Below are positions 1 through 64,000 of a stretch of DNA of 64,000 bases, piece by piece. Both the position numbers and the translations under genes were made by a program. The notes below the pieces were generated by a model that saw nothing but the letters and a program-made list of their open reading frames with translations, had not been told where the DNA came from and did no database searches. Origin of the DNA: Bacteroidota bacterium (GTDB taxonomy: Bacteria > Bacteroidota > Bacteroidia > AKYH767-A > OLB10); contig JAGVTU010000017.1 of the NCBI GenBank assembly GCA_019136655.1, positions 62,001-126,000 on the forward strand, read 5' to 3'. Position 1 is the first letter of the stretch; each line of letters opens with the position of its first letter.

Positions 1-366
1 CAAGGCATGGAAATTCCAATCTATTACGACTCCATGATTGCAAAACTGATTACCTATGGCCGCAACCGCGAGGAAGCTATTCAGCGAATGATACGGGCAA
101 TTGACGAATATAAAATTACCGGCTGCGAAACTACCTTGCCATTCTGCCGTTTTGTAATGAAACATCCTGCATTTGTAAAAGCACAGTTTGATACCAATTT
201 TGTAAAAAACTATTTCAAACCCGAATATCTGCATCATGAGAATGAAAAGGAAGAAGAAATGGCAGCACTTGCGGCTGAATTATTTTTTGAAGCTACAAAT
301 TCCGCAAGCAAGGTGAAGCCATCTGAGAGTAAGGTCTCACTTTGGCGGAATAACAGGTTGAATTAG
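1..366 (+). CDS. accC: Biotin carboxylase subunit of an acyl-CoA carboxylase, C-terminal fragment
   Basis: The reading frame is already open at base 1, so only the last ~121 residues of a protein normally near 500 residues are present. The motif IPIYYDSMIAKLI, followed by REEAIQRMIRAIDEY and a TT-P-F segment, is the conserved biotin-carboxylase C-terminal domain, which follows the ATP-grasp domain. The enzyme carboxylates biotin on its carrier protein, feeding malonyl-CoA (fatty acid synthesis) or methylmalonyl-CoA formation. The tail, rich in E and ending in WRNNRLN, resembles Bacteroidota versions of the family. Whether the substrate is acetyl- or propionyl-CoA cannot be decided, because the partner genes would lie upstream of the window. 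Confidence 0.85.
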   Translation, partial: QGMEIPIYYDSMIAKLITYGRNREEAIQRMIRAIDEYKITGCETTLPFCRFVMKHPAFVKAQFDTNFVKNYFKPEYLHHENEKEEEMAALAAELFFEATNSASKVKPSESKVSLWRNNRLN

Positions 367-444
367 CCGGCAAATAAATTAATTGCAGATGAAATCAACA
401 TACACAATAACAGGGTTGGCAGGCAGTTTGAATAACTCAGGAAA

Positions 445-1032
445 GTGAAATACATTGTTGCCATAGTTTTCTTTTGTTGCCTTGGTTTTAATGCTTTGGC
501 ACAAACACCTGTCAGCTCGGCTACTGCAATCTTTAATGGTGATACAATTCCTTATTATACATTGCAGGTGGTAGATATTGTGGCTTTTCTGCCTGAAACC
601 GCAACTGAAGATGCCCGCAAATATTTAAAGTTGAGACGGGATGTTCTTAAGGCATATCCTTATGCTAAGATTGCATCGGCAGAGTTGAGTTATATCAACG
701 AAACAGTGGCAACGATGAAAACAGAACGTGAAAAGAAAAAGTTTATCAAGGAGCAGGAAAAAGTCATGAAAGCACAATTTGAAAAAGACTTGCGTAATCT
801 GACTTATACCCAAGGAAAAATTCTCATTAAACTAATCAATCGGGAAACAGGAAACACTTCGTATGAGCTTGTGAAAGAATTGAGAGGCTCTTTGCAGGCA
901 TTCTTCTGGCAAAGTATAGCGCGACTTTTTACTGCCAATCTCAAATCACAATACGACCCTCAGGGCGAAGATAAAATGATTGAGAAGATAGTTCAGTCTA
1001 TCGAGCGTGGAGAACTGCAGGTGCGTAATTAA
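445..1032 (+). CDS. DUF4294 family secreted protein
   Basis: A 195-residue protein with a Sec signal peptide (MKYIVAIVFFCCLGFNALAQ). It then has a charged, mostly helical body with the family-like stretches FNGDTIPYY near the start and KLRRDVLKAYPYAK in the middle. The family is typical of Bacteroidota and has no established function. The start is a GTG at 445; an in-frame TAA at 433-435 rules out any longer form. It lies 78 bp behind the carboxylase gene on the same strand, so co-transcription is possible but unproven. Its neighbour at 1052 converges on it with only 19 bp between stops. Confidence 0.75.
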   Translation: MKYIVAIVFFCCLGFNALAQTPVSSATAIFNGDTIPYYTLQVVDIVAFLPETATEDARKYLKLRRDVLKAYPYAKIASAELSYINETVATMKTEREKKKFIKEQEKVMKAQFEKDLRNLTYTQGKILIKLINRETGNTSYELVKELRGSLQAFFWQSIARLFTANLKSQYDPQGEDKMIEKIVQSIERGELQVRN

Positions 1033-1051
1033 AAAATAAAACTGACAGCTA

Positions 1052-1420
1052 TTAATTCTCTTTAGCTTTATCGTGCTTAACATCCTCTTTCAGCAACTTG
1101 AAATAACTTGCTTTAAAACGACCGTTTACTACTTCACCCTGAACTTCGGCATGACGGATTGCAACACAAAATCCATTTTTATCGTGAGGATGACCAAATT
1201 CATAGATTCCAACACCATCAACATAATAAGTGCTGTCTTTAATTTTTACGGCAAGGTCACAGTCATTACCCGGCATACCATAGCTGCACTCGCCACAGGA
1301 TGCTTCTACAAGCATTAGTTCTTTAGTAGCGTCAGGCTTTTTATCTAATGATTTTGCAACCTGACTGTAACTACTTGAAACAAACAATAAAAATACTACA
1401 GTTGACAACAGAGATTTCAT
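1052..1420 (-). CDS. DUF6370 family small secreted protein
   Basis: A 122-residue protein with a signal peptide ending around SYSQ. The core contains VEASCGECSYGMPG, then NDCDLAVKIKDSTYYVDG and NGFCVAIRHAEVQGEVV. This cysteine pattern (CGEC, DCD, FC) is the conserved signature I associate with DUF6370. The spaced cysteines suggest metal binding or disulfides, but no function is established. It is transcribed in the same direction as the heme-copper gene block upstream, with a 192-bp gap. It could therefore be its last gene or independent. Confidence 0.65.
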   Translation of the reverse strand: MKSLLSTVVFLLFVSSSYSQVAKSLDKKPDATKELMLVEASCGECSYGMPGNDCDLAVKIKDSTYYVDGVGIYEFGHPHDKNGFCVAIRHAEVQGEVVNGRFKASYFKLLKEDVKHDKAKEN

Positions 1421-1612
1421 AATACTTTATTTAATATTTTGGCAAATATAGCTGATACCATTTTCAATTATTAGAATTCAAAAAGTGTTTGCAATAAGTT
1501 TGTAATAACTCATAGTGCTTTGGCTACAATTAATTTCAATAACCAATTTTAACAACATTCTTAAAATACAGATGTTGGAACTAATGCGCTTAAACCTTTT
1601 AAGTAAGCATGA

Positions 1613-3556
1613 TTATTCAATACCTGCCGTTTGAAGTTTATCATCTTTTAAGATCACAAATGTTCCATCTCCTTTGCTAAGAGCAACGTTTTTAATCTCT
1701 AATTTTTTGTCGGGGAAAGCAGTTTCAGTTAGCAACACATCTACATGGTCAGCTTCTATATTCAGTTGTGCATAGATAAACATAGCTATATCCTGACGCA
1801 TTCCTCGCGGTGTAAATTCTTTTTCGAACAACAATGCATGACTTGATGAAGCGTAAACAGATAATTTAACCGGACTCCTCTTTTTTACTACAGGATTAAG
1901 TGCCCTCATGTGTGCAGCTCCCGTATTCACCTGCTCATATTCTTCTGGAGTAGAGATGTATTTAAAATTAACTATCAGAGTTTTCTCTTCAGGGTTGAAA
2001 AACCGTACAGTAGTATTGCTGAGTGGAATCATCAGCGCAAAGAATATTACCAAAATAATTACTGACAACACCGGATTGCTTTTGCGATGGTCTTCTACAC
2101 TTAATGAACCACTTCTGACATCAGCGCCCGCTTCTTTGGAAAATGCAATAAGTTTATCTTTACTGTATTGAGTCAGCGTGTACATCCTTACTTTTGAAGC
2201 ATCATATTTTTTCGAAAAAGTAGGGGGCCGCTTACGCAAAAAGCGATTGATGGTCCAGTTTTTTCCAAGACGATAATAGCAATCTTCGCATCCAAGTATG
2301 GCTACTTTTTCACTGTTATTGTCGAGCATCTGTTGTACATCCTTGGGCATCACACTCCCTGTGCATGGCACTCTGTAATGAACAATATCAAGTTCAGATG
2401 GCCATTCAGGCTCCGGAAAATAGCTGCAACTGAATACTGCTATATCTGGTTTTTTACGCTGCTGAAGATTCAACTCCGGAAATTTAGGATGACTTATAGC
2501 ATGCTCGCCACATGAGCCAATACAAATTCCGCAGCCTACACATTTGTCGGGTGAAAGAATTGCTTTTCTTTCGCCATTGTACGGAAGCATATCAATAGCT
2601 TCATAAGGACAATCATAAGAACAAAGATTACAGGCATCACATTTTTCGAGGTCAATATGAACGGGAGGATTGTTTTTTCTTTTGATAAAGTAGGGGATGA
2701 CAGAAAGTATTACTCCCGATCCGATAAGAATTAACCAGTTTTGGTTTACAGTAAATAATTTCATCAGATAGTAACCAAAATAGTAGTACCAGTCGAAAGT
2801 AGTTTGAATGGGAAGATTTGACATTTGTGCAGGAGGATCACTTTTTACAGGAATTGCCAATGCAATTATTCCAAGTGCGATGACAATATATATCATCAGT
2901 TTTTTAGGTGGAAACAGTTTTGGTTTTGAAATGCGTAACAGGTGAATCCAGATAATGATGACAGTGACAAGCGAAAAAACAATATGGCCAAACAATGCTA
3001 CTTTGAAAAACCCTCCTACAGTATTCAAATCATTCAGCAGAAATGCTCCTGCAATGGAAGGGTCGAATATGGGAAGACTTGAAAATAGTTTGGCTGTAAG
3101 ATAGCCAGCAAGTTTTGCCTTTTGATCCCATACGAGTATAAATCCTGTAACTCCGATAATGACAACTATTAAAAAAGAGATGACACCACTAATCCATGAT
3201 ACAAGCCTCTTGAACTTTGAAGTGATTAAGGTATGCAACATGTGAAGCAGAATAAATATCACAAGCAAATCGGATGAATAGCGATGAATGGAACGCATCC
3301 ATCCATTGAAAATATTGTTTGACATAGCCTCTACCGAATCCCATGCATGGCGAGGATTGATGTTATAGAAAATGAAAACATAGATACCGGATATGCATGC
3401 TATGGTGAACATGAAAATAGCAATGCCGCCAAGATGATATAATGGGTTTAAGTCGGTAGAATATATTTTTCCAAAGAAGGATGAAAATTTCTGAAACAGC
3501 TGATGTCCGTAAGTGCGTTCTTTTTTAGATGTGGGAGTATTTGTTTTATCCGTCAT
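1613..3556 (-). CDS. Cytochrome b / 2x[4Fe-4S] ferredoxin / MvhD-like fusion protein
   Basis: A 647-residue membrane redox protein. Residues ~40-235 form a cytochrome b N-terminal module. It has two His-x13-His pairs (H91/H105 and H191/H205), the pattern that binds two b haems across the membrane. Residues 306-316 and 339-349 are two complete CxxCxxCxxxC ferredoxin motifs. Residues ~373-435 resemble the delta subunit of F420-non-reducing hydrogenase (MvhD), with C377, C398, C423 and C426. A last membrane helix at ~494-513 is followed by an apparently extracytoplasmic tail. Its start overlaps the SCO1-like gene by 11 bp, so it belongs to the same operon as the heme-copper enzyme. I infer a role in passing electrons between a quinone or cytosolic donor and that enzyme; donor and direction are unknown. 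Confidence 0.8.
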   Translation of the reverse strand: MTDKTNTPTSKKERTYGHQLFQKFSSFFGKIYSTDLNPLYHLGGIAIFMFTIACISGIYVFIFYNINPRHAWDSVEAMSNNIFNGWMRSIHRYSSDLLVIFILLHMLHTLITSKFKRLVSWISGVISFLIVVIIGVTGFILVWDQKAKLAGYLTAKLFSSLPIFDPSIAGAFLLNDLNTVGGFFKVALFGHIVFSLVTVIIIWIHLLRISKPKLFPPKKLMIYIVIALGIIALAIPVKSDPPAQMSNLPIQTTFDWYYYFGYYLMKLFTVNQNWLILIGSGVILSVIPYFIKRKNNPPVHIDLEKCDACNLCSYDCPYEAIDMLPYNGERKAILSPDKCVGCGICIGSCGEHAISHPKFPELNLQQRKKPDIAVFSCSYFPEPEWPSELDIVHYRVPCTGSVMPKDVQQMLDNNSEKVAILGCEDCYYRLGKNWTINRFLRKRPPTFSKKYDASKVRMYTLTQYSKDKLIAFSKEAGADVRSGSLSVEDHRKSNPVLSVIILVIFFALMIPLSNTTVRFFNPEEKTLIVNFKYISTPEEYEQVNTGAAHMRALNPVVKKRSPVKLSVYASSSHALLFEKEFTPRGMRQDIAMFIYAQLNIEADHVDVLLTETAFPDKKLEIKNVALSKGDGTFVILKDDKLQTAGIE

Positions 3557-4292
3557 GGTGTTTTGGAATAATAAAAGATCTGATAAAAATTCCGCTTACG
3601 AATGAAATCATGAGCAGGCCGGCAGAAGTTGAGATGATAAATCTCCAATCCATCTTATAGGTTTTTAAGACAGGGTCGTAGCCAAAACATCGCAGATAAA
3701 ATCCTTCAATGATACCGGGTCTTGACTGCTCCGCTGCTGCTTCAATGATGGCTAGATTCAAATCTTTCTTTGAAGGGTTTATTCCGTAGATGTATCTTGA
3801 TATTCTTCCGCTTGGTGTAAGGACTATTAATATGGAAGGGTGATTGAAATGTTTGGTTTGAGGATCATAATCGTATTCGTAGCCTATGGACGTCATCAAA
3901 GTTTGTATATCATCTGCTGATGCGGTAACTGTTCTCCAGCTGCTACCATCCATTTTCCATCGTATGTCATTAATAACAAGATCTTCAACTTTGTCAGAAC
4001 TGTCAAAAGAAAAACTTATCATGTTGAAGTCTTTGCCAAGAGTGCCTAACTCTTTGATAGCAGTTTGCAGACCGTTGTTGATAACCGTACAGGTTGAATA
4101 GCACTTTGTGTAAACAGGAGAAATAATTAGTGGCTTGTTGTTTAGTAGCGAAAACAAACGAAAACTTTTACCTGACGCATCCACAACAGTTATGTCAGCA
4201 GCTTTTTGAGCCAAATGTTTTTTTTCGTCAGGGAAATTAAATCCACTTAACAAAATCCATAATGGCAATATCCAAAATAAAACATACTTCAT
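3546..4292 (-). CDS. SCO1/SenC-type copper chaperone
   Basis: A 248-residue protein with an N-terminal signal or anchor, a thioredoxin-like fold and the copper-binding CYSTC motif (C64, C68) plus H151 in HFNHPSI. A second membrane helix lies near the C-terminus (~220-240). SCO proteins deliver copper to the CuA centre of subunit II of heme-copper enzymes, and a CuA subunit is encoded in this same operon at 6073-6987. The gene sits 79 bp downstream of subunit I and overlaps the cytochrome b fusion gene. The C-terminal anchor is an addition to the usual single-anchor form. Confidence 0.85.
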   Translation of the reverse strand: MKYVLFWILPLWILLSGFNFPDEKKHLAQKAADITVVDASGKSFRLFSLLNNKPLIISPVYTKCYSTCTVINNGLQTAIKELGTLGKDFNMISFSFDSSDKVEDLVINDIRWKMDGSSWRTVTASADDIQTLMTSIGYEYDYDPQTKHFNHPSILIVLTPSGRISRYIYGINPSKKDLNLAIIEAAAEQSRPGIIEGFYLRCFGYDPVLKTYKMDWRFIISTSAGLLMISFVSGIFIRSFIIPKHHDG

Positions 4293-4371
4293 AACTGTTC
4301 AGTTCAAAAAAACTATTTCACTGCAATGGTAATTTCTACCATGCGTTTCGCTCTGCTAACTCTATGCAGGA

Positions 4372-6039
4372 TTAGTTTACATTCCAGGTTGCGGCAAGCC
4401 ACTTCCAGTTGAGGAAGAACAATGCAATAAATACAAGCAAGAACACCATAGTAAGTGCCAGTGTACCGGGAGCTTCAAAACCTTTATGTTCTTTAGCCTG
4501 TGGTGCCAATGGCGAAATTTTAAGTTGCATATCCTGAGGGCCATTGACTTTTTGCCCGAAGAATACAGAGATCACAACAATTAGAATCCAGATAATGGTT
4601 GCAAGAAATGCAATAGTACCTCCCAGCATCATCAGTGCCCAGAAGAAGTCAACTGCAGGATTGAAGTTATGAGTAAACGGACCACCGGAGAAAGAAGAAT
4701 CCCAATGTCTGCGTGGCACACCTAACTGACCTAATACAATCATAGAAATGGAAAGCAATGCAATACCGATGAAAAACAACCATGGTTGCCATTGTGCCCA
4801 TTTAAATCCTGCTATCTTTCTTCGGAATATTAGTGGAATGAGATAGTAAGTGATTCCCATAAATGTCAATGTAGTACCTATAACAACAGTACCTTTAAAG
4901 TGACCGGGAATTGCAATAGTGTTGTGAACGATTATGTTGGTTTGTTCCATACCAAATATAACTCCTGTAGTTCCTCCGATAAAACCGAAACCGATTACTG
5001 CAAGTATGATAGATGAGAATGCAGGGTTGCTCCACGGTGCTTTTGACAACCACTGAAACAATCCTTTGTTGTAGCCCCATCTGCGCTGTGCCGATTCAAA
5101 CGAAGATGGTACAGCAAAAGCATGAATCATAGACGCGAGCACTGCAAGATACATGGCATAGCTAGTGTTCCAAACTTTCCAAGCACTGCTTACACCGGGG
5201 TCGGTGAGCAGGTGGTGTGCTGATGCAAGACAGATGAAAAGAATGTACAACACAAAAGCAGAGCGAGATACTCTTTCGTTGATGGAAGTTCCTCCAACAG
5301 CTAGGAAAGAAACCATGTACCAGATGGAAACCATTGCAGCAACGTTTATCTGCTGAGAAGAATGTCCCAATCCCCACCATATAAGTTTATACATGGCAGG
5401 GTCAATATTGTCAACTAATCCAAGTGACCAGAGGAAGGTTGGGATATAGATAAGTGCACCTGACGCCAGAGTAATTACAGCAATAATAGCTGCTGTCATG
5501 AGTCCGTAAGTTACGAGGGGCATGGTTTCGCCATAAGCTTTATCGCGCCTTGCAATCATCAGGTTTCCGAAAAATAAAATAACTGCAAGCAATGCACCAA
5601 CTGCAAATAATATGATGCCCAGATAATAGAGTGGGTGTGCTTTTAGAGGAGTGTAGGAGGTAAGCATTACATCAGCCTTACCCATCAGAATAATTATATT
5701 GGAAATTACCAGCCCGGCAACCATTAATGCAAATGCTACCCAACCCCACTTGGGTGCGCAGAATTTGGTGTTAAGTATTACTGTTGAGCCAAAATATAAT
5801 CCTGCAATTTCAAAAAAAATAATCCAAAAAATCAGCGCATTCAATCCATGGAATGTTACCAATCGGTAGTACCATTCAGCACCGAGAAGATGCACCGGCT
5901 GATAACGTGTAAACACTAATAGTATAGCTGCCACCACAGCAAACAGAAGTGAAATAACAGCGAATACTGCATTCGCTCTGATCAGTTTTTCTGACTGAAG
6001 GTCAACTTTAAATCCTGTAATATCGCAAGTTCTGAACAT
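4372..6039 (-). CDS. Heme-copper superfamily subunit I, probable eNOR-type nitric oxide reductase
   Basis: A 555-residue polytopic protein with about 12-13 membrane helices. The heme-copper ligands are visible: H64 in helix II (TFHGLN), H226 in helix VI, H275/H276 in helix VII (SAHHLL), and H372 and H380 in helix X (VHNT..PGHFKGTV). Two changes are decisive. The residue four after H226 is Gln230, whereas B/A-type oxidases have the cross-linked Tyr there (HPEVY) and cNOR has its FeB-ligand Glu. The second histidine of the usual HFH motif is Lys382. The alternative C-type tyrosine position in helix VII is isoleucine. O2 reduction is therefore unlikely. From what I recall of heme-copper diversity work, a Gln here is typical of eNOR, an NO reductase known from Rhodothermus. 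The NO-defence genes around it support NO + NO to N2O chemistry. Automated pipelines would probably call it cytochrome c oxidase subunit I. Confidence 0.75.
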   Translation of the reverse strand: MFRTCDITGFKVDLQSEKLIRANAVFAVISLLFAVVAAILLVFTRYQPVHLLGAEWYYRLVTFHGLNALIFWIIFFEIAGLYFGSTVILNTKFCAPKWGWVAFALMVAGLVISNIIILMGKADVMLTSYTPLKAHPLYYLGIILFAVGALLAVILFFGNLMIARRDKAYGETMPLVTYGLMTAAIIAVITLASGALIYIPTFLWSLGLVDNIDPAMYKLIWWGLGHSSQQINVAAMVSIWYMVSFLAVGGTSINERVSRSAFVLYILFICLASAHHLLTDPGVSSAWKVWNTSYAMYLAVLASMIHAFAVPSSFESAQRRWGYNKGLFQWLSKAPWSNPAFSSIILAVIGFGFIGGTTGVIFGMEQTNIIVHNTIAIPGHFKGTVVIGTTLTFMGITYYLIPLIFRRKIAGFKWAQWQPWLFFIGIALLSISMIVLGQLGVPRRHWDSSFSGGPFTHNFNPAVDFFWALMMLGGTIAFLATIIWILIVVISVFFGQKVNGPQDMQLKISPLAPQAKEHKGFEAPGTLALTMVFLLVFIALFFLNWKWLAATWNVN

Positions 6040-6072
6040 AATTTCTTGTTTTTTAATTTTGGGAAGGGTTGT

Positions 6073-6987
6073 TTAAAGTGATTTGATGTAAGAGATAACC
6101 TGAGCAATTTCCTCATCCGACAATCCCATAACAGGCATTGGTGTGTTTTCATACCCTACTGTGATTTTATTGGTAGGGTTCTGTATAGATTCCCTGATAT
6201 AGTCATCATCTACTTTTACAGTAGTTTTTTTGCCATCAACTATGACAAGTTCGTCTTTTCCATAAAGGCCTTTCCAACTTGGAGCAATGAGGCTTGTGCC
6301 ATCAGTTTTATGACATGCTCCACATCCTTTAAGTGTGTAAACCTGTTCACCCATCAATGCCATTTCAGCTTCGGTGAGTGGCTCATTTTTTTTAGCAGTT
6401 GCTTTTCCGGCAGGTTTTTTCAAATCATTGAATCCGTAGAGTTTTAAATCTTCGTCTTTTTCTATTACTACAATTTTACCAATCATAGCATGATGACCAA
6501 TGCCACAGAACTCATTGCAGATAACTTTATACTCACCCGATTCTGTAGGTTTGAATTCGAGTAAATAATCATATCCAGGATAAACCTGAAAGTTCATATT
6601 CACAGGTTGAATGGATAAGCCATGCACAATATCTTTTGATGAGATGTGAAATTTGTAGGACTGATCTTTCTCCAGAATAAGCACAGGACTCCAACGCCAC
6701 ATCTCTGCCATCAGAAAAACGTCTGTATTCGGTTCAGGACGAACAATTGGAATTCCATTGTCTGAACCTACCATATTTTGCATGATGTAAGCTTCTGTCA
6801 GTTTCGAAAATTCAGTTGTGCTTGTACGGTATGTTGTACTGGATGGATTTTGTTTTCCGTAAACGTGCCACATTATCATCCAAATGAAAAGAGTGATGCA
6901 AAGCACTAGTGCAATGACCATCCACATTTTTTCATCTTTGGCGACTTTTTTATAGTACCATCCTTCGGCCGGGCTGAGTAAACTCAT
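6073..6987 (-). CDS. Heme-copper enzyme subunit II with CuA site and C-terminal cytochrome c
   Basis: A 304-residue protein with one N-terminal membrane anchor (~22-42), a cupredoxin domain and a C-terminal mono-haem cytochrome c. The CuA ligand set is complete: H122 (DIVHGLS), then C157, E159, C161, H165 and M168 in CNEFCGIGHHAM. Haem c attaches at CGACH (C222, C225, H226), with a methionine ligand likely in NTPMPVMG. The layout matches caa3-type oxidase subunit II and CuA-containing NO reductases, so electrons enter from a soluble or membrane cytochrome c. The stop lies 33 bp before the subunit I start, so the two are co-transcribed. The intact CuA site explains the SCO1-like gene downstream. 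Confidence 0.85.
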   Translation of the reverse strand: MSLLSPAEGWYYKKVAKDEKMWMVIALVLCITLFIWMIMWHVYGKQNPSSTTYRTSTTEFSKLTEAYIMQNMVGSDNGIPIVRPEPNTDVFLMAEMWRWSPVLILEKDQSYKFHISSKDIVHGLSIQPVNMNFQVYPGYDYLLEFKPTESGEYKVICNEFCGIGHHAMIGKIVVIEKDEDLKLYGFNDLKKPAGKATAKKNEPLTEAEMALMGEQVYTLKGCGACHKTDGTSLIAPSWKGLYGKDELVIVDGKKTTVKVDDDYIRESIQNPTNKITVGYENTPMPVMGLSDEEIAQVISYIKSL

Positions 6988-7011
6988 AATTCTGATTTTT
7001 TAGATGAAAAA

Positions 7012-7197
7012 TTAGTTGAGTAAATTTTGTTTGACTTCTTCAGGTATGGGAGGAAGATTGGAAAGTTCCATCACTCCCCACAATAAATAAAAGATTGCAT
7101 AGATGGTTACTCCAAGAAAAAGTAGGAGCATAAAATCATCCATAATCATTCTTCCGAATGGTGTTTTTTTGTTTTCCTGTTGTTGATCATTTTCCAT
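7012..7197 (-). CDS. Small single-helix membrane protein of the heme-copper operon
   Basis: A 61-residue peptide starting MENDQQQENKK, with one hydrophobic helix (DDFMLLLFLGVTIYAIFYLL) and a short proline-containing tail. A longer reading frame begins at 7260, but its extra 21 residues are basic and look non-coding, so I choose the ATG at 7197. It is the first gene of the operon, 24 bp ahead of subunit II. Its size and position fit a small accessory subunit such as those found with ba3- and cbb3-type enzymes. No specific family is recognised. Confidence 0.6.
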   Translation of the reverse strand: MENDQQQENKKTPFGRMIMDDFMLLLFLGVTIYAIFYLLWGVMELSNLPPIPEEVKQNLLN

Positions 7198-7286
7198 ATT
7201 CAATGTTTTAAATCTTTTACAACTTTTCACAGCAAATATGAATATAGAATGATATGACAAAAATCAGAGTGCCATATAATGCGTTC

Positions 7287-7310
7287 ATAAAATACGTTTT
7301 CGTATTTTAT
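7287..7310. promoter_or_regulatory. Perfect inverted repeat upstream of the heme-copper operon
   Basis: ATAAAATACG, four T, then CGTATTTTAT: two exact 10-bp arms. It lies about 90 bp upstream of the operon's first start codon and just after the stop of the FNR-type regulator. The arms are AT-rich and no T-run follows on the minus strand, so an operator fits better than a terminator. It shares the outer TAAAA-N12-TTTTA layout with the repeat at 15094-15115. Confidence 0.45.
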
Positions 7311-7338
7311 TTAATAAGAAAATTATTGTTTGCTAAAC

Positions 7339-8097
7339 TTAAATGGAAGGATGCTTAAAAAAAGCAATTTTGTTCAGACTTACCAAGTCCAAATAACTGA
7401 ATTTTTTTGCAGTACATTTTATCAAACCTTCCTTCTCAAAATCTTTAATAATTTTTGAAACCTGCTCTTTGGTTGTGCCTACAAGGTCTGCAATATCCTG
7501 ACGGCAAAAACTAATCTGAAAACCCGGCTCTTCGTTTTCACAGCTAAAGGTTTCAGCAAGCAGAAGTATGGCTTCAGCCACTTTCTCTCTTACTGTTTTG
7601 TGTGCCAGTGTAAGAGCTTTTTTCTTAATCATCTCCAATTCATCAATAAACAGGTTAATTATCTGATGCTTGAGAACAGTACTCTTATTGCTAATTTTGT
7701 CAAACAAGGCATAGGGTACGTAACAATATTGTACGTCAGTTACGGCAGTTGCAGAACAGGTATGCACTGCATGCTTTGAATTGATTCTGTATCCTAAAAC
7801 ATTTCCTTTACCTGCAATTTTAAGAATGAGAGGTCTGTCTTCTTTGCCGTTAAGTTCAACTTTAAGAAAACCTTTCTTGATAAAGTAAACACCATCTACA
7901 GGATCTCCTTCAGTGAACAACCTTTTTCCATTAGCAAGTGACTTGGTAAGTTTGAATTTACTGATGGCTTTCAGAGTATCCTTATCACATTCGTTAAGGA
8001 TTGAACATGCCCGTACTTTGCAGGTAATACAATCGTGTTGAGTTATTGCCATATACTTAGTTAGCTCTGATACCTGTTTGTAATCCTTTTCAGACAA
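7339..8097 (-). CDS. CRP/FNR-family regulator with N-terminal cysteine cluster
   Basis: A 252-residue regulator. Residues ~45-160 are a cyclic-nucleotide-binding-type beta barrel (LFTEGDPVDGVYFIKKGFLKVE). Residues ~195-235 are a winged helix with recognition helix in DLVGTTKEQVSKIIKDFEKEG. The N-terminus carries C23, C26, C31 and C37 (HDCITCKVRAC), similar in spacing to the [4Fe-4S] cysteines of FNR (CxxCx5C). Further cysteines near ~113 and 124 could complete a cluster. An oxygen- or NO-sensing role is inferred from this and from position: it lies between a hemerythrin gene and the NO-reductase-like operon, all on the same strand. The direct target is not proven. Confidence 0.75.
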   Translation of the reverse strand: MSEKDYKQVSELTKYMAITQHDCITCKVRACSILNECDKDTLKAISKFKLTKSLANGKRLFTEGDPVDGVYFIKKGFLKVELNGKEDRPLILKIAGKGNVLGYRINSKHAVHTCSATAVTDVQYCYVPYALFDKISNKSTVLKHQIINLFIDELEMIKKKALTLAHKTVREKVAEAILLLAETFSCENEEPGFQISFCRQDIADLVGTTKEQVSKIIKDFEKEGLIKCTAKKFSYLDLVSLNKIAFFKHPSI

Positions 8098-8150
8098 TGT
8101 AAAGTTCAGCTTTGATAAATAGTAAGAGCATGATATGGATTATACTTAAA

Positions 8151-8214
8151 ACTGATTTTTGTTGGTTGATTACATGTGCAGAACTGAAGAATTATCAGTT
8201 AATCAAAAATCAGT
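8151..8214. promoter_or_regulatory. Nested inverted repeats upstream of the FNR-type regulator
   Basis: ACTGATTTTTG (8151-8161) is matched exactly by CAAAAATCAGT (8204-8214). Inside these lies TTGATTA (8166-8172), matched by TAATCAA (8200-8206), which overlaps the outer right arm. The pair sits 50-120 bp upstream of the regulator's start codon. TTGAT-type half sites are what FNR-family proteins bind, so autoregulation is a reasonable reading, though the wide spacing is not the classical 14-bp palindrome. Confidence 0.3.
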
Positions 8215-8265
8215 AAGTAGAAATGATTTTACCTTTAACAGGAACGAAAGCAACAACAGAACAAT

Positions 8266-8775
8266 TTATAACTTTACAATTTCATCATAATTAAACCCTG
8301 CTCTGTCTAATGAACGAAATACAGTTTGCATAGCATAGCCCGAATCGTTATATGGAAGCACCGGAACTTCGGTTGCGTTTTTTAATTTCTCGAGCAGTGC
8401 ATCAGTTTCACCTTTAGTCAGTTGTTCGCAAATGTCATACATTCCACCGGGCTCTTCTTCCAGTTTGTCATGCAGTTCCAATACGTGGCGCAACACCTTA
8501 ATGACATCGGCACTTGGCGGAACAACCAAAAGCATAGTAATAGCACCATGGTCCAAACGAAGTTTTGCCTGTAGCGGAAGCTGTACTCCGTTGTTTGCTT
8601 TTTGTGCTGCAGGGAAGAGTATTTTCTCTTCCATTTTAATATGCTTTAGCAATCCGGTGCGAAACAAGTGATAATATTCCATGTTTATTTCACCCGGCTT
8701 CTCTGTGGCTTTGTTTAAAAAACCTTCAACACGATGGTGGTCGTTAGTGAAAAAATCATATAAAGGTTTATTCAT
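8266..8775 (-). CDS. Hemerythrin-domain protein
   Basis: A 169-residue helical-bundle protein. Likely di-iron ligands are the histidines in NDHHRVEGF, the LLKHIKMEEKILFP segment, LRLDHGAI and LELHDKLEEE. This is the HHE/hemerythrin pattern seen in proteins that bind O2 or NO or supply iron in stress responses. It precedes the FNR-type regulator by 168 bp in the same direction. With two more hemerythrin proteins at 13569 and 14071, it supports a role in handling NO. The exact ligand is not determinable. Confidence 0.75.
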   Translation of the reverse strand: MNKPLYDFFTNDHHRVEGFLNKATEKPGEINMEYYHLFRTGLLKHIKMEEKILFPAAQKANNGVQLPLQAKLRLDHGAITMLLVVPPSADVIKVLRHVLELHDKLEEEPGGMYDICEQLTKGETDALLEKLKNATEVPVLPYNDSGYAMQTVFRSLDRAGFNYDEIVKL

Positions 8776-8920
8776 AATTCACTTCTATTTCTTATCGAAA
8801 AATGCACATCAAAGAAATAAAAATAAATTGAAATGTATAAATAATTTTGTATATGACTTTGTTACATATTAAAGGTATCTTGAGCATTTGAGGTTCTTGA
8901 TTGTAATTCACAGTTTGGAT

Positions 8921-8962
8921 TTTGATTAATTATTCACAACAGACGGTGGTTGTTTAATCAAA
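8921..8962. promoter_or_regulatory. Inverted TTTGATTAA / TTAATCAAA half-sites between divergent genes
   Basis: TTTGATTAA (8921-8929) and TTAATCAAA (8954-8962) form a 9-bp inverted pair in the 225-bp region between the divergent hemerythrin and cyclophilin genes. The right half is part of TTGTTTAATCAA (8950-8961). Its reverse complement, TTGATTAAACAA, occurs exactly upstream of the RIC operon at 15049-15060. A shared FNR/CRP-type site is a plausible explanation. A TAGATTTG (-7-like) box at 8966-8973 points toward the cyclophilin gene. Confidence 0.35.
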
Positions 8963-9000
8963 TGATAGATTTGCATGCTTATTAAATCAGTTTATATTGT

Positions 9001-9495
9001 ATGAATACTAAAGTTTATTTTGAGATGACAGCCGATGGTGAAAACATTGGCCGCATCGTATTTGAGTTATTTAATGATGTGACACCTGTTACTGCAGAGA
9101 ATTTTCGGGCATTATGTACAGGTGAAAAAGGATTTGGCTACAAAGGTTCTCCATTTCATCGGGTAATACCTGAGTTTATGTGCCAGGGGGGAGATTTCAC
9201 AATGATGAATGGAAGAGGAGGAAAGAGTATCTATGGTGATCGTTTTAAAGATGAGAATTTTAAATTAAAACATGATAAGCCGGGATTGCTATCAATGGCT
9301 AATGCCGGACCAAATACCAACGGCTCACAATTTTTTATTACTACAGTTACTACTCCATGGCTGGATGGAAAGCATGTAGTTTTTGGAAAAGTAGTAGAAG
9401 GAATGGATGTAGTTGAAAAGATTGAAAGTTACGGCACTCCCAACGGAATGACAATGAAAAAAATTATTGTTAATGACTGCGGTGAAGTAAAATAG
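9001..9495 (+). CDS. Cyclophilin-type peptidyl-prolyl cis-trans isomerase
   Basis: A 164-residue complete cyclophilin without a signal peptide, hence cytoplasmic. Hallmarks in order are [20 protein letters not shown], the catalytic stretch [43 protein letters not shown] and a final GMDVVEKIE. These include the active-site Arg, Phe and Gln. The eukaryote-like segment [12 protein letters not shown] is common in Bacteroidota cyclophilins. It assists folding at proline bonds. It is followed by a strong terminator at 9508 and stands alone on the plus strand. Confidence 0.92.
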
Positions 9496-9507
9496 TAAAT
9501 TTGAATC

Positions 9508-9549
9508 AAAAGCAAAAACGCTGACATCACTGTCAGCGTTTTTGCTTTT
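9508..9549. terminator. Bidirectional intrinsic terminator
   Basis: AAAAGCAAAAACGCTGACA and TGTCAGCGTTTTTGCTTTT are exact inverted arms around a TCAC loop, with A- and T-runs on the two sides. It can end both the cyclophilin gene and the convergent T9SS cargo gene. Confidence 0.9.
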
Positions 9550-9575
9550 TAAAAATAATTTGTAAAACACAACAA

Positions 9576-10556
9576 TCAGTTCTGAATATTGAAACGACCG
9601 GTTTTAAGTTGTTTCTCTCCCTGAACTATTTTATAAATATAGGTTCCGTTTTTCAAACTGCCTCTCTTAAATTCAAAATGGTTTGCAGTGATATTATTTA
9701 CCTGAGCCACCTCACGGCCAATGATGTCGGTCACGATGAAAGTTGCAGGATTCAGACTAAGATTAAGCGCAGTACCTTGCAGCGTAACCTGTGCTGTAGT
9801 TTGAACAGGATTTGGATAGAAAGAAATGTTTAAGTCGGAAGTATGATTAGCAATACCTGATGACGCATCCTGAATAAGCTGGAAGGGGAAGCCTTGAGGA
9901 GCATCATCTGCTGCTCCTGCAGTAGCGGTATCAATTACACTTTGCCAGACACCCGTGGTCGGCACAAATTGTTTTGCATTACCTGTTACGGTTACAACCG
10001 GATAAGTGATAGGGGGGCACCATGGGCCTGAAGCTCCTGTGCCGTCAAGAGACCAAACAAGCCAGTACGTACCTGCAGTTAATGAAGCCAATAATCCGCC
10101 TGATACACGCATTATCGGACGACTATCACTTGTCCAACTTGTTGAATTGGTGCGATAAATTCCTGACCAAAATGAATCAGCAATTATGTTTAATACAGAG
10201 TCGCCTGCTATGATAGTTGCAGTAGGATCTGAAGGATCTTTATCCAAAATATATGCATACATTTCTGTAATGGTTGAACTGATGCCCGAACCTGTTTGAT
10301 AGGTATAAAGTGCTACCGAATCAATATTCCAAGTTGTGCCAGGAGGTACTGTAAAATCATCGGCAATAAAATATCCTATCGTATGGCTGGCATTATTGCC
10401 GTAAGTATTCAGTCCGTCATGCAGACTTGAAACATCAGCTCCATTGAGACCCATTCCCGGGTTGTTTACCAATGGACCATTGTCATAAAGGACTGTTTGT
10501 GCGTTTACAGTTGCGATTGCGCATACTGCTGCGAGTAATGAGTAGAATTTTTTCAT
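9576..10556 (-). CDS. Secreted protein with type IX secretion sorting domain
   Basis: A 326-residue protein with a signal peptide (cleavage near VNAQ). It has a central beta-rich region with no recognised catalytic motif and a C-terminal type A sorting domain (~240-326). That domain begins ISFYPNPV, continues FIVTDIIGREVAQV and ends with NGTYIYKIVQG...GRFNIQN. Such domains direct export by the type IX machinery and cell-surface attachment. The middle part (IADDFTVPPGTTWNIDSV) is a pattern seen in Bacteroidota surface proteins of unknown function. A good promoter lies at 10581-10611. Confidence 0.85.
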   Translation of the reverse strand: MKKFYSLLAAVCAIATVNAQTVLYDNGPLVNNPGMGLNGADVSSLHDGLNTYGNNASHTIGYFIADDFTVPPGTTWNIDSVALYTYQTGSGISSTITEMYAYILDKDPSDPTATIIAGDSVLNIIADSFWSGIYRTNSTSWTSDSRPIMRVSGGLLASLTAGTYWLVWSLDGTGASGPWCPPITYPVVTVTGNAKQFVPTTGVWQSVIDTATAGAADDAPQGFPFQLIQDASSGIANHTSDLNISFYPNPVQTTAQVTLQGTALNLSLNPATFIVTDIIGREVAQVNNITANHFEFKRGSLKNGTYIYKIVQGEKQLKTGRFNIQN

Positions 10557-10580
10557 AATATATTTAATTTAGTTGATGAA

Positions 10581-10611
10581 CAAATGTAATTAAATATATT
10601 CAATCAGCAAC
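10581..10611 (-). promoter_or_regulatory. Bacteroidota-type promoter of the T9SS cargo gene
   Basis: On the minus strand, GTTG (10611-10608) is followed after 19 bp by TACATTTG (10588-10581). This matches the phylum's TTTG / TAnnTTTG pattern with one mismatch in the -33 box. It sits 25 bp upstream of the start codon. Confidence 0.6.
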
Positions 10612-10628
10612 ATTCATCGGAAAAAAAT

Positions 10629-11060
10629 TCAGCCGATGAGATAGGCCAGACCTTTATTCACGTTCTCATAAAGATCGCATACGCGTTTGTCAGTACACAT
10701 CTTCCTGAACATTTCTCTTACCGGTTTGTAATCGTTATGAAAAGGGCAGGGGCGTGCTTCAATACATTTACTTAATCCTAAACCACATTGATTAAACACT
10801 TCTTCTCCGTCTATGGAGTGAATGATGTTAATTACCGGTTGTTTGATTTGTTTTGGAGTCAGATAAAATCCTCCTTTAGGTCCTTTGGCGCTGTTAATGA
10901 TTCCGTCTTTCACCAATTTCTGCAACAGTTTGCCAACGGTGTGTTCGTTTTCGTTAATAAACTGAGCAATTTCTTTTATGCTTGCTCTGTTTTCCCTGTC
11001 AGCAATGGAGCCAAGAAAAATAACAGCTTTAATGGATGCTTTGCAGGTTAAACTCAGCAT
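10629..11060 (-). CDS. Rrf2-family regulator, NsrR-like
   Basis: A 143-residue protein with an N-terminal winged helix (SIKEIAQFINENEHTVGKLLQKLVKDGII, GPKGGFYL wing). A cysteine trio follows: C92, C99 and C105 in QCGLGLSKCIEARPC. The trio resembles the [2Fe-2S]/[4Fe-4S] ligands of NsrR and IscR. NsrR loses repression when NO attacks its cluster. The gene is the last of a compact operon of NO-repair genes, starting 2 bp after the DUF59 gene, so it probably senses NO or iron-sulfur status and controls this operon. The choice between NsrR and IscR function rests on context. Confidence 0.8.
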   Translation of the reverse strand: MLSLTCKASIKAVIFLGSIADRENRASIKEIAQFINENEHTVGKLLQKLVKDGIINSAKGPKGGFYLTPKQIKQPVINIIHSIDGEEVFNQCGLGLSKCIEARPCPFHNDYKPVREMFRKMCTDKRVCDLYENVNKGLAYLIG

Positions 11061-11062
11061 GC

Positions 11063-11389
11063 TTAATAGTGTCCTAGAAATTTACGTCCCTCTTCCGATA
11101 CTGCTTCAAAACTCCATGGTGGTTCAAAAGTGAGATTCACTTCAATAAAATATTCGGGAAATGTTTGTTGCAATGCCTGAGTAACATTGCTCACAATAGA
11201 GTCGCCCATTGGGCAAAACTCAGTTGTAAGTGTTTGTGTGCATTTAATTTTCTTCTCTGTTTCATCGAAGTTAATTTCATAAATCAAACCCAAATCAACT
11301 ACGTTAAGTCCTATTTCGGGGTCGTCCACATGCATAAGTGCAGCCAGTGCCATGCTGCATTTTATATTGTTGTTTGTTGCCGTACTCAT
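11063..11389 (-). CDS. DUF59/MIP18-type iron-sulfur assembly protein
   Basis: A 108-residue protein of the SufT/PaaD/MIP18 type. It has DPEIGLNVVDLGLIYEI, the TLTTEFCPMG loop with a conserved cysteine, and a closing VNLTFEPPWS segment. Members help mature or repair iron-sulfur proteins. Its start codon overlaps the stop of the upstream membrane-protein gene in an ATGA junction, and the Rrf2 gene follows after 2 bp. Placement among RIC and NO genes suggests repair of NO-damaged clusters. Confidence 0.85.
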   Translation of the reverse strand: MSTATNNNIKCSMALAALMHVDDPEIGLNVVDLGLIYEINFDETEKKIKCTQTLTTEFCPMGDSIVSNVTQALQQTFPEYFIEVNLTFEPPWSFEAVSEEGRKFLGHY

Positions 11390-12681
11390 TTTATAATTGC
11401 TTTATGTGTGATAACTTTAAATACATTCCAGTTGTAAAGAGCCGCTGCTACTATCAGTAAAACTGCCCCTGTTTTGAGCAATAAAAACTGAGATGCCATA
11501 ATTCCCGCAGCAAATAAAACAAATCCTGCCAGATAAAATATACTCATTACATTGAAGACGGAATGGCTGAACATATCTTTTGGATTGGGTGTTTTTCCGA
11601 GCGAAGAACGATGGCGATATACTTTGTTCCACACAATGAAAGGTAATGTTTTAAATGTCATGCCGAGTATTATTGCAGTGAGCCAGCCAAAGAAAATCAT
11701 AAATCCATAAGCCAGTTTGAGTTCAGTTTCATCTCCTGCCTTGCTTATCATAAGAGATAGTATAATCAACAAAAGCAACAAAGGCAATAAATTCATTCCT
11801 ACAGATAAGAGTGAAATTTTTACCTGTTCGTCCACCTGTTTTCTTAACCGGTTTTTATAAGCCTGAACACAATAAAAAATAAACATGATGATGGCTGCGA
11901 GGATTAATATGGAAGGAATAAAAATGTTTGCACGTTCAGGGAAGAAATAAAAAATCAGAAAGTACAATATGAGTGCTGAATTGATAAGCCAGAATATTTT
12001 CCACAACAGTTTTGGATTGGTATATTTTGAAATCAAAAACATTGGAATCAGTCTGGAGCCAACACCTATAACCAGCAGCAAAAACCAACCGATAATTCCG
12101 GTATGTGCATGAACAGGTAAGTAATGAATTGAATCGTAAGGCAATAAATTAAGAAAGGTGAAATTGTAAACCAGTGCCAGCCCCAGCAATACAGTAAACA
12201 ACAGCCAAAGTACAGCAGCAAAAATAAAAACAGCATGCACATTTTCACTCTTACTGTTTTTCATACTCTTAATAATATTGATGAGGTAACATATTATGGC
12301 CAGAGCAACCAGTCGGCCACCCCATTTGGCAGGAGCACCCATATCAAAAACATAAAATGCATAAGATAAAAGTGGAATACCAAAAGCAGCAAGATAAAAC
12401 GAAAGCCACGCTAATTTTTCACTGTGTAGTTTTCCTTCAATCAAAACAGGCACCAGTTGATGGCTCGCTCCCAAGATAATCATGGTGGCCCAACCCAAGG
12501 CCATGATATGTGTGATGGCTAATATTTTTGGTTGGAAATAATGTGACAAAAAAGACTGGTCAGACAGAAACAGCAACACTGCCGCTACCATGAATGATAC
12601 AGCACCGTAAATATAAAATGGTAACACAATTTTGTGTGATGTCGTTTTTATAGATGCAGTGTTACCTGTTATAGCGAACAT
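11386..12681 (-). CDS. NnrS / heme-copper-like 12-helix membrane protein
   Basis: A 431-residue, very hydrophobic protein with about 12 membrane helices. Histidines are placed as in haem-binding proteins: H58 in ITHIMALGW, H74 in GASHQLVPVL, and H191/H193 in PVHAHTGIIGW. Related proteins are often labelled cytochrome c oxidase subunit I-like or NnrS. NnrS is a haem- and copper-containing membrane protein linked to NO tolerance. No full heme-copper active site (HH pair plus HFH) is visible, so it is not an oxidase. It lies in an operon with RIC and an NsrR-like regulator and overlaps the DUF59 gene by 4 bp. Confidence 0.6.
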   Translation of the reverse strand: MFAITGNTASIKTTSHKIVLPFYIYGAVSFMVAAVLLFLSDQSFLSHYFQPKILAITHIMALGWATMIILGASHQLVPVLIEGKLHSEKLAWLSFYLAAFGIPLLSYAFYVFDMGAPAKWGGRLVALAIICYLINIIKSMKNSKSENVHAVFIFAAVLWLLFTVLLGLALVYNFTFLNLLPYDSIHYLPVHAHTGIIGWFLLLVIGVGSRLIPMFLISKYTNPKLLWKIFWLINSALILYFLIFYFFPERANIFIPSILILAAIIMFIFYCVQAYKNRLRKQVDEQVKISLLSVGMNLLPLLLLLIILSLMISKAGDETELKLAYGFMIFFGWLTAIILGMTFKTLPFIVWNKVYRHRSSLGKTPNPKDMFSHSVFNVMSIFYLAGFVLFAAGIMASQFLLLKTGAVLLIVAAALYNWNVFKVITHKAIIK

Positions 12682-12682
12682 A

Positions 12683-13492
12683 TTAAGATTTAAAAATTAA
12701 TAGATGCACTTCGCCATCACTGATTTCTTTTATACGAAATTCAAATTTTCTGTCTTTAAGTTCAGGAAGCAGAAACACAGGAATTCTTTTATGATAAACA
12801 TACAAAGCATTTGTCTCAGGAAGTTTTTCAAGTTCATCAAGTATGGTAAGCATAGGCAATGGCATTTCGAGTGCTCTTACATCAATGGTTTTGAGTTTGT
12901 CTTCGTAGTATTTTAATTTTTCATCCCAGTCGGCATGATCTCCTGTTTCGTCAGTTTGTGATTGTTTTACCTGATCAGTTTTATAAAAATAAGTATAGAA
13001 CAAACTTTCTCCTGCAATTTCACTGTAGGTTTGATAGCCCTGTTTTTCCAGTAACTGAATTAACGGAACCGGTTCGAAACTATTCACCAGTTTAAGTGCC
13101 TGATGTGATTTGAGTGGTTTTATTTTTTCGAGAATAAGACTCAAAGGGTCTTTTCCTGAATCAAGTACCGGACGCACATCCAGCTCAACAATATTTTCAG
13201 CAGAAATATTTTTTAAAAAATCAGGAACAGGAGCAGTGTCAGAGTTTTCGTCAGACTGAGTGGCTCTGTCAACTTTAAATCCCAACGGTTGCAGCTTTTC
13301 AAAAAAATCATTTACCGTACATCCGCCAATTTTGCTTGCCATGCTTATGGATGTACGACCGGCCATCAGCTTACGGAGCAGAGGGTTGCGCAACTTGTTA
13401 AATTTTGGTGAGATGCTGATGATAGCTTCCAGAGCATCCGGATGTTGTTTCAGAATAGCAGCAATTTTTGTGTTGGCATTGATGGTAATCAT
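12683..13492 (-). CDS. DUF1858 and DUF2249 domain protein
   Basis: A 269-residue soluble protein. Residues ~1-70 match the DUF1858 pattern (NANTKIAAILKQHPDALEAI...GGCTVNDFF). It is followed by two DUF2249-like segments: VELDVRPVLDSGKDPLSLIL at ~101 and TIDVRALEMPLPMLTILDEL at ~201. DUF2249 folds like SirA/TusA-type proteins and is common beside denitrification and NO genes. Its biochemical role is not settled. The stop is 1 bp from the next start, so it is co-transcribed with the NnrS-like gene. Confidence 0.75.
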   Translation of the reverse strand: MITINANTKIAAILKQHPDALEAIISISPKFNKLRNPLLRKLMAGRTSISMASKIGGCTVNDFFEKLQPLGFKVDRATQSDENSDTAPVPDFLKNISAENIVELDVRPVLDSGKDPLSLILEKIKPLKSHQALKLVNSFEPVPLIQLLEKQGYQTYSEIAGESLFYTYFYKTDQVKQSQTDETGDHADWDEKLKYYEDKLKTIDVRALEMPLPMLTILDELEKLPETNALYVYHKRIPVFLLPELKDRKFEFRIKEISDGEVHLLIFKS

Positions 13493-13568
13493 ATCAGCGC
13501 AAAATTACTTTTTTATTCCTCCTTTTGCTCATTTCAGTTTTTGCATATTTATTTAGTTAACAAAATGC

Positions 13569-14066
13569 TTATGGATTTATAATCCAGAATTTGTCTTCCC
13601 ATTCGTCACTCACATCATGAGGTTTTAACTGATGTGTTGCCTCAAGTTCAATAAGGTCCTTGTCTGAAAGTGTATTTTGAATCTCATTGAATAAAGTTCT
13701 TTCTTCAAAGCGGATATGTTTATCCAACTCATCACTGAATTTTGTAATCAATTCTGTATTTTTTTTGTCTTTACGCAGTTCTTCAATCATGCCTGTCAGT
13801 TGCTGATGCTCCTTCAGTGCAGTTTTAACAAGCTCATTGTTACCGTCAATGCGAGCAAACAAATCAATTTCCTCTTTTTGAAAATGACTTTTTAAATCAT
13901 GTTCAAAAAAGTACAGGATGAAATCTGAAATTCTTTCAGGAGCGATGTTTTTTTTCAGTCCTTCTCTGATTTTCCAGATAAGCAGCAACCCATAATGATG
14001 CTCTCTTGAGAAACGAAGCAGAGCTTCTTTTCGCTTGATGGGATTGAATTGCGGTTGGTCGAACAT
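13569..14066 (-). CDS. Hemerythrin-domain protein
   Basis: A 165-residue four-helix protein. Candidate di-iron ligands lie in SREHHYGLLL, HFQKEEIDLF, LKEHQQL and HIRFEERTLF, giving the full HHE pattern. The C-terminus (DEWEDKFWI) is outside the bundle. It follows the RIC gene by 4 bp, so translation may be coupled. The likely role is NO/O2 binding or iron supply during cluster repair, inferred from context. Confidence 0.8.
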   Translation of the reverse strand: MFDQPQFNPIKRKEALLRFSREHHYGLLLIWKIREGLKKNIAPERISDFILYFFEHDLKSHFQKEEIDLFARIDGNNELVKTALKEHQQLTGMIEELRKDKKNTELITKFSDELDKHIRFEERTLFNEIQNTLSDKDLIELEATHQLKPHDVSDEWEDKFWIINP

Positions 14067-14070
14067 GATA

Positions 14071-15030
14071 TTAAAGTTTTGATTTTTCTAATTCAATTGC
14101 TTTTGGGAAAAGAATATTGTTTTCCAGATGGATGTGCACATGTACATCATCTTCCATTTCATCAAGCATTCTGAACAAAAGACTATAGCTGGCGCAGGAG
14201 TCTTCAGGCAACGTATAATTGTTGGTGATATGACGTAGTTCGTGAAGGTTATCTCCCACAGAAGTATGTTCTTTTTCCATATTATGAATGGTATCTTTTA
14301 TGGAGCAAGATACATCAATCACGGGTTTTTGCCCACTGCTATTTGCTGAAGCAATTTTTTTGATGCATGGAAATAATATCTGTTCTTCCTTCTGCATGTG
14401 CTCAAGTAGTTCTGCAGTAGTTGCTTCAACCAGTTGGTGCACCTTAATGAGTTCAGGATGTCTGTCGCCATGAACCTGCATAACTTTCTTTGCATAAGCT
14501 TTGATATCAGGTATCATTTTGCGCAGATAGGAGTGATGCGTGTTTACAATATAATCTGAAAGAAAGTCAGGATTCCACTCGTTGTAAGGCAATGCACGTG
14601 TTGCCCCCGGTAGCTTATCTGTTTGTTGCAGTTCCTTCTCCAGAAGTTTCACATCAATACCTTTTTCAGCACATGCTTCCTTTATGGTTTTATGACCATT
14701 GCAACAAAAGTCAAGTCCGTATTTCTTAAATACCAGAGCATTCCTGATGTCTTTGGTAGTAAGTTCAGCAAGCGTCTCGCTGCCTTCACCCATCAGTCGT
14801 TTGGTGATTTTTATTTTCCACCATTCGGGACCTTGCTCCAAATATTCCCAGTTGAATGCATCGCCATGCATGTTTAATAACTGATAGTATAATGGCTTTG
14901 GGTCATGATCGTTGTGTATCGTGAGGCTCTCTCCTGATTTGAGCGCATCAATACGTGAGAAAATGGTGGCATGTTTTATTCTTGGATCCAGTACGGTAAC
15001 ATCAAGAACATTGTCGGCAGATGTTTGCAT
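14071..15030 (-). CDS. RIC (YtfE/ScdA/DnrN) iron-sulfur repair protein with N-terminal DUF2249 domain
   Basis: A 319-residue fusion. Residues ~8-80 are a DUF2249 domain (TVLDPRIKHATIFSRIDAL...WEYLEQGPEWWKIKI). Residues ~92-140 are the ScdA_N/DUF542 domain with YGLDFCCNGHKTIKEAC (C109, C110, H113, C120). The rest is a di-iron hemerythrin domain (HSYLRKM, HMQKEEQILFP, EKEHTSVG, HIHLENNILFP). RIC proteins restore iron-sulfur clusters damaged by NO or peroxide. Standard RIC is ~220 residues, so the DUF2249 front end is extra. It is the first gene of the six-gene operon, with candidate operator sites directly upstream. Confidence 0.88.
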   Translation of the reverse strand: MQTSADNVLDVTVLDPRIKHATIFSRIDALKSGESLTIHNDHDPKPLYYQLLNMHGDAFNWEYLEQGPEWWKIKITKRLMGEGSETLAELTTKDIRNALVFKKYGLDFCCNGHKTIKEACAEKGIDVKLLEKELQQTDKLPGATRALPYNEWNPDFLSDYIVNTHHSYLRKMIPDIKAYAKKVMQVHGDRHPELIKVHQLVEATTAELLEHMQKEEQILFPCIKKIASANSSGQKPVIDVSCSIKDTIHNMEKEHTSVGDNLHELRHITNNYTLPEDSCASYSLLFRMLDEMEDDVHVHIHLENNILFPKAIELEKSKL

Positions 15031-15048
15031 ATTATTATTTTTTACTTA

Positions 15049-15115
15049 TTGATTAAACAATTTTATGGGTACAAAGATAAAAATGGTTTTTAATAAAAGT
15101 AGATAAATACTTTTA
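15049..15115. promoter_or_regulatory. Candidate operators upstream of the RIC operon
   Basis: Two elements occur in the gap between the divergent RIC and sigma-factor genes. TTGATTAAACAA (15049-15060) is an exact copy, in reverse, of 8950-8961. TAAAAGTA-N6-TACTTTTA (15094-15115) is a perfect 8-bp inverted repeat. Its 22-bp frame TAAAA-N12-TTTTA also fits the repeat at 7287-7310. The NsrR-like and FNR-like proteins encoded nearby are the obvious candidate binders. Confidence 0.4.
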
Positions 15116-15200
15116 ATTTTACAAAAAACTGAGAATTCGTGATGTTTAGGACCAAACGGTATTAATTTTTCAAGAGCAATAGGGGTGTTTTAATTTTCAG

Positions 15201-15824
15201 TTGTCAGTATGTGAAAGGGTTAGTTTACTAAATTGCGGCCATAAATTAGATTTTGACCTGCAAGCAGTGGATAACCACAAAATAAATACGGATTGGAAGA
15301 AAGATGAAAAGTCTTTTGAGCTTTATTTTAAGAGTAATTATCAGCGATTTTGCAGTTATGCATACACTTTCTTAAAGGATCAGGATGATGCAGAAGACAT
15401 TGTGCAACAAATTTTCATAACGATGTGGGAAAAAAGAGATACACTCGATATTGAAACATCAGCCACTGCTTACATGATACGTGCCATTCGCAATGCATCA
15501 TTAAACAGACTGAAGCATGCTGAAGTTAAACAAAGTTATGCAAATGAAAATGTAAACGAACAACTATCAGTGAATCCGGTAGCTTCTGTAGTTGTTAACG
15601 AACTTCAGAAGCAAATTGCAAATGCCATAGATGCCCTTCCACAGCAATGCAGAATTATTTTCAGCATGAGCAGATTCGAAGAACTGACTTATGCTGAGAT
15701 AGCAACCAAATTGAACCTGTCGGTTAAAACAGTAGAAAATCAAATGGGAAAAGCATTGCGGCTGATGCGTGAGCGATTGAAAGATTTTTTGCTACTGATT
15801 ATTATTCTCGGAGCAGTTATGTAA
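15201..15824 (+). CDS. ECF-type RNA polymerase sigma factor
   Basis: A sigma-70 region 2 (ELYFKSNYQRFCSYAYTFLKDQDDAEDIVQQIF...W) and region 4 (ALPQQCRIIFSMSRFEELTYAEIATKLNLSVKTVENQMGKAL) define an ECF sigma factor of the Bacteroidota FecI-like group. The start is uncertain. TTG at 15201 opens the frame, but the GTG at 15267 gives a protein of ~185 residues with a more typical N-terminus. The gene ends with a hydrophobic tail (LLLIIILGAVM), which is unusual. A FecR-type anti-sigma gene starts 4 bp later, so its activity is presumably gated from the envelope. Confidence 0.85.
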   Translation: MSVCERVSLLNCGHKLDFDLQAVDNHKINTDWKKDEKSFELYFKSNYQRFCSYAYTFLKDQDDAEDIVQQIFITMWEKRDTLDIETSATAYMIRAIRNASLNRLKHAEVKQSYANENVNEQLSVNPVASVVVNELQKQIANAIDALPQQCRIIFSMSRFEELTYAEIATKLNLSVKTVENQMGKALRLMRERLKDFLLLIIILGAVM

Positions 15825-15828
15825 ATGC

Positions 15829-16815
15829 ATGGAAATGGAAAACAAGTTCGAAAATATAGATGTCATCATAGCCAAGGTACTTTGCAACGAAGCAAGTGCA
15901 GAGGAGAGACAGTTGCTGATGGAATGGAGACAACTTGACAAATCCAATGAAGAAGAGTTTGCTGCCATGCAGTCGGTGATGATGGAAACAGAAAAATTAA
16001 AACCTGAATTATCTGTCAATACCGATAAAGCATGGAGTAATGTACAGAGTAGAATAAAAATGCAAAAGCAGGGAAAAATTGTGCCTTTGCATTTTTTGCG
16101 ATATGCAGCTATGCTGGCCATAGTAGCAGGAGTAAGTTTACTTACGTATCGTTTGTTGCTGAATAAGCCTCAGGAAAGTATTCAGCTGACTGCTTTCAAC
16201 AAAATTGAAACAAGCAATCTGCCGGATGGAAGTACAGTGACAATGAATAAAGGAAGTTCGCTGACCTATATAATGAACACTTATCACACTAAAAGAGAAT
16301 TGCAGTTGAACGGAGAAGCATATTTTGATGTAAAGCATGACAAGAAAGCTCCATTCATTGTGCGTGTAGGTGAATTGCATATTGAAGATATCGGTACATC
16401 TTTCAATGTGAAAACACTTGCTGATAAAAATGTGCAGGTAACAGTAGTGACAGGGCTGGTAATGATGTATGATTCGGCTGACACACTTAACTTGCATGAA
16501 GGAGAGGCAGCTATTTACAATGTTGCGAATGGTACTTTAAGTAAAATCACCAATGCCAATAAAAACGAAGCGGCTTATGCTACAAAGCATTTGGTGTTTG
16601 AGAACACCGCACTTTTGGATGTGGTAAACCTATTGAATGATGTTTATGGCACTAACATCGAAATTGCAGATTCTGCATTAAAGAATTGCAGGCTTACTTC
16701 TTCTTTCAAGAATGAAAATCCGGAAGACATAGTTGCAGTCATATCAGAAGCACTTCAGCTGAAAATTGAACACAGGGAAAATCATATTTTGTTAAGGGGT
16801 GAAGGCTGTAAATAA
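15829..16815 (+). CDS. FecR-family anti-sigma factor
   Basis: A 328-residue protein with an N-terminal cytoplasmic part carrying ASAEERQLLMEWRQ. It has one membrane helix (~88-107) and a periplasmic FecR domain (NLPDGSTVTMNKGSSLTY...LNGEAYFDV...FIVRVGELHIEDIGTSFNV). The C-terminal segment is DUF4974-like (LLDVVNLLNDVYGTNIEI...LTSSFKNENPEDIVAVI). It is predicted to hold the adjacent ECF sigma factor inactive until a signal arrives. It overlaps the following gene by 17 bp, giving a three-gene operon. Confidence 0.9.
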   Translation: MEMENKFENIDVIIAKVLCNEASAEERQLLMEWRQLDKSNEEEFAAMQSVMMETEKLKPELSVNTDKAWSNVQSRIKMQKQGKIVPLHFLRYAAMLAIVAGVSLLTYRLLLNKPQESIQLTAFNKIETSNLPDGSTVTMNKGSSLTYIMNTYHTKRELQLNGEAYFDVKHDKKAPFIVRVGELHIEDIGTSFNVKTLADKNVQVTVVTGLVMMYDSADTLNLHEGEAAIYNVANGTLSKITNANKNEAAYATKHLVFENTALLDVVNLLNDVYGTNIEIADSALKNCRLTSSFKNENPEDIVAVISEALQLKIEHRENHILLRGEGCK

Positions 16816-18562
16816 ATTTCAACTTTGTTTTCTTTTGCTTATGTGTGGATGGAGTTTTGCCATTGCGCAGGATAACAGTACGTTATTGGACAGAAAAGTA
16901 AGTCTTCAGATAACGAATGTTCCACTTGATGTTGTGCTCCTGGATATTTCTTCTCAGGGTGGTTTCACCTTTTCTTATAATACCGATATTATTGACCGTG
17001 ACAGAAAGATTTCTTTAAGTGTTTTCGATAAACCTGTGAAAAGTGTTTTAGATATATTGTTTGAAGGAAAAATGCAATACAGTGTGAAAGGAAAACACAT
17101 TATTCTGACATTAAAACCACAGAAAAAAGTTGTCAGCGAAAGAGTGGTGAAAGGTATAATTTACGATGCAGCTTCAGGCAATAAACTTTCAGGAACCAGT
17201 ATATATGATAAGCGAAGCAGCATTTCAGTTATATCCGATGCAGAGGGCAGATTTACAATTAAACAAAAGACAAAGGAAGTGAGCACACAAACATGGAGAC
17301 TGAATGTAAGCAAAGCCAATTATCGTGATACAATCATTGAAGTGAAACACGATGAGAATTCGCCCATAAGTATTTATTTAAATACGTTGAAAAATCAGAT
17401 GCAGGATGATTCACTGATGATGGACAGCATCAATAAAAGTATTGAATCTTTATTATTTGCATCAATGCTTAATGAGACAGAAAAAGCAAACATGGTGAAC
17501 ATTACTGATACACTCAGACGAAAAGTGCAGATTGGTTTTGTACCTTTTGTGGGTACTAATATGCTGTTGAGTGGAAATACAGTGAATGACTATTCATTGA
17601 ATGTGCTCATGGGTTACTCTATGGGAACACAAAAAATTGAAGTTGGCGGACTGGTAAATGCTGACAGGGGTAATGCGGGAAAAGTGCAGTTAGCAGGTTT
17701 GGGAAATATTGTTACCGGTTCTTTCAATGGAATGCAGGCCGGAGGAGTATTCAATACCAACTTTCGCGAAGTAAAAGGACTGCAACTGGCAGGTGTTGCT
17801 AATGCAAACCTCAGTAGCATGCAGGGTGGTCAGATAGCAGGAGCAGTGAATGTTAATCTGAAACAGACAAATGCATTTCAGGTTGCAGGTGTTGCAAATG
17901 TTGGATTGAAAAATTTAAAAGGAACACAACTTGCAGGAGTTTTAAATGTGACGTTAAAAGAAATGCAGGGAATGCAGATTGCAGGAGTGGTTAATTATGC
18001 AACCACCGTCAAAGGATCGCAGTTGGGATTTCTGAATGTAAGCGATAGCTGTTCGGGAGTTCCGATTGGATTTTTAAGTTTTGTCAGAAAAGGGTACCAC
18101 AAATTTGAAATCAGCACAGATGAAGTAATGCCACTCAATGTTTCATTGCGTACGGGAGTACGTTCTTTTTACAACATCGTTAATGCGGGAATGCAGTTGA
18201 AACACATGGATACCATTAGCTGGAGTTTTGGTTATGGCATTGGCACCACTGCCAGGCTGAGCAGTGCGTGGAGTTTAAATCTTGACCTTACGGTAAATCA
18301 GTTGATGACCGGTAACAGAATCAATAATTTCAATCCATGGGGAAAGTTTGCGGTTACTGTTGACTGGCGTGTTGCAAAAGGAATCTCACTTGCAGCAGGA
18401 CCTGTGTTAAATGCTTTTTGGGTGAAAACATCAGACCCGGATTATGAAAAATATTTCAAGCAAATTCCACCTTACACTTTTTATAATGATCAAGACAGCC
18501 AAACGAATGAATATACTGCAAGTATGTGGATAGGAGGCAAGGTGGCTGTACGGTTTTTTTGA
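16799..18562 (+). CDS. STN-domain outer membrane/surface repeat protein
   Basis: A 587-residue protein starting at a GTG, with a signal peptide (cleaved near AIAQ). It has an STN (secretin/TonB N-terminal) domain at ~35-105 and a carboxypeptidase-regulatory-like segment at ~115-195. Residues ~277-428 hold about seven ~21-residue repeats of the form G-Q-(L/V/I)-AG-V-N, like LA_2272-type surface repeats. It has no TonB-receptor plug or barrel of the usual ~800 residues, although STN domains normally front such receptors to signal to FecR. It overlaps the FecR gene and is probably the signalling output or sensor of this sigma/anti-sigma set. Confidence 0.7.
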   Translation: MKAVNKFQLCFLLLMCGWSFAIAQDNSTLLDRKVSLQITNVPLDVVLLDISSQGGFTFSYNTDIIDRDRKISLSVFDKPVKSVLDILFEGKMQYSVKGKHIILTLKPQKKVVSERVVKGIIYDAASGNKLSGTSIYDKRSSISVISDAEGRFTIKQKTKEVSTQTWRLNVSKANYRDTIIEVKHDENSPISIYLNTLKNQMQDDSLMMDSINKSIESLLFASMLNETEKANMVNITDTLRRKVQIGFVPFVGTNMLLSGNTVNDYSLNVLMGYSMGTQKIEVGGLVNADRGNAGKVQLAGLGNIVTGSFNGMQAGGVFNTNFREVKGLQLAGVANANLSSMQGGQIAGAVNVNLKQTNAFQVAGVANVGLKNLKGTQLAGVLNVTLKEMQGMQIAGVVNYATTVKGSQLGFLNVSDSCSGVPIGFLSFVRKGYHKFEISTDEVMPLNVSLRTGVRSFYNIVNAGMQLKHMDTISWSFGYGIGTTARLSSAWSLNLDLTVNQLMTGNRINNFNPWGKFAVTVDWRVAKGISLAAGPVLNAFWVKTSDPDYEKYFKQIPPYTFYNDQDSQTNEYTASMWIGGKVAVRFF

Positions 18563-18695
18563 GAGAGATTTATTTTTTCATTTATTTAATAACACGAACT
18601 TGAGCAGTGTTTAGGAATTACTTTATCATAAATTACCTGAAATACATATTTTGTCAATAAAAAGTCTATATTTGATGCATCAAAATTACAGCGTC

Positions 18696-19703
18696 ATGAA
18701 ACTATCAATTACAATTATGTTTATGTGTATTGGCATAAATGCAAATGCACAAATAACTTTCGACACATCGAAACCCATTGACACACTCATTCAGGATTTT
18801 GTGGGAAGCGGAGTAACTGTATCTAACGTAACATTCACCGGAGGCAATCAAAGCATAGGCTCCTTTAATGGCAGCAGTTCTATTGGCTCCTCACAGGGTA
18901 TTGTATTTACAACAGGACGTATAGATTCGCTGATCGCGACTCCTGCGGCTACATTTTTATCTACTTCCTGTAATTTGTCAGGAGATCAGGATCTCAATGC
19001 AATAGTAGGTTCAGGTCTGACTTATGATGCAGCAGTACTTGAATTTGATTTTGTTGCAACTAACAACACACTTCTTTTTGATTATGTTTTTGCCTCAGAA
19101 GAGTATAATGAGTTTGCAGGTTCTCCTTTTAATGATGTTTTTGCTTTTTTTATTTCAGGCCCTGGAATTAGTGGAAAACAGAACATAGCATTATTGCCTT
19201 CAACATCCATACCTGTTTCTATAAACAATGTAAACAATGGAGCAACAGGTTCCGGACCATGTATTAACTGTTCCTATTATCATGATAACTCCAACGATAC
19301 GACTTTGGCATTTGATGGATTTACTACCCCGTTGACGGCTACTTACTCCATAGTACCCGGATTAACTTATCATCTGAAGCTTGCTGTTGCAGATGTGGCG
19401 GATGGAATTTATGATACCGGAGTGTTTTTACAAAAGTATAGCTTACGCTCAGTGAGCACTACTTCTATTGCAGAAACAAAACATCAGTTGATGGAAATGT
19501 ATTTCAGAGGCGATGCACTTTATGTAGATTCAAAATCATCCGTGTTTCATATTGCAGTATATAACAATATGGGACAAAGAGTTTTTGAAGCACAATCCGA
19601 TCATGGTTTGGAATTATTTGAAATGAATATTCCGTCTGGTGTGTATGTTGTAGTACTTGAAACACCTGAAAATATTGTGAACAGAAAACTTGTAAAGCAA
19701 TAA
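18696..19703 (+). CDS. Choice-of-anchor L domain surface protein with T9SS tail
   Basis: A 335-residue protein if translated from ATG 18696, which gives a clean signal peptide (MKLSITIMFMCIGINANAQ). The longer frame from TTG 18651 adds 15 residues that overlap a -7-like TATATTTG box (18667-18674), so it is unlikely. Motifs SSQGIVFTTG, LEFDFVATNNTLLFDYVFASEEYNEF and NDVFAFFISGPG mark the choice-of-anchor L domain found in exported surface proteins. The C-terminus (~255-335) resembles a type IX sorting domain (FHIAVYNNMGQRVFEA...IPSGVYVVVLET). The role is probably surface display or adhesion. Confidence 0.8.
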   Translation: MKLSITIMFMCIGINANAQITFDTSKPIDTLIQDFVGSGVTVSNVTFTGGNQSIGSFNGSSSIGSSQGIVFTTGRIDSLIATPAATFLSTSCNLSGDQDLNAIVGSGLTYDAAVLEFDFVATNNTLLFDYVFASEEYNEFAGSPFNDVFAFFISGPGISGKQNIALLPSTSIPVSINNVNNGATGSGPCINCSYYHDNSNDTTLAFDGFTTPLTATYSIVPGLTYHLKLAVADVADGIYDTGVFLQKYSLRSVSTTSIAETKHQLMEMYFRGDALYVDSKSSVFHIAVYNNMGQRVFEAQSDHGLELFEMNIPSGVYVVVLETPENIVNRKLVKQ

Positions 19704-19742
19704 AAAACGTCTTTTGTATCTGTCAAAACGAGTAATTAAGTC

Positions 19743-20903
19743 TTATTTTAAGTCTTCTTTATTTCCGTTTTGGTCTGTTATCATAAAATTATTGTTTTCA
19801 AACCATAAGGCATACATTATTCCTTTATCTGAATTCTCCTGATGTTCTAAGTCAATGACAATTACTTTCTGGTTATACAGATATTGCATTTTTTCAAAGA
19901 TGGTATGACCGATAATCATCTTTGCAGCATGATAGTTGGCTAAAGTTTTTTCAACGTCCTGTTGCGTTTCCATTCCTTTTGCAATTCCCCGATACCAAAT
20001 CGGACTTTCATGCCCTATAAATACATTGCTTCTACGTTCTTCTTTTGTAAATTCTTTATCAATTGATTTTTGGGTATGACTGTTAATTTCACGCAAGGAA
20101 TAATTTTCAGGAAAGTTTTTGCTGATACCCGCATGAACAAAAATATAGTCACCAATTTTCTCTACTGTGTTTTTAGTTCGCAGCCATCTTCCTGTTTCTG
20201 TATTTTGAGAAAACCACTTTTTATAAGCTAAATTCAGAGTGTCGGCATTCTTAAAATATTTACTTCTCACATATTTAAAATTCCCCTGCAGGTTCATTAT
20301 TTCATGGTTGCCGAGAATAAAATGCACTTTGCCTCCCTGTTGCTCTGCTTCCTGCTCAAGTTTATAAATAAGCCAAAGACATTCACTCACATTTATACCT
20401 CTGTCGAAAAAATCTCCTACCAGCACCAAATGATTTTTGCCAAACGTCCAGTGAAAATTGCTGTCAATAATTTTATTACCCAGCAGTATAGATTTAAAAC
20501 CTTTGAAATTTCCTTCAATGTCTGAAATGATCAGCATTTTTTTGGGGAGTGCATATTCAGCAGGTTCGGTTTGCAGTTTGTTTTTCAGTTGAAACTGAAA
20601 ACGATCATTGGTTTCACTGATGTAGCAAGTAAGTGTATCTTTCTTATGTATTGTTTCCTTGCTTACAATATATCCTGTATCTTTTGGATGAATCTGATAT
20701 TTTAAGATAGTCTTGTTCTCATAAACAATGACCGGCCCTTCGCTGGTGATGGATGCATGGCTTTCATCTTTCGGTTTTGTTTTAGCCAAACCTGAATCAG
20801 CATTCAATACCGGAATATTGATGTCCTTTAATTTATCAGCCCCGTTTGCAAAATAAGCAAAAAGCAAAAGTGTTACAGCAAGAAGAGTTGCTCTTGAATT
20901 CAT
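19743..20903 (-). CDS. Exported calcineurin-like metallophosphoesterase
   Basis: A 386-residue protein with an N-terminal signal peptide and a ~100-residue lead-in, then a PPP-type phosphatase core. Metal-site motifs are SDIEG (D128), GDFFDRG (163-169) and GNHE (198-201), followed by a histidine in FVHAGIS and GHT near the end. The order DxEG/GDxxDRG/GNHE, with DxE instead of DxH, is like bacterial Shelph (Shewanella-like) protein phosphatases. Substrate is unknown; location is predicted periplasmic. The gene converges on the anchor-L gene and is divergent from the TonB receptor downstream. Confidence 0.8.
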   Translation of the reverse strand: MNSRATLLAVTLLLFAYFANGADKLKDINIPVLNADSGLAKTKPKDESHASITSEGPVIVYENKTILKYQIHPKDTGYIVSKETIHKKDTLTCYISETNDRFQFQLKNKLQTEPAEYALPKKMLIISDIEGNFKGFKSILLGNKIIDSNFHWTFGKNHLVLVGDFFDRGINVSECLWLIYKLEQEAEQQGGKVHFILGNHEIMNLQGNFKYVRSKYFKNADTLNLAYKKWFSQNTETGRWLRTKNTVEKIGDYIFVHAGISKNFPENYSLREINSHTQKSIDKEFTKEERRSNVFIGHESPIWYRGIAKGMETQQDVEKTLANYHAAKMIIGHTIFEKMQYLYNQKVIVIDLEHQENSDKGIMYALWFENNNFMITDQNGNKEDLK

Positions 20904-21081
20904 TTGTTGGATATATTAATAATTAAGTATTAAGCATGAATTTAAAATTGAAATTATTCATGTAAAAATAGCAGTTGGCATCCATAGACTCAAGCCTTCT
21001 TTTGTATGGTCAAAAAATATTTTCAACTTAAATAGGGGTATAAGCCCTGATTCCTGTCTTTATCTAAAACGAACATATTTT

Positions 21082-23439
21082 ATGATTAAGCAAATTTTAA
21101 GTATTACCCTTTTTTGCATCGCTGCATGGGGCAGTTTTGCGCAACCAATTACTCAAACCATCAGAGGTACTGTTGTTGACATGGTTACACAATCGCCACT
21201 TCCGGGAGCAAGTGTGGTGATTACTGATGCCGCTGAGTTTACAGGAACAACTACCGATGTAAATGGCAATTTTAATCTTCTGAACATACCTGTTGGAAAA
21301 CATACATTACAAATTACATTTTTAGGTTATAAAGAAAGAATTCTTCCCAACGTAATAGTAAACTCCGGAAAAGAAACAGTTCTCACCATAACACTTGAAG
21401 AAAAAGTTATTGAGAGCAAGGAAGTAGTCATAACTGCAAAAGTTGAAAAAGACAAACCATTGAATGAATACTCCACCGTGAGTGCACGTACATTTTCAGT
21501 TGAAGAAACTCAGAAGTTTGCAGCTGCGGTGAATGACCCTGCACGCATGTCAACTTCCTTTGCAGGAGTAATTGGTACCGATGACGGGATGAACAACATC
21601 TCTATCAGAGGCAATTCGCCAAATGGTTTAATCTGGCGGATGGAAGGTGTGGAGATACCCAATCCAAATCATTTCAGCAATGTGGGCACTTCGGGAGGCG
21701 GCATATCCATGTTGAGTGCACAGGTTATCACCAACTCTGATTTTCTAACCGGTGCATTTCCGGCAGAGTATGGCAATGCTATCAGCGGTGTTTTCGATCT
21801 GAAACTGCGAAAAGGGAATAATGAAAAACATGAATATACATTGCAGGCAGGTATGCTGGGGCTTGATGCTGCTGCCGAAGGACCTTTTGCAAAAAACTAT
21901 AAAGGCTCTTATCTGATAAACTACCGTTACAGCACACTTTCACTGCTGAGTAAAATAGGAGTGGATGTGGGATTTGGAGAAACCAATTTTCAGGATTTGT
22001 CATATAATGTTTCACTGCCTGCAGGACGACTGGGAAACTTCTCTGTGTTTGGCTTTGGAGGATTTTCTGATCAGAAGTTTGAAGCAAAGAAAGATTCTTC
22101 GAAGTGGGAATCGAATTACGACAGATACTCTTTTAAATTCAAAATGTTTACAGGAGCAACAGGAATTATACACACCATACCATTAAGCTCATCTGCTTAT
22201 CTGCGCACCACGCTTTCAGGTTCGATAACTGATAAAGTTTATGATGACGAGAGAGTAATGGAAGACTATACGTCATTGCCAAATACCTATCAGAATTATA
22301 CTCAAAACAGATTATCCCTAACAAGTATTCTCACCAAGAAAATCAATTCAAAAAACAGTTTGAAGACGGGAGTTACAGTGAATAAACTTTTTTATTCTTT
22401 TCTTGACAAGGAAGTTGAATTGCCTTCTTACAACAGAAATGTTTTAATTGACCAGAAAGGCTCAGCCTATACACTGGAAGCTTTTGCACAGTGGAACTAT
22501 CACATTACTGAAAATATTTCGTGGATAGGAGGGTTGCACGCTGTTACATTTAACGGCAATCATACAGGTTCTGCAGAGCCGCGTACTTCATTGAAGTTTG
22601 ATATTGCCGGCAGACAAACCGTGAGCATTGGTTATGGATTGCACAGTCAGATGCAACCGCTTGGCGTGTATTATGCAAAAGTGGATAATGGCAATGGCAC
22701 TTTTTACGAGCCAAACCGCCATCTTGATTTTACCAAGGCACATCATTTGGTGCTTGCATACGACCGTTCACTTACGGAGTGGATGCATATAAAAACAGAA
22801 ATGTACTATCAGTATTTGTTTCATGTACCTGAGGGAACTGTTGCTTCTAAAAATCTTTCGATGCTGAATAATGAAGGTGGGTTTGAAACTTCGCCAATGG
22901 TGAATGACGGAGTGGGCAGAAATTACGGACTGGAATTAACGGTTGAACAGTTTATGCATAAGGATTTTTATTTTCTGCTTTCAGCATCCCTTTACGACAG
23001 TAAGTTTAAAGGTACTGATGGCAACTGGTACAATACACGTTACAATGGAAAATATGCAGGAAGTTTTACGGCAGGCAAAGACTGGCAAACAGGCAAACGA
23101 TTTGGAAACAGAACAGTGGGATTTAATATCAAAACTTTATACAGTGGTGGCCTTCGCGAAACTCCGATAGATTTACAGGCCTCCATGCAAAAAGGCGAAA
23201 CGGTGTATGTGGACTCACAGCCTTTCACGCTGAAGAAGAAAGATTATTTCAGAACGGATATTAAGTTCAGCATAAAGCGTAACCGCCAAAAAAGTACCAT
23301 TACATGGGCACTCGATATTCAAAACGTGACTAACAGAAAGAATGTGTATGGAGATTTTTTTGATCCGCTTAGCGGCAAAACAAAAACATTTTATCAAACA
23401 TCACTGATTCCTGTATTAAGTTATAAAATTGATTTCTGA
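21082..23439 (+). CDS. TonB-dependent receptor with carboxypeptidase-regulatory-like domain
   Basis: A 785-residue outer membrane protein. It has a signal peptide (to ~FAQ) and a CarboxypepD_reg-like domain at ~27-112 (TIRGTVVDMVTQSPLPGASVVI...GNFNLLNIPVGKHTLQITFLGY). A plug at ~135-235 contains ISIRGNSPNGLIWRMEGVEIPNPNHF, and a beta barrel ends in a terminal aromatic-containing strand (SYKIDF). It would import a substrate bound at the surface, powered by TonB. No SusD partner or linked enzyme is present, so the substrate is not inferable. It is shorter than SusC proteins. Confidence 0.88.
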   Translation: MIKQILSITLFCIAAWGSFAQPITQTIRGTVVDMVTQSPLPGASVVITDAAEFTGTTTDVNGNFNLLNIPVGKHTLQITFLGYKERILPNVIVNSGKETVLTITLEEKVIESKEVVITAKVEKDKPLNEYSTVSARTFSVEETQKFAAAVNDPARMSTSFAGVIGTDDGMNNISIRGNSPNGLIWRMEGVEIPNPNHFSNVGTSGGGISMLSAQVITNSDFLTGAFPAEYGNAISGVFDLKLRKGNNEKHEYTLQAGMLGLDAAAEGPFAKNYKGSYLINYRYSTLSLLSKIGVDVGFGETNFQDLSYNVSLPAGRLGNFSVFGFGGFSDQKFEAKKDSSKWESNYDRYSFKFKMFTGATGIIHTIPLSSSAYLRTTLSGSITDKVYDDERVMEDYTSLPNTYQNYTQNRLSLTSILTKKINSKNSLKTGVTVNKLFYSFLDKEVELPSYNRNVLIDQKGSAYTLEAFAQWNYHITENISWIGGLHAVTFNGNHTGSAEPRTSLKFDIAGRQTVSIGYGLHSQMQPLGVYYAKVDNGNGTFYEPNRHLDFTKAHHLVLAYDRSLTEWMHIKTEMYYQYLFHVPEGTVASKNLSMLNNEGGFETSPMVNDGVGRNYGLELTVEQFMHKDFYFLLSASLYDSKFKGTDGNWYNTRYNGKYAGSFTAGKDWQTGKRFGNRTVGFNIKTLYSGGLRETPIDLQASMQKGETVYVDSQPFTLKKKDYFRTDIKFSIKRNRQKSTITWALDIQNVTNRKNVYGDFFDPLSGKTKTFYQTSLIPVLSYKIDF

Positions 23440-23513
23440 CAGGCAAGGATAGGAGCTATCAGTCATCTTCTCTTTGTCTGAAGTTGAATCAATCAATGTC
23501 AAGCTGATTACAA

Positions 23514-23786
23514 TTAAAACTGTTTGTTCAAATTGTGGTATTCAATTTTGGACATGTAAGGAAAGTAAGGTAAAATTTTAATAAGCTCTTTTGTTTTGTT
23601 TTCGTCAATATTTTGAAAAATGAGTACAGCAGCTTTTTTTGACACTGAAATAAAAAAGCTTTCTAAGATATTTTCCAGTTTCCATTGGTTGACGAATTCC
23701 ATTTCTTTTTTAGGTAATTCGGGGTTTGACTTTATTGTTTCAATGCCGCTGTCGGAAAGGGTGATTAATACAAGTATCCGGTTCAT
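23514..23786 (-). CDS. Small muconolactone-isomerase-like (ferredoxin-fold) protein
   Basis: A 90-residue protein starting MNRILVLITLSDSGIETI. It has a beta-alpha-beta-beta-alpha-beta pattern and a C-terminal segment IKILPYFPYMSKIEYHNL. The F-P-Y-M ending is typical of small muconolactone delta-isomerase/YciI-like folds. No catalytic residues can be assigned and the role is unknown. The start ATG at 23786 is the only good one. It sits alone between the TonB receptor and sucD. Confidence 0.5.
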   Translation of the reverse strand: MNRILVLITLSDSGIETIKSNPELPKKEMEFVNQWKLENILESFFISVSKKAAVLIFQNIDENKTKELIKILPYFPYMSKIEYHNLNKQF

Positions 23787-24142
23787 GAATGTATGATTTT
23801 TATTTGTTGTTGTTTATTTGGATTGAATGTGGGTTGGAGAGTTTGAGAAGATTTGTGAAAAAAAATATTCCCGATTAAAATTCATAGCATTCAAAAGTAG
23901 AGAAAAGGTTTGTATTTCCATGTCATTCATTGCCCATGGTTTAAACCGTAGGCTATGGATGAAACCGTGGGCATCAAAAATATTATATAATTTTTGAATA
24001 TTTGAATTTCATTTATTAATAGTAGGTTGTGTCATAGATCCCCCCTCAAACCCATATGTAATTATTTGCTTACTTTTGCGCATCATTAAATCAAAAACAT
24101 ATTTTTTAAAATAACATTTCAGCAATTCATAATTTTTCGTTT
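23787..24142. other. Gene-free stretch upstream of sucD with a REP-like hairpin
   Basis: This stretch of 356 bp has no coding frame I would support. It contains an imperfect hairpin, TGCCCATGGTTT (23931-23942) against AAACCGTGGGCA (23962-23973), with further short palindromes inside. A C-run (ATAGATCCCCCCTC) follows. A -7-like box TACTTTTG (24071-24078) is 65 bp before the sucD start and probably belongs to its promoter. Confidence 0.6.
23931..23973. repeat. REP-like imperfect palindrome
   Basis: Arms of 12 bp with 11 matches enclose a 19-base centre that is itself partly palindromic (CCGTAGGCTATGG). GC-rich palindromes of this kind stand out in the AT-rich intergenic DNA and resemble REP elements. 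No second copy was seen in the window. Confidence 0.4.
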
Positions 24143-25024
24143 ATGAGCGTTTTAGTAAATAAGAATTCAAAAATCCTGGTGCAGGGTTTCACCGGAACAG
24201 AAGGAACTTTTCATGCCACACAGATGATAGAGTACGGAACCAACGTGGTTGGTGGTGTTACGCCCGGCAAAGGTGGAAGCAAACATCTTGACAAGCCCGT
24301 GTTTAATACCGTAGCCGATGCAGTTGCACAAACCGGTGCCGATGTTTCGATAGTGTTTGTTCCGCCTGCATTTGCAGCTGATGCCATTATGGAGGCAGCA
24401 CAGGCAGGAATAAAACTGATAGTGGCAATTACAGAAGGAATTCCAACAAAGGATATGATTCAGGTGAAGGAATACCTCTCCGATAAAGCAGCAAGACTGA
24501 TTGGCCCCAACTGTCCGGGAGTGATTACGGCAGGTGAGTGCAAGGTGGGCATTATGCCGGGTTTTGTTTTTAAGCCGGGACGCATTGGTATTGTTTCGAA
24601 ATCGGGTACGCTGACTTATGAAGCAGCTGATCAGGTAGTGAAAGCAGGTGGCGGTATTTCAACAGCAATAGGAATTGGTGGTGACCCTATTATTGGAACT
24701 ACTACACGCGAAGCTGTGGAACTTTTTATGAATGACCCCGATACTGACGGCATTGTGATGATAGGTGAGATTGGCGGAAACCTGGAAGCCGAGGCTGCAC
24801 GATGGATAAAGAATAACAGCAGAAAACCTGTGGTAGGATTTATTGCAGGACAAACAGCTCCTCCGGGCCGCAGAATGGGTCATGCAGGTGCCATAGTAGG
24901 CGGTGCAGAAGACACAGCTGCTGCCAAGATGAAAATTATGAGCGAGTGCGGTATTCATGTGGTAGCTTCACCGGCAGATATTGGCGACACTATGATGCGT
25001 GTGCTTTCAAAAGTAAATGCATAA
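24143..25024 (+). CDS. sucD: Succinate-CoA ligase, alpha subunit
   Basis: A complete 293-residue protein. The N-terminal CoA-binding Rossmann domain carries [16 protein letters not shown] and GGVTPGKGG. The C-terminal ligase domain carries the phosphorylated histidine H247 in [32 protein letters not shown] is the other family hallmark. It catalyses the substrate-level phosphorylation step of the citric acid cycle, joined to a beta subunit (sucC) that is not in the window. A single-gene layout for sucD is common in Bacteroidota. It ends at a convergent terminator at 25060-25099. Confidence 0.96.
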
Positions 25025-25059
25025 TTCAATAAAAAGAAAACATTAGTTTTTTCATTCAG

Positions 25060-25099
25060 AAACAGGCTGCATTACATAATAGTGCGGTCTGTTTTTATT
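25060..25099. terminator. Convergent intrinsic terminator
   Basis: AAACAGGCTGCA (25060-25071) pairs with TGCGGTCTGTTT (25083-25094), with 10 of 12 matches, followed by a T-run. It separates sucD from the convergent glycosyltransferase gene. Confidence 0.7.
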
Positions 25100-26302
25100 T
25101 TATAGTGTATTGTAAAATGCGGCTACGTGTTTGCCTATTTGGCTGTTGTCGTAAACATTGCGTGCAAGCAGTTGTGCATTTGCCGAAATTTTATTCAGTA
25201 ATGCAGTATTGTTGAGACATGAAAGAATGGTGTTTGCAAACTCTTCGGCAGTGTTGGCAATTAAAATGTTTTCGCCATGAGTGCAGGCAATGCCTTCGGC
25301 ACCAATGGATGTGGAAACAATTACTTTCCCTGCTGCAAGACCTTCTACAATTTTTACACGCATGCCTCCGCCACTGAGCAACGGAACAATCATGATGGTT
25401 TTGTCGCTCATAAATTTTTTTGCATCCTTAATTTCTCCTTCCACAAAAACATTTTTCATCTGAATGCGAAAATATTCTTCAGCCATATTTTTTCCGGCAA
25501 GATGCAGTTGAATTAAATCGGTATTTGCAATGATGATTGGCCACACTTTTTTGAGAAACCAGTTAACGGCTTCTATATTTGGCAGCCAGTCCATGGAGCC
25601 GAGGTGAAAGACTGAAATATGCTGAGCCTGATCAAGAGGTTTCACATCATCGAACCTTTGTGTGTTAAGTCCTACGGGAGCAATTTCTACAGGAATGGTA
25701 CAGCCTTCGTCATGCAGCAGTTTTTTGTCTTCAGGTGTTAGTGCAACAATGGCATCAAACTTATTCACCATATTTTTTTCATACTGCCTCAGTCGTGATG
25801 CAAGAAATGAAAGATATTTTTTTTTGATGGGATGCGCAGATGCATCGGCAAGTCTTTTCCAGATAAGCCACTCTACATTGTGAGCGCGCAAAATCATTTT
25901 TGCTTTGCTGTACTTGCGTGCTGTTTCGAGATAAGGGCTCAGAAAAAGGCCTTCGAACTGAATGATGTCGAACGACTGTGACTGAAGAATTTCTTTTAGC
26001 TTTTGATGAAATGCAGCAGAGTCGAAGCGAATGATATTATAACTTTCGTTTTTGCGGAAAAGATTTTTTATGGCACCGGAAATTTTCACGGATGCATCGA
26101 GATAAACGGTTTCGAGCTTATATTTTTCGAGCAGAGAAGCATCAATAGTTGATACATCGGTAAAATGTTTTTTGGTGTTGAAAGAAAGCATTTTTACTTC
26201 GGCACCGTTGAGTGTGAGCGATTCTGCAAGGTTGTACATGGCAATGGTAGCCCCGTCATAAGGAGGCAAGGGAACCCGCAGACAAAGTTGAAGTATTTTC
26301 AA
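25100..26302 (-). CDS. GT4-type glycosyltransferase
   Basis: A 400-residue GT-B glycosyltransferase. The N-terminal domain starts KILQLCLRVPLPPYDGATIAMYNLAE, with RAHNVEWLIWKRLA in the middle. The C-terminal nucleotide-sugar domain contains VFHLGSMDWLPNIEAVNWFLKKVWP, VPLLSGGGMRVKIVEGLAAGKVIVST and IGAEGI. The acidic E-x7-E-like segment of family 4 retaining enzymes is present as KIVEGLAAG. Sugar donor and acceptor are unknown; a role in surface polysaccharide or glycan synthesis is likely. It is an isolated gene, not part of a polysaccharide cluster here. Confidence 0.85.
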   Translation of the reverse strand: MKILQLCLRVPLPPYDGATIAMYNLAESLTLNGAEVKMLSFNTKKHFTDVSTIDASLLEKYKLETVYLDASVKISGAIKNLFRKNESYNIIRFDSAAFHQKLKEILQSQSFDIIQFEGLFLSPYLETARKYSKAKMILRAHNVEWLIWKRLADASAHPIKKKYLSFLASRLRQYEKNMVNKFDAIVALTPEDKKLLHDEGCTIPVEIAPVGLNTQRFDDVKPLDQAQHISVFHLGSMDWLPNIEAVNWFLKKVWPIIIANTDLIQLHLAGKNMAEEYFRIQMKNVFVEGEIKDAKKFMSDKTIMIVPLLSGGGMRVKIVEGLAAGKVIVSTSIGAEGIACTHGENILIANTAEEFANTILSCLNNTALLNKISANAQLLARNVYDNSQIGKHVAAFYNTL

Positions 26303-26369
26303 AATTTATCAGTGTTGAATGACATGCTGTGCATAATTGCAAACGTAACAAATTAATTTTTCAGAAAAA

Positions 26370-27800
26370 TCAGCTGACCTTTCTGCGGAATAATTTTCTG
26401 AAAAAAGATTTGTATGCATCCATATCGAACAGGGCCGAGTCGTGAGTGGCTTTATACACCAGAAACAAACCTATAGGCAGCAATATAATGGACGATTGCC
26501 ACATTCCACGTTCGACACTGATGACACCTTCTTTTGCAAACTTCTCGCCCGTGATGGAGATGATGTGGTAGCACAGGAAAAACGCAATGGAGATGACGAT
26601 TGGTAGTCCGAGTCCGCCTTTGCGGATGATTGCACCGAGAGGTGCACCAATAAGAAACAATAACAGGCAGGCAATGGACAAGGTAAACTTGCGATGCCAT
26701 TCAATATTATACTTGATGTAGGCTCGGTTTCGCGAAGCTAAATCATCTTTGGTAGATTCGATATATGATTTAAGGGTCCGCGCTTGAGCAGTAGCAGTCT
26801 CGAAGAGAAGAGAAGCTTTTTGGGAATCGGATTTTAGTATAGGCCATTTTGCAACCGTTGCTGCAGAAGCAGATGCCATCAATGAACTGTCTTTTAAGAA
26901 TTGATAATACGGTATCAAATCTTTTTGGAAGCGATACTTGCGCATGTCCATCTGCATCTGAAAAGTGTCAATCATCGCATTTAGCTGATAGATATTCAGC
27001 ATCTGATAATTGTCTTTAAAAAGATCTTCGTTGGTGCGGTTGAGTTCGAAAGATGACAAATCGAAACGAATGATTTCTGACTGAAAGGAGGTGCGCAGTA
27101 ACGGACGAGTATCATAATTTCTTCTGCGGTTTTGCTGTTCTTCGTAAGAGTGGCCGTTGAACAGTGTAAGAATCAGAAAACGTTTGTCGTCTGTCATCAC
27201 CATGCTTCCGCTATCGGCAACCACCACTTTATGATTGCCCATGTTGTTGGTGTGGTCATAAATCATGATGTTGCGTATGGATTTTCCATCACCTAGTTTC
27301 TTTCCAATTTTGATACTATATCCATCAATGCCGTTATAAAACACACCTTCTTTGATAAACAATGCAGGCTTTTGTTGCCGCACATCATAGAGCAGCGATC
27401 CCATTTTCAGATTGCTGTAGGGTAATACATAATTTGAAAAGAAAAAGGCTCCGACAGAAATGCATATTGCCACTACAATTAGCGGGCGCATCAGCCTTTG
27501 CAGTGAAATACCTGCTGACTTTGCGGCCACAATTTCGTAATGCTCTGCCAGATTGCCAAAGGTCATGATGGATGAAAGAAGAATTGCAAGAGGCAATGCC
27601 AGCGGAACAAGTGTGGTGGAGGTGTAGGAAAGAAGTTTGGTAATAGTCCACCAGTCTAAACCCTTGCCAACCAGGTCGTCTATGTATTTCCACAGAAACT
27701 GCATCAGCAATACAAAGAGAGCGATAAAAAACGTCATGATAAACGGCCCTATAAATGACGTTAATACCAGGGATGTAAGTTTCTTAAAAGGAAGCTTCAA
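26370..27800 (-). CDS. LptF/LptG family (YjgP/YjgQ) permease
   Basis: A 476-residue inner-membrane protein. Three N-terminal helices (SFIGPFIMTFFIALFVLLMQ; STTLVPLALPLAILLSSIMTFG; IVVAICISVGAFFFSNYVLP) precede a large periplasmic domain. Three C-terminal helices follow (FTLSIACLLLFLIGAPLGAIIRKGGLG...). This is the layout of the LptFG half of the lipopolysaccharide export ABC transporter. GAPLGAIIRKGG is the conserved C-terminal motif. The periplasmic loop contains a long helical insertion (~275-365), larger than in E. coli. A second permease gene is not in the window. Confidence 0.88.
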   Translation of the reverse strand: MKLPFKKLTSLVLTSFIGPFIMTFFIALFVLLMQFLWKYIDDLVGKGLDWWTITKLLSYTSTTLVPLALPLAILLSSIMTFGNLAEHYEIVAAKSAGISLQRLMRPLIVVAICISVGAFFFSNYVLPYSNLKMGSLLYDVRQQKPALFIKEGVFYNGIDGYSIKIGKKLGDGKSIRNIMIYDHTNNMGNHKVVVADSGSMVMTDDKRFLILTLFNGHSYEEQQNRRRNYDTRPLLRTSFQSEIIRFDLSSFELNRTNEDLFKDNYQMLNIYQLNAMIDTFQMQMDMRKYRFQKDLIPYYQFLKDSSLMASASAATVAKWPILKSDSQKASLLFETATAQARTLKSYIESTKDDLASRNRAYIKYNIEWHRKFTLSIACLLLFLIGAPLGAIIRKGGLGLPIVISIAFFLCYHIISITGEKFAKEGVISVERGMWQSSIILLPIGLFLVYKATHDSALFDMDAYKSFFRKLFRRKVS

Positions 27801-27812
27801 TTATTGCAATGT

Positions 27813-28286
27813 TTAATATTCAGTTTTGTCAGTTTTATTTTTCCATGCATCAAATATTTCTGATGCACGTTGATGTGGCAGATGAATCATTTTTAGTTTT
27901 CTCTCTGAAGGATCTACCGGAATTTCATCATAGATAAAGGCATCATCAAATCCGATATTGGCAGCATCCTTTCGGGTGTTGGCATAATACACTGCTTCAG
28001 GTCGCGCCCAGTAGATGGCTCCCAAACACATGGGACATGGCTCGCAGGAAGTATAAATTTCGCATCCTGTAAGCTGAAATGAATTCAGATTTTTGCATGC
28101 TTCGCGAATGGCTACAACTTCGGCATGAGCTGTAGGGTCGTTGGAGGAAGTCACTTTGTTGTTGCCGCGGGCAATAATTTTTCCGTCTTTCACCACTACA
28201 CAACCAAAAGGACCACCTTCGTTTTGTTCAATTGCTTTAAGGGAAAGCTCCACAGCTTCAGTCATAAAATCTTTCGCGTTGCTCAT
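27813..28286 (-). CDS. Guanine deaminase-type nucleoside deaminase
   Basis: A 157-residue zinc deaminase of the cytidine-deaminase fold. The zinc site is H54 and catalytic E56 (PTAHAEVVAI) with C84 and C87 (EPCPMC). The N-terminal GGPFGCVVVKDGKII and the C-terminal FIYDEIPVDPSERKLKMIHL match small bacterial guanine deaminases (GuaD) better than tRNA adenosine deaminase (TadA). It converts guanine to xanthine in purine salvage. It is followed after 12 bp by the permease gene and lies 1 bp after the OsmC gene, so the three are likely co-transcribed. Confidence 0.82.
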   Translation of the reverse strand: MSNAKDFMTEAVELSLKAIEQNEGGPFGCVVVKDGKIIARGNNKVTSSNDPTAHAEVVAIREACKNLNSFQLTGCEIYTSCEPCPMCLGAIYWARPEAVYYANTRKDAANIGFDDAFIYDEIPVDPSERKLKMIHLPHQRASEIFDAWKNKTDKTEY

Positions 28287-28287
28287 G

Positions 28288-28692
28288 TCAGAAATGGAGT
28301 GTTATGTTTTGTTTTAAATCAGGATGCAGGCTCAGTGCAACAGGACAGGTGTGTGCAATGTGATCAATGATTTTCTTTTCTTTTTCGGAATAATTATTCG
28401 GAGGAAAATAAAGTTCAATTTTTACTTCGGCAATGCGTCTTGGGTCAGATGCCATTATTTTGGTAACTTCAGCTCGGGTTCCGTCAATGCTGAACTGATG
28501 TGTGCGTGCTGCAATGCCCATGATGGTAAGCATGCAGTTTGCCAACGATGTTGCCATTAGATCGGTAGGAGAGAAGTAAGCTGCCTGCCCCTGATTATCT
28601 AAAGGTGCATCGGTAAAAATGTCGGTGCCCGAATATAAATGAGTGGATTTACATCTTAAATCTCCCGTATAAATCACTTCTGATGTAGCCAT
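28288..28692 (-). CDS. OsmC-family protein
   Basis: A 134-residue OsmC/Ohr-fold protein. It contains the FSPTDLMATSLANCMLTIMGIAA segment with a conserved cysteine and the closing HTCPVALSLHPD with the second cysteine. Such proteins are thiol-dependent peroxidases acting on organic hydroperoxides. This one matches the YhfA/OsmC-like subgroup rather than Ohr. It lies 11 bp after recN and 1 bp before the guanine deaminase gene, in one transcriptional run. Confidence 0.88.
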   Translation of the reverse strand: MATSEVIYTGDLRCKSTHLYSGTDIFTDAPLDNQGQAAYFSPTDLMATSLANCMLTIMGIAARTHQFSIDGTRAEVTKIMASDPRRIAEVKIELYFPPNNYSEKEKKIIDHIAHTCPVALSLHPDLKQNITLHF

Positions 28693-28703
28693 GTTTTTAA
28701 AGT

Positions 28704-30359
28704 TTAATTCAGTAATAAATCTTTTGCATTTTCAATACTTGCTTCGGTAATGCCTTCACCGCTTAACATTTTTGCAATCTCTTTGATGCGCTCTTCCTTA
28801 GTAAGCAGTTTTACACGTGTTTCGGTGTTGCTGCCTGAGGTTTGTTTATATACGAAGTAGTGCATTTCGCCTTTACTTGCCATTTGCGGAAGATGTGTAA
28901 TGGCTATGACCTGACGTTTTTTTGCAAGTGCTTCAATCATGTTTCCCACTTTAAATGCAGTCTCTCCTGAAATGCCTGTATCTATCTCATCAAAAATTAT
29001 AGTAGGCATGGAGGTAACTTCAGCGAGAATAGCTTTGAGGCATAACATCAGTCGCGACATTTCGCCTCCCGAAGCTACTTTTGATAGCTCCTGCGGCTGC
29101 ACACCTTTGTTGGCCGAAAAAAGAAAACGTATGGCATCCAGTCCTGAGGGGCCGAAATGCTGAAGTGCAGTAAGTGAAACTTCAAACTGTGCATCAGGCA
29201 AAGCAACCTCATGAAGCAGTTTCAAAATTTTTCGTGTAAGTTTTTTCGCAGCTTCTCTGCGGTTTTCTGAAAGAGTTGCTCCTTGCTTATTCAGTGTTGA
29301 TTCAACTTTTGCAATTTCTTTTATTATCCGTTCAATATCTTCTGCCACTGAATTGAAGCTGCTGAGTTTTTGTTCGAGAGAATCTTTTAACTGAATCAGG
29401 CTGCTTACATCATTCATTCTGTGTTTCTGAAGAAGGTGGTTGATCACCGACAGTCGCTCCGAAATAATTTCAATTCGCTCAGGATTATATAGAATACTGT
29501 TTTGCACCAAATCCATTTCCGAAGCAATATCTTTTAACTCGATATTACAAGACATCAACCTTTTGAGAAGACCTTCCGTTTCTGGATGATATTTTGCGGC
29601 CTGTTGTAACTGTTGTATGCTCTGATGAATCAATTGAACTGCATTTTGTTCATCTTCTGAAATTAGATGACGGGCTGTTTCAACGGATTTTAAAATGGAC
29701 TCTGTGTGAGTAAGTATTTCAAGTTCTTTTTCCAGAGATTCCGTTTCACCCTCTTTCAGTCCGGCAGCATTCAGCTCTTCGTACTGAAATTGTATGAAAT
29801 CAAATTCAGCAGAAGCCTGCTTTTCTTTTTCAAGCAAATCATTCAGTGTGGATTGAAGATCCTGATAGTGATTGAAATTTTCGCAATAGGAGTGAAGCAG
29901 TTCATTGTGGTTGGCAAGTGCATCAGTTACGTTAAGCTGAAAGGATGAATTGCCTACAGTGAGTGTCTGATGCTGTGAGTGAACATCCACAAGTATGCTG
30001 CTGAGGTTTTTCAGCAACGAAAGATTTACGGGAGTATCATTCACAAATGCTCTTGACTTTCCTTCTGCGTTTATCTCGCGTCTGATAATGGTTAGCTTTT
30101 CGTAATCAATTTCATTTTCGCTGAAAAACTGCTGAAGCGGGTATTCGCTGATGTCGAACTCAGCTTCAATGATGCACTTTTTGTTTTTGTCGGAAAGTGT
30201 TTTTGCATCTGCACGTTCGCCCAATACCAGACCCAGAGCACCGAGAAGAATAGATTTACCTGCACCTGTTTCGCCTGTGATAATGCTCAATCCGTTTGTA
30301 AACTCTACATCCAGCTCTTTTATGAGAACATAATTGGATATGTGCAGTTTTTTCAGCAT
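28704..30359 (-). CDS. recN: DNA repair protein RecN
   Basis: A 551-residue SMC-like ATPase. The N-terminal Walker A is GETGAGKSILLGALGLVLG (~31-49). A long coiled-coil middle is followed by a C-terminal ABC signature (VASGGEMSRLMLCLKAIL) and Walker B (IIFDEIDTGISGETA), then ITHLPQMAS. RecN helps hold DNA ends together during double-strand break repair. Length and domain order are normal. It is the first gene of the run recN-osmC-guaD-lptF/G. No LexA-type box could be recognised upstream. Confidence 0.95.
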   Translation of the reverse strand: MLKKLHISNYVLIKELDVEFTNGLSIITGETGAGKSILLGALGLVLGERADAKTLSDKNKKCIIEAEFDISEYPLQQFFSENEIDYEKLTIIRREINAEGKSRAFVNDTPVNLSLLKNLSSILVDVHSQHQTLTVGNSSFQLNVTDALANHNELLHSYCENFNHYQDLQSTLNDLLEKEKQASAEFDFIQFQYEELNAAGLKEGETESLEKELEILTHTESILKSVETARHLISEDEQNAVQLIHQSIQQLQQAAKYHPETEGLLKRLMSCNIELKDIASEMDLVQNSILYNPERIEIISERLSVINHLLQKHRMNDVSSLIQLKDSLEQKLSSFNSVAEDIERIIKEIAKVESTLNKQGATLSENRREAAKKLTRKILKLLHEVALPDAQFEVSLTALQHFGPSGLDAIRFLFSANKGVQPQELSKVASGGEMSRLMLCLKAILAEVTSMPTIIFDEIDTGISGETAFKVGNMIEALAKKRQVIAITHLPQMASKGEMHYFVYKQTSGSNTETRVKLLTKEERIKEIAKMLSGEGITEASIENAKDLLLN

Positions 30360-30414
30360 TCAGATGGGTGTGGAATATGGTGACAAAAATATTTTTCTGA
30401 AAAAGGAACCGTGT

Positions 30415-31644
30415 TTATTTCATTGATTGTGTAATCAGATGTCCCATTTTATCTCTCTTGGTCTGAAGATACAGTTTGTTGTGTTCGTTCGAAGCAATTT
30501 CCAAAGGTACTACTTCGACAATCTCCAACCCGTAGCCAATCAGTCCTGCACGCTTGGTAGGGTTGTTGGTCATGAGTTTTATTTTTGAGACTCCCAAGTC
30601 ACGAAGAATTTGTGCGCCTACACCATAGTCGCGTTCATCGGGTTTAAATCCTAAAGCCTGATTGGCTTCAACGGTATCTTTGCCGCCTTCCTGCAATTTG
30701 TAAGCCTTAAGTTTATTCAGCAGACCAATGCCTCTGCCTTCCTGATTCATATAAACGATTACACCTTTTCCTGCTTCTTCAATCATCTCCATGGCTTTAT
30801 GCAACTGAGGCCCGCAATCGCAACGGCACGACCCGAATATATCGCCTGTAAGACATGATGAGTGAACTCTTACAAGTATAGGTTCGTCTTTACTCCAGGT
30901 GCCTTTTGAAAGTGCAAGGTGTTCCTGCCCCGAAGTTACCTGAAGGTAAGCAATCAGTTCAAAATTGCCATGGTCGGTAGGGAGTTTCACTTCCACTTCT
31001 TTTTGAATAAGGCTTTCTGTTTTGAGACGATAAGAAATCAAATCTTCAATAGAAATTATCTTCAGGTTGAAACGTTGTGCAATTTTCATCAAATCGGGCA
31101 GTCTTGCCATGGTGCCGTCTTCATTCATTATTTCCACCAGTACGCCTGCCGGTTCAAAACCTGCCAACCGGGCAAGATCCACTCCGGCTTCGGTATGTCC
31201 TGCTCTCCGAAGTACACCACCGTTTTTGCTTTTAAGAGGGAAAATATGTCCCGGGCGGCCCAAATCTTCAGGTTTGGTGGCAGGGTCTATCAATGCTTTT
31301 ATCGTTTTGGATCGGTCGGAAGCAGAGATGCCAGTGGTACAGCCATGGCCCAGCAGGTCAACAGAAACAGTGAATGGAGTTTCGTGAGAAGAAGTGTTGG
31401 TGCTGACCATCATTTCAAGGTTCAGTTCGTTGCAACGTTGCTCGGTAAGTGTGGCACATATCAGCCCTCGTCCGTGGCTTGCCATAAAGTTTATCATTTC
31501 GGGAGTAGCATTGCGTGCTGCCGTTATAAAATCGCCTTCATTCTCCCTGTCGGTATCATCTACAACTATCACAGCTCGGCCTGCTTTAATCTCACTGATA
31601 GCTTCTTCAATGCTGTTGAGTTGTATGTTTTTGTCAGTACTCAT
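30415..31644 (-). CDS. ribBA: Bifunctional DHBP synthase / GTP cyclohydrolase II
   Basis: A 409-residue fusion enzyme of riboflavin synthesis. The N-terminal 3,4-dihydroxy-2-butanone-4-phosphate synthase has [23 protein letters not shown] and [13 protein letters not shown]. The C-terminal GTP cyclohydrolase II has the zinc cysteines in [16 protein letters not shown] and the catalytic [12 protein letters not shown]. Both active sites look intact. A -7-like TAAATTTG box on the minus strand (31681-31674) lies 30 bp upstream. No FMN riboswitch is visible in the preceding 500 bp. Confidence 0.95.
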
Positions 31645-31869
31645 CTTTAAATGACTGTTTTTGCAAATTTACAACATGGAGCGTTATGATTTGTTTATTT
31701 CTTACAGATGAAAAATGCATGTTCAAGGGTCTTTGACAGCCTATTAAGAATGTATGAACAGGCGAACTCCTGCATAATCTTACAATGGTATTAAACGTTA
31801 ATAATGACGTAACAAAAGGCTAAACAGTCACGTTAAATTAGCCATATCGTTCTTAAGGAAATTGAATAA

Positions 31870-32090
31870 AGATAGTTTGGTTTTAGGTTAGTTTTTCGAA
31901 ACTGATTCAGTAATAAGCCCTGTAAGGCTTAATTCTGAATCGCCTGAACCGCAGAAGAAACAGTTTAAGGTTGGTTTCAGGTGGGGGCTGCCCCGTAAGG
32001 CAGCCCGGCATCTGTACAGTAAAATTGAGATTTGGTTTTAGGGTTATACTTTTAGAAATCACCGCCAACGTGGCGGTGATTTTCTTTTTT
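31870..32090 (+). ncRNA. Candidate structured non-coding RNA
   Basis: Three hairpins occur in order. The first is GATTCAG..TAAGCC-CTGTAA-GGCTTA..CTGAATC (~31910-31950). The second is GGGCTGCC-CCGTAA-GGCAGCCC (31985-32006). The third is AAATCACCGCC-AACGT-GGCGGTGATTT (32056-32082), followed by a T-run typical of a Rho-independent terminator. Motifs TTGGTTTTAGG (31877), TTGGTTTCAGG (31971) and TTGGTTTTAGG (32032) precede the hairpins. Hairpins 1 and 2 share the loop sequence CYGTAA. The terminator orientation suggests transcription on the plus strand. I do not recognise a known family: tmRNA, RNase P RNA and SRP RNA signatures are absent. Confidence 0.45.
32056..32090 (+). terminator. Strong intrinsic terminator
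   Basis: AAATCACCGCC and GGCGGTGATTT are exact 11-bp arms around AACGT, followed by TTTCTTTTTT. No annotated plus-strand gene precedes it, which is why an upstream RNA transcript is suspected. Confidence 0.85.
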
Positions 32091-32131
32091 AGGGGGTTAA
32101 CAATACTTCGTTAAAAACTTTAAACTATTAC

Positions 32132-32162
32132 TTTGTAATTCGAATGGTTTCAGCTATATTTG
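32132..32162 (+). promoter_or_regulatory. Bacteroidota consensus promoter
   Basis: TTTG (32132-32135), a 19-bp spacer, then TATATTTG (32155-32162) is a full match to the phylum's housekeeping promoter. It places the transcription start near 32168. The ATG at 32144 is thereby excluded as the start of the next gene, supporting ATG 32192. Confidence 0.8.
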
Positions 32163-32191
32163 CCCCCGATAACAAACAAATATTATTAATA

Positions 32192-32617
32192 ATGAAAAAA
32201 TTAAACTTAACAAAAACACTCTTAACAGGTGCTGTATTAGCCCTTATGACTGTAGGTTTCACATCTTGCAAAAAAGACAGTGATCCTGATCGTGAAAAAT
32301 TCATAGGTAACTTTACAGTTACCACAGGTTCAGTTGCATGTGGTGTTACCGGTAACAGCACTATTGCTGCAGGAACTGCTGTGGTAATTTCAGAAAATTC
32401 AGGTGGTGATGAAAAAGTTAGTGTTAACATTGGTGGTCAATTATCACTTGTAGCTACTGCTGACGGAAACACAATCACTATTGATAACCAAACTTTGAAC
32501 GGATTTACTTATACAGGTTCTGGAACTCTTAGCAGCAACACTTTAACTCTTTCTATAAATGAGTTTGATCCTAGTGTTCCTGAGAATTGTGTTTACAGTA
32601 TCACTGCAAATAAATAA
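32192..32617 (+). CDS. Small lipoprotein of unknown function
   Basis: A 141-residue protein from ATG 32192, with a lipoprotein signal (LMTVGFTSCKKD) placing the acylated cysteine at about residue 24. The mature part is a beta-rich domain with alternating Gly/Ser/Thr (FIGNFTVTTGSVACGVTGNSTI...FTYTGSGTLSSNTLTLSINEF). It has two more cysteines and ends NCVYSITANK. It resembles small Bacteroidota lipoproteins with a calycin-like barrel, but no family is certain. A perfect promoter and its own terminator at 32637 make it a single-gene unit. Confidence 0.75.
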   Translation: MKKLNLTKTLLTGAVLALMTVGFTSCKKDSDPDREKFIGNFTVTTGSVACGVTGNSTIAAGTAVVISENSGGDEKVSVNIGGQLSLVATADGNTITIDNQTLNGFTYTGSGTLSSNTLTLSINEFDPSVPENCVYSITANK

Positions 32618-32636
32618 TCAGATATAAATGAATAAT

Positions 32637-32665
32637 AAAAGGCTGTCCGAAGGGCAGCCTTTTTT
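32637..32665 (+). terminator. Intrinsic terminator of the small lipoprotein gene
   Basis: AAAAGGCTG and CAGCCTTTT arms extend inward with CC/GG pairing, followed by a T-run. It lies 20 bp after the stop codon. Confidence 0.85.
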
Positions 32666-32731
32666 ATTTTAAACTGTCAATAAAATCAGATTATATTTTG
32701 AATTATTGCAGAATGAAGTTAATTGACACAA

Positions 32732-32766
32732 AAAAAGCCGTCTGAATTTCTCCGGACGGCTTTTTA
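32732..32766. terminator. Intrinsic terminator between convergent lipoprotein genes
   Basis: AAAAAGCCGTC (32732-32742) and GACGGCTTTTT (32755-32765) are exact arms with A- and T-runs on both sides. It serves mainly the minus-strand gene ending at 32781. Confidence 0.85.
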
Positions 32767-32780
32767 ATCTAATTAAATTA

Positions 32781-33197
32781 TTATTTCAATTTATCTTTCA
32801 GCTTTTGAGGTTTATTTGGGTCTGACTGTGTACCACCTTGATTTTGTAATCCATCGCCAACTTTATCTTTCAATGATCCCGGAGCTTTCTTAGGCTCTTC
32901 TTTCTTAGGCTCTACAGTCTTCTTTGGTGTAGTTGCTTTTCCACCTTTTTTATTCTTTGCAGCTTCTTCAGCAGCAGCAATAGAATCCTGCATAGCTTTT
33001 TCAGCAGCAGCCATTTGTTCCTGTACTAACGCTAATGAATCCTGTGTTGCTTTTTCAGCAGCAGCGGCAGCAGCATTGGCTGCGTCAATAGAATCCTGTA
33101 CTCTTTTTGCCTCAGCAGCTTTCTCTTCTGCACTGGGGCCACATGCGCTCATCAGGAATAATCCTGCAACAGAGAGAGCAATTAGTGATTTTTTCAT
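32781..33197 (-). CDS. Ala/Glu/Lys-rich lipoprotein with short tandem repeats
   Basis: A 138-residue protein from ATG 33197, whose lipobox (LFLMSACGPS) puts the acylated cysteine near residue 19. A longer frame from 33260 would start upstream of the promoter and is rejected. Residues ~27-85 are a helical, coiled-coil-like region. It carries degenerate QDS-x-AAAEKA units (VQDSIDAAN, TQDSLALVQ, MQDSIAAAE). A Lys/Pro-rich linker and the motifs GSLKDKVGDGL and KLKDKLK follow. Function is unknown; a structural or envelope-spanning role is only a guess. Confidence 0.7.
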   Translation of the reverse strand: MKKSLIALSVAGLFLMSACGPSAEEKAAEAKRVQDSIDAANAAAAAAEKATQDSLALVQEQMAAAEKAMQDSIAAAEEAAKNKKGGKATTPKKTVEPKKEEPKKAPGSLKDKVGDGLQNQGGTQSDPNKPQKLKDKLK

Positions 33198-33227
33198 AAT
33201 CCTTTTACTTGTAATTGATTTATGGCG

Positions 33228-33261
33228 CAAATGTAATACAATATTAGTCTGCATTAGCAAA
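33228..33261 (-). promoter_or_regulatory. Bacteroidota-type promoter of the repeat lipoprotein
   Basis: On the minus strand, TTTG (33261-33258), a 22-bp spacer, then TACATTTG (33235-33228). It lies 30 bp before the ATG at 33197 and fixes that start. Confidence 0.7.
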
Positions 33262-33367
33262 TCATTTCATCAATAAATATCAACAACTTTAAGTTAGCAC
33301 CACGCCATTATTCCCTCATGCTGTCTCATAGGCTGTGCAAATGCTAAATTCTATCTTTGTCAGGCGT

Positions 33368-35206
33368 ATGAAAAGCAACCTCTCGCCATCACTCCGTCTG
33401 TTAGTCTTATTAGTCTGTAATTATTTCCTGCTACGGATGATATTTATTGTAGCTAATTTTAAACTTCTGAATGTAGCATCTGCAGGTGATATTTCAACTA
33501 TTTTTCTTTCAGGATTACGATTCGACCTTGCGGCAATCGCTTTCACCAATGGCATTTTTTTCCTGCTTTTTAATTTACCGTTAAACTTTAAATCAAAGTC
33601 GCTAAAAAACTTAATATCAATATTATACATATTTATAAATCTATTCTTTATTTTACTTAACCTGATTGATATCGGCTATTATCCATTCACTCAAAAACGA
33701 TTGACGGCAGACTTTTTTGAGATGGCTACCATGGGTGACGATTTTGTAAATATGATTCCGTCTTTAATCAGGGATTATTGGATTTTGCTGTTACTGTTCG
33801 TAGTGTTTGTCATTTTTAATTTCAAATTGTTTCAGGGAATCATTGGCAAGCTTCAGAATATCAGTGGCAGGATATCATTTATCTCAACAATTATAGTGGT
33901 GGCTTTGCTGATATTTTTTGGCAGGGGAGGACTTCAGTACAAACCTATCAACATCTTGTCGGCTGCACCTTACACATCAGCCCAAAATGTGGGGGCAGTG
34001 CTTAACTCATCTTTTTCCATTATAAAAACAGCAGGTAAAGAAGATTTACAGGAAATTGAACTCACCTTACCTGATCCTCAGACTTATTTTAATCCGGTAA
34101 AGAACTTTGCCAACGATACACTTCATTTCAAGCCAATGAATGTGGTCATCATCATCATGGAAAGTTTCGGAAAAGAGTACATCGGATATTTTAACGAAGG
34201 ACATGGTTACACACCGTTTCTGGACTCGCTCATGCACGAAGGATTGATTTGTACGGACGCTTATGCAAATGGGAAAAAATCAATTGAGGGTATTCCCGCT
34301 ATAATATCAGGAATTCCCGCACTTATGACATCGCCCTACATTTCAGGGTCGTATAATGGCAATAAATTGCTTAGCATTGCATCTCTTCTGAAATCACATG
34401 GTTATCTATCTTCTTTTTTTCATGGAGGCAACAATGGAACCATGGGCTTTGAAAACTTCACCAAGATGGCCGGATATGACAAGTACATAGGCCGAAAAGA
34501 ATATGGCCCGGATGATTATGACGGAACGTGGGGTGTATATGACCAACCTTTCTTCAGGTATTTTTGTCATGAACTGAACAACATGAAACAACCATTTCTA
34601 ACTACATTCTTTTCCTTATCATCACATCATCCTTATAGTGTGCCCGATTCTTTGAAAAATCGTTTTAAAGGAGGAGATCAGCCGGTTTATAAATCGGTTG
34701 AATATGCTGACTATTCATTGAGAGAATTTTTTTCAATGGCAAAAACTCAACCCTGGTATAAGAATACTGTTTTTGTGATAACAGCTGACCATACCGGCCC
34801 GTCTTTCAATAGCAAATATCAAAGCAGGACGGGTATTTACGAAATTCCAGTGCTTTACTTCATTCCGTCAGACAGTACCATTAAAGGTGTTTACCCTTAC
34901 ACAACACAACAAACAGATATTGTTCCTTCTGTTTTGGATTATCTGCGTTATCCCGAAAAATTTAAAATTTTCGGAAACAGTATTTTCAGAAAGTCTGATT
35001 CAAAATGGGCAATCAATTTTCTGGATGGAATGTATCAGCTCATCACACCGCAAGCTACGGTGAGGACAGATTTGTTGAATGACACAGAGTACATTGCAAG
35101 AGATGGACATACTCCTGACAGCACCATGCTGATGAACCGTTTAAAAGTGATTGTAAGTGATTACAACAACAGTATGATTAAAAATAAACTTACGGATGTT
35201 GAATAG
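33368..35206 (+). CDS. LTA synthase-like sulfatase-fold membrane phosphotransferase
   Basis: About 612 residues. Five N-terminal membrane helices (~10-190) are followed by an extracytoplasmic alkaline-phosphatase/sulfatase-fold domain. Metal-site motifs are VVIIIMESFG with the metal-binding Glu, the nucleophile region NGKKSIEGIPAI (Ser in place of the LtaS Thr), HGGNNGTMGF and ITADHTGP. Relatives transfer glycerol-phosphate or phosphoethanolamine to glycans or lipids; the substrate here is unknown. The ATG at 33368 is preferred over one at 33335, because a TATCTTTG -7-like box lies at 33352-33359. Its stop overlaps the lipid kinase gene by 11 bp, pointing to a shared lipid-modification job. 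Confidence 0.82.
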   Translation: MKSNLSPSLRLLVLLVCNYFLLRMIFIVANFKLLNVASAGDISTIFLSGLRFDLAAIAFTNGIFFLLFNLPLNFKSKSLKNLISILYIFINLFFILLNLIDIGYYPFTQKRLTADFFEMATMGDDFVNMIPSLIRDYWILLLLFVVFVIFNFKLFQGIIGKLQNISGRISFISTIIVVALLIFFGRGGLQYKPINILSAAPYTSAQNVGAVLNSSFSIIKTAGKEDLQEIELTLPDPQTYFNPVKNFANDTLHFKPMNVVIIIMESFGKEYIGYFNEGHGYTPFLDSLMHEGLICTDAYANGKKSIEGIPAIISGIPALMTSPYISGSYNGNKLLSIASLLKSHGYLSSFFHGGNNGTMGFENFTKMAGYDKYIGRKEYGPDDYDGTWGVYDQPFFRYFCHELNNMKQPFLTTFFSLSSHHPYSVPDSLKNRFKGGDQPVYKSVEYADYSLREFFSMAKTQPWYKNTVFVITADHTGPSFNSKYQSRTGIYEIPVLYFIPSDSTIKGVYPYTTQQTDIVPSVLDYLRYPEKFKIFGNSIFRKSDSKWAINFLDGMYQLITPQATVRTDLLNDTEYIARDGHTPDSTMLMNRLKVIVSDYNNSMIKNKLTDVE

Positions 35207-36077
35207 CCGAAGGAAGATATTGTTCATACTGAATCCTAAAGCCGGACATGGCAAAGCAGGAAATATTGGGAGGGAGGCAAAGCGTTTATTGGATCAATCG
35301 AAATTTGAAATACATTTTACTGAAACCGAATATGCGGGCCATGCAAAAATTCTTGCGCAAAAAGCTGCTGACGAACATTATGATTATGTTGCCTGTGCAG
35401 GAGGAGATGGTACTGTTAATGAAGTAGCCTCATCTCTTAAAGCTACTGAAACTGCTTTACTGATTATTCCTGCAGGATCTGGAAACGGACTGGCACGTCA
35501 TCTGCAAATTCCGATGAATGCTGCAAGTGCCATTGCACTGTTGAATAAGGGTAAAGTTGTAAGTATTGACACATTCAGTATTAATAATCAGTTCACCGTT
35601 AACGTTGCCGGTGTTGGCTTTGATGCACTGGTAGCGCACCGTTTTGCCGAAAAGAAAAAACGCGGGCTTAAAACCTATATCAAAACCATACTTGCTGAGT
35701 ATGCTGCTTCTAAAGAGTTTGAAGTAGAAATAAACGGAACCATTTACAAGGTCTGGCTCATTTCCATTGCCAACTCAGGTCAGTTTGGAAACAATGCGTG
35801 GATTGCTCCTGTGGCATCGTGTACTGATGGCATGCTGGATATTATCATCTGCAAAAAACAAAAAGGAGTGAAACTGTTGACGTTTGCAATCAACCTTTTT
35901 TCAAAAAGACTGTCATCGGCAGATTATACTGCTTTGCGTAGTAACAAAATGACTATAAAACTTTTTTCCAAGCAACCACTTCATCTGGATGGAGAACCTG
36001 CAGGCTACACTGATGAGTTGAATATTTATTGTAATCCTTTATCACTAAAAGTAATTGTTCCCCAACATGTCGAATAA
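35196..36077 (+). CDS. YegS/DgkB-type lipid kinase
   Basis: A 293-residue diacylglycerol-kinase-family enzyme. It has FILNPKAGHGKA at the N-terminus, the nucleotide/active-site loop ACAGGDGTVNEVASSL (~66-81), and LLIIPAGSGNGLARHL. The C-terminal beta-sandwich ends LHLDGEPAGYTDELNIYC. It phosphorylates a lipid such as diacylglycerol, phosphatidylglycerol or a sphingoid base. Overlap with the LTA-synthase-like gene suggests it recycles the diacylglycerol released by that enzyme, as DgkB does in Gram-positives. That link is inference. Confidence 0.87.
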   Translation: MLNSRRKILFILNPKAGHGKAGNIGREAKRLLDQSKFEIHFTETEYAGHAKILAQKAADEHYDYVACAGGDGTVNEVASSLKATETALLIIPAGSGNGLARHLQIPMNAASAIALLNKGKVVSIDTFSINNQFTVNVAGVGFDALVAHRFAEKKKRGLKTYIKTILAEYAASKEFEVEINGTIYKVWLISIANSGQFGNNAWIAPVASCTDGMLDIIICKKQKGVKLLTFAINLFSKRLSSADYTALRSNKMTIKLFSKQPLHLDGEPAGYTDELNIYCNPLSLKVIVPQHVE

Positions 36078-36408
36078 AAATAAAAACCGCTCCGGAATAG
36101 TTTATTCCACAAATCCTGATTTCAAACCACAGCAGGAAGAAACTCAACATGAAACATTACCACCTGCACAACAGGATTTGCGAGTATTACGCGATTCAAA
36201 ACAACGTGGAGGAAAAACAGTGACGCTTATTCGCGGATTTGTTGGCAGTGAAAATGATTTGGAAAAACTAACCAAGCTTTTGAAAACAAAATGCGGAACA
36301 GGAGGAAGTGCAAAAGACGGAGAAATAATTATTCAAGGGGATAAGCGAGAGCAAATAATGGAAATACTTCTGAAAGAAGGATACAGGGCAAAAAAAGCGG
36401 GAGGCTGA
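36067..36408 (+). CDS. SUI1/eIF1-type translation initiation factor
   Basis: A 113-residue protein from ATG 36067, which overlaps the end of the lipid kinase gene. A variable N-terminus is followed by the SUI1 domain: KTVTLIRGFVGSENDLEKLTKLLKTKCGTGGSAKDGEIIIQGDKREQ (read here in parts), ending LLKEGYRAKKAGG. These are the YciH-like bacterial members of the eIF1 family, which can influence start-codon choice. Role in this organism is unproven. A terminator follows at once. Confidence 0.9.
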   Translation: MSNKNKNRSGIVYSTNPDFKPQQEETQHETLPPAQQDLRVLRDSKQRGGKTVTLIRGFVGSENDLEKLTKLLKTKCGTGGSAKDGEIIIQGDKREQIMEILLKEGYRAKKAGG

Positions 36409-36413
36409 AAAAG

Positions 36414-36446
36414 AAAAAACCGCCTTGTGTAAGACGGTTTTTTTTC
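36414..36446 (+). terminator. Intrinsic terminator after the SUI1 gene
   Basis: AAAAAACCG-CCTT and AAG-ACGGTTTTTTTT arms around GTGT, with a long T-run. It ends the three-gene run from 33368. Confidence 0.85.
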
Positions 36447-36452
36447 TGTTTG

Positions 36453-36523
36453 AGGTCGAGAGTAGATTCGAACTACTGTAGAAAGTCTTGCGGACTTTTG
36501 CCTCTTCTCTCGGCCACTCGACC
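36453..36523 (-). tRNA. tRNA-Cys-like gene (GCA), atypical
   Basis: On the minus strand, a 7-bp acceptor stem (GGTCGAG/CTCGACC), a 3-bp D stem (GCC/GGC) and a 5-bp anticodon stem (AAAGT/ACTTT) are all paired. A 5-bp T stem (AGTAG/CTACT) with canonical loop TTCGAAT completes the cloverleaf. The anticodon loop CCGCAAG gives GCA (Cys), and the discriminator base is T (U73), the cysteine identity base. CCA is not encoded. Two oddities: position 33 is C instead of the near-universal U, and the D loop (GAGAGAAGA) lacks the G18-G19 pair. At 71 nt it is short but complete. Confidence 0.6.
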
Positions 36524-36639
36524 TTATAGTGTTGTTTAACGTGGACAAAATAAAAAGGTTTCATTTTATTGACAAAATCATATTTGGCGAATGGCATTTT
36601 ACTGAGGGTGAAAGTTTTCAACAAAAAAAATCTTTATTG

Positions 36640-36936
36640 TTAACTTCTCAAAAAACCCGGAAGAATATCATTGGAAACGGCAGCCATTTCCGATTGCATA
36701 AGTTTTTCTGACGATTCGAGAGCTCTGTTCACTGCCACTGTAAGTAATTCTTCAATCTCTTCGCGTTCACCAACTTTGAATAGCGAATCGTTGATGTGAA
36801 TAGATTTGATTCTGTTGGTTCCGGTGGCTTCCACTACAATTTTTCCACCTTCAGATTCGCCTGTAACGGTGATATGATCCAGACGTTTCTTAATTTCTTC
36901 CATCTTTTTCTGTGCTTCTGCAAATTTTCCGAACAT
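36640..36936 (-). CDS. YbaB/EbfC-family nucleoid-associated protein
   Basis: A 98-residue protein starting MFGKFAEAQKKMEEIKKRL. It continues with GGKIVVEATGTNRIKSIHIND and a C-terminal helix (EELLTVAVNRALESSEKLM). This is the YbaB fold, which dimerises and binds DNA without strong specificity. The length is typical. In many bacteria it is next to recR or dnaX; here neither is present, and it stands alone beside the tRNA. Confidence 0.9.
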   Translation of the reverse strand: MFGKFAEAQKKMEEIKKRLDHITVTGESEGGKIVVEATGTNRIKSIHINDSLFKVGEREEIEELLTVAVNRALESSEKLMQSEMAAVSNDILPGFLRS

Positions 36937-37075
36937 GATATGATTTTAAATTTTCACCCGAAAATAGCAAAAATTTTCGAGGTTTAAAAAGATTCAAAAT
37001 GTAAGGTTTTGAGAAAATCAGTGAAGAAAAAGATTGCATTCAGCGTAAACCATCCTGAATTTAATGAATGGGAAT

Positions 37076-37639
37076 ATGCGTATTTTTTCAGTTTTACTTT
37101 TTGTTTTTTTACTCTCCTCAGCCTCAACTTTCGCGCAACGCGATCTGATTGAATGGAATGACACCTTGCAGCTGACAATTGAAGATTATAAGGGAGCAAT
37201 CAGTTCAGGAGATACTAGTCATCATATATCCTCAAGTTGCGGGCTTTATTGCATTCCGCAAATAACAGGTGACACGGCTTCGGTAACCATCATTGCATAT
37301 TTCGACAGAAACAAATCCTGGGCTAAACGCAAAAGAGTAACACCATTGTTGCTGCAGCATGAATTAGGTCATTTCAACCTGACTGAAATTTTTGCCCGCA
37401 AAATGAAAAAACGCATTCTGGCTATGAAGACGAAGAAAAGTACTTTCATCAAAGACGTACAGAAGGTGTACGAAAAAACCTGGGAGGACCTGCAGAAACA
37501 AAATGCAGCTTACGACAGGGCAACCGATTTTTCGAATGTAGAATTTGCACAGCGTACATGGCAGAATTATATCAAGGAAAATCTGGTACATTATCATATG
37601 TATTCTTCTCAAACCATTCGTTTTCCGATACGCGATTAA
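37076..37639 (+). CDS. DUF922-type putative secreted metalloprotease
   Basis: A 187-residue protein from ATG 37076; an upstream ATG at 37064 adds only four residues. A signal peptide (MRIFSVLLFVFLLSSASTFAQ) precedes a domain with WNDTLQLTIEDYKG and HHISSSCGLYC. The zinc-type motif LLLQHELGHFNLTEIFARKMKK has HELGH followed by a helical E. This matches DUF922, suspected to be Zn-dependent proteases. The 3' end abuts the promoter of the acetyltransferase gene. Activity is unproven. Confidence 0.75.
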   Translation: MRIFSVLLFVFLLSSASTFAQRDLIEWNDTLQLTIEDYKGAISSGDTSHHISSSCGLYCIPQITGDTASVTIIAYFDRNKSWAKRKRVTPLLLQHELGHFNLTEIFARKMKKRILAMKTKKSTFIKDVQKVYEKTWEDLQKQNAAYDRATDFSNVEFAQRTWQNYIKENLVHYHMYSSQTIRFPIRD

Positions 37640-37669
37640 AGAACCATTGGGATTTTTACTTTTGCACCG

Positions 37670-38233
37670 ATGGAGCAACGCCTTAAAACCGATTTGTCAA
37701 AATTTGATCCACGCGAATTTGACCGTGGCGCATCTTCTCTGAAATTTTTTATCTGGCATTGGGTGAATGTTATTTTTTTCATCAGCCCTTTTTGTCCTTC
37801 CAGTGCAATACGATGTTTTTTACTGAGGTTGTTTGGTGCCAAAGTGGGCAAGGGTGTTGTAATCAGCAAACCGGGTGTGAACATTAAATTTCCATGGCGG
37901 CTATGCATTGGCGACCATGTGTGGATAGGAGAGGGAGCATGGATTTATAATCTCGATAAAGTGACAATTGGCAACCACGTAAACATTGCTCAGGGAGCAA
38001 TGATACTTACAGGAAATCATAATTATAAAAGTGTGCGCTTCGAAACTATTTTCGGGCCGGTAACCATTGAAGACGGTGTTTTTATTGGAGCCAAATCAAT
38101 TGTTTGTCCTAATGTTATTTGTCGTTCGCACAGTGTGCTCGCAGCAGGTTCGGTGGCAACATCCACATTAAAAGAATACGGCATTTATCAGGGCAATCCT
38201 GCAGAATACAAAAAGGAAAGAATTATTTCCTGA
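37670..38233 (+). CDS. WcaF-like hexapeptide-repeat acyltransferase
   Basis: A 187-residue left-handed beta-helix transferase. Hexapeptide turns run through ~55-165: FGAKVGKGVVISKPGVNIKF, HVWIGEGAWIYNLDKVTIGN, HVNIAQGAMILTGNHNY, FIGAKSIVCPNV and VLAAGSVATSTL. The catalytic histidine is in TGNHNYKS. It resembles colanic-acid acetyltransferase WcaF, so O-acetylation of an exopolysaccharide sugar is likely. A TACTTTTG box (37657-37664) ends only 5 bp before the ATG, which would give an almost leaderless mRNA. Confidence 0.85.
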   Translation: MEQRLKTDLSKFDPREFDRGASSLKFFIWHWVNVIFFISPFCPSSAIRCFLLRLFGAKVGKGVVISKPGVNIKFPWRLCIGDHVWIGEGAWIYNLDKVTIGNHVNIAQGAMILTGNHNYKSVRFETIFGPVTIEDGVFIGAKSIVCPNVICRSHSVLAAGSVATSTLKEYGIYQGNPAEYKKERIIS

Positions 38234-38259
38234 ATACCGTTTCCTGAATCTTATTACAA

Positions 38260-39264
38260 TTATTTCAGAGGGCGCGACAGCCTTTCAAGACCTTCTTTTG
38301 CCGGAGGATAATCGTTATGCCGCAGTTCCAGTGCCTTTGAATAATCGTCCTTGGCAGCAGGTACATTACCGAGATACTCATAACACATACCTCTGTTGTA
38401 ATAAGCCTGTGCAAAGTTTGGATCCACTTCAATGGCCTTGGTATAATGTTTAATGGCTTCGTGATATACTTTGAGGTATTCATGGTGAATGTATCCAAGA
38501 TTGAAATAAGCATCTTTGTTTTTCGGGTTGATTTGAATTATGTCAGTATATAGCTGAATGGCCTTATTGTAATCGCTGTGATCCTGATACCAGAGAGCAA
38601 GTCCATACATGGCTTCTTCGCTGTTGGGTTTGATGTTAAGTGCATTATTGAAATAGTCCACACATAGTTTGTTATTCTGTGCATACAAGATGATGCCCAA
38701 CTGCATTTGTGCTTCGTAAAACTTAGGGTCAATGTTTATGGCTTCGCGAAAGGTGTTAATGGCTGCAGCAGTGTCATGTTTTTCTTTCAGGTTAAATCCT
38801 TTCATCAAAAGTGCTTTGGTATTCTTGGCGTCTTTTTGCAATACGGTATCAAGATATTTCAATGATAAATCCTGATTGTTGGTATATAAAGAGATCTCTG
38901 CAAGTTTAAAAGCAGCGTCATAGTTTTCGGGGTTGAGCGCTCTCACTTTTAGCAATACATCACGCGAAGCTTTTACTTTATTCATTCTGAAACTGAGGTC
39001 GGAGTAAAGCATCATATACTCTGTGTTGAGGCTGTCCAGTGACATCACTTTCACCATATCGAAATATGCTTTGTCGAACATGGATTTCTGATAATAGGCA
39101 TTTGCACGGTCGAAGTATAATTTCGGGTTCATGCTGTCGGATGCTATTTTATCAGTCAGCAGTGTAATTTTATCCTTTGTCTCAGCTGTGTTTTCATTGA
39201 TTTTAGGCTTGCATGCGTACAGCAGGAGAGCGAATACCGTAACGGCAAATAATTGTTTTAACAT
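38260..39264 (-). CDS. Tetratricopeptide-repeat lipoprotein
   Basis: A 334-residue protein from ATG 39264, with a lipoprotein signal (MLKQLFAVTVFALLLYACKPK; acylated Cys at ~17). A longer frame from 39378 is rejected because its added residues look random. The mature part consists of about eight TPR units (ending with AIKHYTKAIEVDPNFAQAYYNRGMCYEYLGNVPAAKDDYSKALEL, read in parts). It is probably an envelope scaffold for protein-protein contacts; the partner is unknown. Confidence 0.85.
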   Translation of the reverse strand: MLKQLFAVTVFALLLYACKPKINENTAETKDKITLLTDKIASDSMNPKLYFDRANAYYQKSMFDKAYFDMVKVMSLDSLNTEYMMLYSDLSFRMNKVKASRDVLLKVRALNPENYDAAFKLAEISLYTNNQDLSLKYLDTVLQKDAKNTKALLMKGFNLKEKHDTAAAINTFREAINIDPKFYEAQMQLGIILYAQNNKLCVDYFNNALNIKPNSEEAMYGLALWYQDHSDYNKAIQLYTDIIQINPKNKDAYFNLGYIHHEYLKVYHEAIKHYTKAIEVDPNFAQAYYNRGMCYEYLGNVPAAKDDYSKALELRHNDYPPAKEGLERLSRPLK

Positions 39265-39336
39265 TATGTATGAAGTATGCTTAATATTCTTTAGAATGAT
39301 TGTGACGCAAAAGTCTGTAATTGTTTCTATAAAATG

Positions 39337-39372
39337 AAAGAAGCCACCGGAAATCCGGCAGCCTCTTTCTTT
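39337..39372 (-). terminator. Intrinsic terminator of recA
   Basis: AAAGAAGCCACCGG and CCGGCAGCCTCTTT form an imperfect hairpin around AAAT, 28 bp after the recA stop codon in the minus direction. Confidence 0.75.
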
Positions 39373-39399
39373 TACCAATAAACAAATAAGTATTTTTAA

Positions 39400-40407
39400 T
39401 TAAACTTTAATGTGCATCGTTTCTTTGATTTTATGTTCAATCTCATCGGCAAGTTCAGGATTGTCGGCAAACAGTTGTTTAACGGCATCGCGTCCCTGAC
39501 CGAGTTTGGTATCTCCATAGCTGAACCATGAACCACTTTTCTTGATAATATTCAATTCCACTCCAAGGTCAACCAGTTCACCTGTTTTAGAAATTCCTTC
39601 ACCATACATAATGTCAAACTCTGCCTGGCGGAAAGGTGGTGCAACTTTATTCTTTACCACTTTCACACGTGTGCGGTTACCCACAATGTTATCTGCATCT
39701 TTTATCTGACCTATTCTGCGGATATCCAGTCGTACGGATGCATAATACTTCAGTGCATTACCTCCGGTAGTGGTTTCAGGATTTCCGAACATCACTCCGA
39801 TTTTTTCGCGCAGCTGGTTGATGAATATGCAACAACATTTGGTGCGGCTGATGCTTGCTGTAAGTTTGCGCAGAGCCTGTGACATCAGTCGTGCCTGAAG
39901 TCCCATTTTAGAATCGCCCATTTCGCCTTCAATTTCACTTTTTGGAGTGAGGGCAGCTACTGAGTCAATCACGATTATATCTATAGCTCCTGAGCGGATA
40001 AGGTTGTCTGCAATTTCAAGTGCCTGCTCACCATTGTCGGGTTGAGAGATGAGTAAGTTCTCAATATCCACACCCAGTTTCTGAGCATAGAAACGGTCGA
40101 AAGCATGTTCGGCATCTATATATGCAGCAATGCCGCCATTTTTCTGCACGTTGGCAATTGCATGTATTGCCAGTGTTGTTTTACCGGATGATTCAGGTCC
40201 ATAAATTTCAATCACACGTCCTTTGGGAAGACCGTTAATTCCGAGAGCTATGTCGAGGGATATGCTTCCTGTTTCAATTGCTTCAACGGGTTCAACAGCT
40301 TCTTCACCCATGCGCATAATGGTTCCTTTGCCATAGGTTTTGTCTATACGCTCTATGGCTGCTTGCAGTACTTTCAGTTTCTCTTTGTCGGGTGCTTGTG
40401 TGCTCAT
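39400..40407 (-). CDS. recA: Recombinase RecA
   Basis: A 335-residue complete RecA. It has Walker [19 protein letters not shown], the DNA-binding loops ([43 protein letters not shown]), and [13 protein letters not shown] as Walker B. RecA drives homologous recombination and, where LexA exists, SOS induction. The C-terminal acidic tail is short ([13 protein letters not shown]). It is transcribed alone; the S24/XRE regulator gene lies upstream on the same strand, separated by 439 bp. Confidence 0.97.
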
Positions 40408-40846
40408 TACAGTAGAATATTATCTGTTTTGTTGACACAAAGTAATGCTTTTCGCCCAAGCAAAAGTTTGATTTTTTGAAATTTTGTTTTCAACAATGCC
40501 CAGACCGTTACTTTATACTCTGAAAATGCGTGATTTATAAAGTTTTACAAGAAAAAAATAAACAATCAGAAAGATTGTAATATGGTCATTTTGGATGGTA
40601 TTAATATCGTCAAAACATAAAAACCGGAGGCCAAAGTCTGATGTTCATGACAGATTGAATGAAAACAGCTGCATGAGTCAAACTTAAAATGGAAAAGGAT
40701 TAAATTTTTTTACCAATGCAATACCAGTCTGAAGTATGTATGATATTTCACGACATGCTCAATGCATCACTGAACAATAAAAAAAGCAGATTGGATTGAA
40801 GCAGAAAAAATGATTGCAGAAAAAATTAATCTAAAACCAGAGCACC
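40408..40846. other. Gene-free stretch upstream of recA
   Basis: This 439-bp AT-rich stretch has no supportable coding frame, tRNA or clear hairpin. A TTACTTTG box on the minus strand near 40434-40441 may be the recA -7 element, with one mismatch. No obvious LexA-type palindrome was found. Short reading frames in 40640-40846 have no start, ribosome site or family resemblance. Confidence 0.5.
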
Positions 40847-41671
40847 TTAATTCTTATCCTCTTCCTGTGTTACGCCCAGCAGGTCTTTTATTTTATTCAT
40901 CTCATTCTGTATGCGGGCTACGGTGTTCGACAATTTTGGATTGTGTGTCACCGGTTCAGGAAACTCATTGCTGATGTAGTTTACAAACCGCCATATTTCT
41001 TTTACATCATTAATGTTTACTTCGTAAGGTTTGTAAGCAGGGTTGAGCGATTTAAGCAACAGCTTTTTCATATTGCTGATGTGGTTATATACCACTTTGA
41101 ATACGATACCATCGTCATGAGTGAGGATGATGTAGGCATTGCCGTCTTTTACTTCCATCCAGTTTTCTACAAACTCCGCAGTTACATACGACTTGTCGGG
41201 GATAGGCAACATGCTGTCGCCACTGATCTGGAATGTTCTGAATTTTTTGTCAGACGAAAGAAAGGGCAGCTGAAATGTGGGTAGGCTTCGGATAAATTCA
41301 GTGTCGTTATAGCCTGCAGTATATCCGGCTTTGGCTTTGGCAGGTACCAGCTCAATGTTCTCGCGGTTTTTACTGTCAACGGTTGTGGCCAGCACACGCA
41401 GCTTGGTGCCTCGCACGTAGGAGTCGTAGCCTAATTCCAGCTCGCGCAGTTGCAAATCCGACAACTTGCTCATGTCAACACGCAGAAGGGTGTCAATAGA
41501 TATTTTAAAGTAGTTCGAAAAATTTATCAGCGCCTCCACCGTAGGGTTGGTAATGGCACCGTTCTCATAACTGTTGAGTGTGGAGCGTGAAAATCCTAAG
41601 GCTAATGCAGCCACTTCCTGAGTGCGTTTTTTGCGTTTACGCAGAAGTCTGATGTTTGAACTGAAATACAT
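40847..41671 (-). CDS. XRE-type repressor with S24 peptidase-like domain
   Basis: About 274 residues from ATG 41671 (MYFSSNIRLLRKRKKRTQ). An N-terminal HTH (EVAALALGFSRSTLNSYENG, ~19-38) joins a C-terminal LexA/CI-type S24 domain. The likely catalytic pair is Ser153 (ISGDSMLPIPDK) and Lys192 (GIVFKVVYN). Ala115-Gly116 (AKAKAGY) is a possible self-cleavage site. This is a CI-like, not LexA-like, N-terminus. RecA-stimulated cleavage is possible, as recA is the next gene downstream. It is divergent from purN, with a 139-bp shared upstream region. Confidence 0.8.
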   Translation of the reverse strand: MYFSSNIRLLRKRKKRTQEVAALALGFSRSTLNSYENGAITNPTVEALINFSNYFKISIDTLLRVDMSKLSDLQLRELELGYDSYVRGTKLRVLATTVDSKNRENIELVPAKAKAGYTAGYNDTEFIRSLPTFQLPFLSSDKKFRTFQISGDSMLPIPDKSYVTAEFVENWMEVKDGNAYIILTHDDGIVFKVVYNHISNMKKLLLKSLNPAYKPYEVNINDVKEIWRFVNYISNEFPEPVTHNPKLSNTVARIQNEMNKIKDLLGVTQEEDKN

Positions 41672-41810
41672 ACCTGTGTTTATTAGAGGTAACAAATATA
41701 ATACAGCGATTGTAATTTAACCAAATACATGATTGTAATGCTGCCAAAAAAATAACTAAGTATATCATTGACAGTTCACTATTTTTGCATCCTTCAATCA
41801 TCCGTTGTTT

Positions 41811-42392
41811 ATGATCAGGCACATTGCCATTTTTGCTTCAGGCTCGGGAACCAATGCCGAAAATATCATTGCTTATTTCAAAGACCGTGAGTATGCGCGG
41901 GTGCAGGTGGTGCTCACCAACCATGCACAGGCAGGAGTGATTGCACGTGCTCACCACTATCATGTGCCTTGCGAAATTTTTACTGCAGACGACCTTGCAC
42001 AGCCGGGGAAAATTCTTTCGCTGTTGCAAAAACATAAGACCGATTTTGTGGTGCTTGCCGGATTTCTTAAGCTGATGCCTGCTGACGTGGTAAAGCATTA
42101 TGCAGGCCGTATCATCAACATTCATCCTGCACTGCTGCCTGCATTTGGCGGCAAAGGCATGTATGGCGAGCGCGTTCACAAGGCAGTGATTGCATCAGGT
42201 GCCGCAGAGTCGGGCATCACCATTCATTATGTGAATGAGAAATTTGACGAAGGTGAAATTATTTTTCAGGACAAAGTACCTGTAACAGCAAGCGATACAC
42301 CTGAGACATTAGCCGATAAGATTCATCAGTTGGAGTATCGTCACTATCCGGCAGTGATTGACAAGCTATTGCAAAACCTGTCGGATAATTAA
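41811..42392 (+). CDS. purN: Phosphoribosylglycinamide formyltransferase
   Basis: A 193-residue PurN from ATG 41811; the TTG six bases earlier is not needed. Hallmarks are FASGSGTNAENII (phosphate loop) and the catalytic INIHPALLPAFGGKGMYG, with the Asn-His of the active site. GAAESGITIHYVNEKFDEGEIIFQ follows, with the catalytic Asp. It uses 10-formyl-THF in the third step of purine synthesis. A TATTTTTG -7-like box is at 41780-41787. The other purine genes are not nearby. Confidence 0.94.
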   Translation: MIRHIAIFASGSGTNAENIIAYFKDREYARVQVVLTNHAQAGVIARAHHYHVPCEIFTADDLAQPGKILSLLQKHKTDFVVLAGFLKLMPADVVKHYAGRIINIHPALLPAFGGKGMYGERVHKAVIASGAAESGITIHYVNEKFDEGEIIFQDKVPVTASDTPETLADKIHQLEYRHYPAVIDKLLQNLSDN

Positions 42393-42451
42393 CATCCGGT
42401 AACATTAGCCGTTTGATTATTTTTTTTTCTTTGTCGGGCTCTTAAAAAAAT

Positions 42452-42862
42452 ATGAATTATTGGTTAGTTAAGTCAGAACCATCGGTGTATGCATGGGAGC
42501 AGTTAGTTGCTGATGGCAAAACCTGCTGGGATGGTGTGCGCAATTTTGCTGCACGGCTTCACCTGCTGGCTATGAAAAAAGGAGACCATGTAATGTTTTA
42601 TCACAGCAACGAAGGACTTGCAGTAACCGGCATTGCCAAAGTAGCGACCACTGCTTATCAGGACCCAACAACTGATGATGAAAGATGGGTAGCTGTAGAT
42701 TTGGTACCATACAAAGCTTTGAAGAAGCCCGTGACGCTGACACAGATTAAAGCTGAGCCCTGCCTTAAAAATATTGCACTGGTGCGCATCGGTAGGTTGT
42801 CAGTAATGCCACTCACCAAAAAAGAGTATGAAATAATAATTGAATTAAGCAGACAGAAGTAG
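42452..42862 (+). CDS. EVE-domain protein
   Basis: A 136-residue PUA-like EVE domain protein. It starts MNYWLVKSEPSVYAWEQL, with CWDGVRNFAARLHL, GDHVMFYHSNEGLAVTGIAKV and the closing MPLTKKEYEIII. EVE domains resemble YTH domains and bind modified bases in DNA or RNA; human thymocyte nuclear protein 1 is a relative. The target here is unknown. It ends 3 bp before the TonB receptor gene, which may be chance spacing. Confidence 0.85.
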   Translation: MNYWLVKSEPSVYAWEQLVADGKTCWDGVRNFAARLHLLAMKKGDHVMFYHSNEGLAVTGIAKVATTAYQDPTTDDERWVAVDLVPYKALKKPVTLTQIKAEPCLKNIALVRIGRLSVMPLTKKEYEIIIELSRQK

Positions 42863-42865
42863 TTT

Positions 42866-45169
42866 ATGTGGATTAAAAAAAGTTTTCTCACCATGCTGTC
42901 AGTGGCAGCAGTGTGTTTTGTTCAGGCGCAAAATGCCAGCATTAAAGGATTTGTGTATGATGCAGGAAATGGAGAGCCTATGCCTTTTGCAAGTGTGTTT
43001 CTTAAAGGAACTTCGCTGGCATCGTTTACTGACCTCAACGGATATTACTCTATTGTAAAAATTAAACCGGGGAAATATACGCTGGCAGCAACTACGCTGG
43101 GTTATGATTCCACCTTTGTAGAGATAGAACTTAAGGAAGATGAAGTCATCAACAAAAAAATTGTCCTGAAGAAGAAAAATGTGGAGCTCACACAGGTTGA
43201 AATTTCTGCAGAGAGAGAAACCAAAAAAACAGAAGTGAAAATTGCTGTTGAATCGGTAACACCCAAAGAAATAAAATCATTGCCAAGCCTCGGTGCCGAA
43301 GGTGATATTGTGCAGTACATGCAGGTAGTTCCGGGTGTTGTTTCCAGTGGCGACCAGGGCGGTCAACTTTATATTCGCGGTGGAACTCCGGTACAAAACA
43401 AAGTGTTGCTGGATGGAATGGTTATATACAATCCTTTTCACAGCATCGGACTTTTCAGTGTGTTTGATACCGACATTCTTAAAAATACGGATGTTTACAC
43501 AGCAGGTTTTGGCGCACAGTATGGCGGACGGATTTCTTCTGTAATGGACATTACCACACGTGATGGTAATAAAAAACGTTTCGGAGGAAAAGTTTCTGCA
43601 GGAACATTTATGTCGAAACTCCTGCTTGAAGGACCTATCAAAAAAGCAAAGGATGAGAATGACGGAACAGCATCATTCATTTTCTCAATAAAGAATTCAT
43701 ACCTCGATCAGACTTCAAAATCGCTTTACGAATATGCTTCTGATGACGGTTTGCCTTATTCGTTTAATGATGTGTATGGCAAAATAGTGGTGAACAGTGC
43801 AAGTGGAAGTAAGGTAAGTTTCTTTGGTTTTAATTTCAGAGATAAGGTTGACTACAGCGGTGTTGCACGCTACGACTGGAGTTCGTCAGGAGGAGGAATG
43901 AACTTTGTACTCGTGCCAGGCTCATCCAAAGTGTTGCTGAGAGGAAACCTTGCTTTTTCAAGTTATAAAATAAAACTGGATGAAGGAGATGATAAGCCAC
44001 GCAGCAGTCTGGTAAACGGATTTAACCTGGGCTTCAACTGGCTTTACTTCCTGAATAATGATGAGATAAATTATGGTATAGAAGTACAGGGTTTCAAAAC
44101 AGACTTTGAATTTTATAACTATGCCAACAGACATATATCACAGGCTGATAATACCACAGAGTTTGGAATTTTCTTCCGCTATAAAAAAATCATCAACAAA
44201 TTGATTATTGACCCGTCATTTCGTGTGCAGTACTATGCATCAATTTCAGAGTTCTCGCCCGAGCCTCGTCTGGGATTGAAGTATAATCTCAGCGACAGAG
44301 TAAGACTGAAAGCGGCCGGAGGATATTATGCACAAAACCTCATTGCAGCCAACAGCGACAGAGATGTGGTAAATTTCTTCTACGGATTTCTTTCTGCACC
44401 TGATGATTTGCCTACCACTTTTGATGGCAAAACCATTAAGAAAAAACTGCAGCTTGCACGCCATGCTGTAGCAGGTGTGGAGGTTGATATCAACAAACAT
44501 CTTGATCTGAATATTGAAGGGTACATCAAAGATTTTTATCAGCTTTCCAACATCAACCGCGACAAAGTGTATGATGATGTAGCAGATAATTACGACAAGC
44601 CCGACTCCACCAAGAAAAGCTTTATCGTTGAGAAAGGTTTTTCGCAAGGAGTAGATGTGGTATTGAAATATGAATACAGAAGGTTTTATGCATGGCTGGT
44701 ATATTCTCTCGGTTTCAACACACGAAACACAGGAAATTATACCTATGCTCCGCACTTCGACCGCAGACATAACCTGAATGTTGTTTCAAGTTATAAGTTT
44801 GGTAAAAAAGTGGACTGGGAAGTAGATGTGCGCTGGAATTTCGGTACTGGTTTTCCATACACTCAAACACAGGGATTTTATCCTTATCTGAATTTTCAGG
44901 ATGGCCTGGCAACCGATTATCCTCATGACAATGGACAGATGGGAATTATTTATGGACCTTATAACAACAAGCGATTGCCTACCTATCACCGCCTTGATAT
45001 TTCAGTGAAAAAACTTTTCCAGATAGCGCGCAACAGCGAACTGGAAGTAGTAGCAAGTGTGGTGAATGCTTATAACCGCAAAAATGTTTTCTACATTGAC
45101 CGTATGCGATATAAGGTGATTAACCAGTTACCAATTATGCCATCGCTGGGAGCTTCCTTAACATTTTAA
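42866..45169 (+). CDS. TonB-dependent receptor with carboxypeptidase-regulatory-like domain
   Basis: A 767-residue outer membrane receptor. It has a signal peptide (ending ~VQAQ) and a CarboxypepD_reg-like domain at ~24-110 (ASIKGFVYDAGNGEPMPFASVFL...YYSIVKIKPGKYTLAATTLGY). A plug at ~135-235 carries YIRGGTPVQNKVLLDGMVIYNPFHSIGLF, and the barrel closes with LGASLTF. It is similar in layout to the receptor at 21082 but clearly a different paralogue. Substrate is unknown. It starts right after the EVE gene and is followed 9 bp later by the RmlD-like gene. Confidence 0.88.
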   Translation: MWIKKSFLTMLSVAAVCFVQAQNASIKGFVYDAGNGEPMPFASVFLKGTSLASFTDLNGYYSIVKIKPGKYTLAATTLGYDSTFVEIELKEDEVINKKIVLKKKNVELTQVEISAERETKKTEVKIAVESVTPKEIKSLPSLGAEGDIVQYMQVVPGVVSSGDQGGQLYIRGGTPVQNKVLLDGMVIYNPFHSIGLFSVFDTDILKNTDVYTAGFGAQYGGRISSVMDITTRDGNKKRFGGKVSAGTFMSKLLLEGPIKKAKDENDGTASFIFSIKNSYLDQTSKSLYEYASDDGLPYSFNDVYGKIVVNSASGSKVSFFGFNFRDKVDYSGVARYDWSSSGGGMNFVLVPGSSKVLLRGNLAFSSYKIKLDEGDDKPRSSLVNGFNLGFNWLYFLNNDEINYGIEVQGFKTDFEFYNYANRHISQADNTTEFGIFFRYKKIINKLIIDPSFRVQYYASISEFSPEPRLGLKYNLSDRVRLKAAGGYYAQNLIAANSDRDVVNFFYGFLSAPDDLPTTFDGKTIKKKLQLARHAVAGVEVDINKHLDLNIEGYIKDFYQLSNINRDKVYDDVADNYDKPDSTKKSFIVEKGFSQGVDVVLKYEYRRFYAWLVYSLGFNTRNTGNYTYAPHFDRRHNLNVVSSYKFGKKVDWEVDVRWNFGTGFPYTQTQGFYPYLNFQDGLATDYPHDNGQMGIIYGPYNNKRLPTYHRLDISVKKLFQIARNSELEVVASVVNAYNRKNVFYIDRMRYKVINQLPIMPSLGASLTF

Positions 45170-45178
45170 ATTCAAAAG

Positions 45179-46078
45179 ATGCGAATTCTCCTCACAGGCA
45201 GCAATGGTTTGTTAGGGCAGAAAATAATATATGCCCTCCGGAATAAAAATGATGTGGAGTTGATAGCCACTTCCAAAGGAGAAAACCGTACTTCTGCAAA
45301 AGATGGTTACAGTTATCTTCCGATGGACATTACCAACCATGACGAAGTAAGTGCAATTATCAGCCGGCATCAACCTGACTGTATTATTCATACGGCAGCC
45401 ATGACCAATGTGGATGCTTGCGAGTTGAATCAGGATGAATGTTACAAAATGAATGTGGAAGCGGTGAAAAATTTAGTAAACCTTTGCCAGCAACAACATA
45501 TTCACCTTGTACATCTCAGCACCGATTTTGTTTTTGACGGCACTGCCGGACCTTATCGCGAAGAAGATAAAACCAATCCGCTGAGTTATTATGCATGGAG
45601 CAAACTGGAATCTGAAAAAATTGTCTTACAGTCGGGAATTCAGTCAGCCATATTGAGAACCATCATCATTTATGGTGTTGTTGACGACAAGCAACGCAGC
45701 AATGTAATTGTGTGGACGGTAAATTCATTGCGACAGAAAAAAACAATTAATGTAATCAGTGATCAGTTTCGTTCGCCCACTTTGGCCGAAGACCTTGCGG
45801 ATGCATGTATGCAGGCTGCTCTGAAAAAAGCAACAGGAATTTATCACGTTTCGGGAGCAGAAACTTTCAGCATTCTCGAAATTGTGAACCGCACAGCAGA
45901 CTTTTTCGGATTGGATAAACAATATATTCATCCGGTAACTACTGCCGAATTAAATCAACCTGCAAAAAGACCACTGGTAACAGGGTTTGTAATTGACAAA
46001 GCAATACGCGATTTGGATTTTCGTCCTCACTCGTTGCAGCAAGGACTTGAAATAGTGAAACAACAACTGGAAAAGTAA
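45179..46078 (+). CDS. RmlD-like NAD(P)-dependent sugar reductase
   Basis: A 299-residue short-chain dehydrogenase of the RmlD substrate-binding type. It has the nucleotide loop LTGSNGLLGQKII, HTAAMTNVDACELNQDECYKMNVEAV, STDFVFDGTAGPYREEDKTNPLSYYAWSKLESE with the catalytic YxxxK, and LRTIIIYGV. Relatives reduce dTDP-4-dehydrorhamnose or act as MAT2B-like regulators. Without rmlABC nearby the substrate is not certain. It follows the TonB receptor by 9 bp. Confidence 0.85.
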   Translation: MRILLTGSNGLLGQKIIYALRNKNDVELIATSKGENRTSAKDGYSYLPMDITNHDEVSAIISRHQPDCIIHTAAMTNVDACELNQDECYKMNVEAVKNLVNLCQQQHIHLVHLSTDFVFDGTAGPYREEDKTNPLSYYAWSKLESEKIVLQSGIQSAILRTIIIYGVVDDKQRSNVIVWTVNSLRQKKTINVISDQFRSPTLAEDLADACMQAALKKATGIYHVSGAETFSILEIVNRTADFFGLDKQYIHPVTTAELNQPAKRPLVTGFVIDKAIRDLDFRPHSLQQGLEIVKQQLEK

Positions 46079-46091
46079 TCAGTATTATCGT

Positions 46092-47627
46092 TTAGAACGG
46101 ATCATCATCCGACATTTCATTCATGCGCGAACCACGTGTGTAGCGTTGCTCTGCTTCAATTTCGGGATTGGGCATTCTTACAGTCAGGCTTTCATCAGAA
46201 AACTCATAGTCTTCCAAATCTGCGAACTTCGTATATTGACCGATAAATTTCAGATTCACTGATTTCAGTGAACCATTTCTGTTTTTGGCTACAATAATTT
46301 CAGCCGTGTTTTGTGTTGACATTCCGTTCTCATCTTCCGTCAGGCCGTAATATTCGGGACGATAGATAAACATAACCATATCGGCATCCTGCTCAATAGC
46401 TCCGGATTCGCGAAGGTCACTCAGTTGAGGACGTTTCACATTACCGCGTTTTTCAACTTCACGGCTCAGCTGCGACAGACAGATGATGGGCACTTCAAGT
46501 TCTTTTGCAATTGCTTTAAGCGAGCGTGATATGGTACTGATTTCCTGTTCGCGGTTGCCTGAGCGGTTGTCAGTGCCGGCCACCATCAATTGCAAATAGT
46601 CAATGATGATGAGTTGTACTTTTTTCTCTGCTACCAGACGTCTGCACTTGGCACGTAATTCAAAAATTGAAAGGGCAGGAGTGTCGTCAATATAAATTGG
46701 TGCGTTGGTGAGCGGTGCAATTTTATTATTCAACTGCTCCCACTGATAGTCGGCAAGTTGTCCTTTCTTGATATTCTCAGAAGAAATTTCTGTTTGAGAT
46801 GATATCAAACGGTTCACCAACTGAATACTTGACATCTCTAAAGAGAAAAATGCAACCGGTATATTAAACTTTACTGCAGCATTTGCAGTGAGAGAAAGTA
46901 CAAAGGCTGTTTTTCCCATACCGGGACGTGCAGCAATGATGATGAGGTCAGACTTTTGCCATCCTGCTGTTACGCGGTCGAGTTCAGTGAAACCACTTGG
47001 CACACCGGTAATACCCTGAGTTTGTTTGGCAGCAACTTCAATTTCTTTAATCGCTTTCGAAATCAAAGAACTCATGCTTTCATAATTTCTGCGTATGTTG
47101 CCTTCGGCAATGGCAAATAAATTACGTTCTGCATCGTCCAGCATTTTCAGCACATCAGAAGTGTCTTCGTAAGCAGATTTAATTGTTTCGCTTGAAATAC
47201 GTATCAACTCACGCTGAATAAATTTCTGCAGAATAATTCTCGCATGAAATTCTATATTGGCTGCTGAGGCAATTCTGTTGGTAAGCTGAGTGATATAGAA
47301 AGCACCTCCAACAAGTTCCAACTCACCGGCTTTTTTCAGAGCATGTGTTACGGTGAGAATGTCAACCGGCTCAGCACTGTGAAATAACTGATGTATAACC
47401 TTGAAAATTTTCTGATGTGCTTCTTTATAAAAACTTTCAGGGTGAAGTATATCAATAACAGCGGTAAGTGCATTTTTCTCAAGCATCAGTGCACCCAGCA
47501 CTGCTTCTTCCATGTCTATAGCCTGAGGTGGTATTTTACCTAACCCTAATGCTATCTGCTGATTCGTTAAAGTTTTGGGAGTGGTTTTTTTACGATGACT
47601 CCTGCCTGCATCCACATTTTCTTCCAT
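46092..47627 (-). CDS. dnaB: Replicative DNA helicase
   Basis: A 511-residue DnaB. The N-terminal domain (PPQAIDMEEAVLGALMLEKNAL) is followed by the RecA-like motor with Walker A AARPGMGKTAFVLSL. Then come FFSLEMSSIQLVNRLISS, the Walker B IIIDYLQLM, SRSLKAIAKELEVPII, LSDLRESGAIEQDADMVMFIYRPEYYG and VAKNRNGSLKSVNLKF. It unwinds DNA at the replication fork. No intein or insertion is present. The N-terminal 25 residues are basic and Asn/Thr-rich. It converges on the RmlD-like gene. Confidence 0.96.
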   Translation of the reverse strand: MEENVDAGRSHRKKTTPKTLTNQQIALGLGKIPPQAIDMEEAVLGALMLEKNALTAVIDILHPESFYKEAHQKIFKVIHQLFHSAEPVDILTVTHALKKAGELELVGGAFYITQLTNRIASAANIEFHARIILQKFIQRELIRISSETIKSAYEDTSDVLKMLDDAERNLFAIAEGNIRRNYESMSSLISKAIKEIEVAAKQTQGITGVPSGFTELDRVTAGWQKSDLIIIAARPGMGKTAFVLSLTANAAVKFNIPVAFFSLEMSSIQLVNRLISSQTEISSENIKKGQLADYQWEQLNNKIAPLTNAPIYIDDTPALSIFELRAKCRRLVAEKKVQLIIIDYLQLMVAGTDNRSGNREQEISTISRSLKAIAKELEVPIICLSQLSREVEKRGNVKRPQLSDLRESGAIEQDADMVMFIYRPEYYGLTEDENGMSTQNTAEIIVAKNRNGSLKSVNLKFIGQYTKFADLEDYEFSDESLTVRMPNPEIEAEQRYTRGSRMNEMSDDDPF

Positions 47628-47724
47628 GGCAGCAAAATTAGCTTATTGTGCCTCGTGAATTCAGAAAATAAATTTAAATAATTTTCAACATGCTATTCAC
47701 AAATATTTTTTGTATGGATAGCCA

Positions 47725-49653
47725 TTAACGTACGCGCAAAATGGTGATTTCTGTTCTTCTGTTTTTTGCTCTGCCTTCTTCAGTAGTGTTATCTGCCACG
47801 GGTTTAGTTTCACCATATCCTTTAGATGTAAGGCGCAAAGCTTCTATTCCTGATTTAATTAAGTAATCGTAAACTGCTTTGGCACGGTTCTCTGACAGTG
47901 TCTGATTCGATTTATCATCACCAACATTGTCGGTGTGTCCGCCTACTTCAATCTTGGCGATTGCATTGCTTTTGATAAACGCAACTAATTTGTCTAACTC
48001 AGCTTTTGATTCCGGCTTAAGTGTTGCGGAGTTGGTATCAAAGAAAATATTGTTCAAATCCATGGTGCTTCCGTCTTTCAAAGGCTTGAGTTTTACATTC
48101 AGGTGAACAGGATGTTGCAAGTCAGCAGCCTCTGTCATCGAAAAATGGTCAGAGTAAAAAAGGTAATTTCTTTTCGAAACATTCAGCGCATAATTTTTTC
48201 CTGCAGGAAGTGTAAGCAGAAACTCTCCCTTACTATTATCTGAATAGGATTCAACAACGGTTTGTCCACTTTCCAAATCAATCACTTCAAACTTAGCTTC
48301 AACCGGTTTATTGGTTTCAGCATCTGTCACAGTTCCCTGAGCATAACTTACAGGCACAGGTTTGGCATTGTCATACAGATTGAATGAATACACATCAAGT
48401 CCGCCATAACCTCCTTCGCGGTTGCTGCTGAAGTATGCTTTGTTTCCATCAGGGCTAACAATCAATCCTGTTTCATTTGCAAATGTGTTGATGGGATAAC
48501 CAAGGTTCACAGCTTTTCCCCAGCTGCCATCGGCTTGTCTTCTGCTCATGTAAATATCTGTTCCGCCCATGCCAGGCCATCCGTCAGAAACAAAATACAA
48601 CGTCTGGTTGTCGGGATGGATAAACACTGCTTCTTCTTTGCCTTTGGTATTGATGTTGTCGCTGAGTTTTACAGGAGTGCTCCAGCCTCTTTCTCCTACC
48701 TGCGACATATAGATGTCCTGATCTTTTTCGTCACGCATTCCGCTTCCTCTCACAAAATACAAGGTCTTGCCATCGCTCGAAAACGAAGGTTGCGATTCCC
48801 ATGCACCTGTGTTCACGGGTGATCCAAGATTAATAGGTCGCCCCCAGGTATTGCCAAACTTACGGGCATAGTAAATATCACATGAACCTTTTCCTTCAGG
48901 ACGATCGCATGCAGTAAAAAATATGAGCTGACCATCGGCACTGAAAGAAGGAGCACCTTCATTCAATTCTGTATTTACCGGTGAACCTACATTTTTCGCT
49001 TTCTGCCATTTTCCGTTGTCATCACTGTTGCTGATATAAAAATCTTCCTGCCATTCAAAACGGTCACTTTTTATTTTTCGAGTAAACAACATTTGTTTGG
49101 AGTCAACAGTAATGGAAGGAAAATATTCGTCATACTCTGAGTTGATACCGTCACCTAAATTTTCAGGAGCAAAAGGAACAGGATGTTTTAATGCATCGAG
49201 TGCAAAATTGCAGGAAGCCATCAGCAATCCGGCTGCTTCTTTTTTTTCAGGTTGTGCATTGGGCAGTTTCACAAAGGCATTGAGATGCTCAAGTGCATTT
49301 TCATATTGACCTAATTCAAGCTCGTAGTTGGCAAGTGCAAAATAGGTATTTGGAAAAAATCCCGGATTGATAGAAATTGCTTTTTTATAAGCATCAATAG
49401 CAGCAGGGAGGTTGTTGTTATCTGCCTGCAAATCGCCCAACAGCATCCAGGCTTCAATAAAGTTCGGGTCAATCTTTGTAGCATTTTCAGCTTCTGAAAT
49501 AGCTTTGGTATTCTGACGTGAATCATAATATTTCATGGCACTTTCCAAACTTTTTATAGCTCTTGAAGAAGTACTGGTGTAAGTTCGTTTCTGAGCAGCA
49601 ACATTTCCTGCAAACAGAGCAGTGATAAAACATAACAGGATGAATCGTGTCAT
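47725..49653 (-). CDS. PorE-like OmpA-family protein (TPR, beta-propeller, CRD, OmpA)
   Basis: About 642 residues from ATG 49653, with a signal peptide (MTRFILLCFITALFAGNVAAQ). Domain order is: TPR units at ~25-145; PD40/WD40-like blades at ~165-425 (for example FSADGQLIFFTACDRPEGKG, FSSDGKTLYFVRG, ISPDGNKAYFSSNREGGYGGLD-type); a carboxypeptidase-regulatory-like fold; and a C-terminal OmpA peptidoglycan-binding domain (VGGHTDNVGDDKSNQTLSENRAKAV, read in parts). The same order defines PorE of the type IX secretion system, so a role in anchoring envelope machinery is plausible. Bacteroidota have several such paralogues, so this is not a firm assignment. Confidence 0.75.
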   Translation of the reverse strand: MTRFILLCFITALFAGNVAAQKRTYTSTSSRAIKSLESAMKYYDSRQNTKAISEAENATKIDPNFIEAWMLLGDLQADNNNLPAAIDAYKKAISINPGFFPNTYFALANYELELGQYENALEHLNAFVKLPNAQPEKKEAAGLLMASCNFALDALKHPVPFAPENLGDGINSEYDEYFPSITVDSKQMLFTRKIKSDRFEWQEDFYISNSDDNGKWQKAKNVGSPVNTELNEGAPSFSADGQLIFFTACDRPEGKGSCDIYYARKFGNTWGRPINLGSPVNTGAWESQPSFSSDGKTLYFVRGSGMRDEKDQDIYMSQVGERGWSTPVKLSDNINTKGKEEAVFIHPDNQTLYFVSDGWPGMGGTDIYMSRRQADGSWGKAVNLGYPINTFANETGLIVSPDGNKAYFSSNREGGYGGLDVYSFNLYDNAKPVPVSYAQGTVTDAETNKPVEAKFEVIDLESGQTVVESYSDNSKGEFLLTLPAGKNYALNVSKRNYLFYSDHFSMTEAADLQHPVHLNVKLKPLKDGSTMDLNNIFFDTNSATLKPESKAELDKLVAFIKSNAIAKIEVGGHTDNVGDDKSNQTLSENRAKAVYDYLIKSGIEALRLTSKGYGETKPVADNTTEEGRAKNRRTEITILRVR

Positions 49654-49745
49654 ATTAAAAATAATTTCAGGCAAAAATAAGCGATGTGTAAGTATGAAAA
49701 TAAATATTTATTTAACGATAGCAAGATGTACGAAATTTTACTATT

Positions 49746-50717
49746 TCACGGATGTTGCTCTGCTCTCGTCACATAGTTCATTTTAATATCATGAGCAAGT
49801 ACACTGCTGAAACGTTCAGCACCGGTTTGGTTCAGGTGCATGGAATTATAAAACATATTTTTATCTAAGCAGATGCTGTCATTTGTATAATCGAAAAAGG
49901 GGAGGTGATATTTTTCAGAAAGACTCTTGAAAGTATCAAGGACTTCTTTTCTGTTGCCGATATATTTTTGTCCTTCTATGTATTCAGGGGCATAAACAAG
50001 AATCAATGAAATGTTTTGGGACTTACATTCCCCAATAAACTGCTCAAAGAGATGAATGGTTGCTGTATCAAATTTAACGATGTAATGTTCCTGTTTTTCT
50101 TTTGCAGCCGTAAGGTCTTCGTTCCATTTGCTGTTTTCAGGTCTGTAGCCATGGTCTCTGTATTTGTGTGCAGGTTTTCCTTTAATTAAAATTTTAAGAC
50201 AATTATTGAGTGCTGTTGTTTTGCCTGCATAACGTATTAAAGGAAGCCAGTAATCAGTTGAAGTAAAGCCTTCGTAGTTGGAGGTATATTTCTGAATATT
50301 CTTGTTCCAAAGCATGAAAGGTAAAAACTGTTCAAACTGGTATAAGTCTTTTCTTTTTTGAAGTGTGAAAATATCAACAGAGAAAATGATGGTTTTTGGC
50401 TTTTTATTATGCTTCAGAAGTTCAAGATGCCTCAAATATTCGAGCTGGAAGTTATGTCCGTCCACTCCGAAATTATAAGCACTTCCTCCAAGTGTATCGG
50501 CAATAATTTTTGGATCTATCTGAACCCATGCACGTGATGAACCGTAAATGGCAATATCACAATTTGCATTTGAGTTGTATATATCGTTCCACACTTCAAG
50601 TTCTCCGGGATACAAATCAGACTGCCGCAATAAGTACGAAAGTCCGTAATCCAATGGCACTGAAAGGAGAATGATTGGAGCTATGAATAAAATTACTTTG
50701 ATGTGAAATTTGTTCAT
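49746..50717 (-). CDS. DltD/AlgX-like SGNH-fold membrane-anchored protein
   Basis: A 323-residue protein with one N-terminal membrane helix and an extracytoplasmic SGNH-hydrolase-like domain. It has the nucleophile Ser region IAIYGSSRAW, FGVDGHN (Gly/Asn block), VYAPEY and a C-terminal NSMHLNQTGAERFS with the D/S-x-x-H catalytic His. Such proteins pair with MBOAT acyltransferases to move acyl groups onto surface polymers. The MBOAT gene ends 3 bp upstream, so they form a two-gene unit. Acceptor unknown. Confidence 0.75.
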   Translation of the reverse strand: MNKFHIKVILFIAPIILLSVPLDYGLSYLLRQSDLYPGELEVWNDIYNSNANCDIAIYGSSRAWVQIDPKIIADTLGGSAYNFGVDGHNFQLEYLRHLELLKHNKKPKTIIFSVDIFTLQKRKDLYQFEQFLPFMLWNKNIQKYTSNYEGFTSTDYWLPLIRYAGKTTALNNCLKILIKGKPAHKYRDHGYRPENSKWNEDLTAAKEKQEHYIVKFDTATIHLFEQFIGECKSQNISLILVYAPEYIEGQKYIGNRKEVLDTFKSLSEKYHLPFFDYTNDSICLDKNMFYNSMHLNQTGAERFSSVLAHDIKMNYVTRAEQHP

Positions 50718-50720
50718 GGC

Positions 50721-52169
50721 TCAGAATTGAAAATAAATAAACTGTTGTTCTTTTCCGCCAAACCAGAATATGGCAATGATGATGGCATAATAAAATGCAT
50801 AGCGCAATGGCCATTTCCATTTAGCTCCTGTATGTGCTATGGCATACTGATTTTCACGTCCTGTCCATTCAATTATCATAAACAGAAAAATGAGTACTGA
50901 TAAAACAACTGCTCTGCTCATGCCTGTAAATTTGGGAGCACTGAACAGTGATGACGAAAACATTTCAGCTAAATACTGAAAAGCATGTTCAAGGCTGTTG
51001 GCTCTGAAAAACACCCATGCTATGACAGTGAGAAAAAACGTAATGGACATCATGAATACTTCTTTTAGATTTGGGAGTAGTCGTCCCTGAGCCACTATTT
51101 CAAGATTGTTTCTGTTGCGGTGAGTAAGCAACAATGGAAGAAAATAAATCGCATTCAATGCACCCCAGACAATGAATGTCCAGTTGGCACCATGCCAAAA
51201 GCCGCTTACGATAAAAATAATAAACGTATTTCTTACTCTGGTCCATGTGCTGCCGCGGCTTCCACCTAATGGAACATATAGATAATCTCTGAACCACGAT
51301 GAGAGTGAAATATGCCATCTACGCCAGAACTCAGCAATATCTCTTGAGAAATATGGAAATGCAAAGTTGCGCAGCAATTCAATTCCAAGTAATCGTGCAG
51401 TTCCTAAAGCAATATCGGAGTAGCCTGAGAAATCACCATAAATCTGAAAAGTAAAAAACAATGCACCCAGCAGTAGTGTGCTTCCATTATAATCAGCAGA
51501 GTTGTTAAATATCTGATTGGCATATTCTGCACAGTTATCAGCAATGACAATTTTCTTAAATAACCCCCACAAAATCTGTCTCAGTCCGTCAATGGATTTT
51601 GCATAATCAAACTGCCGTGGTTTTTTGATCTGCGGCAACAGGTGTGTGGCACGTTCAATAGGTCCGGCAACGAGCAATGGAAAAAAACTAACGAAGACAG
51701 CATACTCGACAAAATTTCTTTCAGCTTTTATTCGATTGTGGTAAATATCCAAAACATAGGACAGGCCATGAAACGTGTAAAAAGAAATTCCTACAGGCAG
51801 AATAACCTGAATGGTGTAAGGATTTATTTTGAAACCAAGCTGAGCGAGTGCTGATGCAAAACTGTCAGCAAAAAAATTGTAATATTTAAAAACACCAAGA
51901 AATCCTAAATTAATAATGACACTCAGCCACAGCCAGAATTTTTTGTTTTTGGTATTAGGTGCGTCACACATTTTAATACCTGTATAATAGTCGAGCAGGG
52001 TAGAGAACATGAGCAAAAACAAAAAGCGCCAGTCCCAGCAGGAGTAGAAAAAATAACTTGCAACCAGCAACAATATATTCTGCAGATTGAGGTTACGTTT
52101 AGTAACAAACCAGTATAAAATATATACAACCGGTAAAAAAAACGCAAAGTCAATGGTGTTGAAAAGCAT
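50721..52169 (-). CDS. MBOAT-family O-acyltransferase (AlgI/DltB type)
   Basis: A 482-residue polytopic membrane protein. It contains FSTLLDYYTGIKMCD, LPVGISFYTFHGLSYVLDIYH, FFPLLVAGPIERATHLLPQI and GDFSGYSDIALGTARLLGIEL. FAEFWRRWHISLSSWFRDYLYVPLGGSRG-type and SGFWHGANWTFIVWGALNAI segments hold the conserved catalytic histidine. It moves acetyl or other acyl groups across the inner membrane for surface-polymer acylation, with the SGNH protein downstream. No alginate or D-alanylation genes are nearby, so the polymer is unknown. Confidence 0.9.
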   Translation of the reverse strand: MLFNTIDFAFFLPVVYILYWFVTKRNLNLQNILLLVASYFFYSCWDWRFLFLLMFSTLLDYYTGIKMCDAPNTKNKKFWLWLSVIINLGFLGVFKYYNFFADSFASALAQLGFKINPYTIQVILPVGISFYTFHGLSYVLDIYHNRIKAERNFVEYAVFVSFFPLLVAGPIERATHLLPQIKKPRQFDYAKSIDGLRQILWGLFKKIVIADNCAEYANQIFNNSADYNGSTLLLGALFFTFQIYGDFSGYSDIALGTARLLGIELLRNFAFPYFSRDIAEFWRRWHISLSSWFRDYLYVPLGGSRGSTWTRVRNTFIIFIVSGFWHGANWTFIVWGALNAIYFLPLLLTHRNRNNLEIVAQGRLLPNLKEVFMMSITFFLTVIAWVFFRANSLEHAFQYLAEMFSSSLFSAPKFTGMSRAVVLSVLIFLFMIIEWTGRENQYAIAHTGAKWKWPLRYAFYYAIIIAIFWFGGKEQQFIYFQF

Positions 52170-52381
52170 GCGATGACTCTAAATTATTACCGAATCCGGT
52201 GGCACAAGTTTGAAAAAATATTTAATGATAGAATAAACAGAAAAGCAAAAATAGCCAATTGAATTGTGAAATAATATAGCAGTTGTATAAAAAAATGAAA
52301 GTTGCCAGGGAGATGGAACCAAAAATAAAATCATACTTAAAAAGTGTAGTTATACTTCGTCATAAAATGTGTATAAAAACA

Positions 52382-52414
52382 TTTGTAGTTTTAAAAATAT
52401 TCCCGTTAACTTTG
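52382..52414 (+). promoter_or_regulatory. Consensus promoter of the primary sigma factor gene
   Basis: TTTG (52382-52385), a 21-bp spacer, then TAACTTTG (52407-52414): a full match to the Bacteroidota promoter pattern, 19 bp before the ATG at 52434. The sigma gene is thus likely read by its own product. Confidence 0.85.
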
Positions 52415-52433
52415 TAAGACAAACCAAAGACGT

Positions 52434-53297
52434 ATGAGACAACTTCGCATACAAAAATCAATCACAAACAGAGAAAGTCAGTCACTTGACAAATATCTGC
52501 AGGAAATAAGCCGAGAAGGAATGATTACAGCTGAGGAGGAAGCTCAGTTAGCGCGAAGAATCCGAGAGGGAGATCAGAATGCACTGGATAAATTAACCCG
52601 TGCCAATTTGCGTTTTGTGGTGTCGGTAGCCAAGCAATATCAGAATCAGGGTTTAAGTTTGCCCGACCTCATTAACGAAGGGAATGTAGGACTGATAAAA
52701 GCTGCATCACGTTTTGATGAAACGCGTGGTTTTAAATTTATCAGTTATGCCGTTTGGTGGATACGTCAGTCTATTTTGCAAGCCATTGCAGAGCAGGCAC
52801 GTATTGTTCGTTTACCACTCAATCAGGTGGGGTCATTAAGGCGAATCAATAAAGTATTTGCAAAACTCGAACAACAATATGAGAGAGAACCATCCACAGA
52901 GGAGATTGCTGAAATTATGGAGGTTCCTATTGAAAAAATAGCCGAAACACTGAAAGCTCCCGGTAAACACATCAGCATGGATGCGCCTTTTACAGGCAAT
53001 GAAGAGTCAACGTTGCTTGACGTGATTGAGAATACAGATTCGCCTGAAGCAGATTTTGGCCTGATGAATGAGTCGCTCAATAAAGAAATAGAACGCTCTC
53101 TGCGTACGCTGAGTGAACGCGAACGTGAGATTGTAAAAATGTTTTATGGTATAGGAATTAATCACAGCCTCTCAATGGACGAGATTGGTGTTTTATTAGG
53201 GCTGACACGTGAGCGGGTGCGACAAATAAAGGAAAAAGCCATTCGCAGACTGCGAAACAACTCACGTAAGAAATTACTCAAAGACTATCTCACCTGA
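52434..53297 (+). CDS. rpoD: Primary RNA polymerase sigma factor (RpoD/SigA, short Bacteroidota form)
   Basis: A 287-residue group 1 sigma factor without region 1.1 or the non-conserved insert, as is usual in this phylum. Region 1.2 ([23 protein letters not shown]) is followed by region 2 ([56 protein letters not shown], read in parts). Region 3 ([17 protein letters not shown]) and region 4 ([15 protein letters not shown]...[23 protein letters not shown]) complete it. Region 2.4/4.2 variants in these proteins go with TAnnTTTG promoters, as seen throughout the window. Confidence 0.95.
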
Positions 53298-53351
53298 AGA
53301 GATTAAACAACAGTCAATAATCTTATTTTTGCGGGCATAAACTGCTCACTT

Positions 53352-54488
53352 TTGTCAAAGCGCGTAATTATTTCAGTCATTAACGATCTTGCTACTGACC
53401 AGCGGGTAAAGCGTACTGCACTCACATTTGCTGAACTGGGTTACGATGTCGTTCTTGTTGGCAGACGATTGCCTGAAAGTCTTCCGGTATATAATCATCC
53501 GAAAATAAAACCGGTACGCTTTAAATTTTGGAAAAACAGAGGTGCTGTTTTTTATGCATTATACACTATTCGTCTTTTTTGGTATTTGCTGTTTAAAAAA
53601 GCAGATGTTTTATATGCTAATGATCTGGACACATTACTTCCAAATTATGTGATTGCCAAACTGAAGAACATTTCGCTGATTTACGACAGCCATGAATATT
53701 TTACGGGAGTGCCCGAACTAAAAAATAACCGCTTTGCCAAATCGGTCTGGCTAAGTGTTGAGCGTTTCATATTTCCAAAGTTGCATCACATCATTACCGT
53801 TAACGAATCAATTTCTGAGTTGTATTTCCGCCTCTACAACCAAAAACCGGCAGTGGTCAGAAATGTACCTGTTACTCAGGAATTATTAGAAGTTGATAAG
53901 GAATCAGTAAAAAATAAATATGCTTTGCCATTAGATGTGAATGTATTTATTCTTCAGGGCTCAGGGATCAATATACAGCGTGGTGCCGAAGAGGCTATTG
54001 AAGCTATGCAGTGGGTAGAAGCCAAACTATTGATTATTGGTGGTGGTGATGTATTTGCAATGCTGCCTGAACTGGCAAAGCGGTTTAATGTTCAGCATAA
54101 AATAATTATGCATCCAAAAGTTAAACAGGAAGAACTGAGGAAAATAACTTCAGTTTGTTTTGCAGGTTTGACACTTGATAAGAGTACGAATATCAACTAT
54201 CGTCTTAGTCTGCCCAATAAATTGTTCGATTATATTCATGCAGGCATTCCGGTAATTGCATCTCGCCTCCCTGAAGTAGAAGCCATTGTTATGGACTATG
54301 AAGTAGGAGTTGTGCTGAGCGATTTTAAAGCTGAAACTGTAGCTGTAGGAATGAACAGAATGTTAAGAAATGAAGAAGAGTATAAGCTGTTCAGCAAAAA
54401 CTGCAAACGTGCTGCTGAAGAACTTTGCTGGGAGAAGGAAAAGGAAAAATTAATTAGTGTAATTTCGTCAGCAGTAAAAAACAATTAA
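53352..54488 (+). CDS. GT4-type glycosyltransferase
   Basis: A 378-residue GT-B enzyme starting at a TTG (53352), since no ATG or GTG precedes the conserved SVINDLATDQRVKRTALTFAELGYDVVLVGRR start. YANDLDTLLPNY and IYDSHEYFTGVPEL mark the N-terminal domain. FILQGSGINIQRGAEEAIEAM, RLSLPNKLFDYIHAGIPVIAS and LPEVEAIVMDYEVGVVL mark the C-terminal donor-binding domain. A TATTTTTG box lies at 53324-53331. It forms a pair with the next glycosyltransferase gene, 9 bp away, and probably acts on the same glycan. Confidence 0.83.
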   Translation: MSKRVIISVINDLATDQRVKRTALTFAELGYDVVLVGRRLPESLPVYNHPKIKPVRFKFWKNRGAVFYALYTIRLFWYLLFKKADVLYANDLDTLLPNYVIAKLKNISLIYDSHEYFTGVPELKNNRFAKSVWLSVERFIFPKLHHIITVNESISELYFRLYNQKPAVVRNVPVTQELLEVDKESVKNKYALPLDVNVFILQGSGINIQRGAEEAIEAMQWVEAKLLIIGGGDVFAMLPELAKRFNVQHKIIMHPKVKQEELRKITSVCFAGLTLDKSTNINYRLSLPNKLFDYIHAGIPVIASRLPEVEAIVMDYEVGVVLSDFKAETVAVGMNRMLRNEEEYKLFSKNCKRAAEELCWEKEKEKLISVISSAVKNN

Positions 54489-54497
54489 CCGAAGGTT

Positions 54498-55619
54498 GTG
54501 AAGCATAGCGGAAAGCATTTACATATTGTCAGTTTCGATATTCCATATCCTGCCAATTACGGTGGTGTAATTGATGTATTTTACAAACTGCGTGCATTGG
54601 CTTCCATAGGCATAAAGGTACATCTGCATTGTTTTCAGTATGGGCGGCAGCCGAGTAAACTGCTTGAAGAGTTATGCCACAAAGTATATTATTATCCACG
54701 TGATGTTTCAAAATCGCAGCTCTTTTTGCGTATTCCTTATATTGTTGTGTCGCGCTCTGCCATGGAGTTGTATCACAACCTGCTGAATGATGAGCATCCT
54801 GTGCTTTTTGAAGGAATACACAGTACCTTTTTTCTTTCGGAAGAGAAATTACAGAGGCGAAAACTTATTGTTCGCACTCACAATATAGAACATGAGTATT
54901 ATAAAAATCTGGCTAAGGCCGAGAGCAACATTTTTAAAAGATATTATTTTTATAATGAAGCAGCCAAACTCGAAGGGTATGAAAATATTTTGTCTAAAGC
55001 TGATGTGATTGCTTCCATTTCGCCCAATGACACGAGTTATTTTAACGAGCGATATAAAAAAGCACATTACATACCGGCTTTTCATGCCTATTCAAAAGTA
55101 AACAGCAAGACAGGAAAAGGTACTTATGCTTTTTATCATGGAAACCTTGCCATAGGCGAGAATGATATGGCTGCACTTTATCTGGTTGATGTATTCAGAT
55201 CGTCACCACTGACACTGATAATTGCAGGCAGTAAGCCAAGTGTAAATTTGAGATCGGCAGTGCAGAAACGAAATAACATTACCCTGCTTAGTGATTTAAA
55301 TACACGACAAATTAATGAGCTGATAATGGATGCACAAATTAATGTGCTTCCCACCTTTCAGCCTACTGGGATAAAACTTAAATTGCTTTCGGCATTGTTC
55401 AACGGAAGGTTTGCTCTCGTTAACACTCCTATGATTGAAAACACCGGGCTTGAAGAATTGTGCACTGTTGCAGATTCAGAGTCATCCATGCGCGATGCCA
55501 TGAACAGAATGGTACGTTCAGATTTTACGCAGTTGGATATAACACACAGAGAAGAAATCTTAATGGAAAACTTCTGCAACAGGACCAATGCTGTTAAACT
55601 GGCAGGACTTATTTATTAG
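54498..55619 (+). CDS. Glycosyltransferase
   Basis: A 373-residue GT-B-like protein from a GTG start. IVSFDIPYPANYGGVIDVFYKL, RTHNIEHEYYKNLAKAE and IASISPNDTSYF form the N-terminal domain. FYHGNLAIGENDMAALYLVDVF and NVLPTFQPTGIKLKLLSALFNGRFALVNTPM form the donor domain. It resembles the sequence type of the enzyme at 25100 (RAHNVEW versus RTHNIEH), so they may be distant paralogues. Donor and acceptor are unknown. Probably co-transcribed with the upstream glycosyltransferase. Confidence 0.78.
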   Translation: MKHSGKHLHIVSFDIPYPANYGGVIDVFYKLRALASIGIKVHLHCFQYGRQPSKLLEELCHKVYYYPRDVSKSQLFLRIPYIVVSRSAMELYHNLLNDEHPVLFEGIHSTFFLSEEKLQRRKLIVRTHNIEHEYYKNLAKAESNIFKRYYFYNEAAKLEGYENILSKADVIASISPNDTSYFNERYKKAHYIPAFHAYSKVNSKTGKGTYAFYHGNLAIGENDMAALYLVDVFRSSPLTLIIAGSKPSVNLRSAVQKRNNITLLSDLNTRQINELIMDAQINVLPTFQPTGIKLKLLSALFNGRFALVNTPMIENTGLEELCTVADSESSMRDAMNRMVRSDFTQLDITHREEILMENFCNRTNAVKLAGLIY

Positions 55620-55730
55620 AATGTAAACTGTACTTATCCTGACCAGGGAGTGCAAGCAGGCTAATGCAGAAATTTTATAGTTGTTAATTTTGAGTAAAGA
55701 TTTATTTATACTTTTGAAAAAAAATAAACT

Positions 55731-56105
55731 ATGCTACAAGTAACCGGAACCATTAAAGTAAAGTACGACACAAAGAATGTGAGTGATAAATTTCGTAAAC
55801 GTGAATTTGTACTTACCATAGATGAAAAGTCATCATTTCCACAAACAATTTTAATGCAGCTTACGCAGGATAAATGCGCATTGCTTGATGCATATAAAGA
55901 AGGTGATTCGGTAACGGTATCCTTTAATCTTAAAGGAAGAGAATGGAAAAGCCCTCAGGGTGAAATTAAGTTTTTCAACTCCATAGATGCATGGCGGATT
56001 GAACGTGCAGGAACGGAAGTACCTGCTTCATCAGAGAATGAAATTCCATTACCTTCGTCTTCCGATATGCCGCAAGAAGAGTATAAAGATGATTTGCCCT
56101 TTTAA
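55731..56105 (+). CDS. DUF3127 protein with SSB-like C-terminal tip
   Basis: A 124-residue protein. The N-terminal ~90 residues form a small beta-barrel-like domain (GTIKVKYDTKNVSDKFRKREFVLTI...GDSVTVSFNLKGREWKSPQGEIKFFNSIDAWRI, read in parts), characteristic of DUF3127. A Ser/Pro/Glu-rich linker ends in DDLPF. OB-fold plus acidic DDLPF-type tip is the plan of single-stranded DNA-binding protein, whose tail (DDDIPF) recruits repair proteins. It may therefore act in DNA metabolism. A TACTTTTG -7-like box lies at 55709-55716. Confidence 0.75.
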   Translation: MLQVTGTIKVKYDTKNVSDKFRKREFVLTIDEKSSFPQTILMQLTQDKCALLDAYKEGDSVTVSFNLKGREWKSPQGEIKFFNSIDAWRIERAGTEVPASSENEIPLPSSSDMPQEEYKDDLPF

Positions 56106-56156
56106 TTCAATTTTTATTTGAGAACCTGAATGCTGGTAATTTAAATTTTACTGACA

Positions 56157-56951
56157 ATGAATAATGATTTCAGAAACGAGAAATGGGTGGTTGTAACGCC
56201 TCCGTTTAAATTCACCAATAATCTTAAAATTGAAATTTCAAATCATGGTCGAATTCGTACCACAACCAAAATTGCTGAAAAGCGTATCCTCAAAGGAACA
56301 TTGATAAACGGATATCCGATTGCAAGGTTTAAACTGTTTGAGAAGAGAAGTAAGCAGGCAGAAGGTGCACTGGAGTTATACCGAAACAAACTGAATAAAA
56401 TTACAGAGAAAATAAAGTCTTCAAAAGCTGCATTGAAAGCAACAAAGAGAAATTCTCCTGAATATAATGCACTTAAGAAACAAATCGAGAATCAGAAAAT
56501 TCAATTATCAGAGCAGAAAAAGCGTTATCAGAGTGAATCAAGAAATGATGAACTGGGCCGCACTATAAATTATGCTCCACTCATTCACAGGTTGGTAGCT
56601 GAAAATTTTGTACGTCAGCCTTCAAAAAATCATTCTATAGTTGCTCACCTCGATCACAACAAAAAGAATAATCATTACACCAATCTTAAGTGGATGACAC
56701 TGGAGGACAACATTGAGCACCAAAAGAAAAGTCCTCATGTGATAAAAGAGAAAAAGAAAAGAATAGGAAAACGTCCTGACAATGCTTCGGGATATAAGTT
56801 GAATGAGAAAAAGGTGATTGAGATTAAAAAACGAATCAACAAAGGAGATTCCCTGGCCAATATTGCGAACACATTTAAAGTTTCAGAAACTCAGTTGCTG
56901 CGTATCAAACGTGGAATAAACTGGGGTGATGTTAAAGTTTCAAAGAGATAG
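56157..56951 (+). CDS. NUMOD4/HNH endonuclease-like protein with coiled-coil insertion
   Basis: A 264-residue basic protein. Residues ~8-60 resemble NUMOD4 (KWVVVTPP..LKIEISNHGRIRTTTK). Residues ~65-125 are a Lys/Glu-rich coiled coil. Residues ~140-190 are an HNH nuclease core (LIHRLVAENFV...VAHLDHNKKNNHYTNLKWMT), with candidate catalytic H and N residues. Residues ~215-258 are an HTH-like end (KVIEIKKRINKGDSLANIANTFKVSETQLLRIKRG). Homing-type HNH proteins have this order, but the coiled-coil insert between NUMOD4 and HNH is unusual. No intron, intein or mobile-element boundary is visible around it. Its role may be host-adapted. Confidence 0.7.
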   Translation: MNNDFRNEKWVVVTPPFKFTNNLKIEISNHGRIRTTTKIAEKRILKGTLINGYPIARFKLFEKRSKQAEGALELYRNKLNKITEKIKSSKAALKATKRNSPEYNALKKQIENQKIQLSEQKKRYQSESRNDELGRTINYAPLIHRLVAENFVRQPSKNHSIVAHLDHNKKNNHYTNLKWMTLEDNIEHQKKSPHVIKEKKKRIGKRPDNASGYKLNEKKVIEIKKRINKGDSLANIANTFKVSETQLLRIKRGINWGDVKVSKR

Positions 56952-57001
56952 AACTTTTTGACTAATCAGGTGATGCGGTAAAAATCCTAAATACATTCAC
57001 A

Positions 57002-57778
57002 ATGCAGCACCTGTTTTTTATTGCTTCCAAAATATTTGATTTCCTGCTGTCGCCACTGAGTTGGATCATAGTGCTTTTGCTGGTGGCATTATTTACCAAA
57101 AACAAACACAGAAAGAAAAGATGTTACCGGTGGGCTGTCATCACGCTGATTTTTTTCAGTAATCCTCTCATACTGCACTTTGCCATGCATAGCTGGGAAA
57201 CACCTGCTGTGCGCACGAGCGATTTGCAAGGTACTTTTGATGCAGGCATCATGATGGGAGGAGCTATTCGGTATATCAACGGTGATATGGATCGCCCTGT
57301 TTTTGGTTCGGGTGCTGACCGTTATATGCAAACCATGGAGTTGTATTATGCTCATAAAATCCGGCATATTATCATCACCAGCGGGTCAGGGAGTTTGTAT
57401 ATGACTAAACTTAAAGAAGCAGATTTGTTGGCAGCGCAACTCAAACGAACAGGCATTCCTGACAGTGTGGTGTTGGCTGAAAGTAATTCGAGGAATACTT
57501 ATGAAAATGCATTATACACTGCTGCTCTGATAAAGGAAAAGAAACTAAAACCTCCCTTTGTTTTGGTAACTTCCGCTTTGCACATGCGCAGATCGCTGAT
57601 GTGTTTTGAAAAGCAAAATATTTCTGTCATTCCTTTTCCTGTTGATCAGCATTCAGGAAAGCTTATGTTTACTCCCGATAAGTTACTGATTCCATCCATT
57701 GAAGTTATGCTCGACTGGGATTTGCTTTTTCATGAGTGGGTAGGAGTAATAGTTTATAAGGTGATGGGTTATGCCTGA
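57002..57778 (+). CDS. YdcF/ElyC-family (DUF218) membrane protein
   Basis: A 258-residue protein with two N-terminal membrane helices (FDFLLSPLSWIIVLLLVALF; CYRWAVITLIFFSNPLILHF) and a DUF218 domain. The latter has AGIMMGGAIRYINGD, RHIIITSGSG, LAESNSRNTYENALYTAALI and LVTSALHMRRSLMCFEKQ. SanA/ElyC relatives affect cell-envelope integrity and may act on lipid-linked intermediates; no reaction is proven. The acidic/Asn residues of the SRNTYENA motif are intact. It stands alone between the HNH and peroxidase genes. Confidence 0.85.
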   Translation: MQHLFFIASKIFDFLLSPLSWIIVLLLVALFTKNKHRKKRCYRWAVITLIFFSNPLILHFAMHSWETPAVRTSDLQGTFDAGIMMGGAIRYINGDMDRPVFGSGADRYMQTMELYYAHKIRHIIITSGSGSLYMTKLKEADLLAAQLKRTGIPDSVVLAESNSRNTYENALYTAALIKEKKLKPPFVLVTSALHMRRSLMCFEKQNISVIPFPVDQHSGKLMFTPDKLLIPSIEVMLDWDLLFHEWVGVIVYKVMGYA

Positions 57779-57859
57779 TTTTTAATCAGTGTAAAAAACA
57801 GTTGATAAAACAGTAAAACGTAAATCAGCGCTTTAAAGAAAATTTTGTTGTTTTGATTT

Positions 57860-59773
57860 ATGTTCATTACTAAAAAAGTCAAATGGATTTTGTTGGGGCT
57901 CTTTGTTGTTGTCATTTGCATGATGCAATATTCTTTTGTTGAAGTACAGCAAAGCGAATTCAACAGAAAAGGATTAGAGAACTATCTTTCTTCAAATGCA
58001 AATATTCTTAAATCTGAATTCATTCAGCTCAGGCAATTGGCTGAAGTTGCAAACCCAAACCGTAAATCGCTCATCAATCAACTTAAAAAATGTCGCCTTC
58101 AGTATAAAAAGTTGGAAGGCTTCACCGGTTATTATTTTTCGTACAGCGAGCGCGATTTAAACGGACCTGCCATGCCTGTGGTTGAGGAAGAGCCTGAAAG
58201 TAAATTCGTAAGGCCACCACATGGTATGCAAGTGATTGAAGAAATGATTTTTCAGTCTGAAATACCTAAAAAAGAATTGACAGAAGAGATTGATTTTGTC
58301 ATTAAGCTGACCGAAAAATTAGCTCAGACATTTACTACCCTCAGGCCTTACGAATATCAGTTGTTCGACATACTTCAGTTGCGTACCGTGAAGGTTTATA
58401 CCATTGGAGTGAATCATTTCGATTGCCAAAGTCTTGAAACAGGACATATAGAAACAATAGCATCGTTAAACAGCGTCAAAGAAATTTTAAAAGCAAGCTA
58501 CAGTCATTCAGATTTCAGTAAACTATTTGCTGTTATAGACAGTGCAACAAATTTTATTAAAGCGCAGGACAGACTCATTGGCAAGGGAAAGGAATTTGAT
58601 TATTTTACTCTATATAAAAATTACTTCATCCCTTTAAACGCACAACTTATAGCAGTAAGAAATGCTACATTGAAAGCAGGTGCAAAAAATATCAGGGCAC
58701 TGAACCTGAATGCACATTCAATTTTCGAGAAGGATGCCTATAACACTTATTTTTTTACGAAGATGCAGTTGAATAAAAGTAATTCATATTTGCCTCTTCT
58801 TGGAAAAATATTATTTTTTGATCCGATTTTGTCAAAAGACAATTCAGTTTCCTGTTCCTCCTGTCATAAACCTGAACTGGCATATACGGATGGAATGCCG
58901 CGAGCCATAGGATTTTTGTTGCATGATACATTACCACGAAACACACCTACGCTGCTGAATGCAGCATTGCAGCGCAATCTCTTTCATGATGCAAGAGCTT
59001 TGGTCCTTGAAGATCAGGCAAAGACCGTAGTACAAAATGAACGCGAAATGCATGGTGATTTTGGCGAGGTTGTAAAAAAGTTGCGGCAGTCTGACGAATA
59101 CAGAAAGCTTTTTGAAAAAGCATTTTCAGGAACTAAAGATTCATCAATAACCGAAGGCGGAATACTTACAGCACTGGCCGAGTTTCAGAGAACATTGTTG
59201 TCATTTGATTCAAAATTTGATAAGGCCATCAGAGGGCAGGAGAACGATCTTTCTGCAGATGAAATCAATGGCTACAATCTTTTTATGGGAAAAGCAAAAT
59301 GTGGTCATTGCCACTTTGCAGGACTGTTCAATGGAACTACGCCACCATTATATACCGAAAGCGAATTTGATGTTATAGGAGTGCCTGCACAGAATAAAAA
59401 GCCTTATACTCTGGATGAAGATCCGGGACGTTATTCTGTTTTCAGAAATGCAGAATTGTTTTATGCATTTAAAACTCCTACAGTGCGCAATACCGAAGTT
59501 ACAGGACCATATATGCACAATGGTGTTTTTAAAACGTTAGAAGAAGTAATAGATTTTTATGATGTTGGAGGTGGGGTTGGATTAGGGATAAATCTGCCCG
59601 GACAAACCCTACCTTCAGATAAGTTGAATCTGACTTCATTGGAGAAAAAGCAGTTAATTCTGTTTATCAATTCACTCACTGACACTTCAGAAGTAGTTTA
59701 CTTTCATCAGCAACTGCCTGCAATGGATGATATTAACTCACCGTTGAATAGTAGAAAATCGCGGGACTACTGA
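57860..59773 (+). CDS. Di-haem cytochrome c peroxidase family protein with N-terminal extension
   Basis: A 637-residue protein. An N-terminal signal anchor (~8-26) and a ~280-residue helical region with no haem motif precede a CcpA/MauG-like domain. The two haem c sites are C332-SS-C335-H336 and C481-GH-C484-H485. Conserved segments include LLGKILFFDPILSKDNSVSC, PRNTPTLLNAALQRNLFHDARA, RNAELFYAFKTPTVRNTEVTGPYMHNGVFKTLEEVIDFYD (read in parts). It reduces H2O2, or oxidises a partner protein as MauG does, in the periplasm. The usual length is ~340, so half of this protein is extra. Confidence 0.85.
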   Translation: MFITKKVKWILLGLFVVVICMMQYSFVEVQQSEFNRKGLENYLSSNANILKSEFIQLRQLAEVANPNRKSLINQLKKCRLQYKKLEGFTGYYFSYSERDLNGPAMPVVEEEPESKFVRPPHGMQVIEEMIFQSEIPKKELTEEIDFVIKLTEKLAQTFTTLRPYEYQLFDILQLRTVKVYTIGVNHFDCQSLETGHIETIASLNSVKEILKASYSHSDFSKLFAVIDSATNFIKAQDRLIGKGKEFDYFTLYKNYFIPLNAQLIAVRNATLKAGAKNIRALNLNAHSIFEKDAYNTYFFTKMQLNKSNSYLPLLGKILFFDPILSKDNSVSCSSCHKPELAYTDGMPRAIGFLLHDTLPRNTPTLLNAALQRNLFHDARALVLEDQAKTVVQNEREMHGDFGEVVKKLRQSDEYRKLFEKAFSGTKDSSITEGGILTALAEFQRTLLSFDSKFDKAIRGQENDLSADEINGYNLFMGKAKCGHCHFAGLFNGTTPPLYTESEFDVIGVPAQNKKPYTLDEDPGRYSVFRNAELFYAFKTPTVRNTEVTGPYMHNGVFKTLEEVIDFYDVGGGVGLGINLPGQTLPSDKLNLTSLEKKQLILFINSLTDTSEVVYFHQQLPAMDDINSPLNSRKSRDY

Positions 59774-59821
59774 TAATATCATTTGTCCATTTTTCTTACT
59801 TTAGCCCGAAATCAAATTGCT

Positions 59822-60634
59822 ATGTATAATCTTTTGAAAGGAAAAAAAGGAATCATATTCGGTGCACTGGATGAAAATTCTATTGCATGGAAAACAGCTA
59901 AGCGCGCACATGAAGAAGGTGCTGTATTTACACTGACGAATGCCCCTGTTGCTATGCGTATGGGCGAAATAAACAAGCTCGCTGCAGAATGTAATGCACA
60001 GGTAATTCCGGCTGATGCAACCTCTGTAACTGATTTGGAAAATTTATTCACCAAGTCAATGGAAATTTTGGGAGGTAAACTGGATTTCGTTTTGCACAGC
60101 ATCGGCATGTCGCCCAATGTGCGCAAAGGCAAGCCCTACACCGCACTGGACTATGATTTCTTTGTAAAAACTCTAGATGTTTCTGCAATGAGTTTACACA
60201 AAACTTTGCAAACAGCGGTAAAACTCGATGCTATGAATGAGTGGAGCAGTGTAGTTGCATTAACTTACATTGCTGCACAGCGTGTGTTTCCTGATTATAA
60301 TGATATGGGCGATGCCAAGTCACTTCTTGAAAGCATTACTCGCAGTTTTGGTTATCATTATGGAAAAGCAAAAAAAGTCCGTGTCAACACAATTTCCCAG
60401 TCACCAACCATGACTACTGCCGGAAGCGGAATAAAAGGATTCAATGCATTTTATAACTATGCTGATTATATGTCTCCTTTGGGCAATGCATCATCAGAAG
60501 AGTGTGCCAATTATGTTGTAGTAATGTTCAGTGATTTAACAAGGAAAGTTACTATGCAGAATTTGTTTCATGACGGAGGATTTTCATTTACCGGAGTAAG
60601 TACTGAGGTAATGAATAAATTTATGGAAGATTAA
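59822..60634 (+). CDS. fabI: Enoyl-[acyl-carrier-protein] reductase (NADH)
   Basis: A 270-residue FabI from ATG 59822. An earlier frame start at 59783 adds 13 residues with no family match. The divergent SDR features are present: GALDENSIAWKTAKRAHEEGA (nucleotide loop), LHSIGMSP, and the catalytic pair Y149/Y159 with K166 in YIAAQRVFPDYNDMGDAKS. The C-terminal VTMQNLFHDGGFSFTG is typical. It performs the last reduction in each fatty-acid elongation round and is the triclosan target type. A variant -7 box TACTTTAG lies ~20 bp upstream. Confidence 0.93.
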   Translation: MYNLLKGKKGIIFGALDENSIAWKTAKRAHEEGAVFTLTNAPVAMRMGEINKLAAECNAQVIPADATSVTDLENLFTKSMEILGGKLDFVLHSIGMSPNVRKGKPYTALDYDFFVKTLDVSAMSLHKTLQTAVKLDAMNEWSSVVALTYIAAQRVFPDYNDMGDAKSLLESITRSFGYHYGKAKKVRVNTISQSPTMTTAGSGIKGFNAFYNYADYMSPLGNASSEECANYVVVMFSDLTRKVTMQNLFHDGGFSFTGVSTEVMNKFMED

Positions 60635-60700
60635 CAGTTAAAACTGTTGTCAAAATTTATTCCTTATACTATAAGGTAGTTTTTAGAAAAGTTAAAGAGA

Positions 60701-62848
60701 ATGATTGAGTTTTTTAAGCATTTGCTCGAAGAGTTTGCTTTGCCGCTAAAAAATCCTGTATTGGTTTTTTCGCTGATATTACTGATCATACTCCTTTCTC
60801 CAATCGTATTACGCAGGTTGAATATTCCCGGAATTATCGGACTGATAATTTCAGGAGTAATCATTGGACCTTATGGATTAAATATTCTTGAAAAAAATTC
60901 TGCCATCGAACTTTTTTCAACCATCGGACTTCTTTACATCATGTTTATTGCCGGTTTGGAACTGGATTTGAATGAATTTAAAGCCAACCGCAACAAGAGT
61001 TTACTGTTTGGCTTTTTTACGTTTATTATTCCTTTAGCAATAGGTTTTCCGGTTTGCCATTACTTACTACATTACGATTTTAATGCAAGTTTTTTAACTG
61101 CAAGTATGTTTGCCACACATACACTCGTGGCATATCCAATAGTAAGTAAGCTGGGTGTTTCCAAAAATCAGGCTGTTGCAGTTACTGTAGGAGGTACCAT
61201 CCTTACTGATACTGCCGTGCTGATTATTCTGGCAGTTATTTTAGGAAACAAACAGGGCAATTTAGGACAGGAGTTTTGGATAAGACTTGGAATCTCACTG
61301 ACTATATTTTCGGCAATCATGTTTTTAATTATTCCAAGAATTGCAAAATGGTTTTTCCGAAAACTGGAAAGTGAAAAACATTCTCATTATATTTTTGTAC
61401 TTGCTGTAGTTTTTTTTGGAGCATTCTTAGCTGAAGTTGCCGGAGTTGAATCCATCATAGGCGCATTTGTGGCAGGACTTGCTTTGAATAAACTGATCCC
61501 ACATTCATCTGCTCTGATGAACAGGATTGAGTTTATAGGTAACTCTCTGTTTATTCCATTTTTCCTAATCAGTGTAGGAATGCTTGTAAATGTAAAAGTA
61601 CTGCTCAGCGGCCCAACGGCATTAATTGTTGCTGCTACACTTACTGTTGTAGCACTGACGGGAAAATGGTTAGCCGCATTATTCACTCAGTTAGTATTCA
61701 GATATTCAGGAGCGCAAAGGCAATTAATATTCGGACTTAGTGGTGCACATGCAGCTGCTACCCTTGCTGTGATACTGGTTGGGTTCAATGAAAAAATATT
61801 GGATGAGAATATTCTTAACGGAACAATTATTCTTATTCTCATTACATGTATTGTTGCATCTTTTGCCACTGAACGTGCTGCAAAAAAAATTATAGTAGAA
61901 TCAGATGATGATGTAACTGATTTAATGCGGGTTAACGGATTTGACAATGAACATATTCTTTTGCCTATAGCCAACATTGAGCGCATTGAAAAACTCCTTG
62001 AGTTTGCAATTTTTATAAAAGACAAAAAGTCTGTCAATCCCATTTCAATTCTATCTGTTGTTTCAAATAACGATGAGGCAGAAGTAAATATACTTAAAAC
62101 CAGAAATAAACTCGAAGAATTTGTAAAACAGGCATCGGCATCTGAAACAAAAGTGAATATTATTACAACCATTGATCATAATCCGGCAAGTGGAATTGCC
62201 CGAATTTCAAGAGAGATAATGGCTGATATTATTCTGCTTGGATGGCCAAGAAAAACAGGGCTGATTGACAGATTGATTGGCGAAAAGGTGGATAATATTC
62301 TAAACAGTACGGATAAATGTACTTTTATATGTCATATAGATAAACCTTTGGTGCTGCACAAAAGAGTAGTGGTTGCAGTGCCTCCCTGGGCCGAGCATGA
62401 AAATGGCTTTGAACAATGGCTTCAAAAAATTTCAAAGCTTGCGCAGGAGCTGAGTATTCCAGTTCAGATGTTTTGCAATCAGCAAACAGAAAAAATGGTT
62501 CATAAGGCTGCTAAAAGATTAAAACTGTCAACAACTTTTAATGTCTCATTATTTGATGCATGGGATGACTTTTTGATATTGTCAAGAGAAATCAAAAACG
62601 ATGACCTTTTGATTTTAATCTCTGCGCGTAAAGGAGCAGCATCTTACATGAATGCACTCGATGGCCTTCCTGTTAAAATTGAAAAATATTTTTCAAATAT
62701 CAGCAGAATAGTTATTTATCCGCAACAGTTTACTCAGGATAATAAAATAGAAGGTTTTGAGGATATTACAGTTGAGCCATTAAGTAAGAGTATTGAGACT
62801 ATTCAGAAAATTGGAAAAGGGATTGGAAGTATTTTCAAAAAGGACTAA
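60701..62848 (+). CDS. Kef/CPA2-type cation:proton antiporter with UspA-like C-terminus
   Basis: A 715-residue protein. About 12 membrane helices (~15-395) carry CPA2 features: IGLIISGVIIGPYGLNIL, FIAGLELDLNEFKANR, ASMFATHTLVAYPIVSKLGVSKNQAVAVTVGGTILTDTAVLII (read in parts), and FVAGLALNKLIPHSSALMNR. The C-terminal ~300 residues look like two universal-stress-protein-type domains instead of the RCK/TrkA_N domain of KefB/C. Probably a Na+ or K+/H+ antiporter for pH or ion balance; the ion is not determinable. A terminator follows at 62913. Confidence 0.87.
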   Translation: MIEFFKHLLEEFALPLKNPVLVFSLILLIILLSPIVLRRLNIPGIIGLIISGVIIGPYGLNILEKNSAIELFSTIGLLYIMFIAGLELDLNEFKANRNKSLLFGFFTFIIPLAIGFPVCHYLLHYDFNASFLTASMFATHTLVAYPIVSKLGVSKNQAVAVTVGGTILTDTAVLIILAVILGNKQGNLGQEFWIRLGISLTIFSAIMFLIIPRIAKWFFRKLESEKHSHYIFVLAVVFFGAFLAEVAGVESIIGAFVAGLALNKLIPHSSALMNRIEFIGNSLFIPFFLISVGMLVNVKVLLSGPTALIVAATLTVVALTGKWLAALFTQLVFRYSGAQRQLIFGLSGAHAAATLAVILVGFNEKILDENILNGTIILILITCIVASFATERAAKKIIVESDDDVTDLMRVNGFDNEHILLPIANIERIEKLLEFAIFIKDKKSVNPISILSVVSNNDEAEVNILKTRNKLEEFVKQASASETKVNIITTIDHNPASGIARISREIMADIILLGWPRKTGLIDRLIGEKVDNILNSTDKCTFICHIDKPLVLHKRVVVAVPPWAEHENGFEQWLQKISKLAQELSIPVQMFCNQQTEKMVHKAAKRLKLSTTFNVSLFDAWDDFLILSREIKNDDLLILISARKGAASYMNALDGLPVKIEKYFSNISRIVIYPQQFTQDNKIEGFEDITVEPLSKSIETIQKIGKGIGSIFKKD

Positions 62849-62912
62849 TAGAATAAACATAGGTGTTTTAATGATTCAATTAATTTCCTTAATAAACAGT
62901 GATAGAAAATAC

Positions 62913-62943
62913 AAAAGCTGCCTTGTTTAGGCAGCTTTTATTC
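62913..62943. terminator. Convergent intrinsic terminator
   Basis: AAAAGCTGCC (62913-62922) and GGCAGCTTTT (62930-62939) are exact 10-bp arms around TTGTTTA, with A/T tracts on both sides. It separates the antiporter gene from convergent serC. Confidence 0.88.
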
Positions 62944-62963
62944 TGTTTTAATCCTTATGTTAA

Positions 62964-64000
62964 TTAACCTTTCTTTCTTGCAAATTCTTTCATCACGTCC
63001 ACAAGCACTTTTACACTTTCTAAAGGTAAAGCATTATACATACTTGCTCTGAATCCGCCTACGCTGCGATGGCCTTTAATTCCTACAATGTCAGCAGCCT
63101 TTGTCATTGCTAAAAACTCTTCGTCAAGAGCACTGTCTTTAAGCAGGAAACAGGCATTCATTGGGGAACGGTCTTCAGGGGCAGCAGTGCCGGTAAACAT
63201 TGGATTGTTATCCACTTCATTGTAAAACAAATCATATTTCTGCTGATTGATTTTTTGCATGGCATCTACACCACCAATGGACTTCAGCCATTCCAACACA
63301 TGCATACAAACAAGAATGGCAATAACAGGAGGCGTGTTATAAAGAGAATTATTCTCCAAATGAGTCTTATAATCCATCATGGTTGGTTTCACTCTGTTAG
63401 TTCTGCCAACTGAGTCTTTTTTTATAATTACAAGTGTAACTCCTGAAGGTCCCATATTTTTCTGTGCACCTGCATATATCAAATCAAATTTTGAAACATC
63501 AACAGGACGAGAAAAAATATCGCTGCTCATATCACAAATCATTGGAATAGGAGAGGTGGGGAATGTTTTCACCTGTGTACCATGAATAGTTTCATTCGAA
63601 CAAATGTGCAAATAATCGCAGTCAGTTGGAATGGTGTATCCCTTAGGCTGATAACTGTAATTCTTATCTTTACTTGAAGCAATTACATTTACTTCACCAA
63701 AGAGTTTAGCTTCTTTAATAGCTTTTCCACTCCAGGCGCCCTGATCAATGTAAGCGGCTTTTTTATTGAGGTAATTCATGGGTTCCATTGCAAACTGAGT
63801 GCTGGCACCTCCTTGTAAGAAAAGAATATCATGTGTATCAGGAACCTTTAACAATTCAATTACCAGTGATTTTGCTTTGTTCAAAACAGCTTCAAAATCT
63901 TTGCTGCGATGTGATATTTCCATCACACCCATACCAATTCCGTTAAAGTCTAACAGAGCTTCCTGTGTTTTTTTTAAGGCGTATTCCGGTAAAATTCCCG
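62964..64000 (-). CDS. serC: Phosphoserine aminotransferase, 5' end outside window
   Basis: The frame stays open to base 64000 and reads GILPEYALKKTQEALLDF upstream of the first methionine, so about 10 N-terminal residues are missing. Class V aminotransferase marks are GVMEISHRSKDFEAV, LFLQGGASTQFAMEPMNYL, the PLP lysine in IYAGAQKNMGPSGVTLVIIK, and the closing KGHRSVGGFRASMYNALPLESV (read in parts). It converts 3-phosphohydroxypyruvate to phosphoserine in serine synthesis and also serves pyridoxal phosphate synthesis. About 345 of ~355 residues are present, all active-site parts included. Confidence 0.95.
   Translation of the reverse strand, partial: GILPEYALKKTQEALLDFNGIGMGVMEISHRSKDFEAVLNKAKSLVIELLKVPDTHDILFLQGGASTQFAMEPMNYLNKKAAYIDQGAWSGKAIKEAKLFGEVNVIASSKDKNYSYQPKGYTIPTDCDYLHICSNETIHGTQVKTFPTSPIPMICDMSSDIFSRPVDVSKFDLIYAGAQKNMGPSGVTLVIIKKDSVGRTNRVKPTMMDYKTHLENNSLYNTPPVIAILVCMHVLEWLKSIGGVDAMQKINQQKYDLFYNEVDNNPMFTGTAAPEDRSPMNACFLLKDSALDEEFLAMTKAADIVGIKGHRSVGGFRASMYNALPLESVKVLVDVMKEFARKKG

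Follow-up and report, generated by a model that had tools for sequence, protein, structure and literature searches.

The plus-strand region at about 31841–32090 of the window (the whole 64,000-nt stretch of Bacteroidota DNA analyzed here) corresponds to an RNA gene, present in a single copy in its own genome and divergent from ribBA, whose predicted product would be an independent RNA from a family of tandem hairpins that is centred on Bacteroidota and has an invariant hexaloop, CCGUAA. Sequence comparisons establish the structure on the RNA strand, the invariance of the loop, the tandem repetition, the promoter-like and terminator elements and the conservation, and make it nearly certain that this previously uncatalogued RNA family is real. 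The function can be proposed more tentatively: the reading we prefer, with a probability of roughly 45%, is that the CCGUAA arrays titrate a trans-acting factor, probably an RNA-binding protein.

An earlier note on the window had described three hairpins, each preceded by TTGGTTTYAGG, two of them with a common CYGTAA loop and the last a terminator, and had proposed an independent plus-strand RNA of about 200 nt. All three hairpins fold as described. Hairpin 1 (31904–31941, identified by folding and in the genus alignment) exposes the loop CTGTAA (31920–31925), and hairpin 2 (31978–32014, identified by folding and covariation) the loop CCGTAA (31993–31998); the latter has an 8-bp inner stem and an outer stem CAGGTG/CATCTG and matches the R1 model with an E-value of 2.7e-10. 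The third is an intrinsic terminator (32055–32090) with a 13-bp stem (32055–32083), identical in 4/4 members of the genus and followed by the T-run CTTTTTT. The exact motif search placed TTGGTTTYAGG ahead of each of them on the plus strand, as TTGGTTTTAGG at 31877–31887 (hairpin 1), TTGGTTTCAGG at 31971–31981 (hairpin 2) and again TTGGTTTTAGG at 32032–32042 (terminator), and nowhere else in the 64-kb window; three copies compare with 0.12 expected, and three or more were found in 0/100 shuffles. The folded region has a z-score of -4.39, with equal stability reached in 0/200 shuffles. No ORF longer than 53 aa overlaps the region, and the longest one, of 53 aa, lies on the opposite strand, which ruled out a peptide-coding reading. 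The loop-containing sequence CCCCGTAAGG, used below as a search pattern, occurs once in the window's own genome.

The layout AAC-N16-CGT is that of ECF-sigma promoters, and an element of this kind, whose sigma type is judged from the consensus, precedes the hairpins on the plus strand (31809–31834: GTAAC at 31809–31813, a 17-nt spacer, CGTT at 31831–31834). The genus alignment revealed that GTAAC and CGTTAAATT are conserved and that the spacer varies freely. AAC-N15-17-CGTT was found between ribBA and the first loop in 17/22 loci of the family, vs a mean of 1.0 and a maximum of 5 of 22 in dinucleotide shuffles, with one of the 17 (L031) overlapping the ATCGTTCT motif and probably spurious. Transcription of the RNA is probably driven by an alternative sigma factor of the ECF type. 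With the 5' end predicted from the promoter and the 3' end from the terminator, the transcript would span 31841–32090 on the plus strand; the independent RNA of the earlier note, with its size revised to ~250 nt and its start probably nearer 31841, is well supported by the promoter-like element, the covarying stems, the terminator, the conservation across the family and the lack of coding capacity. Close to the predicted 5' end lies a conserved CGTTCT (31848–31853, plus strand), which appears as ATCGTTCT in most relatives, and the order of elements at most loci is a promoter-like element, often a small hairpin (judged by eye), ATCGTTCT, and then the hairpin units. A sequence resembling this CGTTCT/ATCGTTCT element, CGTTCTTT, is present in arrays L098, L101 and L102. 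Inspection by eye of family f13 revealed a sigma54-like promoter just upstream of the arrays (TGGCACG-N4-TTGC in L094, CGGCACG-N4-TTGC in L093); thus, different clades seem to use different promoters.

The region is flanked by a conserved divergent neighbour, which we take from general knowledge of the sequence to be a ribBA-type riboflavin biosynthesis gene (30415–31644, minus strand), and by a lipoprotein-like gene (ATG at 32192, plus strand). Both possess separate promoter-like elements, which lends further support to an independent RNA. The consensus of the -7-like box is TAnnTTTG; the ribBA gene has the box TAAATTTG (CAAATTTA on the plus strand) at 31664–31671 on the minus strand, in a block invariant in 4/4 genus members, and the lipoprotein-like gene has TATATTTG at 32155–32162 on the plus strand, conserved in the genus alignment, so that the RNA is probably not a leader of the latter. 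Two CTTACA boxes are present on the plus strand, one at 31701–31706, a possible operator with similar motifs seen by eye upstream in relatives, and one at 31779–31784, where ATAATCTTACA is invariant in the genus alignment. CTTACA/TGTAAG boxes, sometimes as the palindrome TTACAnnTGTAA, were also noticed by eye upstream of the RNA in many relatives (L010, L056 and others), and it is possible that they are an operator of the RNA or of ribBA.

The RNA is present in 4/4 genomes of the genus, and the alignment is highly conserved from the RNA start to the terminator; the hairpin 1 stem TAAGCC/GGCTTA of the window becomes TTAGCC/GGCTAA in G002, with the pairing kept. At the level of the family (f1), the unit-hairpin model matches 22/24 genomes, and the best-matching locus of each matched genome is upstream of ribBA, with ribBA on the opposite strand; the near-complete genome G016, from another genus, has ribBA without hairpins upstream. 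Other genera of the family exhibit 2–5 hairpins with the loop CCGUAA (sometimes CUGUAA) and differing stem sequences, and the genes beyond the terminator vary between genera. TTGGTTTYAGG is the genus version of a longer leader, TTGGTTTTxGGTTAGxTTTTAGGTTGATTGTCAGG, found in other genera, and as far as the sequences go, the feature common well beyond the window's family is the hexaloop, not TTGGTTTYAGG. Within the order, another family (f2) has a shorter version by ribBA, usually with two hairpins, the second of which is the terminator. In several f2 genomes (loci L051, L052, L053) there is an additional CCGUAA array with three hairpins, adjoining a gene for a DUF6580-like membrane protein and a TonB-receptor-like gene (both neighbours identified by eye). 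The analysis found no named species in culture for the window's order.

Covarying stems in relatives, which the earlier note had said would support its proposal, are indeed present. The analysis took every clustered CYGTAA site, whether or not it had a stem, and compared its pairing with that of shuffled partners. The 66 sites of the family, from loci found partly via a stem-containing model but not selected for pairing within loci, gave z-scores of 5.1 to 8.1 for flanking pairs 1–8, and the 151 sites of the distant arrays gave 8.6 to 13.2 for flanking pairs 1–6, all of these values being inflated by related sequences and pairs 1–2 of the distant set (unlike pairs 3–6) being partly imposed by the search pattern CCCCGTAAGG. 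AT, TA, GC and CG are all used at several stem positions, the loop is fixed as CYGUAA, and conservation extends to the R-Y-C / G-R-Y pairs adjoining it. Among the fetched loci, 63% of CCGTAA sites lie in stems of at least 4 pairs, vs 1–9% for comparison hexamers. A terminator-like hairpin was identified on the same strand in 34/44 arrays, vs 13/44 on the opposite side, and 18 array terminators themselves bear a CCGUAA-type loop. We propose to define CCGUAA hairpin arrays by at least two CYGUAA hairpins with covarying stems on one strand and by their own downstream intrinsic terminator on that strand; the window exhibits both, the terminator being that at 32055–32090.

At the class level, the pattern CCCCGTAAGG-N15-45-CCCCGTAAGG matches 29/395 genomes (mostly MAGs) and its reversed control 2, a prevalence which is a lower bound, derived from exact patterns. 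Arrays of 5–13 hairpins are present in families f62, f49, f41, f8, f39, f45 and f25, and f13 has an array of four. Across unrelated loci the number of hairpins per locus is 2–13; several distant arrays have A-rich linkers, and several genomes have at least two array loci. The neighbouring genes vary between families (panB-like in f8); gene names beyond the phrog matches are those we presume from reading the sequence. A scan of named genomes returned 17 Bacteroidota MAGs, as judged by their titles only, along with three matches from other phyla that form no arrays. In the phylum-level sample a looser pattern matched mostly at the control (chance) level, but one genome, from a different class, has eight hairpins in an array behind a dnaK-like gene (L127) as well as a hairpin pair behind a dnaA-like gene (L120), and a further genome has a hairpin-plus-terminator pair (L117). 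Matches L066, L069 and L074, from outside Bacteroidota, were dropped, having stems of at most 3 pairs at the matched site; L088, L095 and L096, which are other repeats, and L118, which reads as coding, were set aside.

Among 29 matches in IMG/VR, 13 are contigs of T4-like phages that carry a pair of CCGUAA hairpins, its second member being a terminator (L188, L190, L192–L195, L201, L208–L210, L212, L215 and L216). The pair lies in the 3' UTR, directly behind the major capsid gene (phrog_138, as tested on two of the 13 contigs) and ahead of a PhoH-like gene, and its stems exhibit compensatory differences among the phages. The named phages with the most similar capsid infect Flavobacterium (61% identity), and Rhodothermus phage RM378 is more distant; since a Microcystis phage also ranks high (50%), the phage hosts are only probably Bacteroidota. 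Flavobacterium immuto phages have no CCGUAA hairpins behind the capsid gene; ordinary terminator-like hairpins occupy the capsid-end position in Flavobacterium, Microcystis and Rhodothermus phages, in the immuto phage a UUCG terminator.

The combination of an invariant loop with varying stems, repetition and unlinked loci suggests an RNA that offers many sites to one shared trans-acting factor. The presence of 2–13 hairpins at unrelated loci is what a multi-site binder would show and a regulator acting in cis on a single gene would not, and the relatives in many uncultured Bacteroidota and likely viruses suggest a shared binding partner. According to the titration reading, the RNA would be transcribed from the ECF-type promoter to its own terminator, its repeated loops would offer several binding sites to a single factor, probably an RNA-binding protein, and its synthesis would titrate that factor, as sponge RNAs of the CsrB or EutX type do. 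Further CCGUAA hairpins (at least 6 pairs) outside arrays were searched for in 0.40–0.46 Mb sampled from each of three genomes, and none was found. Dispersed CCGUAA hairpins were thus ruled out as targets in the ~0.4 Mb of each genome; any titrated factor would not be using the same hairpins on many mRNAs, which argues against binding of the CsrA type. We know of no RNA-binding partner in the phylum that fits CCGUAA loops. It is possible, if rather doubtful, that a Bacteroidota-wide system exists in which an RNA-binding protein specific for CCGUAA hexaloops is titrated by multi-hairpin RNAs, and that T4-like phages exploit this system by attaching the same hairpins to their capsid mRNA, which should be one of the most abundant late mRNAs. 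The invariant hexaloop, repeated up to 13 times at one locus, borne on stems whose structure is conserved across families and found also in phages, provides a bait for the factor and an immediate mutational test.

Or perhaps the RNA acts by base-pairing, with the CCGUAA loops or the single-stranded UUGGUUUU/CGUUCU segments as repeated seeds for target RNAs, as in multi-loop anti-Shine-Dalgarno sRNAs? The loops are exposed and identical, their multiplicity would raise avidity, and within the family the single-stranded motifs of the leader are conserved. However, the loop complement UUACGG shows no enrichment around the gene starts of three genomes (3 vs 4.6, 4 vs 9.7 and 3 vs 6.2 expected), which argues against a simple base-pairing seed, and the conservation of the loop-adjacent R-Y-C / G-R-Y pairs need not be required by purely loop-seeded pairing; we regard this explanation as unlikely, though the most serious competitor of titration. 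A separate observation concerns AACCAA, which is enriched at -50..+20 of predicted starts in the G030 and G148 stretches (L148–L187; 19 vs 1.8 and 20 vs 8.6 expected from gene bodies) and not in the window's own genome.

Many arrays are situated behind genes (panB-like in f8, dnaK-like in L127, dnaA-like in L120, the phage capsid) and 18 arrays close with a terminator that bears the loop too, as if the hairpins were mainly 3' UTR or terminator structures that stabilize or end transcripts, with CCGUAA just a favoured loop. Such a role appears improbable, because CCGUAA hairpins are absent elsewhere in the sampled genomes, up to a dozen hairpins precede the array end, a promoter-like element lies ahead of the RNA in f1, and the immuto phage has its ordinary UUCG terminator at the same place. 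It is about equally improbable that the divergent RNA is a cis-acting element of the ribBA locus, controlling ribBA or the gene downstream of ribBA. In f1 the RNA adjoins ribBA wherever it was found, counting the best locus of each genome, and most f2 genomes have one such locus. However, the RNA and ribBA point in opposite directions and ribBA carries a promoter-like box of its own; moreover, genera differ in the genes past the terminator, arrays occur also at unrelated loci in f2 and other families, and no Rfam FMN riboswitch match was obtained. Finally, tandem inverted repeats at many loci could be recombination or protein-binding hairpins in DNA, but the consistent strand relative to terminators and the strict conservation of the loop as read on one strand make this very improbable.

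Several known systems resemble the RNA in part. Rfam 15 yielded no match at the gathering cut-off and permissive scans only chance-level scores, which bears out the earlier note's statement that no known family is involved and ruled out an FMN riboswitch or other known family. V_AS9 scored just under the cut-off over the ribBA coding region of L012, L056, L050, L017, L030, L037 and L013, as expected if V_AS9 overlaps conserved ribBA coding sequence. Among open-licence PMC papers, nothing relevant to the loop or a comparable RNA was found. The CcsR/Cuckoo RNAs of Alphaproteobacteria carry a recurrent, CU-rich anti-Shine-Dalgarno loop sequence in homologous stem-loops; they are alike in the recurrent loops and differ in phylum, loop and leader. 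A related paper is PMC10253847. Rfp18, a strongly structured sRNA conserved in Flavobacterium and described as regulating proteases by base-pairing (PMC9723704), belongs to the same phylum and, in a comparison by description and not by sequence, is alike in its strong structure and its three or more stem-loops. EutX/Rli55, an sRNA whose hexaloop hairpins sequester a loop-binding protein, and the ANTAR dual-hexaloop motif resemble the arrays in their tandem small hairpins with six-nucleotide loops (PMC8934654, PMC3369931). Unlike EutX/Rli55, the arrays reach 13 hairpins, and whereas ANTAR loops require A at position 1 and G at position 4 (PMC8934654), all arrays have CCGUAA/CUGUAA, i.e. C1 and U4, which ruled out an ANTAR-binding dual-hexaloop RNA. 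The ANTAR domain (PF03861) was found above the Pfam cut-off in 0/42 genomes of the order (with five sub-threshold partial matches), and also in none of 14 control genomes. With CsrB/CsrC and RsmY/RsmZ the family shares many stem-loops with one recurrent loop motif per RNA and the presence of more than one such RNA in some genomes (PMC4005645), but its CYGUAA hairpin loops lack the GGA of CsrB/RsmZ. CsrA (PF02599) was detected in 0/24 genomes of the family by a search positive in E. coli, B. subtilis and T. maritima; together with the missing loop GGA, this ruled out a CsrB/CsrA system. Thus, the RNA has a CsrB/EutX-like layout but falls in neither group, since CsrA is absent and the loop is unfit; if it is a sponge, it would represent a Csr-like layer of regulation in a large environmental phylum.
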